From Haloplasmatales bacterium 4B (lineage in GTDB: Bacteria > Bacillota_I > Bacilli_A > Haloplasmatales > Haloplasmataceae), in contig NSKI01000004.1 in assembly GCA_003586005.1 (NCBI GenBank), positions 1 through 64,000 on the forward strand: DNA of 64,000 nucleotides. The letters run 5' to 3'. The translations under genes and the position numbers were made by a program. Under the pieces are notes generated by a model. The model saw nothing but the letters and a program-made list of their open reading frames with translations. It was not told where the DNA came from and made no database searches. Positions within the stretch are counted from its first letter, which is position 1; every line of letters starts with the position of its first letter. This document shows positions 1 through 64,000 of this stretch, piece by piece.

Positions 1-31
1 GGAAATTGGATTTATGTCTCTTTTTGTGTAC

Positions 32-64
32 AAAAAAACTGATGTGAGTTTTCACCCACACCAG
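32..64 (-). terminator. Rho-independent terminator (reverse strand)
   Basis: On the reverse strand an 8-bp stem (CTGGTGTG with CACATCAG, one G-U pair) is followed by six Ts. It lies beyond yidD and may be a second terminator for it. Confidence 0.55.
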
Positions 65-77
65 ATATTATAGAACC

Positions 78-119
78 AAAAAAAGTAGATGAATAATAAA
101 ATATCATCTACTTTTTTTG
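78..119 (-). terminator. Terminator overlapping the end of yidD
   Basis: The 9-bp inverted repeat AGTAGATGA/TCATCTACT has an A-run on one side and a T-run on the other, so it could end transcription from either strand. The yidD stop codon lies inside the hairpin. Confidence 0.75.
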
Positions 120-346
120 TTTTTGTCTTTCGGTTCTGGAACTGGATCAAATCCACATGATCCAAAGGGATTACATCGTAATACCCGATAAATGGTTAAA
201 TAAGTTGCATAAAAAAAGTTATGTTTTTGATATGCTTCAATAGCATAGTTTGAGCAACTTGGAATGTGACGGCAATTACTTCCTAAAAATTTTGAAATAT
301 ATTTTTGATAAAAATGAATCATTTTTATAAATAATTTATTAATCAT
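104..346 (-). CDS. yidD: Membrane protein insertion efficiency factor YidD
   Basis: An 80-residue protein of the YidD family, which sits at the inner face of the membrane and assists YidC/Sec-dependent insertion of membrane proteins. It shows the family hallmarks: an amphipathic N-terminus, then Cys-Arg-x-x-Pro-Ser-Cys-Ser-x-Tyr and the later Arg-Cys-Asn-Pro-Phe block, near residues 25-65. Length is normal. In many bacteria yidD lies between rnpA and yidC. Here it stands alone, transcribed divergently from the sporulation-gene block, with its own sigma-A type promoter and a terminator that overlaps its last codons. The stop is TGA, which shows that UGA is a stop in this genome. Confidence 0.93.
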   Translation of the reverse strand: MINKLFIKMIHFYQKYISKFLGSNCRHIPSCSNYAIEAYQKHNFFYATYLTIYRVLRCNPFGSCGFDPVPEPKDKNKKSR

Positions 347-363
347 AATATCACCAATTTACT

Positions 364-392
364 ATTATAACACACAATAATTTTTATTACAA
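364..392 (-). promoter_or_regulatory. Sigma-A type promoter of yidD
   Basis: Reverse strand: TTGTAA, 17-bp spacer, TATAAT, just upstream of the yidD ribosome site GGTGAT. Confidence 0.65.
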
Positions 393-488
393 TTTAGATA
401 AAATATAAACTAAATTAATGAATATAATTTATATAATTACTAAAGATAATTAGTGAAATTATCCTATTAGATATATTTGGTGATAGTT

Positions 489-1046
489 ATGATTGTTTAT
501 TATATTCTACTGTCGTTTTGTTTATATTTATTGGTTTTCTTTTTCCCATGGTATATAACTTTTTACACAGAAGGGAAATTAAAGTGTTATTTGATTATGT
601 TTGGTTTTATTCGTGTTCCTATAAACTTAAGTAAAATTGTTAATTATTTTTCAACTCGAAAAAAAGATGAAGATAGAGATTTTAATATTATGGAGGCTAT
701 TGAGAATTATAAGAAAATGTTGAGTGTTAGGCCAATTTATCGTGATTTATTTAAAAAGTCAAGTATAAAGCATCTATATTGGTATACTGCACTTCCGATG
801 GAAAATCCGCTTTTAGGTTTATCATTATTACCGATTTATTCTGTAGCACAGACAATATTTGTTGATACAATGTATGATAATTTTAAAAGAGTAAAGGATA
901 TAGATGTTGATACAAAGTTCAATTATATTGATAATGACATTTTTATTTATTTTGACTGTATAATAAAAACTAATTTAGCAAAAATTATAAGAGTAGGTGT
1001 AAAATACATCGCAAAAATTCCATTATTAATAAAAAGGGCTACATAA
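489..1046 (+). CDS. DUF2953 family protein, YtfI-like
   Basis: A 185-residue protein with one N-terminal membrane segment (about residues 3-22) and a polar remainder, resembling the DUF2953 family (YtfI in Bacillus subtilis). Its function is unknown, but in Bacillus ytfI sits directly upstream of the sporulation gene ytfJ, as here (22-bp gap). In-frame TTG and GTG codons lie 12 and 9 bases upstream, but they fall in the ribosome site GGTGAT, so ATG 489 is chosen. Neighbour order is the main support for assigning it to a spore-related operon. Confidence 0.75.
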   Translation: MIVYYILLSFCLYLLVFFFPWYITFYTEGKLKCYLIMFGFIRVPINLSKIVNYFSTRKKDEDRDFNIMEAIENYKKMLSVRPIYRDLFKKSSIKHLYWYTALPMENPLLGLSLLPIYSVAQTIFVDTMYDNFKRVKDIDVDTKFNYIDNDIFIYFDCIIKTNLAKIIRVGVKYIAKIPLLIKRAT

Positions 1047-1067
1047 TAACATAAGAGGTGATTATAA

Positions 1068-1481
1068 ATGGAACATCCAATACATAGTTTTATGAAAATA
1101 TCTATGGAAAATATTAAAGACATGGTTGATGTTGATACCATTGTCGGACAACCGGTAGCAACTAAAGAAGGAACAACGATTATTCCCATTTCAAAAGTTA
1201 AGTTTGGGTTCGCTTCAGGTGGAACAGAACAAAAAGCGGAAAATCGCCAAGAAAATCAAACTGCTCCATTTGGAGGTGGGAGTGGAGGGACAGTTTCTAT
1301 AACCCCAATTGCTTTTCTAGTAGTAGATAAAGAAGATGAAGTAAAAGTGTTATCACTAGAAAATCAGACTCATATATATGAAAAAATAATTGATTTTATT
1401 CCTGAATTGATGGCGAAAGTCAAGTTAGTAACTCCTAAAGTTATGAATGGCTTAGGTAAAAATAAACAAGCTGAAAGCTGA
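1068..1481 (+). CDS. ytfJ: GerW/YtfJ-family sporulation protein
   Basis: A 137-residue GerW-family protein. The N-terminus (about residues 1-50) has the family pattern of a short helix followed by VDVDTIVGQPV and IIPISKVKFGF. A glycine-rich stretch GGGSGG (about 67-72) and a hydrophobic strand block follow. Bacillus YtfJ/GerW is made during sporulation and is needed for normal germination. Strong ribosome site GAGGTGAT eight bases before the ATG. The gene follows the YtfI-like gene as one unit and ends in a good terminator. This is one of the clearest indications that the organism makes endospores or descends from a spore former. Confidence 0.9.
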   Translation: MEHPIHSFMKISMENIKDMVDVDTIVGQPVATKEGTTIIPISKVKFGFASGGTEQKAENRQENQTAPFGGGSGGTVSITPIAFLVVDKEDEVKVLSLENQTHIYEKIIDFIPELMAKVKLVTPKVMNGLGKNKQAES

Positions 1482-1505
1482 ATGGTTTTATTCAGCTTTT
1501 TTTTA
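1474..1505 (+). terminator. Terminator after ytfJ
   Basis: AAGCTGAAT paired with ATTCAGCTT, followed by an eight-T run. It overlaps the ytfJ stop. Confidence 0.85.
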
Positions 1506-1527
1506 TAATCTTTTATTTGTTTAATTA

Positions 1528-1556
1528 ATGACAAAATCGAAAATATAGTGTAAAAT
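1528..1556 (+). promoter_or_regulatory. Promoter of the ytxK-ackA unit
   Basis: ATGACA, 17-bp spacer, TAAAAT, ending 23 bases before the start codon. Confidence 0.55.
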
Positions 1557-1579
1557 AGTATTTTGGATAGGGTGATAAT

Positions 1580-2527
1580 ATGGCAAATTTAAAACAAACA
1601 AAAATAGAAAAGTTCTATGATTTTATTGATAAGACAACTTTATATATTTATGAACAAACTAAAAAGAGTTATGTTGATAGTCTCTTGCTAACATATGACT
1701 TTGTCCTATCTAATGACGAGTCTATTAACTCACTTGACATAGTAGTTGTAGAAAAAATTTCTGAATTTTATCAAAAAATAAGTGAAGATTCTTTTAGTAA
1801 AGAAGATATTCGTAAAGCTTTTCTTTTAGCGATGCTAAAAGCTTTTAAGCATCAATTTATGAATATGAATGAAATAACTCCTGATTCAATTGGAGTTATA
1901 TTTGCTTTTTTAGTAGATAAATTTTTTCATAACCACAAATCGATTGATGTTTTTGATGCAACTGTAGGTACCGGTAATTTATTAATTACGATGCTTAATA
2001 ATAGTTGTAGTAAATTTGGGAAAATATATGGCGTAGATACTGAAACTACATATTTAAACTTTGCATTAAGGCTTGCAAATCTATTAGAATACAAAATTGA
2101 ATTTTTTAATCAGAATAGTATGAAAAAATTGCTTATTCCTCCTGTAGATTTACTTATTTGCGATTTGCCAATAACAGAAAATTTAGATACTGTTAAATTA
2201 CTGGATAATTTAATGAATTATACTAAAGTCGGTGGCTATTTTATCTATTTAATCCCTAATGATTTTTTTAATCAAACTCATAACGTAAAGATTAAAGAAA
2301 CCATTTTAAATAATACTCATATTATGGCAATTATTGAATTACCATTAAGTTTATTTAAAGATCCAAAATATCAAAAAAGTATATTAGTTTTAAGAAAAAG
2401 AGGCGAAAATATTTTAATTAACACTGAAATATTAATGCTTAGGTTCCCTAATTTTTCAGAAAAAGATAAGGTGATGAACGCTATTGATAAAATAAATCAA
2501 TGGTATGATAATAATCATAAAAATTAA
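1580..2527 (+). CDS. YtxK-like SAM-dependent methyltransferase
   Basis: A 315-residue class I methyltransferase fold related to N6-adenine DNA methylases. Motif I is FDATVGTGNLL (about residues 131-141). The position of the usual Asn-Pro-Pro-Tyr catalytic motif reads CDLPIT, as in the YtxK family, where the second motif is also not classical. There is no target-recognition domain and no restriction gene nearby, so a restriction-modification role is unlikely. As in Bacillus it lies directly upstream of ackA (12-bp gap), probably in one operon. The substrate is not known. Confidence 0.82.
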   Translation: MANLKQTKIEKFYDFIDKTTLYIYEQTKKSYVDSLLLTYDFVLSNDESINSLDIVVVEKISEFYQKISEDSFSKEDIRKAFLLAMLKAFKHQFMNMNEITPDSIGVIFAFLVDKFFHNHKSIDVFDATVGTGNLLITMLNNSCSKFGKIYGVDTETTYLNFALRLANLLEYKIEFFNQNSMKKLLIPPVDLLICDLPITENLDTVKLLDNLMNYTKVGGYFIYLIPNDFFNQTHNVKIKETILNNTHIMAIIELPLSLFKDPKYQKSILVLRKRGENILINTEILMLRFPNFSEKDKVMNAIDKINQWYDNNHKN

Positions 2528-2539
2528 TTGGAGGTTACT

Positions 2540-3721
2540 ATGAAGATTTTAGCAATTAACGCGGGAAGCTCATCTTTAAAATTTCAATTACTAGAGATGC
2601 CACAAAAAACAGTGATTACCTCAGGTTTAATTGAAAGAATTGGTTTTGATGATTCTATTTATACGATTAAAGTGAATGGAGACAAAATTAAAGAGGTTAA
2701 ATCAATCCCAAATCATTCTGTTGCTGTACAGATGCTATTGGATTCATTAATTAATTTGAAAATTGTTGAAAACTATGAAGAAATTCGTGGTGTAGGACAT
2801 CGTGTTGTTCATGGCGGGGAGAAATTTGTTGATTCTGTTTTAATAACAGATGAAGTAATTAATGAAATAGAAGCATTAAAGGATTTTGCTCCTTTACATA
2901 ACCCTGCAAATGCAACTGGTATTAGAGCTTTTAGTGAAATATTGCCTAATGTTAAACAAGTGGCTGTTTTTGATACCGCATTTCATCAAACAATGCCAGA
3001 AGAGGCTTATCTATACCCGGCACCATATAAATGGTATAAAGCTTATGGTGTAAGACGTTATGGATTTCATGGAACAAGTCATAAATACGTTTCCCAGCGC
3101 GCAATTGAATTATTAAATAAAGAAGTAACTAAAATCATTACTGTTCATATTGGAAATGGTGGATCGATTTCTGCTATTAAAAATGGAAAATCAATTGATA
3201 CTTCAATGGGCTTTACACCACTAGCGGGAATAATGATGGGTACTCGTTCAGGAGATATAGATCCATCAATATTACCTTATGTAATGGAAAAAGAAGGAAT
3301 AAGTATTGAAAAAGCAATTACTGCTTTAAATAATGAATCTGGCCTAAAAGGAATCTCTAATAAATCTTCTGACATGAGAGACATTGTTAATGGCGTAAAT
3401 GAATTTGATGGAAATTGTGTACGCGCCTTTAATTTATTTGTTAAAAGAGTTTGTGATTTTATTGGTTCATACTTTATTCTTTTAGGTGGGTGTGATGCAA
3501 TTGTATTTACTGCTGGTATTGGTGAAAATAGTGAACCTGCACGTAAAGCGATTGTTGAGCGTTTAGGTAGTTCTTTAGGTATAATTTTAGATAACGAGGC
3601 AAATAAAGTTATGGGAGAAGAAAAAATTATTTCTACTCCTGAATCTAAGGTGAAAGTATTTGTAATCCCAACAGATGAAGAATTAGTTATCGCAATTGAT
3701 ACTTTAAGATTAATTAAATAA
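2540..3721 (+). CDS. ackA: Acetate kinase
   Basis: A 393-residue acetate kinase, which interconverts acetyl phosphate + ADP and acetate + ATP in the cytoplasm. It shows the N-terminal LAINAGSSSLKFQL phosphate-binding motif, the GHRVVHGG segment, RRYGFHGTSH, and the C-terminal TAGIGENS motif. Full family length. ATG 2540 is used because an in-frame TTG at 2528 overlaps the GGAGGT ribosome site. It is the second gene after ytxK. It gives fermentative ATP, consistent with the nearby glycolytic genes. No pta gene is in the window. Confidence 0.97.
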   Translation: MKILAINAGSSSLKFQLLEMPQKTVITSGLIERIGFDDSIYTIKVNGDKIKEVKSIPNHSVAVQMLLDSLINLKIVENYEEIRGVGHRVVHGGEKFVDSVLITDEVINEIEALKDFAPLHNPANATGIRAFSEILPNVKQVAVFDTAFHQTMPEEAYLYPAPYKWYKAYGVRRYGFHGTSHKYVSQRAIELLNKEVTKIITVHIGNGGSISAIKNGKSIDTSMGFTPLAGIMMGTRSGDIDPSILPYVMEKEGISIEKAITALNNESGLKGISNKSSDMRDIVNGVNEFDGNCVRAFNLFVKRVCDFIGSYFILLGGCDAIVFTAGIGENSEPARKAIVERLGSSLGIILDNEANKVMGEEKIISTPESKVKVFVIPTDEELVIAIDTLRLIK

Positions 3722-3730
3722 TTATTTGAA

Positions 3731-3762
3731 AACGCAAAGGAAAATTCTTTGCGTTTTTTTTG
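3731..3762 (+). terminator. Terminator after ackA
   Basis: AACGCAAAG paired with CTTTGCGTT, followed by a run of eight or more Ts. Confidence 0.9.
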
Positions 3763-3766
3763 ACTT

Positions 3767-3794
3767 TTATAATTTTTGTATACAAAAATTATAA
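3767..3794. repeat. 28-bp perfect palindrome upstream of dnaE
   Basis: A perfect two-fold palindrome centred between 3780 and 3781, with core TTTTTGTATACAAAAA and AT-rich arms. It has no poly-T tail of its own and lies about 45-70 bases upstream of the predicted dnaE -35 box. It could be an operator or simply an extra hairpin after ackA. Confidence 0.6.
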
Positions 3795-3837
3795 TATAAA
3801 AATACTTTTTTTATTCAAGGATATATCCTTTTTAAAA

Positions 3838-3866
3838 TTGCTATTCTTTAGTATAATAAATATAAT
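3838..3866 (+). promoter_or_regulatory. Sigma-A type promoter of dnaE
   Basis: TTGCTA, 17-bp spacer, TATAAT. The predicted transcript would begin near 3873, giving a short leader before the GAGGTGAT ribosome site. Confidence 0.6.
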
Positions 3867-3888
3867 ATGAATAATTGAGGTGATAGTA

Positions 3889-6800
3889 GTGTATGCACAA
3901 TTATATACAAAAACAGTTTATTCTTTACTTAAAAGTTGTTTGAAAATTGATGATTATATTGAAAATGCTAAAAAGAATAATATAAAAGCTATAGCAATCA
4001 CAGATGAAGCAAATGTCTATGGGTTAATTAAATTTTACAAAGCTTGTAAAAAAGCAGATATTAAACCAATATTAGGGATAACTGTTTTTATTAATGCATT
4101 TGCTCCTCTTATTTTGTTAGCAAAAAATAATCAAGGTTATAAGCATCTTCTTCAAATAGCTTCAGAAGTACAATTAAATGAATCAAGTTTAATGTCAATT
4201 GATAAATTAAAAAATTTTTCAGCGAATTTAATAGCGATTATACCAACAAAGAATAATTTTTTTCAACAATTAATCTTAAGTAATAATAAATTATTTCAAG
4301 AATATTTAAATTCCTTAAAAAAGATATTTAATAATAATTTATATATATCATTATTTCCCGAGGTTAACGATAATGTTGCTAATCTAAATAAATTGGTAAT
4401 TAATAAGGCTGTAGATAACCAAATAGCACTTGTTGCTTTAAATGAAGTTCGTTACACAAACCAAGAAGATGCGATTACTTTAAGATATTTAGAAGCTATT
4501 AGCAAAGGTGAAAAAATTAATTCTCAAACTATCAATTTATTTTCCAGTAATTTTTGTCTACTAAGTGAAACTGATTTTAATCGTTTTTTTATAAATTATC
4601 ATGAAGCAGTTCTTAATACTAATAAAATTGCCCAAGATTGTAATGTTTTTATTGATTTTAATAAGTTATATATACCTAAATACACTACACCTAATTCTAT
4701 ATCTAGTTATGATTATTTAAAAATACTTTGTAAAAAGGGTCTTGAAAAAAGATTAGATACGTCAAATATACCTTTTAATTATTTAGAAAGGTTAAAATAT
4801 GAATTAGAAGTTATTTCAAAAATGAATTATATTGATTATTTTCTAATTGTCTATGATTTTGTTAAGTACGCTAAACAAAATAATATCTTTGTTGGACCTG
4901 GTCGAGGAAGTTCTGCTGGAAGTTTAGTGTCCTATGTATTGGGAATCACAAATATTGACCCAGTAGAATATAACTTACTTTTTGAACGTTTTTTAAATCC
5001 TGAACGAATTTCTTTGCCTGATATCGATTTAGATTTTCAAGATAATAGAAGAGATGAAGTTATTAAATATGTCCAAAATAAGTATGGGAAAAATAATGTT
5101 GCCCATATCATCACCTTTGGTACCTTTGCCTCAAGAAGTGCTATAAGAGAAGTTGCTAAAGTAATGGATATAAAGGATTCACGGATAAATGAAATTGTTT
5201 CTTTTATCGACTCGAAGTTTAATATCGAAGATAATATTAAAGCCTGCCCAGAATTGCAACAATTAATATCTGAGTATTCTGAGGTTAATAAATTATTTAC
5301 CATCGCTAAAAAAATTGAAACTATTCCTAGAAATACAGCTACACACGCAGCAGGTATCATTATATGCGAGGATGATTTGCGAGGAATTTCTGGGTTACAA
5401 AATAGCTTTGACGATATATTACAGACTCAATATGAAGCTAATGATTTAGAGGCTTTAGGTTTATTGAAGATGGATTTTTTAGGAATTCGTAATTTAACTG
5501 CGATTAGTCAAATTTTAGATTTAATAAAATCAAGTTTAAATATAGATGTTGATTTAAACTCTATTCCTCTAAATGATGCTAAAACATATCGTTTGATTGC
5601 TAGAGGTGAAACAACAGGTATTTTTCAGTTGGAATCTTTAGGGATGAGAAATGTGTTACAAGATATTAAGGCATCTACTTTTGAAGATATTGTTGCTGTT
5701 AATGCCTTATTTCGCCCTGGTCCGATGAATAATATACCTCTTTATATAGCTAGAAAAAATAAAACTCAACCAATTGATTATTTGCATACTGATTTAAAAC
5801 CAATTTTAAAAAGTACATATGGTATTATAGTTTATCAGGAGCAAATTATGATGATAGCTCAAAAAATAGCTGGTTATAGTTTAGCACAAGCAGATTTGCT
5901 ACGTCGTGCTGTCAGTAAAAAACAAAAAGCTGTGTTAAAGCATGAACGGCTTATCTTTATTGAAAGAGCAGTACATAATGGATATGATAAGATAACTAGT
6001 GAGACATTATACGATTATATTGTTAAATTTGGTGATTATGGTTTTAACCGCAGTCATTCAGTAGCCTATGCCCTCATCTCTTACCAAATGGCATATCTAA
6101 AGGCGAATTATTTAACGCCTTTTATGGTTGTCATGTTAACAAACGTTATCGGTAGTCAGTCGCAAACGAGCCGCTACCTTAGAGACTGTAAGCGTTATGG
6201 GATTCAGATACTTCCAATTTCTATTAATAAAAGTTATAAATTATATGTATCAGAAGACAATAATAATATTAGGATGTCATTTTTGGTCACAAAAGGGATT
6301 GGACAAACGGTAAGTGAGGCAATTTTAGCTGAGCGTAAAAAAGGTATATTTAAAAATTATTTTGATTTTGTTAATAGGTGTCAACCATTTTTAAAACAAA
6401 ATATTTTTCAATCACTTGTTTTTGTAGGCGCCCTTGATGAATTTAAATTAAGTAAAAAAACAATGATTGAAAACTATGATAAGATAATTGATTATTGTCG
6501 GTTTAATCCTAGTGGGTATTTTACGGATAAAATCGAACTAGTTGAAAAGAGTGATGAATATTCAACAAGTGAGCTAATGAGAAGAGAAAAAGATTTATTA
6601 GGTTTTTATTTAACGGCACACCCTATCAGCAAATATATCAAGGAAAATCAAGAAAAAAATTTAATTTTACCAAGTTATACTTTGAAATATGTGGATAAAA
6701 AAATTGAATTAGTCGGTTTTGTTGAAAATATTAGGAAAACAAAGACGAAGAATAATGAGGAAATGGCAACATTAACTATAACTGATGATACTGTAAGTAT

Positions 6801-6942
6801 TATTGGAGTTGTCTTCCCAAGTGTGTATCAAAAGTTAAAAAGGGAATTGACAAAGGACCATTTATTTATGATTACCTCAAAGGTCCAAGAAAGAAATGAA
6901 AAATTACAACTTGTAATCTATGATATGAAATTAATAGATTAA
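3889..6942 (+). CDS. dnaE: DNA polymerase III subunit alpha (DnaE type)
   Basis: A 1017-residue C-family replicative polymerase. Domains in order: a PHP domain (about 1-200), a palm/fingers region with GPGRGSSAGS and the catalytic PDIDLDFQD triad, a second acidic site KMDFLGIRN, a helix-hairpin-helix region, and a C-terminal OB fold (about 925-1015). Bacillus DnaE is about 1115 residues, so this is a short form. In the PHP domain the usual metal-binding His-x-x-x-His reads Gln-x-x-x-Lys and the later Asp-Asp-His is changed, so metal-dependent activity is probably lost. The GTG start at 3889 fits the spacing from GAGGTGAT; an upstream GTG overlaps that site. Confidence 0.95.
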   Translation: MYAQLYTKTVYSLLKSCLKIDDYIENAKKNNIKAIAITDEANVYGLIKFYKACKKADIKPILGITVFINAFAPLILLAKNNQGYKHLLQIASEVQLNESSLMSIDKLKNFSANLIAIIPTKNNFFQQLILSNNKLFQEYLNSLKKIFNNNLYISLFPEVNDNVANLNKLVINKAVDNQIALVALNEVRYTNQEDAITLRYLEAISKGEKINSQTINLFSSNFCLLSETDFNRFFINYHEAVLNTNKIAQDCNVFIDFNKLYIPKYTTPNSISSYDYLKILCKKGLEKRLDTSNIPFNYLERLKYELEVISKMNYIDYFLIVYDFVKYAKQNNIFVGPGRGSSAGSLVSYVLGITNIDPVEYNLLFERFLNPERISLPDIDLDFQDNRRDEVIKYVQNKYGKNNVAHIITFGTFASRSAIREVAKVMDIKDSRINEIVSFIDSKFNIEDNIKACPELQQLISEYSEVNKLFTIAKKIETIPRNTATHAAGIIICEDDLRGISGLQNSFDDILQTQYEANDLEALGLLKMDFLGIRNLTAISQILDLIKSSLNIDVDLNSIPLNDAKTYRLIARGETTGIFQLESLGMRNVLQDIKASTFEDIVAVNALFRPGPMNNIPLYIARKNKTQPIDYLHTDLKPILKSTYGIIVYQEQIMMIAQKIAGYSLAQADLLRRAVSKKQKAVLKHERLIFIERAVHNGYDKITSETLYDYIVKFGDYGFNRSHSVAYALISYQMAYLKANYLTPFMVVMLTNVIGSQSQTSRYLRDCKRYGIQILPISINKSYKLYVSEDNNNIRMSFLVTKGIGQTVSEAILAERKKGIFKNYFDFVNRCQPFLKQNIFQSLVFVGALDEFKLSKKTMIENYDKIIDYCRFNPSGYFTDKIELVEKSDEYSTSELMRREKDLLGFYLTAHPISKYIKENQEKNLILPSYTLKYVDKKIELVGFVENIRKTKTKNNEEMATLTITDDTVSIIGVVFPSVYQKLKRELTKDHLFMITSKVQERNEKLQLVIYDMKLID

Positions 6943-6951
6943 GCGCTTACA
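6938..6951 (+). promoter_or_regulatory. CcpA cre-like site 1
   Basis: ATTAAGCGCTTACA matches the cre consensus TGWAANCGNTNWCA at 12 of 14 positions. It overlaps the dnaE stop codon. Confidence 0.5.
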
Positions 6952-6968
6952 TGAAAGATTCTTCTATA

Positions 6969-6982
6969 TATAAACGCTTACA
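6969..6982 (+). promoter_or_regulatory. CcpA cre-like site 2
   Basis: TATAAACGCTTACA matches the cre consensus at 13 of 14 positions. It lies 31 bp (three helical turns) from the first site and about 80 bp before pfkA. Upstream cre sites are typical of activation by CcpA. Confidence 0.6.
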
Positions 6983-7059
6983 TATTATTTTTAATTGTTT
7001 CTTTTGTTAATGTATGTTAAATTATTATTTAGGTATGTAATAAACTAGAGGTGATAAAA

Positions 7060-8019
7060 ATGGTTAAACGTATAGGAATATTAACTTCAGGAGGAGATGC
7101 ACCGGGTATGAATGCTTGTATTCGTGCAATCACTAGACAAGCGTTTCATTATGGAATTGAAGTATTTGGAATTAAGGATGGATACGCTGGCTTAGTAAAA
7201 GGTGATCTTTTTCAATTGAAATCATATGATGTTAGTGAAAAACTTAATCGTGGTGGAACGTTTTTAGGAACTGCCAGACTTCCTGAATTTAAGAATCCTG
7301 AAGTTAGACAAATAGCTATTGATCAATTAAATAAAAATAACATTGATGCCTTAGTTGTACTAGGGGGGGATGGTTCTTTTATAGGAGCTAAAAAATTAAC
7401 TGAAATGGGTGTTAATTGTATAGGCGTTCCAGGAACCATTGATAATGATATAGCCTCTACAGATTATACAATTGGTTTTGATACAGCGTTAAACACTGTG
7501 GTTGAAGCAATTGATAAATTAAGAGATACAACTTCAAGCCATTATCGTTGTAATGTTGTCGAAGTTATGGGAAGAAATTGTGGTGACTTAGCTTTGTTTG
7601 GAGGTCTTGCTTCTGGTGTTGAAGACTTAATTACTCCAGAAATAGGATTTAATATAGATTCTGTAATATCAAGAATTGAGGAAGCTAAAACTAAAGGTAA
7701 ACGTCATTTTATCATAGCTTTAGCTGAACTATTAACAGACCCAATTGAATTAGCTAAATCTATTGAAAAACGGACAGGAATTGAATCTCGGGCTACAATA
7801 ATTGGACATGTTCAAAGAGGTGGGACACCAACTGCTTTTGATCGCGTTTTAGCGAGTAGATTAGGAGCTTACGCTGTTGACATGCTTGTTTCAAATTTAG
7901 GCGGTCGCTGTGTCGGAATTAAAAACAACAGATTAGTAAATTATGATATATATGAAGCATTAGAAATGGAACACAGCGATAATACAGATATTTATGAATT
8001 ATGTAAAACATTATCTTAG
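7060..8019 (+). CDS. pfkA: 6-phosphofructokinase
   Basis: A 319-residue ATP-dependent phosphofructokinase, exactly the length of the Bacillus enzyme. It phosphorylates fructose 6-phosphate to the 1,6-bisphosphate. Visible motifs: N-terminal GILTSGGDAPGMNA, VVLGGDGSF, the catalytic PGTIDND, and MGRNCGDLA. ATG 7060 is used; the GTG nine bases upstream belongs to the GAGGTGAT ribosome site. It forms an operon with pyk (11-bp gap), the committed first and last steps of lower glycolysis, behind two cre-like sites that suggest catabolite control. Confidence 0.98.
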   Translation: MVKRIGILTSGGDAPGMNACIRAITRQAFHYGIEVFGIKDGYAGLVKGDLFQLKSYDVSEKLNRGGTFLGTARLPEFKNPEVRQIAIDQLNKNNIDALVVLGGDGSFIGAKKLTEMGVNCIGVPGTIDNDIASTDYTIGFDTALNTVVEAIDKLRDTTSSHYRCNVVEVMGRNCGDLALFGGLASGVEDLITPEIGFNIDSVISRIEEAKTKGKRHFIIALAELLTDPIELAKSIEKRTGIESRATIIGHVQRGGTPTAFDRVLASRLGAYAVDMLVSNLGGRCVGIKNNRLVNYDIYEALEMEHSDNTDIYELCKTLS

Positions 8020-8030
8020 GAGGAAGTCAT

Positions 8031-9473
8031 ATGGCATATCAATTTAAAAAAACGAAAATTATTTGTACAATAGGTCCAAAGTCTGAAAAAAAAGAAATAA
8101 TGGAAAAATTAGTCGATGCAGGTATGAATGTTATTAGAATGAATTTTTCTCATGGTGATTTTGAAGAACATGGTAAACGAATTGAGTCAATTAGAGAGAT
8201 AAACATCGAAAAGAAAACAAATGTAGCTTTACTTTTAGATACTAAAGGACCAGAAATTCGTACACATAAATTTTCATCAGGTGATGAACCAACTATTATA
8301 AAAGTAGACACAGAAGTTAAGGTTTATATGAGTGAGATATTAGGAACTCATACAGAGTTTTCAATTTCATATTCAGGTTTAATTGATGATGTAAATGTTG
8401 GTGGAACAATTTTAGTTGATGATGGTTATTTGGAATTAAAAGTATTAGATAAAGGCGAAGATAGTAAAGGCAGATATGTATTAACTAAAGCCTTAAATAC
8501 GCACGGAGTTAAAAATCGTCGTGGGATAAATGTTCCTGGTGCTAAATTAAATATGCCATTTATTTCTAAAAAAGACAAAAGTGATATCATCTTTGCTTGT
8601 GATAAGGGATTAGACTTTATCGCTGCCTCATTTGTACGTCGCAAATCAGATATTCTAGAAATAAAAGAAATTTTAAAAGCACATAATGGTGAAAGAATTC
8701 AAATTATTGCTAAAATTGAAAATCAAGAAGGCGTTGAAAACGCTGAAGAAATTTTGGAAGTTGCAGATGGTATCATGGTTGCTCGTGGTGATTTAGGGGT
8801 TGAAGTACCAGCTGAAGAGGTTCCAGTAATTCAAAAACGTTTGATTCGTCAATGTAATGAAGCTGGAAAAATAGTTGTTACAGCTACGCAAATGTTAGAG
8901 TCAATGCAGAAAAATCCCCGCCCAACTCGTGCAGAAGTTTCAGATGTCGCAAATGCGATATTAGATGGGTCTGACGCTGTAATGCTTTCAGGCGAATCGG
9001 CAGCTGGTGATTACCCAGTAAGAAGTACTGAAACTCAAGCTGCGATAGCTGAAAGAATGGAAGATGAAATTAATCATGAAGTAATGATCAATAGGGCTAT
9101 TCTATCTAGTCCACACACAATAGAGTCAGCTATAGGACTATCAGTTGCAGATTCAGCGGCAGATTTAGGAGCAAGTGTTATTGTTGCCGCTACAATGTCA
9201 GGTTATACAGCAAAATTAATTTCTAAATATCGTCCATCATGCCCGATTATCGCGGTAACGCCATCTTATGATACTGCTCGTTCGCTTGCGTTATGTTGGG
9301 GTGTAACACCAGTTGTAGTTGATGAAGTGTCTTCTTCTGAAGATTTAGTTAAAATTGCTGAGAAAGTTGCAGTTGATGTTGCTGGTCTTGAAAAAGGTGA
9401 AATCGCAATTATTACTGCTGGAGTAGCAAAACAACATACAACAAACTTAATGAAAATTTTTGAAGTGAAATAA
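8031..9473 (+). CDS. pyk: Pyruvate kinase
   Basis: A 480-residue pyruvate kinase converting phosphoenolpyruvate + ADP to pyruvate + ATP. Motifs: TKIICTIGPKS, MNFSHGDFEEH, LLDTKGPEIRT, the catalytic IIAKIENQEG and MVARGDLGVEVP. It ends after the normal C-terminal allosteric domain and lacks the additional PEP-utiliser-like domain found at the C-terminus of Bacillus subtilis Pyk (about 585 residues). Strong AGGAGG ribosome site; co-transcribed with pfkA. Confidence 0.98.
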   Translation: MAYQFKKTKIICTIGPKSEKKEIMEKLVDAGMNVIRMNFSHGDFEEHGKRIESIREINIEKKTNVALLLDTKGPEIRTHKFSSGDEPTIIKVDTEVKVYMSEILGTHTEFSISYSGLIDDVNVGGTILVDDGYLELKVLDKGEDSKGRYVLTKALNTHGVKNRRGINVPGAKLNMPFISKKDKSDIIFACDKGLDFIAASFVRRKSDILEIKEILKAHNGERIQIIAKIENQEGVENAEEILEVADGIMVARGDLGVEVPAEEVPVIQKRLIRQCNEAGKIVVTATQMLESMQKNPRPTRAEVSDVANAILDGSDAVMLSGESAAGDYPVRSTETQAAIAERMEDEINHEVMINRAILSSPHTIESAIGLSVADSAADLGASVIVAATMSGYTAKLISKYRPSCPIIAVTPSYDTARSLALCWGVTPVVVDEVSSSEDLVKIAEKVAVDVAGLEKGEIAIITAGVAKQHTTNLMKIFEVK

Positions 9474-9495
9474 TAAAATTTTTAGAGGCATTTAC

Positions 9496-10101
9496 ATGAC
9501 TTATGAACAAAAAAAAGTAATAATTCGCTACTTACTTTACTTATTAACTTTCTTAACTTTTATTTCATTATTTTTCAAAATTTGGTTTATTACTGGTGTA
9601 AATATATTAATAACAACTCTTACTATTTATTATTATATACATATTGATAAAATTAAAGAAACAACTTTATGCTTAATTGTTAAAAATGAAAAAGTATTAA
9701 TGATGTTAAGAAATAAAAAGAAAAATGATGTACATAAAAATAAATATAATGGATTGGGTGGAAAGTTAGAAAAAGGTGAATCAAAGGCAGAGTGTGTTTT
9801 GCGCGAAGTATATGAAGAAGCAGGAATTAAACTTATAAAATATAACTATGTAGGAAAAGTAACTTTTAAAAACTTTGGCTATCAAAAAGGAACAGAAGTT
9901 ATGTATTGTTTTGTTGGTTACAATTATGAATTTGAAATCGGCCATTGTAATGAAGGTGAATTACAATGGATTGATATAGATAAGATATTAGGTTTACCAT
10001 TATGGGAGGGTGATCAATATTTTATAATGAACATTATAGAAAATAAGCCGTTTAATCTTTATTTACATTATGATGAAGATAAAGTTATTGGTATAAAATA
10101 A
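9496..10101 (+). CDS. Membrane-anchored Nudix hydrolase
   Basis: A 201-residue protein with two hydrophobic segments (about 9-28 and 31-48) followed by a Nudix domain. The Nudix box G-x5-E-x7-R-E-x2-E-E-x-G is complete (GGKLEKGES then REVYEEAGI, about residues 88-111). The fold is closest to MutT/8-oxo-dGTP diphosphatase proteins of the YtkD type, but the substrate cannot be told. Most MutT-like enzymes are soluble, so the N-terminal membrane anchor is unusual. It lies 22 bp after pyk and may be read from the same transcript. The family link is solid; the substrate is open. Confidence 0.85.
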   Translation: MTYEQKKVIIRYLLYLLTFLTFISLFFKIWFITGVNILITTLTIYYYIHIDKIKETTLCLIVKNEKVLMMLRNKKKNDVHKNKYNGLGGKLEKGESKAECVLREVYEEAGIKLIKYNYVGKVTFKNFGYQKGTEVMYCFVGYNYEFEIGHCNEGELQWIDIDKILGLPLWEGDQYFIMNIIENKPFNLYLHYDEDKVIGIK

Positions 10102-10137
10102 TAAACAGAAGGACTTAGTCCTTCTGTTTATTATTTT
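10101..10137. terminator. Bidirectional terminator between convergent genes
   Basis: AACAGAAGGACT/AGTCCTTCTGTT hairpin with A/T-rich flanks. It serves the Nudix gene on the plus strand and the DUF2085 gene on the minus strand. Confidence 0.8.
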
Positions 10138-10505
10138 ACAAATTGTTCAACTAGCCACAATCCATGGGACATACCAATTATTGCGATATGTCTTAAGATA
10201 CAAATAACTCCAAACCCAGCAATTATTCCAGATACTAAACGACGATAATTACCACTTTCATAATTAGTAAAATACTGGATTACTCCATCAATTAACGTGG
10301 GTATTACTAGTATTACAGAAATATAAATATTAGGATATTGATAAGAAAATATTAGTCCCAAAAAAAAGTAGATAGTTGCTAATATATAGCCAATAAAAAT
10401 ACCTGTGCAACGTGCGCATATTGGGAATTGTTTATTTTTATAAAAAAATGACCGTGATGGTAATTTATGACAAACAAAAAAAATATCGAAAAAATTCTTT
10501 TTCAT
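10131..10505 (-). CDS. DUF2085 family membrane protein
   Basis: A 124-residue integral membrane protein with the DUF2085 signature: CHKLPSRSFF near the N-terminus followed by PICARCTGIFIG. The Cys and His residues suggest a metal site, but no function is established. Three or four membrane segments follow. Its start overlaps the stop of the upstream HAD phosphatase gene (TAATG), so the two are probably translationally coupled. Confidence 0.82.
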   Translation of the reverse strand: MKKNFFDIFFVCHKLPSRSFFYKNKQFPICARCTGIFIGYILATIYFFLGLIFSYQYPNIYISVILVIPTLIDGVIQYFTNYESGNYRRLVSGIIAGFGVICILRHIAIIGMSHGLWLVEQFVK

Positions 10506-11314
10506 TATAGGTTGAAAAATTCTTTTAGAAATGTGGCAACGCCATTTTCAGAATTGCTTTTTGTTATATGTTGTGCTTCTTTTTTGACAGAATCGACTGC
10601 ATTTGCCATAGCAACTCCGATACCAGCATTCCTAATCATTTCAACATCATTTTCCCCATCACCAAAAGCCAGTATTTTTTCTTTAGGAATTTCAAAATAT
10701 GTTGATAAATAATTTAAACCTATCCCTTTAGAAGTTTCAGGAGTGTATATTTCTATTATTTGTGAATATTCTCCACCCCAATTTCTGTAGTTAAGAATTC
10801 CCTTGAAATTTTCATCTAAATATTTTCCTACTTCATTGTGTTTATTGGGATATGTTAATAATACAAAACCATTAGGATTTAATTTCAATGTTTGTTTAAA
10901 ATCACCAGCGATTATATTACCGCCCTCGGGATGAATAAGTGGCATAATATCTTCACTCATTTTATATAAATATATATCTTCATAATATTCACAAAAAGCA
11001 TTTTCAATTAGATGACTAATGTCATTAAATACTTTTAGGATATTGTTTAAATCAATTTCCCTTGTTATTTCATCGAAGTGATGATTATGAGGATGATGAA
11101 TTAAAGCACCATTGTAATTGATAATAGGTGTATCTAATTGCAATTTATCATAAAATATTTTTGATGATCGATAAGGCCTACCTGTTACTATACAAACTAT
11201 ATGTCCGAGAGCTTTTACTTGTCTAATAACCGCAATTGTTTCGTCATTTAGTGTTTGCCAATCATATAGTGTTGTTCCGTCTAAATCTAATAAAATTAAA
11301 TATGGGTTGTTCAT
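10505..11314 (-). CDS. Cof-type HAD-IIB sugar-phosphate phosphatase
   Basis: A 269-residue haloacid-dehalogenase-superfamily hydrolase of the Cof/YidA type. Motif I is LLDLDGTTL, motif II VTGRPYRSS, and the final motif AFGDGENDVEMI carries the Mg-binding aspartates. A C2-type cap lies between. These enzymes dephosphorylate sugar phosphates or flavin precursors, and the exact substrate cannot be predicted. First gene of a two-gene reverse-strand unit with the DUF2085 gene. Confidence 0.92.
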   Translation of the reverse strand: MNNPYLILLDLDGTTLYDWQTLNDETIAVIRQVKALGHIVCIVTGRPYRSSKIFYDKLQLDTPIINYNGALIHHPHNHHFDEITREIDLNNILKVFNDISHLIENAFCEYYEDIYLYKMSEDIMPLIHPEGGNIIAGDFKQTLKLNPNGFVLLTYPNKHNEVGKYLDENFKGILNYRNWGGEYSQIIEIYTPETSKGIGLNYLSTYFEIPKEKILAFGDGENDVEMIRNAGIGVAMANAVDSVKKEAQHITKSNSENGVATFLKEFFNL

Positions 11315-11347
11315 TGCTTCACCTCAGGTAATTTAAGTTTAGTTTTT

Positions 11348-11376
11348 AGAATATAATAAATTGTTATATTAGTCAA
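11348..11376 (-). promoter_or_regulatory. Sigma-A type promoter of the HAD gene
   Basis: Reverse strand: TTGACT, 17-bp spacer, TATTCT, about 35 bases before the start codon. Confidence 0.6.
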
Positions 11377-11393
11377 GTAAAAGTTTAGTATTA

Positions 11394-11822
11394 TTATAAA
11401 AAGGCTGATAAACCTCCAAGTATAAAAAACAAAATATAGAAAAGAACAATAAAGATAAATGGAAATAAAGACCATAAACAAACAGAATTAGCGGCGTTTG
11501 GTTTGTTGTCCTTCCAAACTAGGTATAATATTAAACCAACAATTGGAAGCCCACCTGTAAAAGGGAGAGAACAGCAAGCTGCAATATTAGCACCTGCATT
11601 TGGGACATCATCATTAACTTTGTTTACGTAATTTTTGTTTGTAAAATATGCTTCTTCTAAATGCCTTAAATCGGTATTACAATAAGAACAATATTCTTGA
11701 TTAATACCAGTAATTTGTCCACATTCTTGACAGTAAGAATTACCAGTTAAGGGGAGAAAGCCACATTTTGTACAAGTGGTGTTTAAAGATGGAACATCAC
11801 TACCACAGTTTCTACAATACAT
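11394..11822 (-). CDS. Double zinc-ribbon membrane protein
   Basis: A 142-residue protein with four CxxC knuckles (C3/C6, C17/C20, C31/C34, C45/C48) forming two zinc ribbons, then a short linker and two hydrophobic segments (about 85-103 and 118-140). Similar zinc-ribbon/TM proteins are common in Firmicutes with no assigned function. It has its own promoter and lies upstream of the HAD gene on the same strand, with no clear terminator between them. Confidence 0.72.
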   Translation of the reverse strand: MYCRNCGSDVPSLNTTCTKCGFLPLTGNSYCQECGQITGINQEYCSYCNTDLRHLEEAYFTNKNYVNKVNDDVPNAGANIAACCSLPFTGGLPIVGLILYLVWKDNKPNAANSVCLWSLFPFIFIVLFYILFFILGGLSAFL

Positions 11823-11851
11823 ATTATCACCTCGATTATATTATTAATTAT

Positions 11852-11880
11852 ACTATAGTAAAGAATGGATGATATGTCAA
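11852..11880 (-). promoter_or_regulatory. Sigma-A type promoter of the zinc-ribbon gene
   Basis: Reverse strand: consensus TTGACA, 17-bp spacer, TATAGT. Confidence 0.7.
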
Positions 11881-11904
11881 TTTACAAAAAAAAAATAAAT
11901 AAAA

Positions 11905-11931
11905 TTAGCACTTCTATTGACAGAGTGCTAA
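11905..11931. promoter_or_regulatory. CIRCE element 1 (HrcA operator)
   Basis: TTAGCACTT-N9-GAGTGCTAA, one mismatch from the CIRCE consensus. Its spacer contains the -35 box of the clpB promoter, so HrcA binding would occlude RNA polymerase. Confidence 0.92.
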
Positions 11932-11946
11932 TAAAGGGTGTATGAT
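11917..11946 (+). promoter_or_regulatory. Sigma-A type promoter of clpB
   Basis: Consensus TTGACA, 18-bp spacer, TATGAT, bracketed by the two CIRCE elements. Confidence 0.8.
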
Positions 11947-11955
11947 ATATCTAGA

Positions 11956-11982
11956 TTAGCACTCTGATATCGAGAGTGCTAA
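11956..11982. promoter_or_regulatory. CIRCE element 2 (HrcA operator)
   Basis: A perfect CIRCE: TTAGCACTC-N9-GAGTGCTAA, located around and downstream of the predicted transcription start. Confidence 0.95.
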
Positions 11983-12016
11983 AAGAAAAGATTACTAATG
12001 GAAGGTAGGTATTTAT

Positions 12017-14575
12017 ATGGATGTTAATCAGTTTACTGAGAAATTACAACAAGCTGTAGTAGGTGCCCAAAATACAGCTATAAGTAATCACAATCAACAA
12101 ATTGAAATTGAGCACCTAATGCTTAATTTAGCTAATATTGGTGATTCGCTTCTTAAAAGAGTTTTTGAATTAAGTAGTATCAATTTTAAACAGTTTATTA
12201 ATGAATTAAGTCGTTTAGTCCAATCGTTACCCAAAATTGAGACTAATAATCCACAAGTTTATCTTTCGAGCTCATTGAATCAATTATTAATAGATGCAGA
12301 GCTTATTAAGAAAAAATTGGAAGATGAATATCTATCTGTTGAACATATAATTTTAGCATATATAAAAACAGATAATTATAAACATAAAGAAATAATTAAA
12401 AAATTGCGAATTGATGCGAAACTAGTTGAAGAAATGATTAAAAAGATAAGAGGTAATAAAAAAGTGAAAACACAAAATCCAGAAGCAACTTATGAGGTTT
12501 TAGAAAAGTATGGACGTGATTTAGTTGAAGATGCAAGAGGTGGTAAAATTGACCCAGTAATTGGTCGTGATGAGGAGGTAAGACGGGCGATACGTATTTT
12601 ATCACGAAAAACAAAGAACAATCCTGTGTTAATTGGAGAACCTGGGGTTGGAAAGACAGCTATTGTTGAAGGGCTAGCTCAAAGGATTGTTAAGAATGAT
12701 GTTCCGGACACCTTGAGAAATAAAACAATATTTGAACTTGATATGGCTAGTTTAGTGGCTGGGGCAAAATATCGTGGTGAATTTGAAGAACGATTAAAAG
12801 CTGTCTTAAATGAAATCAAGCAAAGTGAGGGTAGGATTATATTATTTATTGATGAAATTCATACAATTGTTGGAGCAGGTAAGACTGAGGGTGCAATGGA
12901 TGCTGGAAATTTATTAAAGCCAATGCTTGCTCGTGGGGAACTTCATTGTATTGGAGCAACAACTCTAAATGAATATCGTAAATATATTGAAAAAGACCCA
13001 GCTCTTGAAAGACGTTTTCAAAAGGTTTTAGTTGATGAATCTTCAGTTTTAGATACAATTAGTATTCTTCGTGGACTAAAAGAAAGATTTGAAGTTCATC
13101 ACGGTGTTAAGATAACTGATAGTGCGATTGTTGCAGCTGCAACTTTATCTAATCGGTATATAACAGATCGTTTTTTGCCAGATAAGGCTATTGATTTAAT
13201 CGATGAAGCTTGCGCTACAATTCGGATTGAAATAGATTCACTTCCAGAAGAACTAGATAAAGTAAATCGAAGAATCATGCAATATGAAATTGAGGCAGCT
13301 GCCTTAAAAAAAGAGAAAGATGAAATTTCTCATGAAAGATTAACTGTTTTACAACAAGAATTAGCAAACCTAAAGGAACAACAAAATATTATGAAAGCTC
13401 AATATGAAAAAGAAAAGAGGGGGATTAATCAATTACAAGCTGCAAAAGGGAAATTAGATCAAGCTAAACATGATTTAGAAATCGCAGAAGGTAAATATGA
13501 TTTGAACAAAGCCGCTGAAATAAAGTATGGTGTGATACCAATATTAGAGAAAGAAATTTCTGAATTAGAAAATAAAGAAGAACAAAATGCGATGTTAAGA
13601 GAAAATGTGGCTGAGGAAGAAATCGCTGAAATTATCTCACGTTGGACAAAAATACCTTTATCAAAGCTTGTTCAAAGTGAAAAAGAAAAACTAATTAACC
13701 TACAAGATATTCTACAAAAGCGTGTTAAAGGGCAAAAAGAAGCAATTCGTTTAGTATCTAATGCGATTATTAGAGCGAGAGCAGGAATAAAAGATCCTAA
13801 AAAACCAATTGGTTCATTTCTATTTTTAGGTCCTACTGGTGTTGGGAAAACAGAGGTAGCTAAATCCTTAGCAGAAGCTTTATTTGATAGTGAAGATCAT
13901 ATAGTTCGTATTGATATGAGTGAATATATGGAAAAGTTTAGTGTATCACGTTTAATTGGAGCTCCTCCTGGGTATGTTGGATATGAAGAAGGGGGTCAAC
14001 TTACAGAAGCGGTTAGACGTAAACCATATTCAATTGTATTATTAGATGAAATTGAAAAAGCGCATATTGAAGTTTTTAATATTTTATTGCAAATATTAGA
14101 TGATGGAAGAATTACAGATTCACAAGGAAGAACCGTTGACTTTAAAAATACGATTATTATTATGACATCAAATCTTGGTTCGCAGCATTTATTAGAGAAT
14201 GATATAATTGATGCCTATGAAAAAATAGATTTAGATTTAAAAAATCATTTTAAACCAGAATTTTTAAATCGGATTGACGAAATTGTTAAGTTTAATCCAT
14301 TAGATGAGGATGTGGTAATTGAAATAGTTGATAAGTTTAAAGGAGAGTTACAACAGAGACTTAAAGATCAATATATTGATGTTGATTTTACTCCTAATGC
14401 TATTCACCATATAGCGAAACTTGGATATGATCCTATCTTTGGGGCTAGACCATTAAAAAGGTATATCTCACGATATGTTGAAACCCCAATTGCAGAAATG
14501 ATTATAAAAAATGAAATTAAACCCCATAAACTTGTGACAGTTGATGCCATAAATGGTATGATTTTTATAAAATAG
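12017..14575 (+). CDS. clpB: ATP-dependent disaggregase ClpB
   Basis: An 852-residue Hsp100 chaperone that works with DnaK to resolve protein aggregates. Domains: N-terminal Clp_N repeats (about 1-145), AAA+ domain 1 with GEPGVGKT (about 207-214) and FIDEIHT, a coiled-coil middle domain (about 405-525) that distinguishes ClpB from ClpA/ClpC, AAA+ domain 2 with GPTGVGKT (about 605-612) and LLDEIEKAH, and the C-terminal small domain. Full length. Monocistronic, with two CIRCE operators indicating HrcA repression. In many Firmicutes clpB answers to CtsR instead; no CtsR heptad repeat is obvious here. Confidence 0.97.
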
Positions 14576-14596
14576 AAAAAGAATTATTTTAATCAG

Positions 14597-14639
14597 AAAA
14601 ATCAGTTGAATTATAAATATGTATTCGACTGATTTTTTT
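14597..14639 (+). terminator. Terminator after clpB
   Basis: AAATCAGTTGAAT paired with ATTCGACTGATTT, followed by seven Ts. Confidence 0.85.
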
Positions 14640-14771
14640 GATGGATAAAAGTTTTAAAGTCGTTTTTTTCGACAAAAAACATCAAAAGTTCTAGTTATTA
14701 TTAAAATTTTACTCAAAATTGAATAAAAAAACAAAATTGTGGGAAATATAATAGTTTATTATAAATCTTTC

Positions 14772-14800
14772 TTGACTGGCATATACAATTAATGTACACT
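14772..14800 (+). promoter_or_regulatory. Sigma-A type promoter of the first oppA
   Basis: TTGACT, 17-bp spacer, TACACT, with a leader of about 60 bases before the start codon. Confidence 0.65.
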
Positions 14801-14867
14801 ATTATAAACTCCATAGATATATTTATAAAAAAATGGAGGAAAAATTATTTATAAAGGAGAGAATTGC

Positions 14868-17186
14868 ATGAAAAAAACATTGACTTTATTGTTACTAGTT
14901 TTAACTCTAGTTGTTATTTCTTCTTGTAAAAAAGACAAGAATGATACTACTACAACTGGAGGCAATACTACTACTACAGAAGACCCTGGTACAGTTGTCG
15001 ATGACACGTATACTTACGCATTTGCTAGTTTAGGGATGCCTAATAATTTTAACGTTCATATATGGGAAACTAATACCGATTCAATGATTATGAATTATAC
15101 TGAAATGGGTCTTTATGATTTTGTTTTAAATGAGGAAATGGACGGTTATGATATTATTTCAGAAATGGCAGCAGGTAATCCAGTAGACGTTACTTTAGAT
15201 TATGCTGAAAATACATTGTTTGATGTGCCAGATGATGCAGAAACAGGATATGCATTTAAGATTGCATTAAATGAAGATGCTAAATGGGCAAATGGTACAG
15301 TAATTAATGCTGACACTTATATTTATTCAATGCAACAATTATTAAATCCTGAAATGCAAAACTATCGTGCTGATGGTTATATTACAGGTACTTTAGTTAT
15401 TGATAATGCAGAAGAATATCTAAAACAAGGTCAATCAACATTTATTACTTTAGGTAAATATATGGAGACATTTGGTATTGGAACACTTGCAGAAGCAATT
15501 ACTCAAGCAACTACTGAAGATTTAACAACATATATTAACTGGGTCTATTCATTTGGAGATGATCTTTATTCTGATGATGAACCTGAAGATAAAGTAGTAG
15601 CAACTGATAAAACCTTGGCTGAACTTTATGCTGATTATAAGGCAGAAGTATTAAGACAAGGTTGGACTGATGAAGCTGGAATAGATGAATGGGTCTTAGA
15701 TGAATTATATGTTCAATATACATTCCCTGTATTAGATTGGGAAAATGTTGGATTAATTAAAACTGGCGAATATGAAATTACATTAGTTTTAGCTAAACCA
15801 ATTACTGATTTTTATTTAAAATACAATTTATCAAGTAACTGGATTGTATATGAAGATTTATATGAAGCAGGTAAAGTAACTATCGAAGGTGGTAGTGTAT
15901 CAACAAATTATGCTACTTCTGTAAGTACATATATGGCATATGGTCCGTATAAATTAGTAACATACCAAGATGACAAATTAATTGCTTTAACAAAAAATGA
16001 TGAGTGGTATGGCTATTCTGATATTAATCATGAAGGACAATTCCAAGCAACTGATATTGAAATTTCTATCCTCGCTGATCATAATACTACTTTACTTTCA
16101 TATTTAAGTGGAGATTTAGATGAAGTTGGTCTTACTCAAGAAGATGTGGATGAATTCAAGTTTAGCGAAAATTTATTATACGAACCAGAATCTTATTCAT
16201 CTAAGTTAACTTTCAACACTGATCCAGTCTTGCTTAAAGAACATGAAGATGCTGCAGGAAGCAATGTTGACAAAGAGATTTTTGCAAACATTAAATTCCG
16301 TGAAGCTATTTCATTGGCTTTAAATCGCCAAGACTTTGTTCAAACACAAACTGCTGGTTCACAAGCTACACTAGGATTATATAATAGTTTATATGTTTCA
16401 AATGTAGATACAGGTGAAATTTATAATACAACACAAGCATATGCTAATATTTTAAATAGAATTTATGGAACTGATTATCCTACCGGATATGATTTAGAGA
16501 AAGCTACTCAATTATTCCAAGAAGCTTATGATGAACAATTTGCTGCTGGAAAAATTGATGCTGATGATATAGTAGAAATAGAATTCTCTATTTATAAATT
16601 TGATAATGCATATACAGATAAAGTAATATTCCTTCAAAATGCATTAAACGATGCAACTTTTGGTACTGATCTTCAAGGTAGAATTATATTTAGTACTAGA
16701 ACAGATGCGAAGTATTATGATTCTGCTGAAAGAGGAGACTTTGATGTTATCTGGGCAACTTGGGGTGGAATGAGCATGGATCCATTCGGATTTATGCAAG
16801 TATATACTGTAAATGGTACGCATAATGAATATGGTTTTGACCCAGAAACTGAAACATTCACAATGGTAATTGATGGAACAGACGTTACAAAAACTTACTA
16901 TAATTGGTATATTGCATTAAATGAGGGTGAATATTCTGCTATGGAAGCTAGCTATGAACTAAGACTTGAAATTTTAGCTGAAATGGAATACAATATTTTA
17001 ATTCAATATAGAACAATTCCAGTTTATGCTAGAACATCTTTGGTAATGATATCTGATAAGATTAATTATGCTACAGATGAATTTGTTCCTCTCGTAGTAT
17101 TTGGTGGAATACGTTCTATGACATTTAACTTTACTGATGCTGAATGGGAAGATTATGCTTCTAATGAGATTGACTACACAGATTAA
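14868..17186 (+). CDS. oppA: Oligopeptide ABC transporter substrate-binding lipoprotein (first locus)
   Basis: A 772-residue extracellular lipoprotein of the OppA/DppA family (SBP_bac_5). The signal peptide ends in lipobox VISSC, so Cys20 is the likely lipid anchor, followed by a Thr-rich linker. The normal domain order is kept: an N-terminal half with KWANGTVINADTYIYS, then the C-terminal half beginning near NIKFREAISLALNRQDF. It is about 230 residues longer than a typical OppA (around 540), with acidic insertions in both halves. Strong AAGGAG ribosome site. It has its own promoter and terminator, upstream of oppBCDF, allowing a higher level than the permease. Confidence 0.93.
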   Translation: MKKTLTLLLLVLTLVVISSCKKDKNDTTTTGGNTTTTEDPGTVVDDTYTYAFASLGMPNNFNVHIWETNTDSMIMNYTEMGLYDFVLNEEMDGYDIISEMAAGNPVDVTLDYAENTLFDVPDDAETGYAFKIALNEDAKWANGTVINADTYIYSMQQLLNPEMQNYRADGYITGTLVIDNAEEYLKQGQSTFITLGKYMETFGIGTLAEAITQATTEDLTTYINWVYSFGDDLYSDDEPEDKVVATDKTLAELYADYKAEVLRQGWTDEAGIDEWVLDELYVQYTFPVLDWENVGLIKTGEYEITLVLAKPITDFYLKYNLSSNWIVYEDLYEAGKVTIEGGSVSTNYATSVSTYMAYGPYKLVTYQDDKLIALTKNDEWYGYSDINHEGQFQATDIEISILADHNTTLLSYLSGDLDEVGLTQEDVDEFKFSENLLYEPESYSSKLTFNTDPVLLKEHEDAAGSNVDKEIFANIKFREAISLALNRQDFVQTQTAGSQATLGLYNSLYVSNVDTGEIYNTTQAYANILNRIYGTDYPTGYDLEKATQLFQEAYDEQFAAGKIDADDIVEIEFSIYKFDNAYTDKVIFLQNALNDATFGTDLQGRIIFSTRTDAKYYDSAERGDFDVIWATWGGMSMDPFGFMQVYTVNGTHNEYGFDPETETFTMVIDGTDVTKTYYNWYIALNEGEYSAMEASYELRLEILAEMEYNILIQYRTIPVYARTSLVMISDKINYATDEFVPLVVFGGIRSMTFNFTDAEWEDYASNEIDYTD

Positions 17187-17202
17187 TATAATGCAGTTTT
17201 AG

Positions 17203-17246
17203 GTAAAATCCAAGAACAACCTAGTGCTGTTCTTGGATTTTGTTTA
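17203..17246 (+). terminator. Terminator after the first oppA
   Basis: AAAATCCAAGAACA paired with TGTTCTTGGATTTT, followed by a T-rich tail. It separates the binding-protein gene from oppB. Confidence 0.85.
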
Positions 17247-17302
17247 TTTAGTATTTTCTTAAATTTTGGTTCTATGATTATAAGTTGAAAATAGTAATGT
17301 TA

Positions 17303-17314
17303 ATAATGCATTAT
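17303..17314. promoter_or_regulatory. 12-bp palindrome, copy 1 (candidate operator)
   Basis: ATAATGCATTAT, a perfect palindrome, 61 bp upstream of an identical copy that overlaps the -10 box of the oppB promoter. Confidence 0.45.
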
Positions 17315-17339
17315 AAGGCTCCGCATATTAATTTAAGTG

Positions 17340-17368
17340 TTGAAATCAATTTACAGGAGAAATATAAT
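17340..17368 (+). promoter_or_regulatory. Sigma-A type promoter of the first oppBCDF operon
   Basis: TTGAAA, 17-bp spacer, consensus TATAAT. The -10 box overlaps the second copy of the 12-bp palindrome. Confidence 0.65.
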
Positions 17369-17375
17369 GCATTAT
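17364..17375. promoter_or_regulatory. 12-bp palindrome, copy 2 (candidate operator)
   Basis: Second exact copy of ATAATGCATTAT, covering the -10 region of the oppB promoter. Its position would allow repression by occlusion. Confidence 0.5.
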
Positions 17376-17467
17376 TTCTATTAAATTTAATTTTTCATTA
17401 TGAAATATAAGCTATTACAATTATCTTATTTAATATGGAATTTTTATTTGAAATAAGGAGTGAGCAT

Positions 17468-18433
17468 ATGGGAAAATATATTATAAAAAGGATTCTTTTA
17501 ATGTTGATGACATTCTTCATTATTATGACCTTTTGTTTTGTTTTAATTAGAATGTTACCATTTAATATTCCAGTTGCACCAGATTCTGACCACGAGTTTA
17601 AGATAAGAGCATTAAGGACTGCTTATGGGTTAGATAAACCAATAATCACACAATATGGAATATTCTTAAGGAAACTATTTACCGAATTTGATTGGGGATT
17701 TTCAACAAAATATAAATACTTAGCACCCGTAGCAGAAATTATTTATGATAGATTAGGTCCGACAATGCTTGTTAACTTTTATTCTTTTTTTATCTCAATA
17801 CCTCTTGGGATAATTTTTGGTGTTATGGCTGCTCTTAGGAAAAATAAATTACCTGATTATTTAATAACTGTTGGAGTTATGTTGTTTATTTCAGTACCTT
17901 CTTATGTATATGCCTTTTTAGTGCAATATGTATTTGGTTACAAACTAGGCATTTTTCCTCTGACGATGGAAGCGGGTTATGCCTATTTTTCATGGTCAAT
18001 GTTTATGTCGATAGCATTGCCTATAATGGCATTGTCTTTTGGTCCTATAGCGACTTTGACACGATATACAAGAGCAGAATTAACTGAAGTATTGACTAGT
18101 GATTTTATGCTATTAGCACGAACTAAGGGACTTTCGAGAAGACAAGCTATTTATAGACATGGCTTTAGAAACTCATTAGTTGTAGTAATGCCAATTATTA
18201 TAGGTAATTTCATTGGTATTTTAGGCGGATCTTTAATAATTGAAAAAATTTTTTCAATTCCAGGGATTGGTAAATTATACTTAGCATCAATTGAATCGCT
18301 TGACTATAACTTATTTTTAGCTATAGCAATGTTCTATGTAGCAATAGGATTACTTGCTGTGCTATTTGTCGATTTAAGTTATGGAATCGTTGACCCACGT
18401 ATTCGAATAGGAGGTAGGAAAAGTGAAAGCTAG
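17468..18433 (+). CDS. oppB: Oligopeptide ABC transporter permease OppB (first locus)
   Basis: A 321-residue inner-membrane permease of the binding-protein-dependent transport family. It has the OppB N-terminus (GKYIIKRILLMLMTFFIIMT), six membrane segments, and the EAA-type loop for ATPase contact near RTKGLSRRQAIYRHGFRNS. It starts at ATG 17468 after AAGGAG; an in-frame ATG 33 bases upstream lacks a ribosome site. It overlaps oppC by 11 bases. Confidence 0.95.
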   Translation: MGKYIIKRILLMLMTFFIIMTFCFVLIRMLPFNIPVAPDSDHEFKIRALRTAYGLDKPIITQYGIFLRKLFTEFDWGFSTKYKYLAPVAEIIYDRLGPTMLVNFYSFFISIPLGIIFGVMAALRKNKLPDYLITVGVMLFISVPSYVYAFLVQYVFGYKLGIFPLTMEAGYAYFSWSMFMSIALPIMALSFGPIATLTRYTRAELTEVLTSDFMLLARTKGLSRRQAIYRHGFRNSLVVVMPIIIGNFIGILGGSLIIEKIFSIPGIGKLYLASIESLDYNLFLAIAMFYVAIGLLAVLFVDLSYGIVDPRIRIGGRKSES

Positions 18434-19901
18434 CAATTTTCCAGAAATTCCAGATGATAAATTTCAATTTGTTCAACAAAACGAAAAAATTTATGATGAG
18501 AAATTTAAAACAAAGCCAATAGGATATTTCAAAGATGCATGGCATCGTTTTAGAAAAAGTGTTGGTTCAGTAATAGCAGCCTTTGTATTATTCATTATTA
18601 TACTATTTGCAATTTTTGGCCAAATGATGACAGATTTTGATATGAGTTATAGTGACATGCACTTTAAGAACGCTTTGCCAAAAAGTGAATATTTTTCTCG
18701 ATTTGGTTTTTGGGATGGTACAAAAAAAGTTGATTTGAATGAGAAACAGTATAAATTTTATACAGAAGAAATTCCGGAAGCTGGATATATACTAGAAGAC
18801 CTCGGAACGTATGAGAAATTTGATTTAAAAAAGAACAGAAATGTAACTTATTATAAAGTTAGAGTTAATACATACAAATATGAAGGATTTATTTATAAAT
18901 TAGTATCCGGAAAAGAATTAACTGAAATTAAAGCTTATGAGAAAGAATCGGGTATTCAACTGATGTATCCTTTATTAAAAGATTTCATTTCTTCTAATGA
19001 TGCAAATGGAGATAATATTTTAATTAAAGATGGAGGACCAGTTAATGAAGCTTTTCGTTCTGGGGATCAAAAAATTGAGCCAGGACCATTTAGAATTCAG
19101 GGAGAACCAGTTTATGAAGTTGATCGTTCTGGGAAAGGAACTCAATATTCAATTAGGGTTTTAAACTATGAGAATTTCGTTTTTGAAAATGGACATGAAC
19201 CAAGTTTTATATTTGGAAGTAATTCCCATGGGCAAGATATTTTTGTTCGTTTAGCAACAGGTGCACGTTTGTCACTGTTACTAGGTTTAGCTGTGGCTGT
19301 TATCAATATTACAATTGGTGTTTTTTATGGTGCAGTGGAAGGATATTACGGATCAACTTCAGACTTATTAATGCAACGATTAGTTGAAATATTATCTGCC
19401 CTACCATTTATTGTACTCGTAACACTGTTCCAATTGCATTTATCTGACAAATTAGGGGTGCTTCCGACTTTACTTTTTGCGTTTGTTGTAACTGGATGGA
19501 TTGGTACGTCGAATACAGTTCGACAGCAGTTCTATCGTTATAAGAATCGAGAGTATGTTTTAGCTGCTAGAACATTAGGTGCTAAAGATCATAGATTAAT
19601 TTTTCGGCATATCTTGCCAAATGCTATTGGACCGATAATTACAGCTACAGTTCTAGTGATTCCAGGAGTCATATTCACTGAATCTATGCTCTCATATTTA
19701 AATATAGTAGACTTGTCGTCATCTCCAACATTAACTAGTATTGGATCGCTTTTATCTGACGGACAAGCTAGTATTAGAACAAATCCACACATTATTACAT
19801 TTCCTGCAGTTTTTATCTCAATTTTAATGATATCTTTTAACGTGTTTGGAAATGGATTAAGAGATGCATTTAATCCTTCCTTAAGAGGAGTTGAGGAATA
19901 G
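18423..19901 (+). CDS. oppC: Oligopeptide ABC transporter permease OppC with enlarged external domain (first locus)
   Basis: A 492-residue OppC-type permease; usual members are about 300 residues. A first membrane segment (about 43-66) is followed by an outside region of roughly 210 residues (about 67-278), then the normal core with five membrane segments and the EAA loop AARTLGAKDHRLIFRHILPN. The outside insertion is polar and rich in Lys, Glu and Tyr. GTG start with an AGGAGG ribosome site inside the end of oppB. The second OppC in the window has a smaller insertion of the same placement. Confidence 0.92.
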   Translation: MKASNFPEIPDDKFQFVQQNEKIYDEKFKTKPIGYFKDAWHRFRKSVGSVIAAFVLFIIILFAIFGQMMTDFDMSYSDMHFKNALPKSEYFSRFGFWDGTKKVDLNEKQYKFYTEEIPEAGYILEDLGTYEKFDLKKNRNVTYYKVRVNTYKYEGFIYKLVSGKELTEIKAYEKESGIQLMYPLLKDFISSNDANGDNILIKDGGPVNEAFRSGDQKIEPGPFRIQGEPVYEVDRSGKGTQYSIRVLNYENFVFENGHEPSFIFGSNSHGQDIFVRLATGARLSLLLGLAVAVINITIGVFYGAVEGYYGSTSDLLMQRLVEILSALPFIVLVTLFQLHLSDKLGVLPTLLFAFVVTGWIGTSNTVRQQFYRYKNREYVLAARTLGAKDHRLIFRHILPNAIGPIITATVLVIPGVIFTESMLSYLNIVDLSSSPTLTSIGSLLSDGQASIRTNPHIITFPAVFISILMISFNVFGNGLRDAFNPSLRGVEE

Positions 19902-19902
19902 A

Positions 19903-21993
19903 ATGGAAAAAATTTTAGAAGTTAAAAATTTAAAAATTTCATTTAGAACAAATAATGGGAATGTAAAGGCTGTTCGTGATATTAATTTTGATTTATACAA
20001 GGGCGAAACCCTTGGTATAGTTGGTGAGTCAGGTTCTGGTAAATCAGTCACAGCACGTGCTATTCTTGGGATATTAGCAGGAAATAGAATCATCGATGGT
20101 GGGGAATTATATTTTGATGGGCTTGATTTATTAAGGATTTCGGAGAGTACTTTCTATGATATCCGGGGATCTAGAATTTCAATGATCTATCAAGATCCAC
20201 TATCAAGTTTAAATCCTATTATGAGAATTGGGAAGCAAATAACTGAGGCTATGGTTTTAAAGTCAAAGACCTCACATAGAGTAGGTAGACAAAACATAAG
20301 GATTTTTAATAAATCAATATTGTACAATTTAAATAGTTTATCTTATAAAGATAGTAAAGACCTCAAAGAAATAGTAAAAATATATCGTAAGGTTTTAATT
20401 CAATCTGCAAAACTGGAATTAGATTATAAGCATATTAAAGATAATTTAGTAAGTGCTGAAAAGATATTGAGTGAAAATATTATGATTGTTGAGACTCAAG
20501 GTAATAATATTGAATCTATTTCTACTACTTTTAGTCAATTTGCAAAAAGAATTTATCGTAGTATTAATAAATCACTTAAAAAGAGTAATAGTTTGGTATT
20601 CAAGAACACAGATGAAGTTAAAATGCTTATAAATACATACAGAAAAAAGAAAATTGAATTTACTGAATTTAAAACTAAATTAACATCAACTCTAAATTCA
20701 ATACATGAAGAAATTAAAACTGTATTAGCTATAGAAAAACCAGATTTTTTCTCAATTGCTATAGCAAATAAAACTTATATAGATGCAGGAAAAGAATTAA
20801 AATTGAGTGAAGAAGAAAATGTACAAGTGTTTCTTGACAAGTATTTTAAATATCTTAAAAAAGCTGTTCAAAATTCACGAAGGAAATCTGTTAATCAGAA
20901 AAAGGCTTTAGTTGAATATCTGTTAGAAAATCAAAAAATATTTGATGAAACATTTACTAAATCTGAATCAAAAAGACTTATTAAGCAAGTAAATAAACAA
21001 ATTCATCAAGCTGCTGATTTATTATCGCCTGGTAAAGATAAATTTTTTAATGCTTTAATATCTCAATTAGGAGTACATTTTAATGACTATTTTGAAACAA
21101 AGATTTCAATAAAAAAAGATTCAAAAAAATCCAAAAATAGTACAAATCAATTTACTGATTGTTCTGAAAAATTGGCTAAAATTAATGAGTACTACTGCAA
21201 GTTAATTGAATCAATCAATGAAAATATTCATGGGAAGATTGATTTAGATGAAGTTGTTAATAACTTAGATGTAGATTACAAAGAACATGTAAGTGATTAT
21301 GTAAATGTTGTATCAATTTTTGAAGCTAAACAAAATGCATTATCATTAATGAGAGAAGTAGGTATAAAAGATCCTGAGAAACGATATAAACAATATCCAT
21401 TTCAATTTTCAGGCGGTATGCGACAAAGAATAGTTATTGCGATAGCGATTAGTTTTAATCCGGATATCCTTATTTGTGATGAACCAACAACAGCTTTAGA
21501 TGTTACAATTCAATCACAAATTCTTGAATTAATTAATAAAATTAAAAATGAACATAATCTGTCTGTAATTTTTATAACACACGACTTGGGTGTTATTGCT
21601 AATATGGCTGATAGAATTGCAGTTATGTATGCGGGTAAGATAGTAGAGTATGGAAATGTAGATGAAATCTTTTATAATCCAAGGCATCCATACACTTGGG
21701 CACTTCTTTCTTCAATGCCAGATTTAGATACAAAAGAAAAGCTTGAATCTATTCCAGGTACACCCCCAAATATGATTCATCCACCTATAGGTGATGCATT
21801 TGCGGTTAGAAATAAATATGCAATGAAGATTGACTTTGAAAAACAGCCACCATTGTTTAAAATTTCTGAGACGCACTATGCTGCAACATGGTTATTACAT
21901 CCAAAAGCACCTAAGGTAGAAAAACCTAGAATCGTTACAGAGCGTATTGAACGTGTAAAGAAACAGTTAGGGGTGAATCTCAATGGTGAATAA
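19903..21993 (+). CDS. oppD: Oligopeptide ABC transporter ATPase OppD with very large insertion (first locus)
   Basis: A 696-residue ATPase; OppD proteins are normally about 330-350. Walker A GESGSGKS is at 41-48 and the Q-loop YQDPLSSLNP has Gln97, but the signature SGGMRQR begins only at residue 503. In the second OppD here the same distance is 59 residues, so about 345 residues are inserted in the helical subdomain. The insertion is Lys/Asn/Ser-rich and looks largely helical. Walker B, LICDEPTTALD, the H-loop FITHDLG and the C-terminal OppD motif are intact, so it should be active. ATG 19903 is preferred; an upstream in-frame TTG lacks a ribosome site. It overlaps oppF by 11 bases. Confidence 0.93.
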   Translation: MEKILEVKNLKISFRTNNGNVKAVRDINFDLYKGETLGIVGESGSGKSVTARAILGILAGNRIIDGGELYFDGLDLLRISESTFYDIRGSRISMIYQDPLSSLNPIMRIGKQITEAMVLKSKTSHRVGRQNIRIFNKSILYNLNSLSYKDSKDLKEIVKIYRKVLIQSAKLELDYKHIKDNLVSAEKILSENIMIVETQGNNIESISTTFSQFAKRIYRSINKSLKKSNSLVFKNTDEVKMLINTYRKKKIEFTEFKTKLTSTLNSIHEEIKTVLAIEKPDFFSIAIANKTYIDAGKELKLSEEENVQVFLDKYFKYLKKAVQNSRRKSVNQKKALVEYLLENQKIFDETFTKSESKRLIKQVNKQIHQAADLLSPGKDKFFNALISQLGVHFNDYFETKISIKKDSKKSKNSTNQFTDCSEKLAKINEYYCKLIESINENIHGKIDLDEVVNNLDVDYKEHVSDYVNVVSIFEAKQNALSLMREVGIKDPEKRYKQYPFQFSGGMRQRIVIAIAISFNPDILICDEPTTALDVTIQSQILELINKIKNEHNLSVIFITHDLGVIANMADRIAVMYAGKIVEYGNVDEIFYNPRHPYTWALLSSMPDLDTKEKLESIPGTPPNMIHPPIGDAFAVRNKYAMKIDFEKQPPLFKISETHYAATWLLHPKAPKVEKPRIVTERIERVKKQLGVNLNGE

Positions 21994-23257
21994 TGAAAAA
22001 GGAATAATATTAAAAGTTTCTCGTTTGAAACAATATTTTAAAATCGGTAAGTCGTATTTAAAAGCTGTTCATGATGTTAGTTTTGAAGTTAAAAAAGGCG
22101 AAAACTTTGGTATTGTAGGTGAGTCTGGGTGTGGAAAAACCACAATTGGACGTTCAATTATTAAGTTATATAAAATAACTTCAGGTGATATATTTTTTAA
22201 AGGTCAAAGAATTTCAGCTGGTACAAGATGGAATGATAAAGAAATAAAACGCACTCGGATTCGGACTTACGAAGAGATTAAACGATTAAAAAATGAGTTC
22301 AAAACAGATTCTAGTAAATTATCAAAACAAGAACTTGAACAAAAAATTTCAAGTCTAAAAGCAGAGGCTAAAAACGCTATTAGTGAACAATTAGAGCTTA
22401 TTAGAAAAGCTAAATATGATAATAAATATTATAGTAGTTCCTATATTGATGCTATAATTGAAAAGATTCACAATAAATATGAACAGAAAATTAAAGAGGC
22501 AAATACTAAGCAAGATGAAGAAGCATTAAAAAAACTAAATAAGGAAATGGATAAGGAAATTAAATTAGCAAAAAAAGAAAACATAATGACAAAAATGCAA
22601 ATGGTTTTCCAAGATCCAATAGCATCAATAAATCCACGGATGACTGTTCGTGAAATTATCGCGGAAGGATTAAAAATTCAGGGGGTTAGGGATAAGAAAT
22701 ATATTGATAGACGTGTATATGAAATGCTAGAGCTAGTTGGTCTTGTACCTGAGCATGCTTCTCGTTATCCTCATGAATTTAGTGGAGGGCAACGCCAAAG
22801 AATTGGTGTAGCTCGTGCCCTTATAATGAATCCTGAGTTAATTATCGCTGATGAACCAGTTTCTGCTCTTGACGTTTCTGTCCAAGCACAAATTATAAAT
22901 CTTTTAAGTGATTTACGAGAGAAATTTGGAATAACAATTATGTTTATTGCCCATGATTTATCAGTTATTAAATATTTTTGTGATCGTATTTGTGTTATGT
23001 ATTATGGAAATATGGTTGAATTAGCTCCAGCTGATGAGTTATTTAAAAACCCACTTCATCCGTATACAAAATCATTATTATCTGCAATTCCGGTTCCAGA
23101 TCCTCATTTTGAAAAACAAAGGGAAAGAATAATTTATAATGCTGTACTAGAACATGATTATTCTGTAGATAAACCTAAATTACGTGAAATTACTGAAGAA
23201 CATTTTATACTATGTAATGAAGCTGAGTTTCAAAAATATAAGAAACAATTAAAGTAA
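21983..23257 (+). CDS. oppF: Oligopeptide ABC transporter ATPase OppF with insertion (first locus)
   Basis: A 424-residue OppF-type ATPase. Walker A GESGCGKT starts at residue 46, the Q-loop Gln is near 210, and the signature FSGGQRQRIG and IIADEPVSALD follow. The Walker A to Q-loop distance is about 100 residues longer than in ordinary family members. The extra part is highly charged and probably coiled coil. It ends with the normal C-terminal HPYTKSLLSAIPVPDP region. It pairs with OppD as the heterodimeric motor. Confidence 0.94.
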   Translation: MVNNEKGIILKVSRLKQYFKIGKSYLKAVHDVSFEVKKGENFGIVGESGCGKTTIGRSIIKLYKITSGDIFFKGQRISAGTRWNDKEIKRTRIRTYEEIKRLKNEFKTDSSKLSKQELEQKISSLKAEAKNAISEQLELIRKAKYDNKYYSSSYIDAIIEKIHNKYEQKIKEANTKQDEEALKKLNKEMDKEIKLAKKENIMTKMQMVFQDPIASINPRMTVREIIAEGLKIQGVRDKKYIDRRVYEMLELVGLVPEHASRYPHEFSGGQRQRIGVARALIMNPELIIADEPVSALDVSVQAQIINLLSDLREKFGITIMFIAHDLSVIKYFCDRICVMYYGNMVELAPADELFKNPLHPYTKSLLSAIPVPDPHFEKQRERIIYNAVLEHDYSVDKPKLREITEEHFILCNEAEFQKYKKQLK

Positions 23258-23270
23258 ATTGTATTGTTTG

Positions 23271-23675
23271 ATGAAAAATTTACGTAAATATATTATTTCT
23301 GTTGTAATAGGTTTATTTACTACTTTAGGGGTTTTGCTACTTAAAAATACCTTTATACAAAAAGATATACTTCAGTTTTATTCGGACTTAACGGATGCTT
23401 TCTTTATTCCTGGAGTATTCTTTATATCATTTGGTCTTTTAATTTTAGCTACAAATGAACATATCTTTGATACTGTTACTTATGGAGTTCATGCCGTATT
23501 TAATGCATTTAGAAAACGTGAAAATCGAAAGTTGAAACGTAGTTATATAGAGTATCGACAACACAGAGAAGAAAATGGGAAAGTTTCATTTTTGTATTTA
23601 ATTAATGTTGGCTTGTTATTTGTTGCTATTAGTATTGTATTTTTATTATTATTTAACAGTAAATATTATGGATAA
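23271..23675 (+). CDS. DUF3899-like membrane protein (downstream of oppF)
   Basis: A 134-residue protein with three hydrophobic segments (about 6-22, 39-62 and 110-130) separated by a basic cytoplasmic loop. The layout and the central pattern D-x-F-F-I-P-G-x-x-F-x-S resemble DUF3899, a family with no known function. It begins 13 bases after oppF, so it is probably the last gene of the opp operon. An oppositely oriented relative lies immediately beyond the terminator at 23747. ATG 23271 is used; an in-frame TTG at 23259 is less likely. Confidence 0.65.
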   Translation: MKNLRKYIISVVIGLFTTLGVLLLKNTFIQKDILQFYSDLTDAFFIPGVFFISFGLLILATNEHIFDTVTYGVHAVFNAFRKRENRKLKRSYIEYRQHREENGKVSFLYLINVGLLFVAISIVFLLLFNSKYYG

Positions 23676-23689
23676 AATATTAGATTAAC

Positions 23690-23731
23690 ATAAAAAATAG
23701 CTGCTCTCTTTGATAGAACAGCTATTTTTCT
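23690..23731. terminator. Bidirectional terminator between convergent DUF3899-like genes
   Basis: AAAAATAGCTG and CAGCTATTTTT arms with A/T runs on both sides. Confidence 0.85.
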
Positions 23732-23746
23732 GTAAATTTTATTAAA

Positions 23747-24172
23747 TTAATAAAAATATATTAATAATGAAAGTACAATGGTAATAGCTAAATGGGTGAA
23801 TGAAGTAACAAGTAAAATGGGCATGTTTTTCCAAATTTTACTTTTCCGATATTCAACAAAGTCATAAATACTATCTATTTTAACTTTTTCACCATCAGCA
23901 TTTATTAGTCCAGCATCTTTTTCGTCTGATTTCCAATATTTAGGTAAGAAGAATAAAACATATTTTTTTGTCTTATGCCAACTGTACCGAAAAACATCAA
24001 AACCGCCACGATCTAATACTACTTTAAATAATAAAACTGAAGTAAATAAACTTGAAGTAATAAACCAACTATCAATAAACCTTTTATAAGTAATTTCGCC
24101 AAAAACAGTTACCATAATAGCAATCCCTAGTATGAATAATGATAAAACAAGAAAGTTCTTCTTAATATTCAT
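23747..24172 (-). CDS. DUF3899-like membrane protein (paralogue)
   Basis: A 141-residue protein with the same plan as the DUF3899-like gene on the other strand: two N-terminal hydrophobic segments, D-S-W-F-I-T-S-S-L-F at the matching position, a basic loop ending in EYRKSKI, and a last membrane segment at the C-terminus. The two look like diverged copies arranged tail to tail. Start ATG at 24170-24172 behind GAGAGG; the GTG nine bases upstream is part of the ribosome site. Function unknown. Confidence 0.62.
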   Translation of the reverse strand: MNIKKNFLVLSLFILGIAIMVTVFGEITYKRFIDSWFITSSLFTSVLLFKVVLDRGGFDVFRYSWHKTKKYVLFFLPKYWKSDEKDAGLINADGEKVKIDSIYDFVEYRKSKIWKNMPILLVTSFTHLAITIVLSLLIYFY

Positions 24173-24488
24173 TTTTTTCACCTCTCATATATGATTAGCA
24201 TTATAACAAAAAAAATTATAAAAGTGAATGCTTTATAGGTAATTGCATAAAAAATTGAAAAGTGTCGAAAATAAAATTGATAATTTAAATAAAATTATTT
24301 CGAAATTATGAAAAAAATAATATAAAAATATGTAGTATCTCAAGTAAGTAATTCCTGTAAAGTTATTTGTAAATTTTCACATGTTTAGATATTTTTTTCG
24401 TGAATAACCCCCTTTTTTATAAAATAACTGTATAAACTCTAATAGTAGTTATATTTTTTAAAATATATGTCTTTTCATTAAAAAAATC
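24173..24488. other. Intergenic region of about 315 bases
   Basis: Very AT-rich. Apart from the reverse-strand ribosome site at its left end and the oppA promoter just beyond its right end, I see no open frame, RNA fold or convincing operator. Confidence 0.6.
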
Positions 24489-24517
24489 TTTACAAGAATA
24501 AGTTAAGATGATATACT
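24489..24517 (+). promoter_or_regulatory. Sigma-A type promoter of the second oppA
   Basis: TTTACA, 17-bp spacer, TATACT, with a leader of about 50 bases. It places the start of transcription after the in-frame ATG at 24508, which rules that codon out as the start. Confidence 0.7.
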
Positions 24518-24576
24518 TACAACAAGTATCAAATAGGGGATACTATAAAAATAAAATTTTAGGAGGAAGAGAACCT

Positions 24577-26421
24577 ATGAAGAAAGTCTTAAGTATTTTA
24601 TTTGTCTTAACACTTGCGATTTTACTTGCTGGTTGTAAAGGCGATAAAGAAATTTCTGGTAGTGGAATGATTCAAGACGTTAACGTACGTCGCGCAATCT
24701 CAATGGCTATTGATAAAGCTTATTATACAGATACTATTTTAGCAAACGAATCATACCCTGCAGATTATTATATCCCATATAATTTTTATGGTGGTATTGG
24801 CGATAATGGTGAAGGTGTAGATTTTCGTGTTAGAGCTGAACAAGTATTTGGCGATTTCTTACCATTCACAAAATATGACATGCCAGCAGGTAGTGCTGAA
24901 TCACAATCACCTTCTGGATATAATCATTACAATATAGAAGAAGCTAAACAACTTTGGGAAGACTCTAGAAAACGTTTTGGTATTGAAAAAGATGAAACTG
25001 TAGTCTTTAAAATGCTAGTTCATAATACTGCATCTTGGACTTCATTATATGACCATGTAAAAGCTGAAATTGAAAAGAACTTAACTGGTACTAAAATTAA
25101 AATTATTAGTGTAACTTTCGGAGAAAAACTTGATAAAGCGCCTACTGGTGATTTCGATATTTTATTCTCTGGTTGGGGACCTGACTACATGGATCCAATT
25201 ACATATTTAGATTTATTTGTTACTGGTAATGGACATAATAATATTCATTATAGTAATCCTGAATATGATTATCTAATCAACCAAGCTAAAATTGGAGCAT
25301 TCCAAGGTCAAGAAAGATTAGATGCATATGTAAGAGCAGAAAAAATCTTACTTCAAGATGATGTAGCTTTACTTCCAATCTTCCAATCTAATTCTGTAGG
25401 TTTAAGAAGAACTCAACTTCAAAACTTTTATACACAATCTGTTGGTCCTGACTATATCTTAAAATGGGTTTCTTGGGATACAACTGATGATGCATGGGCT
25501 GCTAAAGAAGCTGACTTAAAAGCTGCTAGAATTGATGGAGATGAAACAGTTTTAAAATTGTTAGAAACTTCAAAAATTCCTGATATGGCTTCATTTACTA
25601 CAACTGACCAAGTGTCATTCTATAATTTGGCACAAATAAATGAAGGTTTAATGGTTGCTGGAAATCCTCAAAGTAATGAACAATACCTACCTGGTATGGC
25701 TGAAAGTTATACTGTAAGTGAAGATGGTAAAGTTTATACTTTCACATTAAGAGAAGACCAACCATGGGTTAAATCAGATGGCACTCAATACAATAACGAA
25801 GTAGTTACAGCTGAAGATTTCGTATTTGCTTGGAGAAAATTAGCAGATCCTAGAGTAGCTAGTGAATATTCATATTTATTAGAAACAATTGGTGTTAAAG
25901 GTTGGGAAATTGCATATGAAGATGTAACTGACATGACTGATGCTGAAATTGATACTGAACTAGCTAAATTAGGTGTAGAAGCAACTGGCGAATTTGAATT
26001 AACAGTAACATTAAATACTGCTGCTGATTATTTCTTAGGTATGATGTCATTCCCTTCATTCTATCCTGTAAACGAAGCATTCTATACATCTTTAGGTGAA
26101 GATTATGGTAAAACTCTAACTCCTGAGAACTTACTATATAATGGTGCATATTACTTGAGTAATTGGGATAATAATGGTCATACACTACAAAAGAGTGATC
26201 TTTACTGGGATAAAGATACAGTAAGTATTGATAAAGTAATTTACGAATTAGTTGAATCTGCAGAACCAGAAGTACAAGTACAAATGTACTTAGATGGTGA
26301 TATTGACTCTGTTATATTACGAACAGGTGCTTTAGTAGAAACATATGGTGCTCGTAGTGATGTTCGTACTACTGGATCAACTACAGCTTGGTACTTAGAA
26401 TTTAACATTAATAATCACTAA
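24577..26421 (+). CDS. Circularly permuted oligopeptide-binding lipoprotein (second locus)
   Basis: A 614-residue OppA-family lipoprotein with its two halves in reversed order. Residues 1-20 are a signal peptide with lipobox LLAGC (Cys20). Residues about 30-297 are the usual C-terminal half: DVNVRRAISMAIDKAYY, the GWGPDYMDPITYLDLF block, and the typical end VGPDYILKW. A linker (298-324) follows. Residues 325-614 are the usual N-terminal half: LLETSKIPDMAS, GMAESYTVSEDGKVYTFTLR, ENLLYNGAYYLSNW, ending WYLEFNINNH. In ordinary OppA that last strand runs straight into DVRVRQA-type sequence, so the protein is cut at that point and rejoined at the old termini. Strong AGGAGG before ATG 24577; strong promoter and terminator. 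Confidence 0.9.
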   Translation: MKKVLSILFVLTLAILLAGCKGDKEISGSGMIQDVNVRRAISMAIDKAYYTDTILANESYPADYYIPYNFYGGIGDNGEGVDFRVRAEQVFGDFLPFTKYDMPAGSAESQSPSGYNHYNIEEAKQLWEDSRKRFGIEKDETVVFKMLVHNTASWTSLYDHVKAEIEKNLTGTKIKIISVTFGEKLDKAPTGDFDILFSGWGPDYMDPITYLDLFVTGNGHNNIHYSNPEYDYLINQAKIGAFQGQERLDAYVRAEKILLQDDVALLPIFQSNSVGLRRTQLQNFYTQSVGPDYILKWVSWDTTDDAWAAKEADLKAARIDGDETVLKLLETSKIPDMASFTTTDQVSFYNLAQINEGLMVAGNPQSNEQYLPGMAESYTVSEDGKVYTFTLREDQPWVKSDGTQYNNEVVTAEDFVFAWRKLADPRVASEYSYLLETIGVKGWEIAYEDVTDMTDAEIDTELAKLGVEATGEFELTVTLNTAADYFLGMMSFPSFYPVNEAFYTSLGEDYGKTLTPENLLYNGAYYLSNWDNNGHTLQKSDLYWDKDTVSIDKVIYELVESAEPEVQVQMYLDGDIDSVILRTGALVETYGARSDVRTTGSTTAWYLEFNINNH

Positions 26422-26470
26422 GAATGTAGCAAAATTGGATATTAAAATAAGTACAAAATAAAAGTATATA

Positions 26471-26508
26471 AAGATTACTATAAGTAAGTGCTTATAGTAA
26501 TCTTTTTG
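26471..26508 (+). terminator. Terminator after the second oppA
   Basis: AAGATTACTATAAG paired with CTTATAGTAATCTT, followed by Ts. It separates the lipoprotein gene from oppB. Confidence 0.88.
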
Positions 26509-26567
26509 AATGGAAAAGTAATTAAAAATACGACTTTTTAAATCAAAAAACTTACAATTTTATACTG

Positions 26568-26596
26568 TTGTAATAACAAATTTATTATGATAGAAT
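26568..26596 (+). promoter_or_regulatory. Sigma-A type promoter of the second oppBCDF operon
   Basis: TTGTAA, 17-bp spacer, TAGAAT, about 30 bases before the oppB start. Confidence 0.6.
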
Positions 26597-26626
26597 TAAA
26601 TATACTAATAATAAGGAGGGATATAC

Positions 26627-27670
26627 ATGTTGAGGTATGTTTGGAACCGAATCTTAATGATTTTTGTGACTTTGTTTTTAATATTAACAATTAACTTTCT
26701 TTTATTATATTTAATGCCCGGCTCTCCATTCCAGAACCCTCGTTTAACTCCATCTCAGCGCGAGAGAATAGAAGATAAGTATGGTTTAAATGATCCCGTG
26801 CTAGTGCAGTATGGACGTTATATGTATAAAGTATCAAAACTTGACTTTGGTGGTACAATAGCTACCAACACTTATGATGATATTTTTGAAGAGTATATTA
26901 TCGATAGGTTACCTTTAACCGCAAAAATTGGTGGTATAGCTCTTATAATTGGGACTGTGATTGGTATAACTTTTGGGGCATTAGCCGCAATTAGGCGAAA
27001 CTCATGGCTGGATAATTCAGTAACTGTATTAGGGGTAATAGGAGTATCCATTCCGTCTTTTGTATTTGCAGCCATCTTGCAAGAGGTTTTCGCGATAAAT
27101 TTAGATTGGTTGCCTTTGTTTTATCGAGAAGCTAATCCAGATATAGGACACTCATTAAAAGACCAAAATTTAGGAATGATCATGCCAATTATAGCTCTTT
27201 CAGTTTTACCAATTGCATCTATCATGCGATATATGAGAACAGAATTAGTAGAGGTATTTAGTTCAGATTATATTCTCTTAGCACAAGCTAAAGGTTTATC
27301 TAAACCTGCTGTTATATTTAAACATGCGATTAGAAATGCCTTAATTCCTGTAATTACAATTATTGGGCCAATGGCAATTAATCTTATCGCTGGATCATTA
27401 GTTATAGAACGTTTTTTTAATATACCAGGATTATCAAACAGTTTAGTAACATTTACTTTAGCTAAAGAGACTTATGCTACATTAGCAATAAATTTCTTTT
27501 ATAGCTTTATGTATGTTACTGTAATATTAATTGTTGATATCTTATATGGTGTAATTGACCCACGTATAAGATTAGCATCAAATTCTAAACTTGGTTTAAT
27601 TGGGAAGTTGATTAAAAGTATTAAGAGAAAATTTCAAAGTGATAATGCAGGGGGTGAGGTAAATGAATAA
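26627..27670 (+). CDS. oppB: Oligopeptide ABC transporter permease OppB (second locus)
   Basis: A 347-residue OppB-type permease: N-terminal YVWNRILMIFVTLFLIL, the LMPGSPF motif, six membrane segments, and the EAA-type loop LAQAKGLSKPAVIFKHAIRN. It begins after a strong AAGGAGG. It overlaps oppC by eight bases. The sequence is clearly distinct from the first-locus OppB, so the two loci are diverged paralogues rather than a recent duplication. Confidence 0.95.
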   Translation: MLRYVWNRILMIFVTLFLILTINFLLLYLMPGSPFQNPRLTPSQRERIEDKYGLNDPVLVQYGRYMYKVSKLDFGGTIATNTYDDIFEEYIIDRLPLTAKIGGIALIIGTVIGITFGALAAIRRNSWLDNSVTVLGVIGVSIPSFVFAAILQEVFAINLDWLPLFYREANPDIGHSLKDQNLGMIMPIIALSVLPIASIMRYMRTELVEVFSSDYILLAQAKGLSKPAVIFKHAIRNALIPVITIIGPMAINLIAGSLVIERFFNIPGLSNSLVTFTLAKETYATLAINFFYSFMYVTVILIVDILYGVIDPRIRLASNSKLGLIGKLIKSIKRKFQSDNAGGEVNE

Positions 27671-28841
27671 TATGAAAAATGACTTTTCAAAAATTAAAAT
27701 TGATAAATCAAAGTTAAAATTAGTTTCAAATCGTATTGAAGAGTCTGAAGAAATTAGTGGTGTTAGTTTAGGTTATTGGAAAGATTCTTTTAGACGCTTA
27801 CTTCATAATAAAATTGCTACTATAAGTTTGATTTTGATTGGATTCATTTTTATATTTTCTATATTTATAACATCAACTACACCTCATTCAACTGTAATTG
27901 AACCACAAATTAAAGATCCTGACACAGGTCAAATGATAAGTAAAAAAAGTTTAACCAGTGTACCTCCTAGAATTAAAGGTCTAGAATGGTTAGGTTGGTT
28001 TGATGGCAGAGTTGATAAACTTTTGCCTAAGATTGCTTTAGAAAATGAAGTTAAGTATCCTAAAGATACATATGAAATAGTTGAATGTGAAGAAGGTAAC
28101 ACTGGTAAAGAGATGTGTACTATTGATTTAGATGTATATAAGCAAAATGGAATTGAGCAATTGTACTTTACATTTGGAACAGATCAATTAGCACGCGATA
28201 ACTGGACTAGGGTTTGGGCTGGAGTTCGTAACTCGTTAGCAATAGGTTTATTAGCTGCTGTATTTGATATTGTGATGGGTGTTATTTATGGATCAATATG
28301 TGGATTTTACGGTGGTACAAAAGTAGATAATATTATGATGCGTTTTATTGAAATTTACGGAAGTATTCCTAGTATCGTGTTACTGATCCTATTATTATCA
28401 TTTATGGACCGAGGATTTGGAGCGCTAATTATAGCTTTAGGTTTAACTGGTTGGATTGGTGTTGCCCGAATGGTAAGGGCCCAGTACTTAAGGTACAGGG
28501 AGCATGATTTTGTTTTAGCTTCTAGGACAATCGGAGCTAGTACTAAACGGCTGATATTTAAACATATATTTCCGAATATCATTGGTCAGATTGTTATCCT
28601 AGCAACATTTAGTATTCCCGCTGCAATTTTCTATGAAGCTTCATTATCCTTCATAGGATTAGGTTTACCAACTGATCAAGCTTCACTTGGGACTTTAATA
28701 AATAACGGTATAACTCAAAGGTCTGTTAGTGCATACTTGTTATGGATTCCGACTATTGTCTTATCAATTGTCATGCTAGCAATTAACCTATTAGCTAACG
28801 GTTTAAGGGATGCCTTAGATCCACGGTTAAGAGGACGATAG
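27663..28841 (+). CDS. oppC: Oligopeptide ABC transporter permease OppC (second locus)
   Basis: A 392-residue OppC-type permease. A cytoplasmic N-terminus, one membrane segment (about 51-71), and an outside insertion of about 115 residues precede the five-segment core with EAA loop ASRTIGASTKRLIFKHIFPN. Longer than the usual 300 residues but shorter than the first-locus OppC. The external part contains two Cys (in CEEGNTGKEMC) that could form a disulfide. Confidence 0.94.
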   Translation: MNNMKNDFSKIKIDKSKLKLVSNRIEESEEISGVSLGYWKDSFRRLLHNKIATISLILIGFIFIFSIFITSTTPHSTVIEPQIKDPDTGQMISKKSLTSVPPRIKGLEWLGWFDGRVDKLLPKIALENEVKYPKDTYEIVECEEGNTGKEMCTIDLDVYKQNGIEQLYFTFGTDQLARDNWTRVWAGVRNSLAIGLLAAVFDIVMGVIYGSICGFYGGTKVDNIMMRFIEIYGSIPSIVLLILLLSFMDRGFGALIIALGLTGWIGVARMVRAQYLRYREHDFVLASRTIGASTKRLIFKHIFPNIIGQIVILATFSIPAAIFYEASLSFIGLGLPTDQASLGTLINNGITQRSVSAYLLWIPTIVLSIVMLAINLLANGLRDALDPRLRGR

Positions 28842-28853
28842 GAAGGAGATATC

Positions 28854-29906
28854 ATGGAGAAATTATTAGAAGTTAAAAATTTAAATGTTACATTTGAAAC
28901 TCACGGTGGAACAGTTCAAGCTATTCGTGATGTTAGTTTTGATTTACATCGAGGAGAAACACTGGCAGTAGTTGGCGAGTCTGGATCTGGTAAATCTGTT
29001 ATGACTAAATCTGTTATGCGTTTACTAGCTGATAATGGAAATATTAAACATGGAGAAATATTATATCATTATGAAGATGGTACAATTGTTGATATTGCAA
29101 AATTAAGAGATGGTGAAATGCATAAAATTCGTGGTGCTGAAATTGCCATGGTGTTCCAAGATCCAATGACTTCATTAAATCCAACAATGACAATTGGTAA
29201 ACAAATTATGGAACCAATTATGAAGCATCAAAATCTATCAAAAAAAGATGCACGACAAAAAGCAATTGAATTAATTTCAATGGTAAAAATAGATCGACCT
29301 ACAAAACGAATGAAACAATATCCACATGAATTTTCTGGTGGAATGCGTCAACGTATAGTTATCGCAGTAGCACTTGCTTGTAATCCAAATATCTTAATTT
29401 GTGATGAGCCTACAACTGCGCTAGATGTTACTATCCAAGCTCAGATAATTGACTTAATTAAAGAACTACAACAACAAACAAAAGCTGCAGTAATATTTAT
29501 TACTCATGATTTAGGTGTTGTCGCAAATATTGCCGATCGTGTTGCAGTAATGTATGCTGGTAAAATTTGTGAAATTGGAACAAGTTCTGATGTATTCTAT
29601 ACACCAGCTCACCCATATACATGGGGATTGCTTGCATCTAAACCAAATACAGATAACTTAGGTGAAAAACTATATTCTATTCCAGGAACTCCACCTAACC
29701 TTTTAGATCCACCTAAAGGTGATGCTTTCGCCCTTCGTAGTAACTATGCTTTAGAGTTAGATTTCGAAGAGCAGCCACCAATGTTTAAAATATCTGATAC
29801 TCATTACGCAGCAACATGGTTGTTACATCCAGATGCACCTAAAGTAGAACCACCTAAAGTTGTTCAAAGACGTGGTGCAAAAAAAGGGGTGACTAATAAT
29901 GGCTAA
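28854..29906 (+). CDS. oppD: Oligopeptide ABC transporter ATPase OppD (second locus)
   Basis: A 350-residue ATPase of ordinary OppD length. Walker A GESGSGKS at 41-48, Q-loop Gln102, signature SGGMRQR from residue 161, LICDEPTTALD Walker B, H-loop FITHDLG, and the C-terminal oligopeptide/dipeptide transporter domain (IPGTPPNLLDPPKGDAF). It shows what the first-locus OppD looks like without its insertion; outside that insertion the two match closely to the C-terminus (ETHYAATWLLHP versus DTHYAATWLLHP). It overlaps oppF by eight bases. Confidence 0.97.
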   Translation: MEKLLEVKNLNVTFETHGGTVQAIRDVSFDLHRGETLAVVGESGSGKSVMTKSVMRLLADNGNIKHGEILYHYEDGTIVDIAKLRDGEMHKIRGAEIAMVFQDPMTSLNPTMTIGKQIMEPIMKHQNLSKKDARQKAIELISMVKIDRPTKRMKQYPHEFSGGMRQRIVIAVALACNPNILICDEPTTALDVTIQAQIIDLIKELQQQTKAAVIFITHDLGVVANIADRVAVMYAGKICEIGTSSDVFYTPAHPYTWGLLASKPNTDNLGEKLYSIPGTPPNLLDPPKGDAFALRSNYALELDFEEQPPMFKISDTHYAATWLLHPDAPKVEPPKVVQRRGAKKGVTNNG

Positions 29907-30951
29907 AAATGAAAATAAAGAGTTAATATTAGATGTTAGAAATTTAAAGCAGTATTTTAAAATAAAAGGCGGAGTCATAGTTAAAGCCGTAGATGATATA
30001 TCGTTTAAAATTTATAAAGGGGAGACTTTCGGTTTAGTTGGTGAATCTGGTTCAGGTAAATCAACTACTGGTAGAAGTATTATAAAGTTGTATGAACCTA
30101 CTGGAGGAGAGGTTTACTACAAAGGTGAACGTATAACAGTCGGCCAACATTCTATTGATGAGTGGAAAGAACAAATAAAAATTTTAAAAAAAGAGTTAAA
30201 ACTTGGAAAAACTGAAAATGCTGAAATAATAGCTAAGTTAGAAGAAAGAATTAAAACTGCATCTAATGATAATATCGTAAAACCAGATTTGAGACAATCA
30301 ATGCAAATGATTTTCCAAGATCCGATGGCAAGTTTAAATCCAAGAATGCGTGTAATAGATATCATAGCTGAAGGATTAGATGTCCATCATTTATTTGAAA
30401 CTGAAGAAGAACGAAAAGAAAAAGTAATGAAATTATTAGATTTAGTAGGACTAAGCGAAGACCATGCTTATAGGTATCCACATGAATTTTCAGGTGGACA
30501 ACGTCAACGTATTGGGATTGCTCGTGCACTAATTACTAATCCAGATTTTATTATAGCTGATGAGCCAATTTCGGCATTAGATGTATCGATTCAAGCTCAA
30601 GTTGTTAATTTATTAAATGATTTAAAAGCTGATTTCGGTTTAACATACTTGTTTATTGCGCATGATTTATCTATGGTTCATTACATATCAGATCGTATTG
30701 CAGTTATGCATTTGGGACGAATTGTTGAATTAGGGACTTCTGAAGATATTAATTATCACCCTATTCATCCATATACTCGTTCATTATTATCTGCAATTCC
30801 ACAACCTGATCCTGATTATGAACACTCTCGTAAACGTATTGATTATAATAAAGCTGAAGTAGATTATTACGCAGGAACATGGACAGAAGTTACACCAGGA
30901 CATTTCGTATTAGGTACAGCAGAAGAAATCTCTAAATGGACAAGTAAATAA
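29899..30951 (+). CDS. oppF: Oligopeptide ABC transporter ATPase OppF (second locus)
   Basis: A 350-residue OppF-type ATPase. Walker A GESGSGKS starts at residue 48, then a short charged insertion of about 30 residues, the Q-loop near 140, signature FSGGQRQRIG, IIADEPISALD, and a normal C-terminus with HPYTRSLLSAIPQPDPDYE. Last gene of the second opp operon and followed by a terminator. Confidence 0.97.
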   Translation: MAKNENKELILDVRNLKQYFKIKGGVIVKAVDDISFKIYKGETFGLVGESGSGKSTTGRSIIKLYEPTGGEVYYKGERITVGQHSIDEWKEQIKILKKELKLGKTENAEIIAKLEERIKTASNDNIVKPDLRQSMQMIFQDPMASLNPRMRVIDIIAEGLDVHHLFETEEERKEKVMKLLDLVGLSEDHAYRYPHEFSGGQRQRIGIARALITNPDFIIADEPISALDVSIQAQVVNLLNDLKADFGLTYLFIAHDLSMVHYISDRIAVMHLGRIVELGTSEDINYHPIHPYTRSLLSAIPQPDPDYEHSRKRIDYNKAEVDYYAGTWTEVTPGHFVLGTAEEISKWTSK

Positions 30952-30978
30952 TTTAATAGAAGGTCGTATTTAAAATTT

Positions 30979-31013
30979 GGCACTATAATTCAATTTATAG
31001 TGTCTTTTTTTTG
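30979..31013 (+). terminator. Terminator after the second opp operon
   Basis: GGCACTATAA paired with TTATAGTGTC, followed by eight Ts. Confidence 0.88.
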
Positions 31014-31023
31014 CTAAATAGAC

Positions 31024-31052
31024 TTATCTATTTTTTGAAATAATGATATAAT
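31024..31052 (+). promoter_or_regulatory. Probable promoter of the MATE gene
   Basis: Consensus TATAAT at 31047-31052, with a poor -35 (TTATCT) 17 bp upstream. Confidence 0.4.
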
Positions 31053-31075
31053 ATTAATCATTGGATGTGAGATTT

Positions 31076-32452
31076 ATGATTTTAAGGATGAGTAATGAAG
31101 AAAAAAGGGGAATTGTTTTAACAGGAAATCTGTATAAAGGCTTATTAATTTTGTCAATTCCGATAGTTATTAATAACTTGATGCAAACATTATATAACTT
31201 AGCTGATACATTTTGGATTTCAAAAATAAGTGATGTAGATACTGAGGTAGCAGCTTTAAGTAATGTTTGGCCAGTTTTAATGTTGTTTATAGCATTTGGA
31301 TCAGGCTTACAAATTGCTGGTATGGCGATGCTAAGTCAACATATTGGAGCAAATGAAAAAGATAAGGCAAATAAACTTGCTAGTCAAATATTTATGTTTG
31401 CATTGTTTGTGGGAATATTTATGACAATTCTGGCTTTTACACTTGCACCCTTTATACTCAATATTATGCAAATAGATAGATATCCAGAGATTTACCGACT
31501 AGGCCTAAGTTATTTAAAAATTATGTTTCTAGGCACAACTCTTGATTTTCTTTTATTAATTTTTACTTCTATGAGACAGGCCTATGGTGATACATTAACA
31601 CCAGTAATATTTACAGGTACATCAGTTATTTTAAATGTTATTTTAGACCCTTTATTTATAATTGTTTTTAAATTAGGTGTACCAGGAGTTGCCTATGCTA
31701 CAGTATTAGCAAAAGTTATTGTTTTACCATTTTGGTTATATAAGGCTTTTTTTGATAAAAGTTCAGTTCATCTTTTAATCAAGGAAATAAAACTAAAATG
31801 GGTAATGGTAAAAAAGATCTTTAATATTATGATACCAGCTTCCATCGGTGGAACATTTAACTCATTAGGATTTATCGTTTTAAATGCTTTTATCCTTTCA
31901 TATGGTGAGTCAACAATGGCCGCATTTGGGGTAGGGAATCGTATAAATAATGTTATTATGATGCCTGCGTTGGGAATAGGTAGCTCATTAGCCTTTTATA
32001 TAGGACAAAATATCGGTAACAAAAACTATGAACGAGCCAAACAATCTTTTTATTCTTCCCTTAAATTAACGCTTATCGCGATGGTTCTTGGAATGGCTTT
32101 TATTTTACCATATCCTATAAGGCTAGGAGTTGTGAAAATATTTGTTAGTAAAGAGGAAACAATCCAATTATCAATGACTTATTTGATGTTTATTGGTTTT
32201 GCAACCCCTTTTATGGGTATTTATCAAAACTTTACTGGTGTTTTTATTGGTGCAGGTAAAAGTGTATACACTTTTATTATGTCGATGATACGACTTTGGG
32301 GGATACGAATACCTTTGATTTTAATTTTTAAAAATTATACTAATTTCGGAAGTAGTGGAATTTGGTATGCAATGATATTTAGTAATTTCATTGTTTGCGT
32401 CTTAGGATTTTGGTTATATAAGTTTGGTAATTGGCAAAGAAGAATTGTTTAG
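31076..32452 (+). CDS. MATE family efflux transporter
   Basis: A 458-residue membrane protein with twelve hydrophobic segments and two related halves, as in MATE (NorM/DinF-like) cation-coupled multidrug exporters. Recognisable segments include LILSIPIVINNLMQTLYNLADTF at the N-terminus and the matching start of the second half, IMIPASIGGTFNSLGFIVLNAF. ATG 31076 is chosen because GGATGTGAG stands four bases upstream; ATG 31088 is an alternative. Substrate not predictable. Confidence 0.93.
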   Translation: MILRMSNEEKRGIVLTGNLYKGLLILSIPIVINNLMQTLYNLADTFWISKISDVDTEVAALSNVWPVLMLFIAFGSGLQIAGMAMLSQHIGANEKDKANKLASQIFMFALFVGIFMTILAFTLAPFILNIMQIDRYPEIYRLGLSYLKIMFLGTTLDFLLLIFTSMRQAYGDTLTPVIFTGTSVILNVILDPLFIIVFKLGVPGVAYATVLAKVIVLPFWLYKAFFDKSSVHLLIKEIKLKWVMVKKIFNIMIPASIGGTFNSLGFIVLNAFILSYGESTMAAFGVGNRINNVIMMPALGIGSSLAFYIGQNIGNKNYERAKQSFYSSLKLTLIAMVLGMAFILPYPIRLGVVKIFVSKEETIQLSMTYLMFIGFATPFMGIYQNFTGVFIGAGKSVYTFIMSMIRLWGIRIPLILIFKNYTNFGSSGIWYAMIFSNFIVCVLGFWLYKFGNWQRRIV

Positions 32453-32460
32453 AGATAAAC

Positions 32461-32501
32461 AAAAAAAGTAGGTTTATTTTCTTAATAAACCTACTTTTTT
32501 A
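32461..32501. terminator. Bidirectional terminator (MATE gene and trpS)
   Basis: AAAGTAGGTTTATT paired with AATAAACCTACTTT, with A- and T-runs on the two sides. The trpS stop codon is inside the hairpin. Confidence 0.9.
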
Positions 32502-33460
32502 TAAACTTTTTTAATTTTCCTTGATCCAATATTATTTGCGGTGATTGCTCCTTGATCTAAAATATCGTCTAATTGTTGCGAATTTCTAATTTCAACAAAT
32601 CTTTTTTGAATTGAAGTGATGAAGTCTACAAGTTCATCAGCTAAGGCCTTTTTAAACTCGCCGTAATTTGAATTTACAAATTGTGATTCTAAATCTTTAA
32701 TAGATATATTGCTTATAATTGAAAAAATAGATAATAAGTTACTAATGCCAGGCTTATTTTTGATGTCATATTTTATAGATGACTCACTGTCAGTTATTGC
32801 AGACATTATTTTTTTGCGAATTATTTTTGGATCATCAAGAAGTAATATGCACCCCTTAGCGCTAGAACTTTTACTCATTTTTATAGTAGGATTCTGTAAA
32901 TCCATGATTCTTGCGCCAATTTTAGGTACATAATGCTCAGGAATGACAAACGTTTCTCCATATTTGTTGTTAAAACGTACAGCGATATCACGAGCAATTT
33001 CTACATGTTGCAGTTGATCCTCACCTACAGGAACTAAACTTGAGTCATAAAGTAATATATCAGCAGCCATTAAAACAGGATAGGTGTAAATACCACTTGT
33101 TAAGGCACTTGTACCCTCTTTTAATACTTTGTCTTTATATTGGGTCATGCGATTTAGTTCACCGACATAAGTGTTACATTCTAAAATCCAAGCTAGTTGG
33201 TTGTGGGCACTTACTTCAGATTGAATAAAAATAGTAGCTTTATTTGGGTCAATACCACAAGCTAAATATAACGCAGCTATGTCTTTTGTCCGTTTACGTA
33301 ATTCTAGTTTTTCTTGTGGAACTGTAATAGCGTGTAAGTCTACAACACAAAATAAACATTTGTTTTCATTTTGTAATTGAACAAAGTTAGATATAGCCCC
33401 TATGTAATTCCCTAGTGTTAAGTCTCCACTAGGTTTAATGCCAGAAAATATAGTCTTCAT
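32474..33460 (-). CDS. trpS: Tryptophanyl-tRNA synthetase
   Basis: A 328-residue class I aminoacyl-tRNA synthetase that charges tRNA-Trp. The HIGH-equivalent region reads PSGDLTLGNYIGA, and the KMSKS motif is KMSKSSSAKG. Family length. The start codon at 33458-33460 follows GAGG; a longer frame begins ten codons upstream but lacks a ribosome site. No T-box leader is visible upstream. It is convergent with the MATE gene, sharing a terminator. Confidence 0.97.
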   Translation of the reverse strand: MKTIFSGIKPSGDLTLGNYIGAISNFVQLQNENKCLFCVVDLHAITVPQEKLELRKRTKDIAALYLACGIDPNKATIFIQSEVSAHNQLAWILECNTYVGELNRMTQYKDKVLKEGTSALTSGIYTYPVLMAADILLYDSSLVPVGEDQLQHVEIARDIAVRFNNKYGETFVIPEHYVPKIGARIMDLQNPTIKMSKSSSAKGCILLLDDPKIIRKKIMSAITDSESSIKYDIKNKPGISNLLSIFSIISNISIKDLESQFVNSNYGEFKKALADELVDFITSIQKRFVEIRNSQQLDDILDQGAITANNIGSRKIKKVYKKVGLLRK

Positions 33461-33569
33461 GTTATACCTCGAATAATTTAATATTAACATTATAACATGT
33501 GTTAATTGAAAAGTGAAGTATTAAAAGGATTTGATTAGAAATTTCAAAAAGCATATTGATAGAATTATA

Positions 33570-33598
33570 TTGTCATTTTCACAAATATATTGTAAAAT
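33570..33598 (+). promoter_or_regulatory. Sigma-A type promoter of the spx-like gene
   Basis: TTGTCA, 17-bp spacer, TAAAAT, about 25 bases before the start codon. Confidence 0.6.
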
Positions 33599-33622
33599 AT
33601 AATGAGTAGGATGGTGATTAAG

Positions 33623-34075
33623 ATGATAGAAATTTATACAACACCTAGTTGCGCATCATGTCGTAAAGCCAAAAAGTGGTTTGAGGAACAGGGTATTCAA
33701 TTTCGTGAATTTAACATATTTAATCAAAAATTAACCAAAGCGGATATTATAAAAATTTTGAATAAGTCTGAGAATGGATTCGAAGACATTATTTCTAATC
33801 GGTCTAAAATAATTATGGAAAATAATATAGATATAGATAGTATGAAGATACATGAATTATTTGATTTTATTATTGAAAATCCAAGTATTTTGAGACGACC
33901 AATAATTGTTGATGAAAAAAGACTTCAAGTTGGATATAATGATGAAGAAATTAGAAGTTTCTTGCCTAGAGAAATTCGTGAACAATTAATGTGCGATGAT
34001 GAAATTTGTAGAGCACAAAATAAGAAATGTGATTATTTAGAAGCTTTAAAAGAAGCTATTAAAATTAATATTTAA
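33623..34075 (+). CDS. spx: Spx-like transcriptional regulator with Cys-rich tail
   Basis: A 150-residue ArsC/Spx-family protein. The redox switch CASC is at Cys10/Cys13, and Gly52 and Arg60, which in Bacillus Spx matter for contact with the RNA polymerase alpha subunit, are at the same positions. Spx remodels transcription under disulfide stress. Bacillus Spx is 131 residues. This one continues past the usual SFLPR region with a tail of about 20 residues holding three more cysteines. ATG 33623 is preceded by GGTGAT; upstream in-frame ATGs lack a site. It could also be an ArsC-like paralogue, but the conserved residues favour Spx. Confidence 0.85.
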   Translation: MIEIYTTPSCASCRKAKKWFEEQGIQFREFNIFNQKLTKADIIKILNKSENGFEDIISNRSKIIMENNIDIDSMKIHELFDFIIENPSILRRPIIVDEKRLQVGYNDEEIRSFLPREIREQLMCDDEICRAQNKKCDYLEALKEAIKINI

Positions 34076-34077
34076 TA

Positions 34078-34112
34078 AAAAAATAGGATATTTAGGTTAT
34101 CCTATTTTTTTT
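34078..34112. terminator. Bidirectional terminator (spx and CYTH gene)
   Basis: AAAATAGGATA paired with TATCCTATTTT, with A- and T-runs on the flanks. Confidence 0.85.
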
Positions 34113-34685
34113 ATGCCTTTTTTTATATTCAAAAGCTCTCAATATTTTGGGCTTAGTACGGCGTTTAGGAATTGAAAATTGTTTCAATAGTTGGTTGAAG
34201 TAATTTAACCCATCTTGATAATTTTCACACTCTACTTCTATTTCATAGTCTGTGCAATCATAATAAACTGATTTATCAAGAGCGATAATGAATTGATCAA
34301 ACTTATACTCACGTCGATATGTAACAAGCGTTGCAAGATGAATTAGTGGAGATGTAATTTTAACTTCCTCTAATTTACTTTTTACGAATCCATTAGGTAA
34401 TATATTTGAATTTAGAAGTTTACCCAATTCCGCTTGGCTTATTATATCAGTAATTTCTAATATTCCTTTTGTTTGAGGTATTTTTAAGGTTAATTCTATT
34501 GCATCAGTTTTAATTCTTGCTCGTAAAGCATATACTCTATTTGTGAGTTCATGACAAACTGTATCAAAATAAATATTTTTTTGCTTAGTTGGTAATTTTT
34601 CCTCTAGATTAAAATAGTTAATAAACTGATTATATTCGGAAATTGATAATAAATTTTTAAATTCGATTTCAAGTTCTTGTGACAT
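34092..34685 (-). CDS. CYTH domain protein (YjbK-like)
   Basis: A 197-residue CYTH (triphosphate tunnel) protein. The defining ExExK motif is present at the N-terminus (ELEIEFK), followed by alternating strands rich in Arg, Lys and Glu, such as YALRARI, ELTLKIP and YEIEVE. Related enzymes act on triphosphate compounds such as thiamine triphosphate or on inorganic tripolyphosphate; the substrate here is unknown. In Bacillus the homologue yjbK lies beside the alarmone synthetase and NAD kinase genes. Here it is divergent from that pair. Confidence 0.85.
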   Translation of the reverse strand: MSQELEIEFKNLLSISEYNQFINYFNLEEKLPTKQKNIYFDTVCHELTNRVYALRARIKTDAIELTLKIPQTKGILEITDIISQAELGKLLNSNILPNGFVKSKLEEVKITSPLIHLATLVTYRREYKFDQFIIALDKSVYYDCTDYEIEVECENYQDGLNYFNQLLKQFSIPKRRTKPKILRAFEYKKRHKKNRIT

Positions 34686-34821
34686 AGTTTACCTCAATTC
34701 TATTTGTGTATTATTTAGTTACTATATGTATTTTAAAAAATAATTTAGATTATTTCAATAATTTATGTTAAAATATATGTGAATAGTGAAAAATAATATT
34801 CTAATGCTAAAGGAGAGATGG

Positions 34822-35487
34822 GTGCTGATGGTATATATACATAATTGGGAAGAATTTCTTCAACCATATGAATTAACAGTAAGTGAGCTCAAATTAAAAT
34901 TAGAAGGTATTATAGCACAATTTACTAAAAAAAATATTCATACTCCTATTGAGTCAGTAAGAGTAAGAGTAAAAACAATTAACAGTATTATTGATAAATC
35001 GGAAAGAATGTCATTAAGATTAGATGAGATTGGGGAAAAAATGCATGATATAGCTGGAGTAAGAATAACTTGCCAGTTTGTTGAAGATATTTATTCAGTA
35101 GTTGCTCTTCTAAAAAAAAGAAGTGATATTGAAATTGTATATGAAAGAGATTATGTTACATATCCTAAAGAAAGTGGATATCGTTCATATCATTTACATG
35201 GATATTATAATCTTGAAACTATAGATGGAACTAAAAAAGTGCTTTTTGAAGTCCAAATTAGGACAATGACAATGAATGTTTGGGCAACAGTTGAACATTC
35301 ATTAAATTATAAATATGAAGATGAAATACCTAATGAGATAAAAGAAAAATTAATTAAGGCAGCTGAGGCTGCAGTTAGTTTAGATGAACAAATCTCACAA
35401 ATAAGAAATGAAATTAGGGAAGCTCAACAACAATTTGTATTAAAGAAGTTAAGTCATTTTAAAGGTTACGACTCAATTGACAATTAA
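34822..35487 (+). CDS. relQ: Small alarmone synthetase RelQ (YjbM)
   Basis: A 221-residue stand-alone (p)ppGpp synthetase transferring pyrophosphate from ATP to GDP/GTP. It has only the synthetase domain: RVKTINSIIDKSER, the GVRITCQFVEDIY segment, RDYVTYPKESGYRSYHL, and FEVQIRTMTMNVWATVEHS. A helical C-terminus follows (in RelQ this supports tetramer formation). No hydrolase, TGS or ACT domain. Spacing from AAAGGAG favours the GTG at 34822; the ATG two codons later is the alternative. Followed 12 bp later by nadK, as in Bacillus yjbM-yjbN. Confidence 0.93.
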   Translation: MLMVYIHNWEEFLQPYELTVSELKLKLEGIIAQFTKKNIHTPIESVRVRVKTINSIIDKSERMSLRLDEIGEKMHDIAGVRITCQFVEDIYSVVALLKKRSDIEIVYERDYVTYPKESGYRSYHLHGYYNLETIDGTKKVLFEVQIRTMTMNVWATVEHSLNYKYEDEIPNEIKEKLIKAAEAAVSLDEQISQIRNEIREAQQQFVLKKLSHFKGYDSIDN

Positions 35488-35499
35488 GTAGGTGATGAT

Positions 35500-36282
35500 T
35501 TGAAATATTCGATAATATCACGGGGAGATGATTTCTCCAAACAGATTGAGGATTATTTACATCAGCGTTTAAATGACATTTCGATGAAAAACGATCAAGA
35601 AGATCCTGATTTAGTCATTACAGTTGGTGGGGATGGAACAATGCTTAAGGCAGTCCATCAATATCTTAATAAAATAAGCAAAGTTGTATTTGTTGGTGTC
35701 CATACTGGTAAATTGGGATTTTACACTGATTTTATTCATGATGATTTGGATTCATTTGTGGACAAGATAGAAAAAAACACCTATAATGATGTTTCTTTTC
35801 CATTATTAACAGCTTATGTTTGTAATAAAACTCATTGCATCCAGTATTATGCATTAAATGAAATGACATTAATAAATCCGTTTCACACTCAACATATCGA
35901 TGTTTTTATAAATGATGAATATTTTGAGTCTTTTCAAGGGACAGGTTTATGTATCAGCACACCCTCAGGAAGTTCTGCTTATAATAAATCTTTAGGTGGT
36001 GCCTTATTGCATCCTGATATAAAAGCTTTTCAGATGACAGAAATTGGCTCTATAAACAACCGAGTTTATAGAACAATTAGCTCACCTATGATTTTTCCTA
36101 AAGAACATTTTTTAACGTTAAAAGCAAAAGATTTTAATGAAGTTACATTAACAATCGATCATATGCATCGCAATTTACATAGCTTTGAATATATAAAACT
36201 GATGTTATCTGATAAATTTGTTCGGTTTAGACAATACGATGATAATGATTTTTGGTCAAGGGTACATAAGTCATTCTTATAA
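35500..36282 (+). CDS. nadK: NAD kinase
   Basis: A 260-residue ATP-NAD kinase making NADP. The GGDGT motif (ITVGGDGTMLKA) and the STPSGSSAYNKSLGG segment are the family's catalytic and substrate-binding landmarks. TTG start behind AGGTGATG; no nearby ATG fits. It follows the alarmone synthetase gene in a two-gene unit that ends in a strong terminator. Confidence 0.96.
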   Translation: MKYSIISRGDDFSKQIEDYLHQRLNDISMKNDQEDPDLVITVGGDGTMLKAVHQYLNKISKVVFVGVHTGKLGFYTDFIHDDLDSFVDKIEKNTYNDVSFPLLTAYVCNKTHCIQYYALNEMTLINPFHTQHIDVFINDEYFESFQGTGLCISTPSGSSAYNKSLGGALLHPDIKAFQMTEIGSINNRVYRTISSPMIFPKEHFLTLKAKDFNEVTLTIDHMHRNLHSFEYIKLMLSDKFVRFRQYDDNDFWSRVHKSFL

Positions 36283-36304
36283 ATTGATCTATAAAATCAA
36301 TAAA

Positions 36305-36337
36305 ATAAAAGCTTTCTTTGGATAAGAAAGCTTTTAT
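36305..36337. terminator. Bidirectional terminator (nadK and rhodanese)
   Basis: AAAAGCTTTCTT paired with AAGAAAGCTTTT. Confidence 0.8.
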
Positions 36338-36339
36338 AA

Positions 36340-36642
36340 TTATTTAACTAATTGATATCTCCATGCTGAAGTGCCACCTAAAATATTAGTTACATCATAA
36401 CCTAATTTACCTAAATATTGACAAACACTATTGCTTCGACTGCCAGATTGACAAATAATATAATAGCTTTCCGTTTTATTTAAAAATTTAGCGTGGTTTG
36501 ATGCAATTTCACTTGTAGGTATGTTAATAGCGTCTTCAATGTGACCATATTGATATTCAAATTGTTCTCGTACATCAATTAATTTAATACGATTATTATA
36601 CTTAATTTTAGCTAGTTGTTCTGTTGTTATATTTTTTATCAT
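36340..36642 (-). CDS. Single-domain rhodanese
   Basis: A 100-residue rhodanese-fold sulfurtransferase (GlpE/PspE type). The active-site loop is CQSGSRS, which can carry a persulfide on its Cys; IDVREQFEYQYGHI and NILGGTSAWR are typical flanking motifs. Such proteins handle thiosulfate or persulfide sulfur. The gene stands alone. Directly behind its -10 box lies a CsoR/CstR-type palindrome, suggesting control by sulfide or persulfide stress (inference). Confidence 0.92.
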   Translation of the reverse strand: MIKNITTEQLAKIKYNNRIKLIDVREQFEYQYGHIEDAINIPTSEIASNHAKFLNKTESYYIICQSGSRSNSVCQYLGKLGYDVTNILGGTSAWRYQLVK

Positions 36643-36655
36643 TATCCGCCTCCAA

Positions 36656-36669
36656 TACCCTGGGGGGTA
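36656..36669. promoter_or_regulatory. CsoR/CstR-type operator
   Basis: TACCC-N4-GGGTA with a G-rich centre, resembling the operators of CsoR-family repressors (CstR for persulfide, CsoR for copper). It lies around the transcription start of the rhodanese gene. G/C-rich bases like this are rare in this AT-rich region. Confidence 0.55.
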
Positions 36670-36676
36670 CTATATT

Positions 36677-36705
36677 ATTTTATTTAATTTTTCTAATTTT
36701 GTCAA
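36677..36705 (-). promoter_or_regulatory. Sigma-A type promoter of the rhodanese gene
   Basis: Reverse strand: consensus TTGACA, 17-bp spacer, TAAAAT, immediately upstream of the palindrome. Confidence 0.7.
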
Positions 36706-36778
36706 CAAATTTAAAAATATTTTATATATTTTTATTTTGTGATATACTATATCTAGTATTAATCATGAAGGTGATTTT

Positions 36779-37633
36779 ATGAAAGAGACATTGAAAAAGC
36801 TATATAAACAAGACTTTATAGAAGAAGTCTTACATTTTGATTTTAAGAAATATTATTATTATATTGATGATTATAATCATATTTTTGGAATACTTAAAAA
36901 TGCTTTATCAGAAAATGAACATAAAATAATATTATCATTTTATGATCCTTTTACAGAAGAAGAATCATACGTTGAAAATAAGGAACTTTACGATTATCTA
37001 TTTGGTGTTTCTAAAGAGAAGATAGCTCTTAAAAATGTAAAATATTATTTCATAAAGTTTTTAAGCACAATTGATGAAGAACTTAATTCAGATTTATACC
37101 AATTATTAAAGGAATCATTTAATCAGAAAGCTTATTTTATTAAGAAGAAAAATGTTTATATTGCTTGTTGTGATAGAGAATATGATATTTTGTTTTTAGA
37201 TATCCTAAAATCTATTGAGAGCGATTTTTTAGTTAAATTGATTGGTTTTGAAAGTGATTTGTTTGAAGTTAATGACTTACTTTCAACTTATTTTATTCAT
37301 GATTTCAATGCATTTAAAGGCTATAGAAATACAAATAAATTAATTATAAATAAAATAGACTTAATATCAATTCAAATATTGTCACAAATTGATAATAATA
37401 AAAAAGGATTGATAAAAAGTTACATCCTTAAAGAATATGTAAATGATTCTGAGATGATTAATATTATTAAAATGTACTTTGAAACAAACTTCAATTCTAC
37501 TCTTGCTGCTAAAAACTGTTATATGCATAGAAATACATTTTTAAATAAGATTGATAAATTTACTCAAGTAACTCATTTTAATTTACGTCAGTATAACGAG
37601 GCTTTTGTTGTCTATTTGGCTATTATTATGTAG
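36779..37633 (+). CDS. PucR/CdaR-like transcriptional regulator
   Basis: A 284-residue protein whose last 50 residues form a PucR C-terminal helix-turn-helix (STLAAKNCYMHRNTFLNKID then FNLRQYNEAFVVYLAI). The N-terminal 220 residues do not match a sensor domain I recognise. Related regulators in Firmicutes often sit by genes for sugar ATP-binding proteins. Here the next gene is an MsmX-type ATPase, so control of sugar uptake is plausible but not shown. Clear GAAGGTGAT ribosome site. Confidence 0.75.
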   Translation: MKETLKKLYKQDFIEEVLHFDFKKYYYYIDDYNHIFGILKNALSENEHKIILSFYDPFTEEESYVENKELYDYLFGVSKEKIALKNVKYYFIKFLSTIDEELNSDLYQLLKESFNQKAYFIKKKNVYIACCDREYDILFLDILKSIESDFLVKLIGFESDLFEVNDLLSTYFIHDFNAFKGYRNTNKLIINKIDLISIQILSQIDNNKKGLIKSYILKEYVNDSEMINIIKMYFETNFNSTLAAKNCYMHRNTFLNKIDKFTQVTHFNLRQYNEAFVVYLAIIM

Positions 37634-37657
37634 TGTGTACAAAGTGCACATTTTTTA
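37633..37657 (+). terminator. Possible weak terminator after the PucR-like gene
   Basis: GTGTGTAC/GTGCACAT stem containing two G-U pairs, followed by five or six Ts, directly overlapping the stop codon. Confidence 0.5.
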
Positions 37658-37683
37658 AGGTGAATTCATGTGCTGATTTTACA

Positions 37684-37712
37684 TTTACATAAAAGAGTTT
37701 TTAATTTATAAT
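37684..37712 (+). promoter_or_regulatory. Sigma-A type promoter of the msmX-like gene
   Basis: TTTACA, 17-bp spacer, consensus TATAAT. Confidence 0.7.
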
Positions 37713-37744
37713 TTATTTATAAGTTTTTAAAAGGAGGAAGTTAC

Positions 37745-38845
37745 ATGGCTACTTTAAAATTAAAGAATATTGATAAAATATATGACAATAATGTACAAGC
37801 TGTATTTGATTTCAATATTAATATCGAACATAAAGAGTTTATTGTTTTCGTAGGACCATCAGGATGCGGGAAATCAACTACATTACGTATGATTGCTGGG
37901 TTAGAAGAAATAACTGCTGGTGAATTATACATTGATGATGTATTAATGAATGACGTTGCACCTAAAGATCGTAATATTGCGATGGTATTCCAAAACTATG
38001 CACTATATCCACATATGAATGTTTATGATAATATGGCGTTTGGTTTAAAACTACGTAAATTCCCAAAAGATGAAATTGAACGTCGTGTTCAAAACGCTGC
38101 TGATATCTTAGGATTAAAACCATATTTAGATCGACGACCTAAAGCTCTTTCAGGTGGACAACGTCAACGTGTGGCTTTAGGACGCGCAATTGTACGTGAC
38201 GCTAAAGTCTTCTTAATGGATGAACCATTATCAAACCTAGACGCTAAACTAAGGGTTACAATGCGTTCTGAGTTAATTAAGCTACATGAAAGTTTAGACA
38301 CAACTACAATTTATGTTACCCATGACCAAATTGAAGCGATGACAATGGCAACGCGTATTGTTGTTATGAAAGATGGTTATATTCAACAAATTGGTGCGCC
38401 TAAAGAAATTTATGATTTTCCAAGCAATGTCTTTGTAGGCGGGTTTATCGGAAGTCCACCTATGAACTTTATAAAAGGACAATATGCTAATGGTAAATTC
38501 ATCTCAGGTGATTTTAATATTGAGTTACCAAAGCCTAAAGCTGATTTATTAAAAGCAAAAGGTTATGAAGATAAAAAAGTTATTCTAGGTATTAGACCTG
38601 AACATATTAGTGATAAGCCTCTTGAATTAGAAGCTAACGCAAAATCTCGTTATACCTTTGATGTTGATGTTGCAGAATTATTAGGATCAGAAACTATTAT
38701 TTACACTGATATGAATAATCAAAGGTTAATTGTTAAAGTTGATGCACGTGCTGACTTAAAACTTGGTGGTAAAGTTGACTTAGCATTGAAAATGGAGCAT
38801 TGTCATTTCTTTGATCCAGAAACAGAATTACGTATTCATAAATAA
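37745..38845 (+). CDS. msmX: Multi-sugar ABC transporter ATPase (MsmX/UgpC type)
   Basis: A 366-residue ATPase of the carbohydrate-uptake group. Walker A GPSGCGKST, Q-loop VFQNYALYPHM, signature LSGGQRQRVALGRAI, Walker B FLMDEPLSNLD, H-loop YVTHDQIEAM, and a C-terminal TOBE/OB domain (about 235-366) typical of MalK/MsmX proteins. No permease or binding-protein genes are adjacent. MsmX-type ATPases can energise several sugar transporters encoded elsewhere, which fits this orphan position. Strong AGGAGG ribosome site. Confidence 0.95.
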   Translation: MATLKLKNIDKIYDNNVQAVFDFNINIEHKEFIVFVGPSGCGKSTTLRMIAGLEEITAGELYIDDVLMNDVAPKDRNIAMVFQNYALYPHMNVYDNMAFGLKLRKFPKDEIERRVQNAADILGLKPYLDRRPKALSGGQRQRVALGRAIVRDAKVFLMDEPLSNLDAKLRVTMRSELIKLHESLDTTTIYVTHDQIEAMTMATRIVVMKDGYIQQIGAPKEIYDFPSNVFVGGFIGSPPMNFIKGQYANGKFISGDFNIELPKPKADLLKAKGYEDKKVILGIRPEHISDKPLELEANAKSRYTFDVDVAELLGSETIIYTDMNNQRLIVKVDARADLKLGGKVDLALKMEHCHFFDPETELRIHK

Positions 38846-38851
38846 TATTAA

Positions 38852-38882
38852 TGACTTGTCGTTTGACAAGTCTTTTTTTTGA
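38852..38882 (+). terminator. Terminator after the msmX-like gene
   Basis: GACTTGTC-GTTT-GACAAGTC followed by eight Ts. Confidence 0.92.
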
Positions 38883-38985
38883 TAAGTAAATAATAAGTAG
38901 CCTATAGAAATATACCATACATAATTGTATAATTGATTTCAAATTCATAAATCATTGCTTTTATTTGGTTAAATAAAGATAAGAG

Positions 38986-39014
38986 TTAAAAAATTATTAA
39001 ACAAATGTTATAAT
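38986..39014 (+). promoter_or_regulatory. Probable promoter of addBA
   Basis: TTAAAA, 17-bp spacer, consensus TATAAT. The -35 is weak. Confidence 0.4.
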
Positions 39015-39041
39015 AGAGAAAAATAGTAAGTAGGTGAAAAT

Positions 39042-42000
39042 ATGACAGTCGAATTTATCACAGGCCGAAGTGGTTCAGGAAAAACAACATATATCATGAA
39101 TTATTTAATAGAAAAGCTTAACGATATACATAACAACCAAGATTATATTTTATTTGTTCCTGAGCAGATGTCATTTCAAGCCGAATATGAAATAGCTAAA
39201 AAGGTAAATAGTAAAGCCTATACAAATTTACAAGTTTTCAGCTTTAAAAGACTTGCTTACCGCTTGTTTTTAGAAGTAGGTGGATTGAATAAAACATTTA
39301 TAAATGATATTACAATTGAAATGATGATAACAAAAATTATTGAAGAAAATAGTGATAAATTTTTGTTGTATAATAAAGTAAGTTCTAATCTTAATTTTGT
39401 GCATCTAATTCATGCGTTATTAAAAGAGTTTAAGAGTTATAATATTGACGGTAGCAGTTTAGAAAAAATTATTAAAAATGAATTCACAAATGAAACTCTA
39501 AAGAAAAAACTTCAAGATGTTGCTTTTATTTATAATAAGCTAAATATTATGTATGGCAAAAATATTCGCGATAATGAAGATTTTTACAAAGAATTAAGTG
39601 AGAAAATTGCTGATTCTGAGTATATTAAAAACTCAGAAATTATAATTGATGGCTATTATAACTTTACAACAACTGAGCTTAATGTTATATATCAATTATT
39701 TAGATATTGTAAAAAAGTTACTATGCTATTTACAATTGATGATGTTACTAATTATGATTTATCAGGTGAAGAAAATTTATTTAATTTACCTTATAGAACT
39801 TTTATGAAACTTAAAAATCATCTTTCAGAAGAACGAATTGAGTTGAAGATTAGACATTTAGAAGTTAATTATCGCTTTAAAAATGATGAGCTAGCTTTCT
39901 TAGAAAAAAATTATGAGAAAAAGTTGGTTTATAATAAAAAGATCGAAAAAATAGAAATTAAGGAAACAGTCTCACCTACCTCAGAAGTTCATGAAGTAGC
40001 AAGAAGGATTTATAATGAAGTATTAAGTGGGAATGCCTACAGTGATTTTGTTATCTATATTAATAATCCAGAAGTTTATTATCCATTAATCCAAAATATT
40101 TTTAAACTTTATCAGATACCTGTCTTTATTGATGATAATAAACTAATGCTTGATCATTATTTACTTAATTTTATTGATGCATCATTAGAAATAGTAAAAA
40201 CAAACTTTAACTATGAGGCAATATTTAGGGCGATAAAAACAGAAATGTTTATGCCTATTGTCTATAAAGATGAAACATTAACTGATAAAAATTATCAAAG
40301 AATGACATTATTATATCGTAAGAGAATTGATTTATTAGAAAATTATTGTTTATCCCATGGAGTAATGGGAAGTGATTGGAAAAAAGAATACTGGTATTAT
40401 GATATTTATAAAAAACTTGGTGAAAAAAATCGAGAATTAACAGAGAAAGAAAAGCAACTCGAAAAGCTAATAAATGAAACAAAAAAGGAAATTAGTGATG
40501 TGATGCTTAAATTTTCTAATACTTTTAATAATGCCAAAACCGTAAAAGCACAAATTACAGCTATATATCAAATGTTATTTGATTTAGATATTGAAAGAAA
40601 ACTAGAAATTTATGAGTTAATTGATAGTAATCAAAGTCTGAATAAAATTGATTTAAATCAAGCAAAGGAACATAAGCAAGTTTATAATAAATTAATGGAT
40701 TTATTTGATGAGTTAGTAGAAGTATGTGGTGATTATGAAATTAACACTGGTGAATTGATAAAAATTTTACGAACTGGTTTTAAAAGCATGAAATTTGCGA
40801 TTGTCCCTCCAGCCCTTGATCAAGTAATGGTTGGCACTCTTAAGCGATCACGTTTTGAAATGACAGGTCACTTTGATGACCCTAAATCAATGGGGGTAAA
40901 ACAAGCCTTTGTTTTAGGAGTTAATGAAAATGAAATTCCTAAAGTTCAAGTAGAATCTGGTTTATTAACAAATAAGGAACGTGAGTTTTTAATAGATAAT
41001 GATTTGGAAATGATGCCAACATGTGAAAAAGCTTTTTTAGAAGAATATTTTATTATCTATACAGTTTTATGTTCACCTAGTGAAAAATTAATTTTATCTT
41101 ATACATTGTCTAGCAATGATAAAAAAGAAGCGTTTCGCTCTGAAGTAATTGATAACCTAGTCCAAATGTTTCCTAAATTAAAAATTAAGACAGTTTATGA
41201 TTTTCCAGAGAATAATTCATCTATCCTAACTTATATCACTAATCCGGTTATGAGTTCAACTATGCTTTTGCAGGCGATTAATCGAATTCGTAAAGGTTAT
41301 GATGTAGATGAAATTTGGAAGGCTTTATATGGATATTATAAACATAACATAAAATTATCACAGAAATTAATTGGAATTACTTATCAAAATGTAGCAACTG
41401 AATTGTCAAAAGCAGACGTTAAAAATTTATATGGAGAAGTTATTACAGCTAGTGTATCTGGTATTGAAAAATTCAATAGTTGTCCCTATGCCTATTTTTT
41501 AGACAAAGGGTTAAAGATAAAAGACCGGGACATTAAAACAATAGAATCAATGGACATTGGTGATTTATATCATGAAACGATGAAAGAAATTGCCCTAATG
41601 TTAATGAAAGAAAATATTTTGTTGCATCAAGTAGATATAAAGCAAATCCCAATTCTAGTTAATAACATTGTGAATGATTTTAGTAGTAAAATGCAGCGTA
41701 AATTTTTTGTTAGCAGTAGACAAAATGAATATTTATTACATAAAATTAAAGAATCTTTAATTAGATCATTATTGACAATGCATTATCAATCTAGCCATTC
41801 TAAGTTTAAAATATATGCAGTTGAAGAAAAATTTGGAGTTGGTGTTGATAAGTTAAAAGTTAAGCCGATTGAATTAAATAATGGGTTTAAAATGCAGCTA
41901 TCGGGTTTTATTGATCGAATTGATGTAGCAAATATAAATGACAGTGCCTATGTTAGAATAATTGATTATAAATCTGGTAGTAAAGATATCGATTTTACTA

Positions 42001-42590
42001 AGATTTATAATCATTTAAGTCTTCAATTATTTACTTATTTAGATGTTGTATTAGAAAACTCAAAGTCTTTGTTTAATAAAGAGGGAATTCCTGCTGGGAT
42101 ATTATATTATCATATTCAAGATTCATTAATCGCAGCAAATTCTGAGCTTAATGAAGCTGAAATTAAGCAAAAACATTACGAACAATACAAAATGAATGGT
42201 TATACAATGGGAGAAAAAGAAGTTTCAGCATTATTTGATGATAAACTTTACGCTTCTGGCAAATCAGATATTATAAAAGTTACTTATACTAAAAATGGTT
42301 ATCATAAAAATCAATCAAAGGTTTTATCTGAAATTGAAATAAATTCATTAAGAAAACATGCTAAAAAGACGATAATCGATTCAGTGGGAACTTTAACACA
42401 AGGTAATGTGGATATTAAGCCGGTTATGTATAAAAAAGCAGCGAATTGTAAGTATTGTAATTATCAGGCAATATGTAAATTTGACCCAAAACTAAAAGAA
42501 AATAGTTATCATGAAATTACCAGTTCTGGTGATAAGTTAGATATTATAGATGCTATTGTAAGTGAGTTTGGAAGTGATAATAATGAGTAG
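39042..42590 (+). CDS. addB: Helicase-nuclease subunit AddB
   Basis: An 1182-residue subunit of the AddAB enzyme, which resects double-strand DNA ends for recombination. Walker A GRSGSGKT is at residues 8-15. The C-terminal nuclease domain has VRIIDYKSG (about 965-973). Four iron-sulfur ligand cysteines are visible: Cys814, Cys1136, Cys1139 and Cys1145, with the same 3- and 6-residue spacing known from Bacillus AddB. Its end overlaps the addA start by eight bases. Confidence 0.96.
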   Translation: MTVEFITGRSGSGKTTYIMNYLIEKLNDIHNNQDYILFVPEQMSFQAEYEIAKKVNSKAYTNLQVFSFKRLAYRLFLEVGGLNKTFINDITIEMMITKIIEENSDKFLLYNKVSSNLNFVHLIHALLKEFKSYNIDGSSLEKIIKNEFTNETLKKKLQDVAFIYNKLNIMYGKNIRDNEDFYKELSEKIADSEYIKNSEIIIDGYYNFTTTELNVIYQLFRYCKKVTMLFTIDDVTNYDLSGEENLFNLPYRTFMKLKNHLSEERIELKIRHLEVNYRFKNDELAFLEKNYEKKLVYNKKIEKIEIKETVSPTSEVHEVARRIYNEVLSGNAYSDFVIYINNPEVYYPLIQNIFKLYQIPVFIDDNKLMLDHYLLNFIDASLEIVKTNFNYEAIFRAIKTEMFMPIVYKDETLTDKNYQRMTLLYRKRIDLLENYCLSHGVMGSDWKKEYWYYDIYKKLGEKNRELTEKEKQLEKLINETKKEISDVMLKFSNTFNNAKTVKAQITAIYQMLFDLDIERKLEIYELIDSNQSLNKIDLNQAKEHKQVYNKLMDLFDELVEVCGDYEINTGELIKILRTGFKSMKFAIVPPALDQVMVGTLKRSRFEMTGHFDDPKSMGVKQAFVLGVNENEIPKVQVESGLLTNKEREFLIDNDLEMMPTCEKAFLEEYFIIYTVLCSPSEKLILSYTLSSNDKKEAFRSEVIDNLVQMFPKLKIKTVYDFPENNSSILTYITNPVMSSTMLLQAINRIRKGYDVDEIWKALYGYYKHNIKLSQKLIGITYQNVATELSKADVKNLYGEVITASVSGIEKFNSCPYAYFLDKGLKIKDRDIKTIESMDIGDLYHETMKEIALMLMKENILLHQVDIKQIPILVNNIVNDFSSKMQRKFFVSSRQNEYLLHKIKESLIRSLLTMHYQSSHSKFKIYAVEEKFGVGVDKLKVKPIELNNGFKMQLSGFIDRIDVANINDSAYVRIIDYKSGSKDIDFTKIYNHLSLQLFTYLDVVLENSKSLFNKEGIPAGILYYHIQDSLIAANSELNEAEIKQKHYEQYKMNGYTMGEKEVSALFDDKLYASGKSDIIKVTYTKNGYHKNQSKVLSEIEINSLRKHAKKTIIDSVGTLTQGNVDIKPVMYKKAANCKYCNYQAICKFDPKLKENSYHEITSSGDKLDIIDAIVSEFGSDNNE

Positions 42591-45500
42591 TGTTAAGTAT
42601 ACATCTGAACAAATTAAAGCAATAACTAAAACGGGAACGAACCTATTAGTTTCTGCTAGTGCTGGTAGTGGTAAAACTACTGTCTTAATCGAAAGGATTC
42701 TTTACAAGATTAAAAATCTTAATCTTAATGTTGATGAACTTCTAATTGTAACTTATACTGAGGCAGCTGCTCAGGAGTTAAAACAAAGGTTACGAATAAA
42801 ATTAAACAAAGAATTATTAAATGATAGTAATAATCAGCATTTAAGAATGCAATTACCAAGACTTGCTAACGCCCAGATTTCTACTTTCCATTCATTTTGT
42901 AATAGTGTGATTAAAAAGTTTTTTTATTTAATTGATTTTGATGCAATGTATAAAATTAGCGATGATATTGAAAATTTTATGATTGCTAGTGAGTGTTTAG
43001 AGAAATTATTTAATGAGTTGTATCAAGTAGGTGATGAGGGCTTTATGCTGTTAGTTAATCGCTTTACAACAACAACAAATGATGATAATTTACGAAAAAT
43101 AATCATTGAATTATTTACTAAGATGCGCTCACTTCCATTTAAAGATGCTTTTAGGGAAGAAGCATTAAAAAAATATGAAATAAATAAAGATTTAAATTCG
43201 TGGGAATTGTATTCCTCTGTTAAAGATAATCTAAAAAAGAAGCTAGATGAAGCAGAAAGTTATTTTAAAAAAGCAAGAGATTTAGCGCTAATTTTTGAAC
43301 ATAACTATGCACAACTCTATAATGAAGACATGGATATTTTAACTGAGGCAAAAAACAGATTGAATGCAGGATTTGACTCTTTATCTAGTTATTTTAAAAT
43401 TATTAAATTTCCTACTTTTAGTTCTAAATGTAATGGAGATATTGATGATTTAAGTAAAGAAATGATTAAAGATTTTCGCGATATGGGAAAAGTTGTAATT
43501 AAAGAAATTACAAAATGCTATCTTTCCTTTAGTGAAAGAAGTCAAATTAAATTTATTGTGGAGAATTACAAAGTCCTTAATAGTTTATTTGAGATAATTA
43601 AACGTTTTGAAATCCTTTTTTCTAAGGCTAAAAGAGATAAAAATCTAGTTGATTTTAGCGATTTAGAAGAGACTACCTTAAAAATTTTGACCTTAAATAA
43701 TGGTAAAAATGAAGCGACAGAATATTATAAAGAATTATTTAAAGAAATTTTAATTGATGAGTTTCAAGATACAAATTCGATGCAAGAAACTATTATAAAA
43801 ACTGTTTCAAATAATAATAATATCTTTATGGTGGGCGATGTTAAACAGTCAATTTATCGTTTTCGAAATTCGGAGCCAGAAATTTTTCAATCAAAATATA
43901 AAGATTTCAGCAAAAAAAACGCTGGTGAATTAATTAATTTAAATGCAAATTATCGTAGTCGTAAAGAAATATTAGATTATATTAATTTTTTGTTTTATCA
44001 ATTGATGGATGAAGAAGTTGGTGAAATAACCTATGATGAAGCTGCAAGTTTAGTTTTTGGGCAGATTAATTATAATGAGGCAGCTGTTTCAGAATCCTTA
44101 GTTTCACTACACTTACTCGAAAAAGATAAAATCAATGAACAGAGAACTGAGAAGTTGTCTAAAACAGAATTAGAGGTTCACTATATTGCCCAGAAAATAA
44201 GGCAACTAGTTGATAATAAGTCTTTAGTTTATGATTCTAATATAAATGGTTTAAGAAATATTAAATATAAAGATATTGTGATATTATCAAGGACAAAGTC
44301 AGATCAAGATATATACAATGAGATTTTTAAAAAATACAATATTCCCTTTTTAACTAGTGAATTATCGGGTTATTTTAATTCCATCGAAGTTTTAACAATT
44401 ACTTCTTTATTAAAAATAATTGATAATCCACTTCAAGATATTTCTTTAGTAGCAAGTCTTAGAACTCCAATATTTAAAGTTACTGAAAAAGAATTAGTTG
44501 AAATTAAAATAAATAGTTCTAGTGATTATTATTATGAAAAAGCTATAGATTATTTAAAAATTGGAACTGATGAATTATTAATTAATAAGCTTAAGTATTT
44601 TAATGAAACATTAATCAAGTGGCGAGAAAAAGCAAAGCATGATTCACTATCAGAACTTATTTATCAAATTTATCATGAAACAAATTATTATGAATTTGTA
44701 TTAGGTCAATTAGGTGGAGCGCAAAGGCAAGCAAACTTAGATTTATTGTATGATAAAGCTAAATTATATGAAAATTTGACGCAAAATAGTTTGTTTAGAT
44801 TTATTCAATTAATTAACTTTTTAAATGAAAATGATAAAGATTTACCTCAAGCAAGAACTGTAAGTGATAATGAAGACTTAGTACGTTTTATGAGTATTCA
44901 TAAATCAAAAGGTTTAGAGTTTCCAGTTGTTTTTATAACTAATTTAAATAAAAAATATAATATTAAAGATGAATTGAGTCCCATACTATTTGATAAAGAA
45001 TTGGGTATCGCCTTTAGTTACCTTGATTTAAAATATAAAGTGAAATATGATACATTGTATCAAAGCATAATAAAGAGTAAAATGCGTAAACAATTGCTGG
45101 CAGAAGAAATGCGATTATTGTATGTTGCTTTAACAAGAGCTAAAGAACGATTGTTTTTAATTGGTACAATTGATGACTTTGATAAGGAAGCTAAAAACTT
45201 AACACAAGTAGCTAGTTATGATGATCTAGTAATACCTGTTCATGAAAAACAAGCAACTAATTATTTAAATTTAATTTTAAAAGGAATGTCAAGGCATCAT
45301 AATTTTAGCAAGTTACTAAATTGTGAAGGAAATCTTAATTTTAAAAAATCCATGTCAACTATGCCTAATTGTGATATTTTTTTAGTTAAAGAACTAGATG
45401 AGATTATTCCTCTGGTTAAAGTATCAGGTGACTTTGAATCGGATTTTAAAAAATATTCACATGAAATAAGTGAAAGAATAAATTTTAAATATCCAAATAT

Positions 45501-46146
45501 AGATAAAACTACTCATTTTGCTAAACAAACAATTGCTGATATGAAAAGAGCTAATCAGTATGCGCAATATAATTATAGTCATGAACAACTTATATTAAAA
45601 ACGCCCAAATTTATTGATTTAAATAAAGCAAGTGCTATGATGCGAGGAACGTGTTTTCATATGTTTATGCAGCATATTGATTATAGAAAAAAATACACAG
45701 AATTAGAATTAGTAAATTTGAAGACAGATTTAATTAACAAAGAAATATTTAATGAACTACAAGCAAGTTTAATTGATGTTTCAAAGGTTTATCAATTACT
45801 ACAAACAGATTTAATAAAAGAAATAAGTCGAGCCAAAAAAATAGATAAAGAGCTTCCGTTTACAACTATAGTTAGTAGTAAAGATGTTTATCAAGATTTG
45901 CATGGTGAAATTGATATTTTAGTGCAAGGAGTTATGGACTTATTTGTGTTATTTGATCATAATGCATATTTAATCGACTTTAAAACAGATCGGATAAAAG
46001 ATGATGAAGTTGAACTTGAACGGATTAAAAAACAGTACCAAATTCAAATGAATGTTTATAAAGACACACTAAAAAATATTTATCCAAGCTATATTATTAA
46101 AGCTTATTTATATTTGTTTGAAATAAATAAATTTGTTGAAGTATAG
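42583..46146 (+). CDS. addA: Helicase-nuclease subunit AddA
   Basis: An 1187-residue UvrD-family helicase with a C-terminal nuclease domain. Walker A SASAGSGKT, motif II EILIDEFQDTNSMQ, motif III VGDVKQSIYRFR, motif VI LLYVALTRAKERL, and the nuclease motif LIDFKTDRI near the C-terminus are all intact. It starts at ATG 42583, inside the end of addB, with GGAAGTGAT upstream; a longer frame begins seven codons earlier without a site. No clear terminator follows. Confidence 0.97.
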   Translation: MSSVKYTSEQIKAITKTGTNLLVSASAGSGKTTVLIERILYKIKNLNLNVDELLIVTYTEAAAQELKQRLRIKLNKELLNDSNNQHLRMQLPRLANAQISTFHSFCNSVIKKFFYLIDFDAMYKISDDIENFMIASECLEKLFNELYQVGDEGFMLLVNRFTTTTNDDNLRKIIIELFTKMRSLPFKDAFREEALKKYEINKDLNSWELYSSVKDNLKKKLDEAESYFKKARDLALIFEHNYAQLYNEDMDILTEAKNRLNAGFDSLSSYFKIIKFPTFSSKCNGDIDDLSKEMIKDFRDMGKVVIKEITKCYLSFSERSQIKFIVENYKVLNSLFEIIKRFEILFSKAKRDKNLVDFSDLEETTLKILTLNNGKNEATEYYKELFKEILIDEFQDTNSMQETIIKTVSNNNNIFMVGDVKQSIYRFRNSEPEIFQSKYKDFSKKNAGELINLNANYRSRKEILDYINFLFYQLMDEEVGEITYDEAASLVFGQINYNEAAVSESLVSLHLLEKDKINEQRTEKLSKTELEVHYIAQKIRQLVDNKSLVYDSNINGLRNIKYKDIVILSRTKSDQDIYNEIFKKYNIPFLTSELSGYFNSIEVLTITSLLKIIDNPLQDISLVASLRTPIFKVTEKELVEIKINSSSDYYYEKAIDYLKIGTDELLINKLKYFNETLIKWREKAKHDSLSELIYQIYHETNYYEFVLGQLGGAQRQANLDLLYDKAKLYENLTQNSLFRFIQLINFLNENDKDLPQARTVSDNEDLVRFMSIHKSKGLEFPVVFITNLNKKYNIKDELSPILFDKELGIAFSYLDLKYKVKYDTLYQSIIKSKMRKQLLAEEMRLLYVALTRAKERLFLIGTIDDFDKEAKNLTQVASYDDLVIPVHEKQATNYLNLILKGMSRHHNFSKLLNCEGNLNFKKSMSTMPNCDIFLVKELDEIIPLVKVSGDFESDFKKYSHEISERINFKYPNIDKTTHFAKQTIADMKRANQYAQYNYSHEQLILKTPKFIDLNKASAMMRGTCFHMFMQHIDYRKKYTELELVNLKTDLINKEIFNELQASLIDVSKVYQLLQTDLIKEISRAKKIDKELPFTTIVSSKDVYQDLHGEIDILVQGVMDLFVLFDHNAYLIDFKTDRIKDDEVELERIKKQYQIQMNVYKDTLKNIYPSYIIKAYLYLFEINKFVEV

Positions 46147-46260
46147 ATAAATTTGATTAAATCGATTACATAATATGGGAACTTAATATAAAAATATAAT
46201 AGGTACAATCATTTTTTTAGATATTTAGACATTATACGCTAACTTAAAATGGATAAAACA

Positions 46261-46289
46261 TTTACATTTCAATATAAATTTGCTATAAT
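46261..46289 (+). promoter_or_regulatory. Sigma-A type promoter of the CNNM/CorC gene
   Basis: TTTACA, 17-bp spacer, consensus TATAAT. It lies inside the open frame upstream of the chosen start, so the upstream ATG (46249) cannot be used. Confidence 0.75.
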
Positions 46290-46326
46290 AATAATAATAT
46301 TTAATTTCAAGGAGAGTGTTTTTACA

Positions 46327-47712
46327 GTGGTTGAAGACACGTCCATGTGGATACGATACGTTTTTTTATTTCTACTAATAATCTTGTCTGGATTTTTTAG
46401 CGCTAGCGAAACAGCTTTTTCAAGTGTTAATTTAATAAGACTTAAAAATGCTACTGATGAGGGAAAAAGAGGAGCTAAAAAAGCTTTATATACTGCTGAG
46501 AATTTTGATAAAACTTTATCGGCAGTATTAATCGGAAATAATCTAGTAAATATGTCTGCGGCTTCTTTGGCAACATTAATCGCAATTGATTTATTTGGCC
46601 AAGGTAGTGGTCCTATAATAGGGACTATAGTTTTAACAATAATTGTATTAATTTTTGGAGAAGTAATTCCTAAAACATATGCTAAAGAAAATTCATTATC
46701 ATTTTGTTTGAATTTCTCTTGGTTATTACTTATTTTAATTCGAATTTTTTATCCAATGATTTTCGTTATTATGAAGATAAAAAGTGGTTTTTCACACTTT
46801 TTTGAAAAAGATAAGTATTCAAGTTTACCTTCTGTTACAGAAGACGAATTTGGCGCAATCATTGATACAATGGAAGAAGAAGGGGTAATTGAACAGGAAG
46901 AACGTGACATGATTCAAAGTGTCTTAGAATTAGGTGATACTAATGTTTATGATATTATGACACCACGTGTTGATATGATTGGTGTTTATAATGATGATGA
47001 TATCGAATTTATAAAAGATTGCTTTTTAAAAGAGAAATATTCTCGGATGCCTATTTATAAAGAGTCGAAAGATAATGTAATTGGGATATTATACGAACGT
47101 GATTTTTTTGAAACTTTAATTACTTTAAAAGATTTAAGTAAAGTTAATATTGAAAAATTAATGAGAAAACCAATCTTTGTTCCTAAGTCGATGCATGTTG
47201 ATGATTTAATGGAAATGCTTCAAAGAAATAAACAACATATGGCTATTGTATCAGATGAATATGGTGGAACTTCAGGTCTTGTAACAATGGAAGATTGTTT
47301 AGAGGAACTTGTTGGGGAAATCTATGATGAACATGATGAAGAAGAATATGATATTAAACAAATTGATGATACAAACTTTGATTTAAACGCTAATATTTCA
47401 TTAGATGACTTATTTGATGAATTAGAGCTAGGAAAAGCACCTGATACACAATATAGTAGTGTTGGGGGATGGCTTTATGAAAAGCTTGAAGAAATTCCGA
47501 TTGTTGGTGATCAATATGTTTATACTTCATTAGTTAAAATTGATAATGATGTAAATGTCATTGAAGATGATAAGTATTATGAGCTTGTCTTAACATTTAC
47601 TGTTAAAGAATTACTTAGTCGTCGAATGAAGTTAATTCATTTAAATATCGAGAGAACAGAATTAGGTACAATTAAAGATAGGAATAATGATAAAGATAAA
47701 AATAGCGATTAA
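46327..47712 (+). CDS. CNNM/CorC-type membrane protein
   Basis: A 461-residue protein of the hemolysin C/CorC-related family. A DUF21/CNNM membrane domain (about 6-190, with the GFFSASETAFSS motif) is followed by two CBS domains (about 210-335) and the C-terminal transporter-associated domain (about 350-440). Homologues take part in magnesium or other divalent cation transport. A GTG start at 46327 is chosen because it follows AAGGAG, though the gap (12 bases) is long; ATG 46345 is an alternative. Strong promoter and terminator make it a single-gene unit. Confidence 0.9.
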   Translation: MVEDTSMWIRYVFLFLLIILSGFFSASETAFSSVNLIRLKNATDEGKRGAKKALYTAENFDKTLSAVLIGNNLVNMSAASLATLIAIDLFGQGSGPIIGTIVLTIIVLIFGEVIPKTYAKENSLSFCLNFSWLLLILIRIFYPMIFVIMKIKSGFSHFFEKDKYSSLPSVTEDEFGAIIDTMEEEGVIEQEERDMIQSVLELGDTNVYDIMTPRVDMIGVYNDDDIEFIKDCFLKEKYSRMPIYKESKDNVIGILYERDFFETLITLKDLSKVNIEKLMRKPIFVPKSMHVDDLMEMLQRNKQHMAIVSDEYGGTSGLVTMEDCLEELVGEIYDEHDEEEYDIKQIDDTNFDLNANISLDDLFDELELGKAPDTQYSSVGGWLYEKLEEIPIVGDQYVYTSLVKIDNDVNVIEDDKYYELVLTFTVKELLSRRMKLIHLNIERTELGTIKDRNNDKDKNSD

Positions 47713-47713
47713 G

Positions 47714-47757
47714 ATTAGCTATATTTTATGGGAGACTATAAAATATAGCTTTTTTTG
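47714..47757 (+). terminator. Terminator after the CNNM/CorC gene
   Basis: AGCTATATTTTAT paired with ATAAAATATAGCT, followed by seven Ts. Confidence 0.9.
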
Positions 47758-47761
47758 CTGA

Positions 47762-47813
47762 TAAAAAAAGAAAAGAATGTAAAGAAAACTTTTCGTTTTC
47801 ATTACATTCAATG
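47762..47813 (-). terminator. Terminator after coaX (reverse strand)
   Basis: On the reverse strand GAATGTAATGAAAAC pairs with GTTTTCTTTACATTC, followed by a T-rich tail. Confidence 0.8.
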
Positions 47814-47819
47814 ATTTAT

Positions 47820-48569
47820 TTATTCTTTATTTCTATTAAATATTTCAATTAGACCTTTATAGATTAGAAACTTGTCTAATGTTATTTGATGTGAACAATG
47901 GGGGACAATATATTTTGCTAAACCACCAGTTGCGATAACAAAACATTCCTTACCATATTCTTTTTCCATTTTGTCAATCATGCCATCGATTGTTGCAGCT
48001 GTACCATATACAATTCCAGATTGCATACAGCTTACTGTTTCTTTTTCAATTACCCTTTTAGGTGCTTTAATGTCTATATGGGGTAATAACGCGGTAGCGT
48101 TAACTAAGCCGTGAAGACTTATTTCAACACCGGGTATAATTGCCCCACCATGGAATGTATTATTATCAACTAATGTTAATTTAGTTGCAGTACCCATGTC
48201 GACAATGATAGTTGGTTGTGGATAATGATTTATTGCTCCTAATGCTGTAGCGACTAAATCAGCACCAATTTCCTTTGGATTGTTTAAACGAATATCTAAT
48301 CCAGTTTTAATACCTTGAACTAGTGTTAGGGGTTCTATTTGTAAATATTTTTTACAATAAGTAATTAATAAATTAGTAATTATTGGAACAACTGAACCAA
48401 TAACAACATTACTTATGTGGTATTTAGCTAATAATGTATTTAAAGTAATTGAATAATCATCAGCAGTTTTGTTAATATCGGCTTTTATTCGCCATTTTTC
48501 AATTAAAGTATCATTTTCATATACGGCGAACCCAATATTGCTGTTGCCTACATCAAATAATAATAACAT
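47820..48569 (-). CDS. coaX: Type III pantothenate kinase
   Basis: A 249-residue CoaX, phosphorylating pantothenate as the first step of coenzyme A synthesis. Motifs: N-terminal LLFDVGNSNIGFA, IGADLVATALGA, and VDMGTATKLTLVD. Full length. It is the second gene of a reverse-strand pair, 15 bases after an ECF transporter S-component gene, which together suggest uptake and immediate phosphorylation of the vitamin. Confidence 0.95.
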   Translation of the reverse strand: MLLLFDVGNSNIGFAVYENDTLIEKWRIKADINKTADDYSITLNTLLAKYHISNVVIGSVVPIITNLLITYCKKYLQIEPLTLVQGIKTGLDIRLNNPKEIGADLVATALGAINHYPQPTIIVDMGTATKLTLVDNNTFHGGAIIPGVEISLHGLVNATALLPHIDIKAPKRVIEKETVSCMQSGIVYGTAATIDGMIDKMEKEYGKECFVIATGGLAKYIVPHCSHQITLDKFLIYKGLIEIFNRNKE

Positions 48570-48584
48570 ATCTTCACATCCTAA

Positions 48585-49202
48585 TTAATCTTTAAATAAA
48601 TCTTTATTACCTTCTTTTTTGTTTGCTGCTCTAATTGCACTGATAATAGGCGGAACAATAAGGGTACTTGCTATAGCTTCACCTAATGCGGATAAAACTA
48701 CTAGTCCAATAAGGGCAAATGTAATGGTAAACTCTTCAGTTTGTTTGTCAGCATTTACAAAGGTCTTTGTCTCATTATAATAGATTAGTATAAGTGTACC
48801 AATTACTAAAACTGTATGCATTATAGTACTTAAAAAAGCTGTGATTGAAGTTCTTAAATATTCAAAATTTATAAACTTCAATGAATTATAAATAATTACA
48901 GTAACAAATCCAAATGCTATTCTTGGTAAAATAGATATAATCGGATTTTGGAAAAATAGGTCGAAAACATTAGTTGGTCTAAGGTAAGCTGTTAATAATG
49001 AAACTCCACCAAATATAAAACCAGTATATACGCCCATTTTTTTACCAAAATAAATAGCCGCAATTATTACTGGGATATGAATTATTGTAGCGGTAGTAAA
49101 TCCTAAAGGGATAAAACCTAGCCACGGAACTTGTGACATTACCACAATAATTGTCAAAAATAACGCTAAGTAAACTAAATCACTTATTTTTTGATTTCTC
49201 AT
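48585..49202 (-). CDS. ECF transporter S-component, probably for pantothenate
   Basis: A 205-residue membrane protein with six hydrophobic segments and the ECF S-component look: a Met-rich, short-loop N-terminus (LALFLTIIVVMSQVPW), then PLGFTTATIIHIPVIIA and LGEAIAS. S-components bind one vitamin and share an energy module encoded elsewhere. Substrate inference rests on the neighbour coaX; PanT proteins have this context. Strong AAGGAG ribosome site. Confidence 0.85.
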   Translation of the reverse strand: MRNQKISDLVYLALFLTIIVVMSQVPWLGFIPLGFTTATIIHIPVIIAAIYFGKKMGVYTGFIFGGVSLLTAYLRPTNVFDLFFQNPIISILPRIAFGFVTVIIYNSLKFINFEYLRTSITAFLSTIMHTVLVIGTLILIYYNETKTFVNADKQTEEFTITFALIGLVVLSALGEAIASTLIVPPIISAIRAANKKEGNKDLFKD

Positions 49203-49521
49203 CAGAAATCTCCTTTCCAGCTCTTAAAAAGATGCCGTTAAAATATTTTAGAACTTTACTTGTCTGACTTAATTATTATTAATATCAGCAAGCAATTTTA
49301 TTTTATCACAAGATAATTTAAAATTCAAAAGAAAGTCTGCTTTTTTTTACATTGTTTTTGTTAACATAACATATTCATATTGATAATTGTTGCTACATAA
49401 TTCTAAACGCTTTTATCAAAAAAATTTAACATCTATTTAATATATACACGTAGTTATTATCAATAAAAATAGTGTTATTTATTATTATTTCATCATATAT
49501 TGTACTAAGGTGGTGTAATTT
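49203..49521. other. Divergent intergenic region of about 320 bases
   Basis: It holds a reverse-strand promoter for the S-component-coaX pair with a leader of about 90 bases, and the upstream region of the CotO-like gene. I do not recognise a riboswitch in the leader. A cre-like stretch near 49409 matches only 12 of 14 bases and is not called. Confidence 0.55.
49300..49328 (-). promoter_or_regulatory. Promoter of the S-component-coaX operon
   Basis: Reverse strand: TTGAAT, 17-bp spacer, TAAAAT. Confidence 0.5.
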
Positions 49522-49965
49522 ATGAAAGATAACAAACCAATTTTATTTATTAATAGTGCCCAAACAGATGATGTTTCAGACCACAGCCAATATGTTTATG
49601 ATAGTCGATTTGATAAGTTTGAAAAAAAGCCAGTTATTCATAAAGAATCAATTGAGCCTAAAGTTTTAGAAGAAACAGAAAATATTACTTTAGAAAATTT
49701 TGTTAAAGAAGAAATTATTGAAAATAAAGAATTTGAAGTTCAAGCAAATGTTCAAAAAAATAATAAATTATATAATAAGTTAGAGCTGTTAAATAAAAGG
49801 GCCAAATTGGGTAGATATGTTTTTGTATCTATACAAATAAAAGAGGATGAAATTGAAGGATATTTTAAACAATTACTAGAAAAAGAGATAATAGTTACTG
49901 TAGCAGATAAGGATGAAACAATACTTATTAGTGATATTGATGAGATTATAATTTTAAAAGTTTAG
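49522..49965 (+). CDS. CotO-like spore coat protein
   Basis: A 147-residue protein with a variable, acidic first two thirds (many Glu/Lys, low complexity) and a more conserved end: NKLELLNKRAKLGRYVFVS, a strand-rich segment, then ILISDIDEIIILKV. This plan resembles the CotO family of spore coat morphogenetic proteins. In Bacillus cotO lies beside cotZ, and here a CotY/CotZ-type gene is the next gene. The assignment depends on this context. Good ribosome site AAGGTGG. Confidence 0.55.
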   Translation: MKDNKPILFINSAQTDDVSDHSQYVYDSRFDKFEKKPVIHKESIEPKVLEETENITLENFVKEEIIENKEFEVQANVQKNNKLYNKLELLNKRAKLGRYVFVSIQIKEDEIEGYFKQLLEKEIIVTVADKDETILISDIDEIIILKV

Positions 49966-49977
49966 GTGTAAAAAAAT

Positions 49978-50020
49978 AAATCAACGTAGATAAAATATAT
50001 TTATCTGGTTGATTTTTTTT
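49978..50020. terminator. Bidirectional terminator between the coat genes
   Basis: AAATCAAC paired with GTTGATTT, an inner AGATAAA/TTTATCT stem, and A/T flanks. Confidence 0.82.
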
Positions 50021-50027
50021 GAGATTA

Positions 50028-50507
50028 TTAGGTTACAGATAGAAATGTATCAGGTAAACATTGAATTGCTATAAATTCACATAAGTCAACTGTTATACAA
50101 ACATTTGTTGATGCAACTTGAGCACCTATTACTCTAACTGGAGTTGATCCGGTTACTGTTAATACTCTTAATATTGCACAACAATCACACACTTCTTCTA
50201 CACGATAAACAAAACCATAAGTTTCTGGGGTTTGATCGGTTGGGTCAATAGAGGTGACTGTACGAAAAACTGTTCCATCTTCACAATAAAGAATAAATGG
50301 TCTTGTATTAAATGAGAGAACATTACTTCCTAGAACGGGGCTTTCACAACTAAGGCAACCTGCATTTTGTCCAAGTTTTTTTTGGATCCTATCAATTTTT
50401 TTTACACTTTCACATACACAGCATTCATTATTATGGTGAGGGTTATTATCTCTACATTTAGCGTCTAATACATCTTGACTAATTCTATCTCTTATTTCAA
50501 CTGACAT
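50028..50507 (-). CDS. cotZ: CotY/CotZ-family spore coat protein
   Basis: A 159-residue, cysteine-rich protein (13 Cys) of the CotY/CotZ/exosporium family. It has the family's N-terminal block with CVCESVKKIDRIQKKL, then GCLSCE, and a strand-rich rest with CEDGTVF, EEVCDCCAILR and VDLCEFIAI. These proteins make the disulfide-linked insoluble outer coat in the mother cell. A sigma-K-like promoter precedes it, in line with late mother-cell expression. Strong AAGGAG ribosome site. CotY and CotZ cannot be told apart from sequence alone. Confidence 0.9.
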   Translation of the reverse strand: MSVEIRDRISQDVLDAKCRDNNPHHNNECCVCESVKKIDRIQKKLGQNAGCLSCESPVLGSNVLSFNTRPFILYCEDGTVFRTVTSIDPTDQTPETYGFVYRVEEVCDCCAILRVLTVTGSTPVRVIGAQVASTNVCITVDLCEFIAIQCLPDTFLSVT

Positions 50508-50527
50508 GTAATCACTCCTTTCATACT

Positions 50528-50554
50528 TAAAATATGAAAGTTATTATTAACAGT
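50528..50554 (-). promoter_or_regulatory. Sigma-K-like promoter of cotZ
   Basis: Reverse strand: AC at -35, 16-bp spacer, then CATATTTTA, matching the sigma-K consensus AC-N16-CATAnnnTA. No sigma-A pair is seen at this place. Confidence 0.55.
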
Positions 50555-50642
50555 ATAGACTATCATAATTTGAAAGAGAAAAATCAAAAAAATAGTGTTA
50601 TACCTATGGATATTTGAAATAAGGATTCTTGTATTCATCTAC

Positions 50643-51470
50643 CTAAATGATAAAATTTAAAGAAATCGAAAGAATTCCAACTAACAAACAATATATTGAA
50701 AAATAACTTAACTTACTTCTTTTAATAATTTCAATAAAGATATTCAATGATATAAGTGTGAATACAATTGAAGTTAAAAAAGCAATAATATAGGGAATGG
50801 TAATAATCGAAGTTTCAGGAGTTTTAACGTAATCAATAATTTTTAGAATTGTTGCTCCTATAGAGATGGGAATAAATAATAAAAATGAAAATCTTAAGGC
50901 GTTATCAATACTTAATTTCCTTGATAGGCTAGCTGATACTGTAGACCCAGATCGGCTAATGCCAGGAATAATCGCAACGGCCTGAACAAGACCGATAAAA
51001 AGTGCATCTTTCCAGTTCATATCAGCTTTTTCTTTATGTCCTTTTGGCATTTTACTTATTAAATATAATACTACTGCAGTTACTATTAAAGAAATCCCCA
51101 CAGTTAGTAAACTAGTTAAATGTTCTTCAATTTTATCATTAAATAAAAATCCAAGTAGACTAGCAGGAATAGTTGCTAAAGCTAGTAACCAAACATATTT
51201 AAAATCAGTTTGTTTTGATTTATCTTTTTTAAATAAATAAATAAAGAAATTATTAATAAGTTCAATAATAGTTTTGCGATAAAAGATTACTATCGCAATT
51301 AATGATCCAAAATGAAGTAATATTTCAAAGGTTAAGTCATTGTTTTCTTCTAATTTAATTATTTTATTTAGAAGAAGCAAATGTCCGCTAGAGGAAATTG
51401 GCAATGTTTCTGTAATGCCTTGAACTGCACCAAAAAAAATGTATTTTAATAAATTTATGAAATTTTCCAA
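50643..51470 (-). CDS. uppP: Undecaprenyl-diphosphatase UppP (BacA)
   Basis: A 275-residue membrane phosphatase that recycles undecaprenyl diphosphate for cell-wall synthesis and gives bacitracin resistance. Both family motifs are present: GITETLPISSSGHLLL (near residue 17) and the catalytic PGISRSGST (near 165). About eight membrane segments. The TTG at 51468-51470 is chosen as start by its spacing from AAGGGTGTGA; the GTG nine bases upstream is the alternative. Confidence 0.95.
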   Translation of the reverse strand: MENFINLLKYIFFGAVQGITETLPISSSGHLLLLNKIIKLEENNDLTFEILLHFGSLIAIVIFYRKTIIELINNFFIYLFKKDKSKQTDFKYVWLLALATIPASLLGFLFNDKIEEHLTSLLTVGISLIVTAVVLYLISKMPKGHKEKADMNWKDALFIGLVQAVAIIPGISRSGSTVSASLSRKLSIDNALRFSFLLFIPISIGATILKIIDYVKTPETSIITIPYIIAFLTSIVFTLISLNIFIEIIKRSKLSYFSIYCLLVGILSISLNFII

Positions 51471-51601
51471 AGTAGTCACACCCTTTACTAATGATATTCT
51501 CATTATAGCGAATAATAAATGTAAATAAAAGTAGAAAAGAGATTTTTTAAGTAAAAATTTGTGCTATAATATTAATTAAATTAAGTAAATTGGAGGTTAA
51601 A

Positions 51602-51970
51602 ATGAATATTGCATTAATCGCTCATGATAAGAAAAAAGCAGAAATGGTAGAATTAACAAAAAAAAATTATGAAATTTTAGCTAAACATAGTTTATACTCG
51701 ACTGGTACAACGGGTTTGCATATTATGGGAGAAACCAATCTAAAAATAAATCGTATGAAATCAGGTCCATTAGGTGGCGATCAAGAAATTGGCGCTATGG
51801 TTGCTAATCATAAAATTGATATTGTTTTGTTTCTGCGAGATCCTTTAACAGCTCAACCACATGAACCAGATGTGAGTGCTTTACTTCGTTTATGTGATGT
51901 TTATAACGTAGCTTTAGCTACAAACATAAATACAGCTGAGAAATTGCTTGATAGTATCAAAGATGAATAA
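51602..51970 (+). CDS. mgsA: Methylglyoxal synthase
   Basis: A 122-residue enzyme converting dihydroxyacetone phosphate to methylglyoxal and phosphate, a bypass that relieves sugar-phosphate stress. Motifs: [16 protein letters not shown] phosphate loop, [12 protein letters not shown] with the catalytic Asp, and [12 protein letters not shown]. Starts at ATG 51602 behind GGAGG. Consensus TATAAT at 51565-51570 is the likely -10; no good -35 is seen. Confidence 0.96.
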
Positions 51971-52006
51971 CAAAAAAAGTACTAAACTAATGATTTAGTA
52001 CTTTAG
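51971..52006. terminator. Terminator between mgsA and the small reverse-strand gene
   Basis: AGTACTAAA paired with TTTAGTACT. The uninterrupted T-run is on the reverse strand, so it mainly serves the gene at 52011-52199. Confidence 0.8.
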
Positions 52007-52010
52007 TTAT

Positions 52011-52199
52011 TTAAGTTTTAAAAATATTTATCCCTTCAAGACTAGTGAAGGCATATACTGCGTTTCCCTCGTTGCTTTTAACCCAAATTAAGAATCCACT
52101 TTCAAATCTGAGGAAAACACCGGTATCAGAATGTCCTGAAGCTGAAATTACATGAATTTGGTCCCCTTCAATCAGAGTTCCGATACTAATACTTCCCAT
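52011..52199 (-). CDS. Small strand-rich protein, paralogue A
   Basis: A 62-residue protein I cannot assign. It contains ISIGTLIEGDQIHV, then GVFLRFESGFLIWVKS and FTSLEGINIFK. The same pattern recurs in the next reverse-strand gene, so both share a domain of about 55 residues. The likely fold is a small beta barrel. Good ribosome site GGAGATGAT. Neighbouring coat genes suggest, but do not show, a spore-surface role. Confidence 0.65.
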   Translation of the reverse strand: MGSISIGTLIEGDQIHVISASGHSDTGVFLRFESGFLIWVKSNEGNAVYAFTSLEGINIFKT

Positions 52200-52261
52200 T
52201 TTATCATCTCCACATTTGCTTACTATTATGATATGTTATAAATTGATGTTTTGAGACATAA

Positions 52262-52455
52262 AATAAACTTTGTTAAACAAAGTTTGGAAAAAAGAATAAA
52301 CTTTGTAAAGCAAAGTTTGGAGAAAAGAATAAACTTTGTAAAGCAAAGTTTGGAAAAAAGAATAAACTTTGTAAAGCAAAGTTTGGAAAAAAAAATAAAC
52401 TTTGTAAAGCAAAGTTTGATACTAAGAATAACTTTGCTTATACAGAGTTTAAAGG
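52262..52455. repeat. Tandem 33-bp hairpin repeats (five copies and one degenerate)
   Basis: Five head-to-tail copies of a 33-bp unit begin at 52262, 52295, 52328, 52361 and 52394, and a diverged, shorter sixth starts at 52427. Each unit has the arms AAACTTTG and CAAAGTTT around five bases, so each can form an 8-bp hairpin; copy 1 is an almost unbroken 10-bp palindrome. Copies 2-5 have the same loop. The array lies between two paralogous genes and has no unique spacers, so it is not a CRISPR. Confidence 0.93.
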
Positions 52456-52461
52456 AATTTA

Positions 52462-52731
52462 TTATATCTTAGAAATAGTAATGCCGTCTAATGAGGTTAT
52501 TGTTATAAAAGAATTTTTTCCAATGGTTCTTACCCAAATTAAAAAACCATCATCAATTCTTATAAATACACCTTGATCACAAATTCCGGATGGCGTTTGT
52601 ACTAGTATAATATTTCCTTCTGTAAGTCCATCAAGCCTTCTGCGAGTAGGAACTGGTGCTGGTGAAGGTGGTGTAATTGGTGGAGCTATTGGTCTAGGGC
52701 ATAATAAGTTATTATTAGGGAAAATATTCAA
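52462..52731 (-). CDS. Small strand-rich protein with Pro-rich head, paralogue B
   Basis: An 89-residue protein. The first 33 residues include a proline stretch (PPITPPSPAPVP), followed by the shared domain: LTEGNIILVQTPSG, GVFIRIDDGFLIWVRT, ITSLDGITISK. It matches the 62-residue neighbour along the whole domain, pointing to an old duplication with the repeat array between them. Start is TTG behind a strong GGAGGTGAT. Function unknown; coat or surface role possible. Confidence 0.65.
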   Translation of the reverse strand: MNIFPNNNLLCPRPIAPPITPPSPAPVPTRRRLDGLTEGNIILVQTPSGICDQGVFIRIDDGFLIWVRTIGKNSFITITSLDGITISKI

Positions 52732-52957
52732 GATATCACCTCCGTTGTATTACCTTATTATAGTAAATGCACAATTTTTAAATATGGATGGTTATTTGCT
52801 TTGTTAAAAGAAAATTGTATTTATATACTTAAATAAATATCCTAGAAAAAAATTATAGTTTTAGTATTTGGCTCTAATAATATAAATAAAGAATTATTTT
52901 TAAATAAATCTTGATATATTTTAAAATAAAGTTAAAATAAATGTAAGGAGGTAATGA

Positions 52958-53617
52958 ATGAAAAAGGCAAACTTAATTAATTTTATGATTATCGCGATAA
53001 TATATCTATTATTTTACATAGTTGACCTACTTATTAGTCAGAATAATAATATCAGTGTATTAGCGATATTTCAGGGAAGAGATTTAGAAATAGTAATACT
53101 TTTATACTTGTTGTTTATGATACCTTGTATTATATATAGCACTAAACAAGTATTTAATTTGTATATTAAACATACTCGGGAAACTAAATTATTCAATTCT
53201 CGAATATCACTTTTTATATCTTCTGTTATTGTTGGCTTTTCAAATTTATATGTTAATGCAGAATATTATAATTATTTTGTAAGTATAATTTTATCGTATT
53301 TATTATATTTTGGTTTGTTGTTTTTATATGACTATAATTATGTTAAAAAGTCTCAAGAAAATAAAATAACTGTTAATGAAGAAGTTGTTAGCGATTTTTT
53401 GGAGCTTTTAGGTGGCAGAGAAAATATTATCTCTGTAAATTATGAACAAAGCCGATTAAAAGTAGAGTTAAAAAATATAAAAGCAGTTAATATGATAAAA
53501 TTAAAGGAATCAGGCGCACAAGGTGCTTTTGTCGCCGGTAATAAATTGCAAGCAATGATCGGAAATAACGCTAAAGACTTAGAAAATGGTATAAAAGATT
53601 ATTTAACTAAAGGTTAA
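52958..53617 (+). CDS. Membrane protein with degenerate PTS EIIB domain
   Basis: A 219-residue protein. Residues 1-130 hold four membrane segments with no recognised family. Residues about 142-217 resemble a glucose-type PTS EIIB domain: DFLELLGGRENIISVNYEQSRLK, then LKESGAQGAFVAGNKLQAMIG. In active EIIB the phosphorylated Cys sits in a D-A-C-A-T-R-L-R type motif. Here the aligned segment reads NYEQSRLK without Cys, so it cannot accept phosphate in the usual way. The next gene encodes HPr. A sensing role is conceivable but unproven. Confidence 0.75.
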   Translation: MKKANLINFMIIAIIYLLFYIVDLLISQNNNISVLAIFQGRDLEIVILLYLLFMIPCIIYSTKQVFNLYIKHTRETKLFNSRISLFISSVIVGFSNLYVNAEYYNYFVSIILSYLLYFGLLFLYDYNYVKKSQENKITVNEEVVSDFLELLGGRENIISVNYEQSRLKVELKNIKAVNMIKLKESGAQGAFVAGNKLQAMIGNNAKDLENGIKDYLTKG

Positions 53618-53621
53618 ATAG

Positions 53622-53650
53622 TTGTAAATTTTACCATAATGTTGTAAAAT
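53622..53650 (+). promoter_or_regulatory. Sigma-A type promoter of ptsH
   Basis: TTGTAA, 17-bp spacer, TAAAAT, between the EIIB-like gene and ptsH. Confidence 0.6.
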
Positions 53651-53683
53651 AAAATAAATATTTAAATGAGGAGAGACTTAAAA

Positions 53684-53947
53684 ATGCAAAAAAAGTTTAT
53701 CGTAACTGATGAAGCAGGACTTCATGCTCGTCCAGCAACAAAACTAGTAAACATAGCTAGTAAATTCTCGAGTGAATTAAAACTTGAATATAAAGGACGC
53801 AATGTTAATTTAAAATCAATCATGGGTGTAATGTCTTTAGGAATAAGACAAGGTGCTGAAATTACTATTATTGCTGAAGGTGACGATCAAGAAGAAGCAC
53901 TAACTTCTATCGAACAAGAATTAAAAAGTCAAGGAATTAGTAACTAA
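53684..53947 (+). CDS. ptsH: Phosphocarrier protein HPr
   Basis: An 87-residue HPr of the sugar phosphotransferase system. His14 in GLHARPA takes phosphate from enzyme I. Ser45 in LKSIMGVMSLG is the site used by HPr kinase in Firmicutes for CcpA-dependent catabolite control, which links to the cre-like sites upstream of pfkA. Usually ptsH is followed by ptsI; here a terminator comes at once, so ptsI must lie elsewhere. Strong GAGGAGAG ribosome site. Confidence 0.97.
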   Translation: MQKKFIVTDEAGLHARPATKLVNIASKFSSELKLEYKGRNVNLKSIMGVMSLGIRQGAEITIIAEGDDQEEALTSIEQELKSQGISN

Positions 53948-53952
53948 TAAAT

Positions 53953-53985
53953 TGCAAAAAAATGCTGGTATTACCAGCATTTTAA
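53953..53985 (+). terminator. Terminator after ptsH
   Basis: AAATGCTGGT paired with ACCAGCATTTT, followed by a T-rich tail. Confidence 0.85.
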
Positions 53986-53991
53986 TTTATA

Positions 53992-54021
53992 TTTGCATTT
54001 TTATATAAAAAAAGTTATAAT
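53992..54021 (+). promoter_or_regulatory. Promoter of the dehydrogenase gene
   Basis: TTTGCA, 18-bp spacer, consensus TATAAT. Confidence 0.5.
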
Positions 54022-54062
54022 AGAATCTAATCTTAAATTAACCTCAAGGAGAAGATATAACT

Positions 54063-54935
54063 ATGAAAAAAATAGGTTTTATTGGATTAGGGGTAATGGG
54101 TAATCCAATGGCAGAGCATTTGCTAAATAAATATAAGGAATTGTATGTATACACTAGATCTAAAACAAAAGCAGATAATCTAATTAATAATGGTGCAATA
54201 TGGTGTGAAACTGTAAGTGAACTAGCACAAAAAAGCGATGTTATTGTAACTATTGTTGGGTTACATACTGATGTACAAGATGTTTATTTAGGTAAAAATG
54301 GTTTAGTTAATTCATGTAAACCACACACTATCTTAATTGATATGACTACCTCATCACCAACACTAGCAAAAGATATATATCAAAAAGCATTATTGAAAGA
54401 GATTAATGTTTTAGATGCACCAGTATCAGGTGGTGACTTAGGAGCTAAGAATGCATCTTTGTCAATTATGGTTGGTGGAGATGAAGAAGTCTTCAATAAA
54501 TGTAAAGACATTTTTGAAACATTAGGGAAAAATATTGTATATCAAGGACCAAGTGGAAGTGGTCAGCATACTAAAATGGTCAATCAAATTGTTATCAGTG
54601 GGACTATGATTGGGATGATTGAAGCAATTGTATATGCTAAACATGCTAATCTAAATATTGATACTGTACTTCAAAGTATTTCAAAAGGTGCTGCTGCAAG
54701 TTGGCAATTAGATAATAATGCCCCTAAAGCAATTAGTAAGGATTATAACCCAGGCTTTTTTATTAAGCACTTTATTAAAGATATGCGTCTTGCTCAAGAT
54801 GAGGCGAGAAATGTAGCCATAGATTTGCCAGGCTTAGATTTAGTTGAAAGTTTATACACTAGTCTAATGGAAAATGGCTATGGAAATTTAGGGACACAAG
54901 CTTTAATTAAATATTACGAAGATAATGAAATATAA
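54063..54935 (+). CDS. 3-Hydroxyisobutyrate dehydrogenase-family oxidoreductase
   Basis: A 290-residue beta-hydroxyacid dehydrogenase. The Rossmann motif GFIGLGVMGNPMA is at the N-terminus, DAPVSGGDLGAKN is the substrate loop, and GSGQHTKMVNQ carries the catalytic Lys. Members reduce or oxidise 3-hydroxyisobutyrate, tartronate semialdehyde, or succinic/glyoxylic semialdehyde; the substrate here cannot be settled. Single-gene unit with its own promoter and terminator. Confidence 0.93.
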   Translation: MKKIGFIGLGVMGNPMAEHLLNKYKELYVYTRSKTKADNLINNGAIWCETVSELAQKSDVIVTIVGLHTDVQDVYLGKNGLVNSCKPHTILIDMTTSSPTLAKDIYQKALLKEINVLDAPVSGGDLGAKNASLSIMVGGDEEVFNKCKDIFETLGKNIVYQGPSGSGQHTKMVNQIVISGTMIGMIEAIVYAKHANLNIDTVLQSISKGAAASWQLDNNAPKAISKDYNPGFFIKHFIKDMRLAQDEARNVAIDLPGLDLVESLYTSLMENGYGNLGTQALIKYYEDNEI

Positions 54936-54944
54936 TTGATATAA

Positions 54945-54979
54945 AAATCAATCTTAATAAATAAGGTTGATTTTTTTTG
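54945..54979 (+). terminator. Terminator after the dehydrogenase gene
   Basis: AAATCAATCTTA paired with TAAGGTTGATTT, followed by eight Ts. Confidence 0.85.
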
Positions 54980-55006
54980 CTTTTTATTTAATTTATAGGA
55001 TAATAT
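54977..55006 (+). promoter_or_regulatory. Possible promoter of the ABC exporter pair
   Basis: TTGCTT, 18-bp spacer, TAATAT. Confidence 0.4.
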
Positions 55007-55051
55007 GGTATTATTTATATATAGTTATGTGAATAGGGAGGGGCATTAATT

Positions 55052-56710
55052 ATGAATATTGAAGCATCGGTTAAATATTTAGAATATAATAAACTGAAAA
55101 TGAAACTACAAATGATATTGATGGAGCTAATGTTTTCTAAAAAATTTTTAAATTATATTGAAAAGTCTCTAAACAAGGATGTATTCAAGCGTAAACCCTA
55201 TGTTTTAAATCTTACTTTAGATTTAATATATACTGTTTTTAATTTTATTATATTTGAAATTTTATATCTGTTATTACCTAAAATGTTTACGATTGATACT
55301 TTGATTGTTTATTTTATTGAAATTATTTTATTAACAATTTTATTATCATTATTCCAATTAAAAAAAGATTTTTTTGATTATTTTCCAGGGGACCATTTTT
55401 TTAATATTCTCCAAAACAATCAAAGTGAATTTATTAGTAGAAGAATAAAAGCAGTATATATAAATAATGTTTTTGGGTTTTTAATTCCAACTTCATTACC
55501 GCTTTATATTCATTTATCCATCGATTTTAAACTCTTTTATTTTATTATAATTTATCCACTTGTTATCTTATTTATATATCAATTCATTCAGATTTTTGGT
55601 GTTTTATATTGGTATATTTATGCTTTTATGAAAAAAAATATAATTTTAAAATTAATATTTAATTTTATTAAAATATTTATGTCTGCTTTAATAATATTCG
55701 GAATATTTATTGTGTTTAGTTATTTTGTAATGGTTTATGTTGAGGGAACACAATTTGTTTTAAGTGATAAATTTTATAACGCCTTCAGTCTTGTCGCTAT
55801 TGGTTTATTAATAGTCTTTAATGGATCACTATACATAGTTAAAGACGCTCCGCAAATGATTATTCAAGATAGTTATAAAAAGATTATTTATACTGAAGGG
55901 TATAAAAAAACTAAGTTGACAAGTAATAAGGAAGGTTTTTTATTAAAGCTATTATCTCTAGGTATGTTTAGATTAGATGAAAAAGAGAAAGCCATTTATC
56001 AAAAAGATACTAAAAAATTACTTAGAAAAGAAAACGCTAAAGTTTATGTGCTTATTGTTTCATTATTAGCTATTTTTTTTAGCAATATTAAAGTTACATC
56101 ATCTGGTGAAGCTATTGTAGGATTTTATTTTTTAGCCAATTTCTTATTAGCTTTTATATTTGGTTACTTTATGGTGGTGCATAAATATATTTCTTCATTT
56201 TCTGCAGAAGAATCTAACCATGTAATATATAATCGTTTGCATGTTAATTTTTATAAAGTGTTTAAAGCTAAACTTCGTTTTCATCGTTTTTTAGTTTTGG
56301 CACCATGTATTCCGTTTTTCTTAGTAGCCGCATTTGGTATTGCCAACATTGAAGATCTTTTTATAATTATTGCTGTTATCATATATCTATATGGTATTAC
56401 TAGTGTCGTAATAAAAGCAACGATGATAGAAGACTTTTTTTATCCTACTTTTAACGGGCTAAGTCAGATAGGCATTATTGGAAAAAAATCTACTTATTTA
56501 AGTAATTTTTACACATTATTTTTAATATATAGCTTTTTTATATTTCCTTTTATGGTAAGTTATTTTATTCAGGTTGTTAATCTATGGGTAATTATCTCAA
56601 TATTACTTTCGCTTATTTATTTAGTTAATTATACCTTATATAGGAAAAGTAAAAAGTTAAAAAAGGCAGAATCAATTAGTTATGGAGGGGTTATATATGT
56701 TGAAAGTTAG
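55052..56710 (+). CDS. ABC exporter membrane subunit
   Basis: A 552-residue protein with about ten to twelve hydrophobic segments in two groups (about 55-225 and 335-540) separated by a basic cytoplasmic region. It has no motif that names a family with certainty. Its role is deduced from the next gene, an ABC ATPase whose start lies inside its last codons. The pair resembles simple two-gene exporters in Firmicutes such as YthP/YthQ or EcsA/EcsB. Substrate unknown. Confidence 0.7.
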   Translation: MNIEASVKYLEYNKLKMKLQMILMELMFSKKFLNYIEKSLNKDVFKRKPYVLNLTLDLIYTVFNFIIFEILYLLLPKMFTIDTLIVYFIEIILLTILLSLFQLKKDFFDYFPGDHFFNILQNNQSEFISRRIKAVYINNVFGFLIPTSLPLYIHLSIDFKLFYFIIIYPLVILFIYQFIQIFGVLYWYIYAFMKKNIILKLIFNFIKIFMSALIIFGIFIVFSYFVMVYVEGTQFVLSDKFYNAFSLVAIGLLIVFNGSLYIVKDAPQMIIQDSYKKIIYTEGYKKTKLTSNKEGFLLKLLSLGMFRLDEKEKAIYQKDTKKLLRKENAKVYVLIVSLLAIFFSNIKVTSSGEAIVGFYFLANFLLAFIFGYFMVVHKYISSFSAEESNHVIYNRLHVNFYKVFKAKLRFHRFLVLAPCIPFFLVAAFGIANIEDLFIIIAVIIYLYGITSVVIKATMIEDFFYPTFNGLSQIGIIGKKSTYLSNFYTLFLIYSFFIFPFMVSYFIQVVNLWVIISILLSLIYLVNYTLYRKSKKLKKAESISYGGVIYVES

Positions 56711-57362
56711 TAATTTAAAATTTGCTTATACAAAAAATAATTTTATTTTGGATGATGTAAATTTAGATTTGAAAAAAGGTAAAATCTATGTATTGTTAGG
56801 GAAAAATGGTGCTGGTAAAACAACCTTATTAAAATGTATTAATGGCATGTACGATTTATCTGGCGGTTTAATTCAAAAAATTGAAGAACCAATACTAATA
56901 GAAGATAATCCAAAATTATATTTCTTTTTAACTGGAAATGAGTACCTTGAATTAATTACGACCTTAAACGATGGTAAAAATAAAGATGTTGTTGACACTT
57001 TAGTGCAACAATTAGGTATGGGGGAACACTTAGAAAAAAATATTATTGATTATTCTTTAGGTATGAAGCATAAAATGGCGTTAATTAGTGCAATTATGTT
57101 AAACTATTATTTATTTTTAATTGATGAGCCTTTAACTGCTTTAGACCCAGAAACAAGTCGTTTTATGATTGAATACTTTAAACAGATGAAGAGTTTAGGG
57201 AAAACTTTATTTATTTCTACGCATATGATGCATGTTGCATATCAATTAGCTGATGAAATTTCTATTTTAGCTAACGGGAAAATTAAACAAATTAATAATG
57301 ATTTTTCTAGTTTTGAAGAATTTGAAAACTATGTAATTAATGAGTTGAATGAAAGAATTTAA
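56697..57362 (+). CDS. ABC exporter ATPase
   Basis: A 221-residue ATP-binding subunit. Walker A GKNGAGKTT, a shortened signature YSLGMKHKMALI, Walker B FLIDEPLTALDP, and H-loop FISTHMMH. The Gly-Ala form of Walker A and the small size are typical of ABC-2-type exporters. ATG 56697 follows GGAGGGG and overlaps the permease gene by 14 bases; an ATG five codons upstream overlaps the ribosome site. Confidence 0.93.
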   Translation: MLKVSNLKFAYTKNNFILDDVNLDLKKGKIYVLLGKNGAGKTTLLKCINGMYDLSGGLIQKIEEPILIEDNPKLYFFLTGNEYLELITTLNDGKNKDVVDTLVQQLGMGEHLEKNIIDYSLGMKHKMALISAIMLNYYLFLIDEPLTALDPETSRFMIEYFKQMKSLGKTLFISTHMMHVAYQLADEISILANGKIKQINNDFSSFEEFENYVINELNERI

Positions 57363-57365
57363 AGT

Positions 57366-57396
57366 ATAAAAAAACTTTCCAAGTAAATGGAAAGTG
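57366..57396 (-). terminator. Terminator of the Tyr-Pro-rich gene (reverse strand)
   Basis: ACTTTCC/GGAAAGT stem followed by seven Ts on the reverse strand. Confidence 0.75.
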
Positions 57397-57402
57397 AGTT
57401 TA

Positions 57403-57693
57403 TTAATACACGTAAGGCCTACCATAGTAATAATTATATGGAGAACCGACTACTCCTGAATAAGTATTAAATGTATATGGATAAGGATATGGGTATGGAC
57501 AGCGGTATGGATAAGGATATGGGTATGGATAGCGGCATGGATAAGGATAATAAGGATAACAACATCTTCGTCCATAACCAAACCCTCCAGCCCAAAATGG
57601 TGCTGTAATTGCTAGTCCTGCTAAAAACGGTAAAAATCTTTTTTCTCCATCTCTATCTTGATAATGTATTGGATAAAATTGATTAGCGTTCAT
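57403..57693 (-). CDS. Tyr-Pro-rich, probable spore coat protein
   Basis: A 96-residue protein, about one quarter Tyr (23) with many Pro and four Cys. After a short head (MNANQFYPIHY) and a hydrophobic Gly/Ala stretch (about 22-40), the rest is built of Tyr-Pro steps such as CRYPYPYPYPYRC. Such sequences are seen in insoluble spore coat or surface proteins, where Tyr and Cys can be cross-linked. The DNA has matching 30-bp tandem repeats. Strong AAGGAGG ribosome site and a sigma-K-like -10 upstream. Family not identified. Confidence 0.65.
   Translation of the reverse strand: MNANQFYPIHYQDRDGEKRFLPFLAGLAITAPFWAGGFGYGRRCCYPYYPYPCRYPYPYPYPYRCPYPYPYPYTFNTYSGVVGSPYNYYYGRPYVY
57476..57555. repeat. 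30-bp tandem repeats within the Tyr-Pro-rich gene
   Basis: Two near-identical 30-bp units (ATGGATAAGGATATGGGT core) and a partial third. They encode the repeated Tyr-Pro block, and unit number could change by slippage. Confidence 0.75.
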
Positions 57694-57722
57694 TTATAAA
57701 CCTCCTTGTAGGGTTTCATCAT

Positions 57723-57749
57723 TAGTCTATGAGTTATATGACAATTTGC
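57723..57749 (-). promoter_or_regulatory. Possible sigma-K-like promoter of the Tyr-Pro-rich gene
   Basis: Reverse strand: -10 CATAGACTA fits CATAnnnTA. At the -35 place, 16 bp upstream, there is GC rather than AC. Confidence 0.35.
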
Positions 57750-57780
57750 ATATGTTTAGTACCTAATTTCGATAAAAAAA

Positions 57781-57809
57781 TTTACATTTTTCATATTTTT
57801 ATGTATAAT
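57781..57809 (+). promoter_or_regulatory. Sigma-A type promoter of the lipid kinase gene
   Basis: TTTACA, 17-bp spacer, consensus TATAAT, about 30 bases before the start codon. Confidence 0.72.
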
Positions 57810-57840
57810 AATATTATCGATTTAAAATAGGGGAATTTAT

Positions 57841-58707
57841 ATGAAGTATTTATTTGCGGTTAATCCCGTATCAGGTAAAAATAAAGCTAAAGTAAAAATG
57901 AATGAACTTGCGATATTATTAAGAGAAAATCATTTTGATTTTTTAATATATGAGACACAACCATATCAATATGCAGGTGATCTTCGTAGTATTATCATTG
58001 AAAGTGAAATAACTCATGTTTTTGCTGTCGGTGGAGACGGCACTGCACATGAGGTTTTAAATGCTGTTGTAGGTTTGGACGTTTTTTTTGGAATTGTACC
58101 TTTTGGCTCTGGTAACGATTTTGCCAGGGTGTTAAAATTACCTCATAAAATTAATAAAATTTATGAAATGATTAAAAAAAATAATTATACAGTAATTGAT
58201 GTTGGAAAAATTAAAGATCGTTATTTTTTAAATTATATTAGTTTTGGATTTGATGTTGCTATACTAAAAAAATCTTTGAAATATAAAAAGTTTTTTCATG
58301 GTGGACTAGCTTATTTATTTAGCGTAATTAGTTCATTAGTAACATATAAATGTAAAGTTTATAAAATAAATGATTCTGTTGATAAATTTTACTTATCAAC
58401 AATTCACAATGGGAAATTTTATGGTGGAGGAATGAAAATCAATCCTTTTTCAGAAGTTAATGACGGATTACTAAACTTATGCACTGTTAAAAAAATGGCT
58501 AGAATGAAATTATTATTTTTATTCCCATCAGTTTTTTCTGGTAAACACTTTAAGTTTAAAAAAGTGGTTAAGTTTGAAACAGGAAGAAATTTTAACGTTG
58601 AAGTAGATGATGAGGTAGTTACATGTGGAATTGATGGAGAATTATATGAGTTTAATTCACCTATTGAAATAAGTATTTTATCAGAAAGTGTTAAAATGAT
58701 ACGCTAG
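57841..58707 (+). CDS. Diacylglycerol kinase-family lipid kinase
   Basis: A 288-residue DAGK catalytic-domain protein (DgkB/YegS/BmrU group). Motifs: NPVSGKNKA at the N-terminus, the nucleotide-binding AVGGDGTAHEVLNAV, and PFGSGNDFAR. It phosphorylates a membrane lipid, probably diacylglycerol, for reuse in phospholipid synthesis. Whether it is the housekeeping DgkB or a paralogue cannot be told from one window. Confidence 0.92.
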   Translation: MKYLFAVNPVSGKNKAKVKMNELAILLRENHFDFLIYETQPYQYAGDLRSIIIESEITHVFAVGGDGTAHEVLNAVVGLDVFFGIVPFGSGNDFARVLKLPHKINKIYEMIKKNNYTVIDVGKIKDRYFLNYISFGFDVAILKKSLKYKKFFHGGLAYLFSVISSLVTYKCKVYKINDSVDKFYLSTIHNGKFYGGGMKINPFSEVNDGLLNLCTVKKMARMKLLFLFPSVFSGKHFKFKKVVKFETGRNFNVEVDDEVVTCGIDGELYEFNSPIEISILSESVKMIR

Positions 58708-58712
58708 AAAAG

Positions 58713-58741
58713 GGCAACTAATTAATTTAGTTGTTTTTTTT
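58713..58741 (+). terminator. Terminator after the lipid kinase gene
   Basis: CAACTAA paired with TTAGTTG, followed by eight Ts. Confidence 0.85.
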
Positions 58742-58815
58742 ATTTTAAAGTAGTATTTATAGATACACAAGCATTTAAAATAATCTCACGTATTTTAATT
58801 ATAGAGGTGAATCAT

Positions 58816-59262
58816 ATGAAGCAAGAAGTTATAAAGGGAGTCAAAAATTCACTTGTAATAAATTACAATAATAATATTAATTATTATCGTATTAGATTAA
58901 TATTAAATGAATGTGCAAATAGATCAATTAAAAAACCGATTATTTTGATATTGGGGGATATAGAAAGCCCAGATATCAATTCCACGGAATATCTTAGAGA
59001 ATTACATTATGAAATTGGTAAACATGCGACATTTATTAATTTTACATATTTAATTTCAGTAGGAACTTTGGCTAATGAGTATATACTTGGAGCAAAAAAT
59101 AAAGGAACTAACGAAAATCAATTGTATTACTTTAATAAAGTTGATGAATTAATTCCTTTGATTAACAAATTTATTCTCTTTAATAGTTTAGTTATTTTTA
59201 TCGGAAATACTGTAGATTTTACTCCTGTCATTAACAAGATAAAAACAAAAAATAATTTATGA
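58816..59262 (+). CDS. Free-standing Mur-ligase C-terminal domain (MurF-like)
   Basis: A 148-residue protein that follows the pattern of the MurF C-terminal domain only. It has VINYNNNINYYRIRLIL in place of the DSYNANPxSM-type motif, then IILILGDIES, LREL-HYEIGKHA, YLISVGTLANEYILGA, YFNKVDELIPLINKF, and a final strand VIFIGNTVDF where MurF has VLVKGSRGM. The N-terminal UDP and ATP-binding domains are absent and there is no room for them upstream, so it cannot be a full ligase. Good GAGGTGAAT ribosome site. It is followed by two ATP-grasp genes. Confidence 0.65.
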   Translation: MKQEVIKGVKNSLVINYNNNINYYRIRLILNECANRSIKKPIILILGDIESPDINSTEYLRELHYEIGKHATFINFTYLISVGTLANEYILGAKNKGTNENQLYYFNKVDELIPLINKFILFNSLVIFIGNTVDFTPVINKIKTKNNL

Positions 59263-59290
59263 TAGAAACCTGTTTGGTTTCTATTTTTTA
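59262..59290 (+). terminator. Terminator after the Mur-domain gene
   Basis: ATAGAAACC paired with GGTTTCTAT, followed by five or six Ts. Confidence 0.82.
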
Positions 59291-59420
59291 GTAAACTACA
59301 CTATGTAATAAATCTATTTTTGTTAATATTGTGTATTGTAAGATAGAAGTCATTTCCTGAGTAAAAAAATAATCATATGATATACTAGTTAAATTTATAA
59401 TTTTAGAATCGAGTGATATT

Positions 59421-60458
59421 ATGATATTAATAGGAATGTTACATCATCGGAAAAATCCTAAAAGTGTTAGAAAAGCATATGCATATGCCGTTGTAGCTAA
59501 AGGTGAGGGAACAGATTTTATATTCTTTTCTCCTAAAAGTGTTAATTTTGATAAAAAAACAATATCTGGGTTTCAATATAAAAATGGGCAGTGGGTAAAT
59601 GTTGAGAGCAGGTTCCCTGATGTAATATATAATGCTGGAAGTCCATTAAAATTAAAAAAATCCCAAATAATTGTTAATAAATTAAAACAAATAATTCCCT
59701 TTACATCGTTTTCGATTGGCGATAAATTACGTGTTTATGAAAAATTAAAATTGGATGGTGAATTTTCTCAATATCTTGTTCAAACAGAAGTAATTAAATC
59801 AATTTATGATATTGAGAAATTTTTAACTACATCTCCTAAGGTTGTGATTAAGCCTAGTAATGGACATAGAGGACAAGGCGTTATTTATCTTGAGAAATTA
59901 TGCGATAAATATTATTTACAAGTTGAAAAACAAAATTATATATTTAAACACAAGGATTTCGTAAAATATATTTATGCAATAATAAAAGAACAAAATTATA
60001 TAGTTCAACCATATATCAATAGTAGGACTAAAGATAATCGAGCCTATGATTTTAGATTACATGTTCAGAAAAATGGCAATAATGAATGGATTATTACTGC
60101 CATTTATCCACGGATTGGTCCAAGTGGAAGCATCGTCACAAATATTAACAATGGTGGTTACACTAACTATTTAACTCCATTTCTTAAACAAGAATTTGGC
60201 GATAAATTTATAGAAATCAAACAACATCTTGAAACTTTTAGTTTAAAAATTGCGAGAAAAATGGAAGAAATCCAACTTAAGAATTATAAGGAGGAAATTG
60301 ATGAATTAGGTATTGATATTGGCATTGATGAAATGCGTAAAATTTGGATTTATGAAATAAATTGGCGTCCTGGGTGCCCACCTGCATTTTATTTAGAATT
60401 AGATGTTGTTAAAAATATGATTAATTATTGTATTTACTTAGCTAATGGAAAAAACTAA
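59421..60458 (+). CDS. YheC/YheD-family ATP-grasp protein
   Basis: A 345-residue protein of the YheC/YheD family, described as endospore-coat-associated in Bacillus. Segments: N-terminal IGMLHHRKNPKSVRKAYAYA, FPDVIYNAG, then the ATP-grasp core with VVIKPSNGHRGQGVIYLE, YIVQPYINSR, FRLHVQK, and a final EINWRPGCPP. ATP-grasp enzymes join a carboxylate to an amine or thiol via an acyl phosphate; the substrate of this family is not known. The next gene, 28 bases on, is another ATP-grasp protein. Confidence 0.88.
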   Translation: MILIGMLHHRKNPKSVRKAYAYAVVAKGEGTDFIFFSPKSVNFDKKTISGFQYKNGQWVNVESRFPDVIYNAGSPLKLKKSQIIVNKLKQIIPFTSFSIGDKLRVYEKLKLDGEFSQYLVQTEVIKSIYDIEKFLTTSPKVVIKPSNGHRGQGVIYLEKLCDKYYLQVEKQNYIFKHKDFVKYIYAIIKEQNYIVQPYINSRTKDNRAYDFRLHVQKNGNNEWIITAIYPRIGPSGSIVTNINNGGYTNYLTPFLKQEFGDKFIEIKQHLETFSLKIARKMEEIQLKNYKEEIDELGIDIGIDEMRKIWIYEINWRPGCPPAFYLELDVVKNMINYCIYLANGKN

Positions 60459-60486
60459 ATTTCTAGTAGAAAGGAGATGTTAATCT

Positions 60487-61710
60487 GTGAAAACGATAGT
60501 ATTTGTTAGCTGTCAAAAATCAGGTTCTAGTAGAGAAGCAATAAAACAGGCGGAAAAGTTAGGATACTATACAGTTCTTCTGACCAATAAAGAAAAACAA
60601 CTAGAGCAACGTTCAGAATTTCCAGAGGTTTGTGAGATGATATTTTGTGATTTGTTTGACATTGAAGTATTAAAGAAAAAAATTAGTGAATTACAATCAA
60701 GATCATTTGATATAAAAGCAATTATTAGTTTTATTGATCCACATTGTTATACTGCTAGTGCTTTAGCTGAAGAATTTGGTGTTAATCGCTTTACAAGCGA
60801 TGCTATTTTAAAAATGCAAGATAAAATATTATCGAGAATGGCTTTAAAAGATACTGAGTATACACCAAGGTTCAGGGTATTAAATAATGGTGAACCTTTT
60901 ATGATCTTTGATATTAAAAGATTAATTCCTTTTATGATGAAAAACCCACATTCAACAGGTTCTAAAGATGTATTTTTAATTCGGAATTTTCAAGAATTTA
61001 TAGACATTATGAATGTCTTAATTAAGAGAAAACAAAATGATAAGATAATTATAGAGGAATATTTAGATGGACCACAAGTTTTAGTTGAAACAATGGTTAT
61101 AAACAATGAAGTAAAAATAATAGCGATTGTTGAGCAAGAATTATATTTTTATAATGGTCATTTTATTGTTACTGGTTATAAATTAATGGTTGAATCTAGT
61201 GAAGAGTATCTTTCTGGATTAAAGAAAGCAGTAACTAATATAATTAAATGCCATGGTATGGAAAATGGTACTTGCCATTTAGAGATGCGTAATATTAATG
61301 ATAGATGGAAATTGGTTGAAATTAATCCAAGGGTTTCAGGTGGAGCAATGAACGATTTAGTTGAATATGCTTTAGGTATAAATATTGTAAAAGAGACAAT
61401 TAAATTAGCTTTAGGTGAAGAAGTTGATTTAGAACCTAAGAAGAAAATACCAACATATGTAGAATATATTATTATGAATAACTCTGGGAAATTACTGAAA
61501 ATTACAGGTAAGAAAAAGGCAAAAGCAATGCCTGGTGTTAAAAAAATATATATCAAACCAAGAAAAGGGGCTATTATATATCCTCCTGTTTCAATGGGTA
61601 ATAGATATGCCTATGTAATAGCTATTGGAAATACAATAGAAGAAGCGCAAGAAAACGCTAAGAACGCTGCTAAAGAAATTAAATTTCATCTACTAGAAAT
61701 AGGTAGTTAA
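60487..61710 (+). CDS. ATP-grasp ligase (amino-acid ligase type)
   Basis: A 407-residue ATP-grasp enzyme. Domains: an N-terminal Rossmann-like preATP-grasp domain (about 1-100), a lid and ATP-binding region with FMMKNPHSTGSKDVF and IIEEYLDGPQ, the metal-binding LVEINPRVSGG, and a C-terminal domain (about 300-405) like that in L-amino acid ligases and carbamoyl-phosphate-type proteins. It probably forms an amide bond between small molecules or amino acids. GTG start behind AAAGGAGATG. Likely co-transcribed with the YheC/YheD-type gene. Confidence 0.85.
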   Translation: MKTIVFVSCQKSGSSREAIKQAEKLGYYTVLLTNKEKQLEQRSEFPEVCEMIFCDLFDIEVLKKKISELQSRSFDIKAIISFIDPHCYTASALAEEFGVNRFTSDAILKMQDKILSRMALKDTEYTPRFRVLNNGEPFMIFDIKRLIPFMMKNPHSTGSKDVFLIRNFQEFIDIMNVLIKRKQNDKIIIEEYLDGPQVLVETMVINNEVKIIAIVEQELYFYNGHFIVTGYKLMVESSEEYLSGLKKAVTNIIKCHGMENGTCHLEMRNINDRWKLVEINPRVSGGAMNDLVEYALGINIVKETIKLALGEEVDLEPKKKIPTYVEYIIMNNSGKLLKITGKKKAKAMPGVKKIYIKPRKGAIIYPPVSMGNRYAYVIAIGNTIEEAQENAKNAAKEIKFHLLEIGS

Positions 61711-61725
61711 TCAACTACCTTTTTT
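61701..61725 (+). terminator. Terminator after the ATP-grasp pair
   Basis: GGTAGTT-AATC-AACTACC followed by six Ts. The stop codon lies in the hairpin. Confidence 0.85.
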
Positions 61726-61845
61726 AATTCTGTAAACAAAAGCAATTTTATGGAAGTTTATCTAGAGATTGGATATAATAAAAAAAAGTAATAAATATAT
61801 TGAGATGTTTCAAACAAAACTAATTAAAACTAAAGGAGGAAAAAA

Positions 61846-62427
61846 ATGGAAATCGAAAACAAATTGTATGTGACTGAAGCAAAAGTTGGTAAAGTTGCAC
61901 CTCTATTTGAGATGGAGGCGATACTGCCTGATGGCGAAGGACAAGACCGTTTCGGTACTGTTGATATGGAAAAATTAATAAAAGAAGGAAAATGGATTGT
62001 CTTGTATTTTTATCCACTTGACTTTACATTTGTATGTCCAACTGAAATTCGTCGTTTTAACGAATTATATTCTGAATTTAAAAATTTAGGAGCAGAAGTT
62101 ATTGCCGTTTCAACGGATAGTGCACATTCTCATTTAGCGTGGCAAACGCATGAATTAGGCCGGATATCACATCCTCATGCAACCGATAGCGCACATTATG
62201 TTTCAGAGGCATATGGTGTTCTAGATGAAGAAAAAGGTATCTCTTGGCGTGGTAGCTTTATTATCGCTCCAAATGGTGTTTTGAAGCATATGTCTATTAA
62301 CCATGGTGAAGGTGGACGTAATGTCGATGAGATTCTCCGTTTATTAGAAGTCTTTAAAAATGAGATTGAGGGAAAGTTAGTCCCATGTGGATGGACACCT
62401 GGCAAAGAATTTTTGGAAAAAGCATAG
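61846..62427 (+). CDS. 2-Cys peroxiredoxin
   Basis: A 193-residue typical 2-Cys peroxiredoxin that reduces hydrogen peroxide and organic peroxides. Peroxidatic Cys64 is in DFTFVCPTE and resolving Cys181 in VPCGW; Arg and Thr/Pro of the active site are present. The C-terminal tail after the second Cys makes a sensitive, decamer-forming AhpC/Prx type likely. No AhpF or thioredoxin reductase gene is adjacent. No convincing PerR box is seen upstream. Strong AAAGGAGG ribosome site. Confidence 0.95.
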   Translation: MEIENKLYVTEAKVGKVAPLFEMEAILPDGEGQDRFGTVDMEKLIKEGKWIVLYFYPLDFTFVCPTEIRRFNELYSEFKNLGAEVIAVSTDSAHSHLAWQTHELGRISHPHATDSAHYVSEAYGVLDEEKGISWRGSFIIAPNGVLKHMSINHGEGGRNVDEILRLLEVFKNEIEGKLVPCGWTPGKEFLEKA

Positions 62428-62430
62428 AGT

Positions 62431-62466
62431 TAAACCCAAGCATTAAATTATTGCTTGGGTTTTTGG
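62431..62466 (+). terminator. Terminator after the peroxiredoxin gene
   Basis: AAACCCAAGCA paired with TGCTTGGGTTT, followed by Ts. Confidence 0.9.
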
Positions 62467-62481
62467 TTTGTACTGAAATAA

Positions 62482-62511
62482 TTGGATTTTAACTTTATTT
62501 TGTTGTATAAT
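62482..62511 (+). promoter_or_regulatory. Promoter of the PH-domain gene
   Basis: TTGGAT, 18-bp spacer, consensus TATAAT. Confidence 0.5.
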
Positions 62512-62533
62512 AAATATAACATAGGAGGATAAA

Positions 62534-63088
62534 ATGGCTAGAAAATTTGTGGAAACAGAAATTGATTTAATATATGAACAATTACGACCAGAAGAAGAAG
62601 TACTATGGCGTGGTAAGCCTAAATTAACGCCTAATCTTTCTTATATAACCACCTTGGCTTTAGTTTTTCTTACTTCTATAATAATTATTATTTTACGTAT
62701 TATAAAGTTAAAGAAAAATCTGGATTTAACGATGGTTTTTAAAGATTGGTTTGCTTTAGTTATCTTTATTTTTGCTTTGTTAATAGTTATTTTATCTATT
62801 ATATATGCTAAAAAATATCATAATAAAATCAAGAATATTTTTTATGTTATTTCAAGTACAAGACTAGTTATTTTTGATAGTAAAAAACAAAAAATATCTT
62901 TATCTAAACTTTTTTCGACAGTAAAAATCCTTCGTCTGAAAAAAACTGTTTTTGATCAAGGGACAATAATCTTTGACATTGATATTATTGAGGATAGAAT
63001 AAAGGAAATTGGCTTTATAAATATTTCTAACTCTAAAGATGTATTAGATATTATTAGTCATCAGTTATATCATACTAGAAATAAATAA
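62534..63088 (+). CDS. Bacterial PH-domain-like membrane protein
   Basis: A 184-residue protein. An N-terminal cytoplasmic stretch with RPEEEVLWRGKPKLTPN, two membrane segments (about 37-57 and 72-95), and a soluble C-terminal part whose strands (IFYVISSTRLVIFDSKKQKI, then ISLSKLFSTVKILRLKK) resemble bacterial PH domains such as YdbS/YdbT and DUF304 proteins. No function is known. Good ATAGGAGG ribosome site. Confidence 0.7.
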   Translation: MARKFVETEIDLIYEQLRPEEEVLWRGKPKLTPNLSYITTLALVFLTSIIIIILRIIKLKKNLDLTMVFKDWFALVIFIFALLIVILSIIYAKKYHNKIKNIFYVISSTRLVIFDSKKQKISLSKLFSTVKILRLKKTVFDQGTIIFDIDIIEDRIKEIGFINISNSKDVLDIISHQLYHTRNK

Positions 63089-63131
63089 TTAATAAATATC
63101 CCCTGGCTTAGCCGAGGGATATTTATTAATT
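63089..63131. terminator. Hairpin between convergent genes
   Basis: TAATAAATATCCC paired with GGGATATTTATTA, with a GC-rich inner stem. It lacks a clean T-run, but the stem is long enough to end transcripts from both sides. Confidence 0.6.
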
Positions 63132-64000
63132 AGGCATATTAGTATATTTTATCAGATATTCTTCTAGAGTAATATTAGATAAATAGATAATTGATGCTGC
63201 TTTTTTGCCTACGTATCGTAAATGCCATGGTTCATATGTATAACCGGTTATGTATTCTTTGTTTTTAGGGTATCTTTCAATAAAACCAAAATGATGGGCA
63301 TTTTCTTTAATAAATTTACCTGCTGCCGTTTTTTCAAAATTTTCAGTAAGTAGATAATTTACAGATTGACATGTAATATCTACAGCTAATCCCGTTTGAT
63401 GTTCACTGTGACCAGGTCTAGCGCTATAAACGTCTGCATTATGACTTTGAGAAAGGTATTCACTATAAATTTTGTCTTGTTTTTCGTAAGTACGGTATCC
63501 ATTTGAAAAATATAAAATTATATTATTGTTTTCTGCTTCGATAAAAAGTGCTTTTAATGCGTTGTAGGCTTCTTTTTGTAGATAGTTACGGCTTTTATCG
63601 TTAGGAATTAGTGGATGTAAATCATCACCTAGAATTAAATTCTCTGGAATGTAATCTTTTTTCAAATAATAATTTTTATTGACTAGAATAAGTTCTGTAT
63701 TTAGATTGATGGCACTTCTTATAGATTCATAAAAGTCACTCATAAGATAGGGATGATTTACTAAATTAATTGCTTCTTTAAAAGTTACTTTCTTATTTGT
63801 TCTTACATCTTCATAAAGCATTATTTTATCAAATTCAAATGATTTTTGCTTGTGATATGAAAAGAGAATATTTCGGGGTATATTTAATTTTATAATCTCT
63901 TTCATTTGATTTTCATCAAGAAATGATTCTAACATATCTAAGTCATATTGGGTATAACCAAGTCTAGTATATTCATCTTTAATAACATAGATAATATTAG
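63126..64000 (-). CDS. VanY/DacB-type D,D-carboxypeptidase, 5' end beyond the window
   Basis: At least 291 codons of a peptidase M15B protein that trims the terminal D-Ala from peptidoglycan stem peptides. Zinc and catalytic motifs are SEHQTGLAVDI and YEPWHLRYVG; LYFSNGYRTYEKQ is the typical substrate segment. An internal ATG at 63933-63935 could be taken as a start. The frame, however, stays open to the window edge with coding-like sequence (DEYTRLGYTQYDLD), and no ribosome site precedes that ATG. The true start is therefore outside. A signal or anchor segment would be in the missing part. Confidence 0.9.
   Translation of the reverse strand, partial: NIIYVIKDEYTRLGYTQYDLDMLESFLDENQMKEIIKLNIPRNILFSYHKQKSFEFDKIMLYEDVRTNKKVTFKEAINLVNHPYLMSDFYESIRSAINLNTELILVNKNYYLKKDYIPENLILGDDLHPLIPNDKSRNYLQKEAYNALKALFIEAENNNIILYFSNGYRTYEKQDKIYSEYLSQSHNADVYSARPGHSEHQTGLAVDITCQSVNYLLTENFEKTAAGKFIKENAHHFGFIERYPKNKEYITGYTYEPWHLRYVGKKAASIIYLSNITLEEYLIKYTNMPN

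Follow-up and report, generated by a model that had tools for sequence, protein, structure and literature searches.

Peptide uptake by ABC importers depends on substrate-binding proteins of the OppA/DppE type (PF00496; solved structures 5kzt, 6npo and 8ay0), whose normal order of halves is also seen in the proteins of L008, L047 and L007 in the f11 group. A described departure from the native chain order in a substrate-binding protein of another family is TpMglB-2 (Tp0684) of Treponema pallidum, a natural permutant of 'Type Ic/Cluster Bc', which like the protein treated here is the lipid-anchored binding protein of an ABC importer and which keeps binding and closing; it differs in binding glucose, in its cluster B fold and in that its permuted segment lies within one lobe (PMC4990184). 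Circular permutation among substrate-binding proteins has also been reported, with CPSARST, for glycine-betaine-binding and molybdate-binding proteins, though these cases are remote (<24% identity), structure-based and devoid of close before-and-after pairs (PMC2395249). Finally, AliC forms a domain-swapped dimer in which the swap occurs at the loop between lobe 1 and lobe 2, so that the lobes can be linked differently, but this is a crystal dimer of a protein with normal gene order (PMC11192437).

The window, i.e. the whole analysed stretch of 64,000 nt of contig NSKI01000004.1 (GCA_003586005.1, Haloplasmatales bacterium 4B), contains a gene that a sequence-only reading had described as a circularly permuted OppA lipoprotein without known precedent. 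The latter held for family 5, of which a full-text search of the open-licence literature found no permuted member described, but not for binding proteins at large, as other families have published permutants. The window protein shares with the canonical type the homology of both halves, the transporter context and the conserved GWxxD motif, whereas its halves are exchanged, its lipidated N-terminus sits at lobe 2 and one hinge crossover is apparently cut. Compared with TpMglB-2, which gains a hinge crossover (PMC4990184), the window protein would lose one; moreover, PF00496 is the only Pfam match, which does not place the window protein among the cluster B sugar-binding proteins.

Order of the halves in the window protein

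The gene is a single open frame from the ATG at 24577 to the stop codon at 26419-26421 and encodes 614 residues (Table 1). The signal peptide MKKVLSILFVLTLAILLAGC and the lipobox LAGC, with the cysteine as residue 20, were recognized by eye. Among solved structures 5kzt is the best match, aligning in three stretches, each with its own significant score: residues 321-610 correspond to 13-278 of 5kzt, residues 32-73 to 288-329 and residues 112-296 to 339-522. The same exchange appears against the Pfam model PF00496 (model length 368), where residues 32-221 match positions 213-367 and residues 370-612 match positions 2-209, at a score of 181.7 bits against a cut-off of 32.4, which makes the protein a significant SBP_bac_5 match. 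The order is thus signal, C-half, linker, N-half, i.e. a circular permutation, in which no part is duplicated and none is absent except loops. With both halves aligned separately, the permuted order and the completeness of the halves were borne out, while the finding named in advance as fatal, a match of the first 300 or so residues to the N-terminal half of OppA, did not occur, as residues 32-296 match the C-half of 5kzt.

Table 1. Features of the permuted gene and its surroundings in the window
Feature	Position	Strand	Evidence
Divergent DUF3899-like membrane protein	23747..24181	-	PF13038, 20.2 vs cut-off 23.4 bits; synteny
Ribosome-binding site AGGAGG, 10 bases 5' of ATG 24577	24561..24566	+	Sequence
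Permuted OppA-type lipoprotein gene, 614 aa	24577..26421	+	ORF; PF00496 in two stretches; PDB alignments
Signal peptide and lipobox (Cys20)	24577..24636	+	By eye; Cys20 unchanged across four permuted relatives
Canonical C-terminal half, residues 30-298	24664..25470	+	PF00496 213-367; 5kzt 290-522
New linker, former C-terminus to former mature N-terminus	25468..25548	+	Alignments
Canonical N-terminal half, residues 325-614	25549..26418	+	PF00496 2-209; 5kzt 13-278
Terminator-like hairpin of 15 pairs in the oppA-oppB gap	26470..26505	.	1 found vs 0.6 expected in shuffles
oppB, permease	26627..27670	+	NCBIfam Opp3B best
oppC, permease	27663..28841	+	NCBIfam Opp3C best
oppD, ATPase	28854..29906	+	NCBIfam OppD best
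oppF, ATPase	29899..30951	+	NCBIfam OppF best

The C-half comprises lobe 2 (domain III), the second hinge strand and the C-terminal part of domain I, while the N-half runs from domain I through domain II back to domain I and ends with the first hinge strand, WYLEFNINNH. The cut, expected near the border of domains I and III, falls at the crossover between lobe 1 and lobe 2, as judged from the family's domain borders. The order of halves, though usual in the SBP_bac_5 family, lies outside its homology definition; as the window protein departs from the N-to-C order of the solved chains, it is classed here as a permuted variant within SBP_bac_5 and not as one of its canonical members. A chance match is excluded by E = 7e-78 together with the same order in orthologues, and a chimera of two paralogues is ruled out, N-half and C-half giving the same relatives. 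AlphaFold models had unusably low pLDDT values, 34 with one input sequence and 39 with two, and a search of viral contigs for relatives to deepen the alignment returned none; the fold is thus taken from homology, and the hinge geometry from published OppA-family structures. W200 and D203 fall in invariant columns of the conserved GWxxD motif (alignment A7). In AliB, W500 and D503 contact the N-terminus of the peptide, and W200 and D203 correspond to these family residues, by which the amino terminus of the peptide is bound.

Regarding expression, the predicted ribosome site was recovered, whereas the 'strong promoter' is unproven, promoter-like sites being no commoner than in shuffled sequence (16 versus 14.4 +/- 3.8). 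The terminator stands as a hairpin, but not as one that is set apart from the shuffles. The permuted gene adjoins its own oppBCDF genes (26627-30951), as the earlier reading had it, which identifies an Opp-type ABC importer; the NCBIfam matches are the best for each gene yet remain under the curated cut-offs. Within this operon the permuted protein is the sole binding protein.

The window contains another opp operon (14868-23257), headed by a second family-5 lipoprotein of 772 aa (14868-17186), which is of normal order and very divergent, on a long branch. In the ATPases of that operon (19891-21993 and 21983-23257), 700 and 424 aa in length, the Q-loop region is separated from the signature motif by long charged inserts; inserts are also present in the OppD copies of L032 and L033 (458 and 467 aa). 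The OppC permeases of both operons (18423-19901, 492 aa; 27663-28841, 392 aa) are enlarged by inserts that follow their first membrane helix and may form external domains of the kind described for AmiC.

Permuted and normal relatives

Among eight genomes of the window's order, G003 and G006, which represent two other genera of the same family, carry a permuted gene whose product is colinear with the window protein from residue 1 to 614 (52% and 50% identity, respectively), the G006 copy being located on a 3.2-Mb contig. In these two relatives the check proposed by the sequence-only reading, for the same order in related genomes, was thus positive. In all three proteins the C-half begins shortly after the lipobox, and the C-terminus STTAWYLEFN(I/V)xNH is conserved across the three genera. 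In each case the gene lies between the DUF3899-like gene and oppBCDF. The former also marks the orthologous locus in G017, a member of another family of the class, where the matching arrangement includes a protein of normal order that belongs to f11, the normal-order group branching as sister to the Haloplasmataceae permutants. This normal-order gene in the orthologous locus indicates that the Haloplasmataceae gene was re-threaded in place. A scan of public genome contigs matched the G003 copy only, and the window's own genome contains no second copy at comparable similarity, the only further match being weak (E = 2.6e-5) and falling in the 772-aa family-5 protein.

The uniqueness implied by the sequence-only reading did not hold, for family-5 permutants recur in related lineages. 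In a search of 395 genomes of the class, with fetched frames classified by half-models and followed up by family searches, three types of cut were encountered. Type A, the cut of the window protein, was also found in G009 and in nine genomes of genus g49; it lies in the hinge loop between lobe 1 and lobe 2, at a nearly identical position in all three groups. Type B is cut within the C-half after GNNDAQ(L/F)G and occurs in G037, G367, G478, G514 and G517; PDB alignment confirmed it (residues 133-588 to 21-450 and 61-123 to 458-520 of 8are). In type C, represented by the one-contig genome G021, the cut lies at an earlier point of the C-half, and this type was likewise confirmed (residues 230-555 to 62-380 and 53-197 to 392-541 of 6npo). 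The type C gene (L214:7495-9168) heads an oppBCDF operon of its own, and in G009 the new C-terminus of the permuted protein is extended by an acidic repeat tail (STDDESTDDE...; L034:9133-9253). A first census of the fetched frames, a sample biased by the searches, counted 90 frames of normal and 13 of permuted order, besides one partial frame. A junction query that joined C-end to N-start and included sequences of known permutants, so that more divergent ones could escape it, was crossed by a single frame free of stops in 7 of the 395 genomes, with scores clearly apart from one-sided matches; the window genome constitutes an eighth case, its long linker splitting the match in two. Linker length differs among the permuted relatives.

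Both orders coexist in genus g49, where the permuted gene is present in nine genomes and the normal gene in about twelve. The normal-order gene of G710 (L210:5627-7282) and the permuted one of G060 (L064:6748-8340) are 75-79% identical and occupy the same locus, in which the binding protein and oppBCDF follow a nitroreductase, a protein of 211 residues and a divergent ABC protein of 1128 residues. G710 is placed within the permuted clade (support 94/94 and 83/88), while a single permuted g49 clade is not rejected (AU p = 0.112); the position of G710, if right, would imply either that normal order was regained or that permutation arose twice.

Probable origin and working of the permuted proteins

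The most likely origin is an in-frame tandem duplication, which would create the order signal-N-C-N-C, from which trimming of both ends, removing the leading N-half and the trailing C-half, would leave signal-C-linker-N. In g49 the signal peptides of permuted and normal sister proteins align with each other, and in G009 the linker reads as DFSTAGIEE, the old C-tail, followed by SSGETSK, which resembles the old spacer behind the lipobox; both features fit duplication followed by trimming, though an N-C-N-C intermediate was not found among the genomes searched. A split of the gene in two, with later fusion of the parts in the opposite order, would give the same end product and is a published model (PMC2395249), but is rather unlikely given that split-gene relatives were not seen and that the linkers resemble direct joins of C-tail to N-spacer.

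In AliD, lobe 1 consists of domains I and II and lobe 2 of domain III, with the border near 296/297, and in EppA two antiparallel hinge strands join the lobes. On this template the type A cut would sever the first of the two covalent hinge crossovers between the lobes. Each lobe would thereby become continuous in sequence, the severed hinge strand forming the new C-terminus, and the lipid anchor would shift from lobe 1 to lobe 2, while the protein may still close on the peptide between the lobes. The AliC domain swap uses the same loop, which suggests that a cut there is tolerated.

The window gene most probably encodes a naturally permuted, lipid-anchored family-5 (cluster C) peptide-binding protein serving the downstream OppBCDF, of which it is likely the receptor. 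That the permuted gene is decaying, or was repurposed and no longer serves peptide uptake, could be argued from the presence of another family-5 protein, which heads a separate opp operon, but is very unlikely in view of the intact frame, binding motif and operon conserved across three genera and the lack of any other binding protein within the operon of the permuted gene. It is further opposed by the low dN/dS of the closest type-B pairs, 0.08 for G514/G517 and 0.095 for G367/G478, which reflects purifying selection; for the window orthologues, dS near or beyond saturation allows no firm dN/dS.

In maximum-likelihood trees of proteins re-ordered to the canonical order, five order changes are needed, all of them forced by well-supported branches. 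Accordingly, family-5 permutation apparently arose five times independently, with three cut points, the hinge-loop cut being used three times; since type C is one long-branched sequence, the main support for this fifth origin is that its cut is unique. A careful tree, which left out the long type-C row, gave 100/100 for the clades joining each type-A group to its normal relatives. Trees of the N-half and the C-half recovered the same sister groups, except for type B monophyly, which the N-half tree left unresolved, and show that both halves of the permuted proteins share one ancestry. One ancient permutation underlying all type-A proteins, with the normal orders among them as reversions or losses, would account for the nearly identical cut in one hinge loop, and the normal gene inside the permuted g49 clade suggests that reversion may be possible. 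Nevertheless, such a history is even less probable than a decaying gene, as each type-A group is nested among different normal genes and the AU test rejects a single type-A clade (p = 2.5e-5) as well as the pairings of Haloplasmataceae with g49 (7e-5) and with G009 (1.4e-7). An assembly artefact, in which pieces of a normal oppA were wrongly joined in what is a 77-contig draft, has next to no probability when judged by independent assemblies and synteny, because the G003 and G006 assemblies agree, both the C-terminus and the new N-terminus are conserved in sequence across relatives and the genome offers no comparable second copy to misjoin.

Meaning for the family

The family-5 permutants are apparently new with respect to the known permuted binding proteins of other families, and their independent recurrences are unusually many. 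A further notion, which is improbable, holds that family-5 proteins of this Bacilli group have been re-threaded repeatedly, sometimes reversibly as in G710, and that a tether at lobe 2 was selected, all five new N-termini lying at or inside this lobe, because lobe 2 would be the first to bind the peptide. While natural circular permutation is usually inferred from structures of remote relatives, here close before-and-after pairs share a locus, with an identity of about 77% inside a single genus. Together with the repeated cut in the hinge loop, these pairs permit direct tests of the origin of permutation, of folding, hinge motion and tethering, and of reversion. Since linear domain models omit the order of halves, the finding matters for annotation as well as for sensor design, and it indicates that evolution can re-thread a large binding protein without losing the gene.
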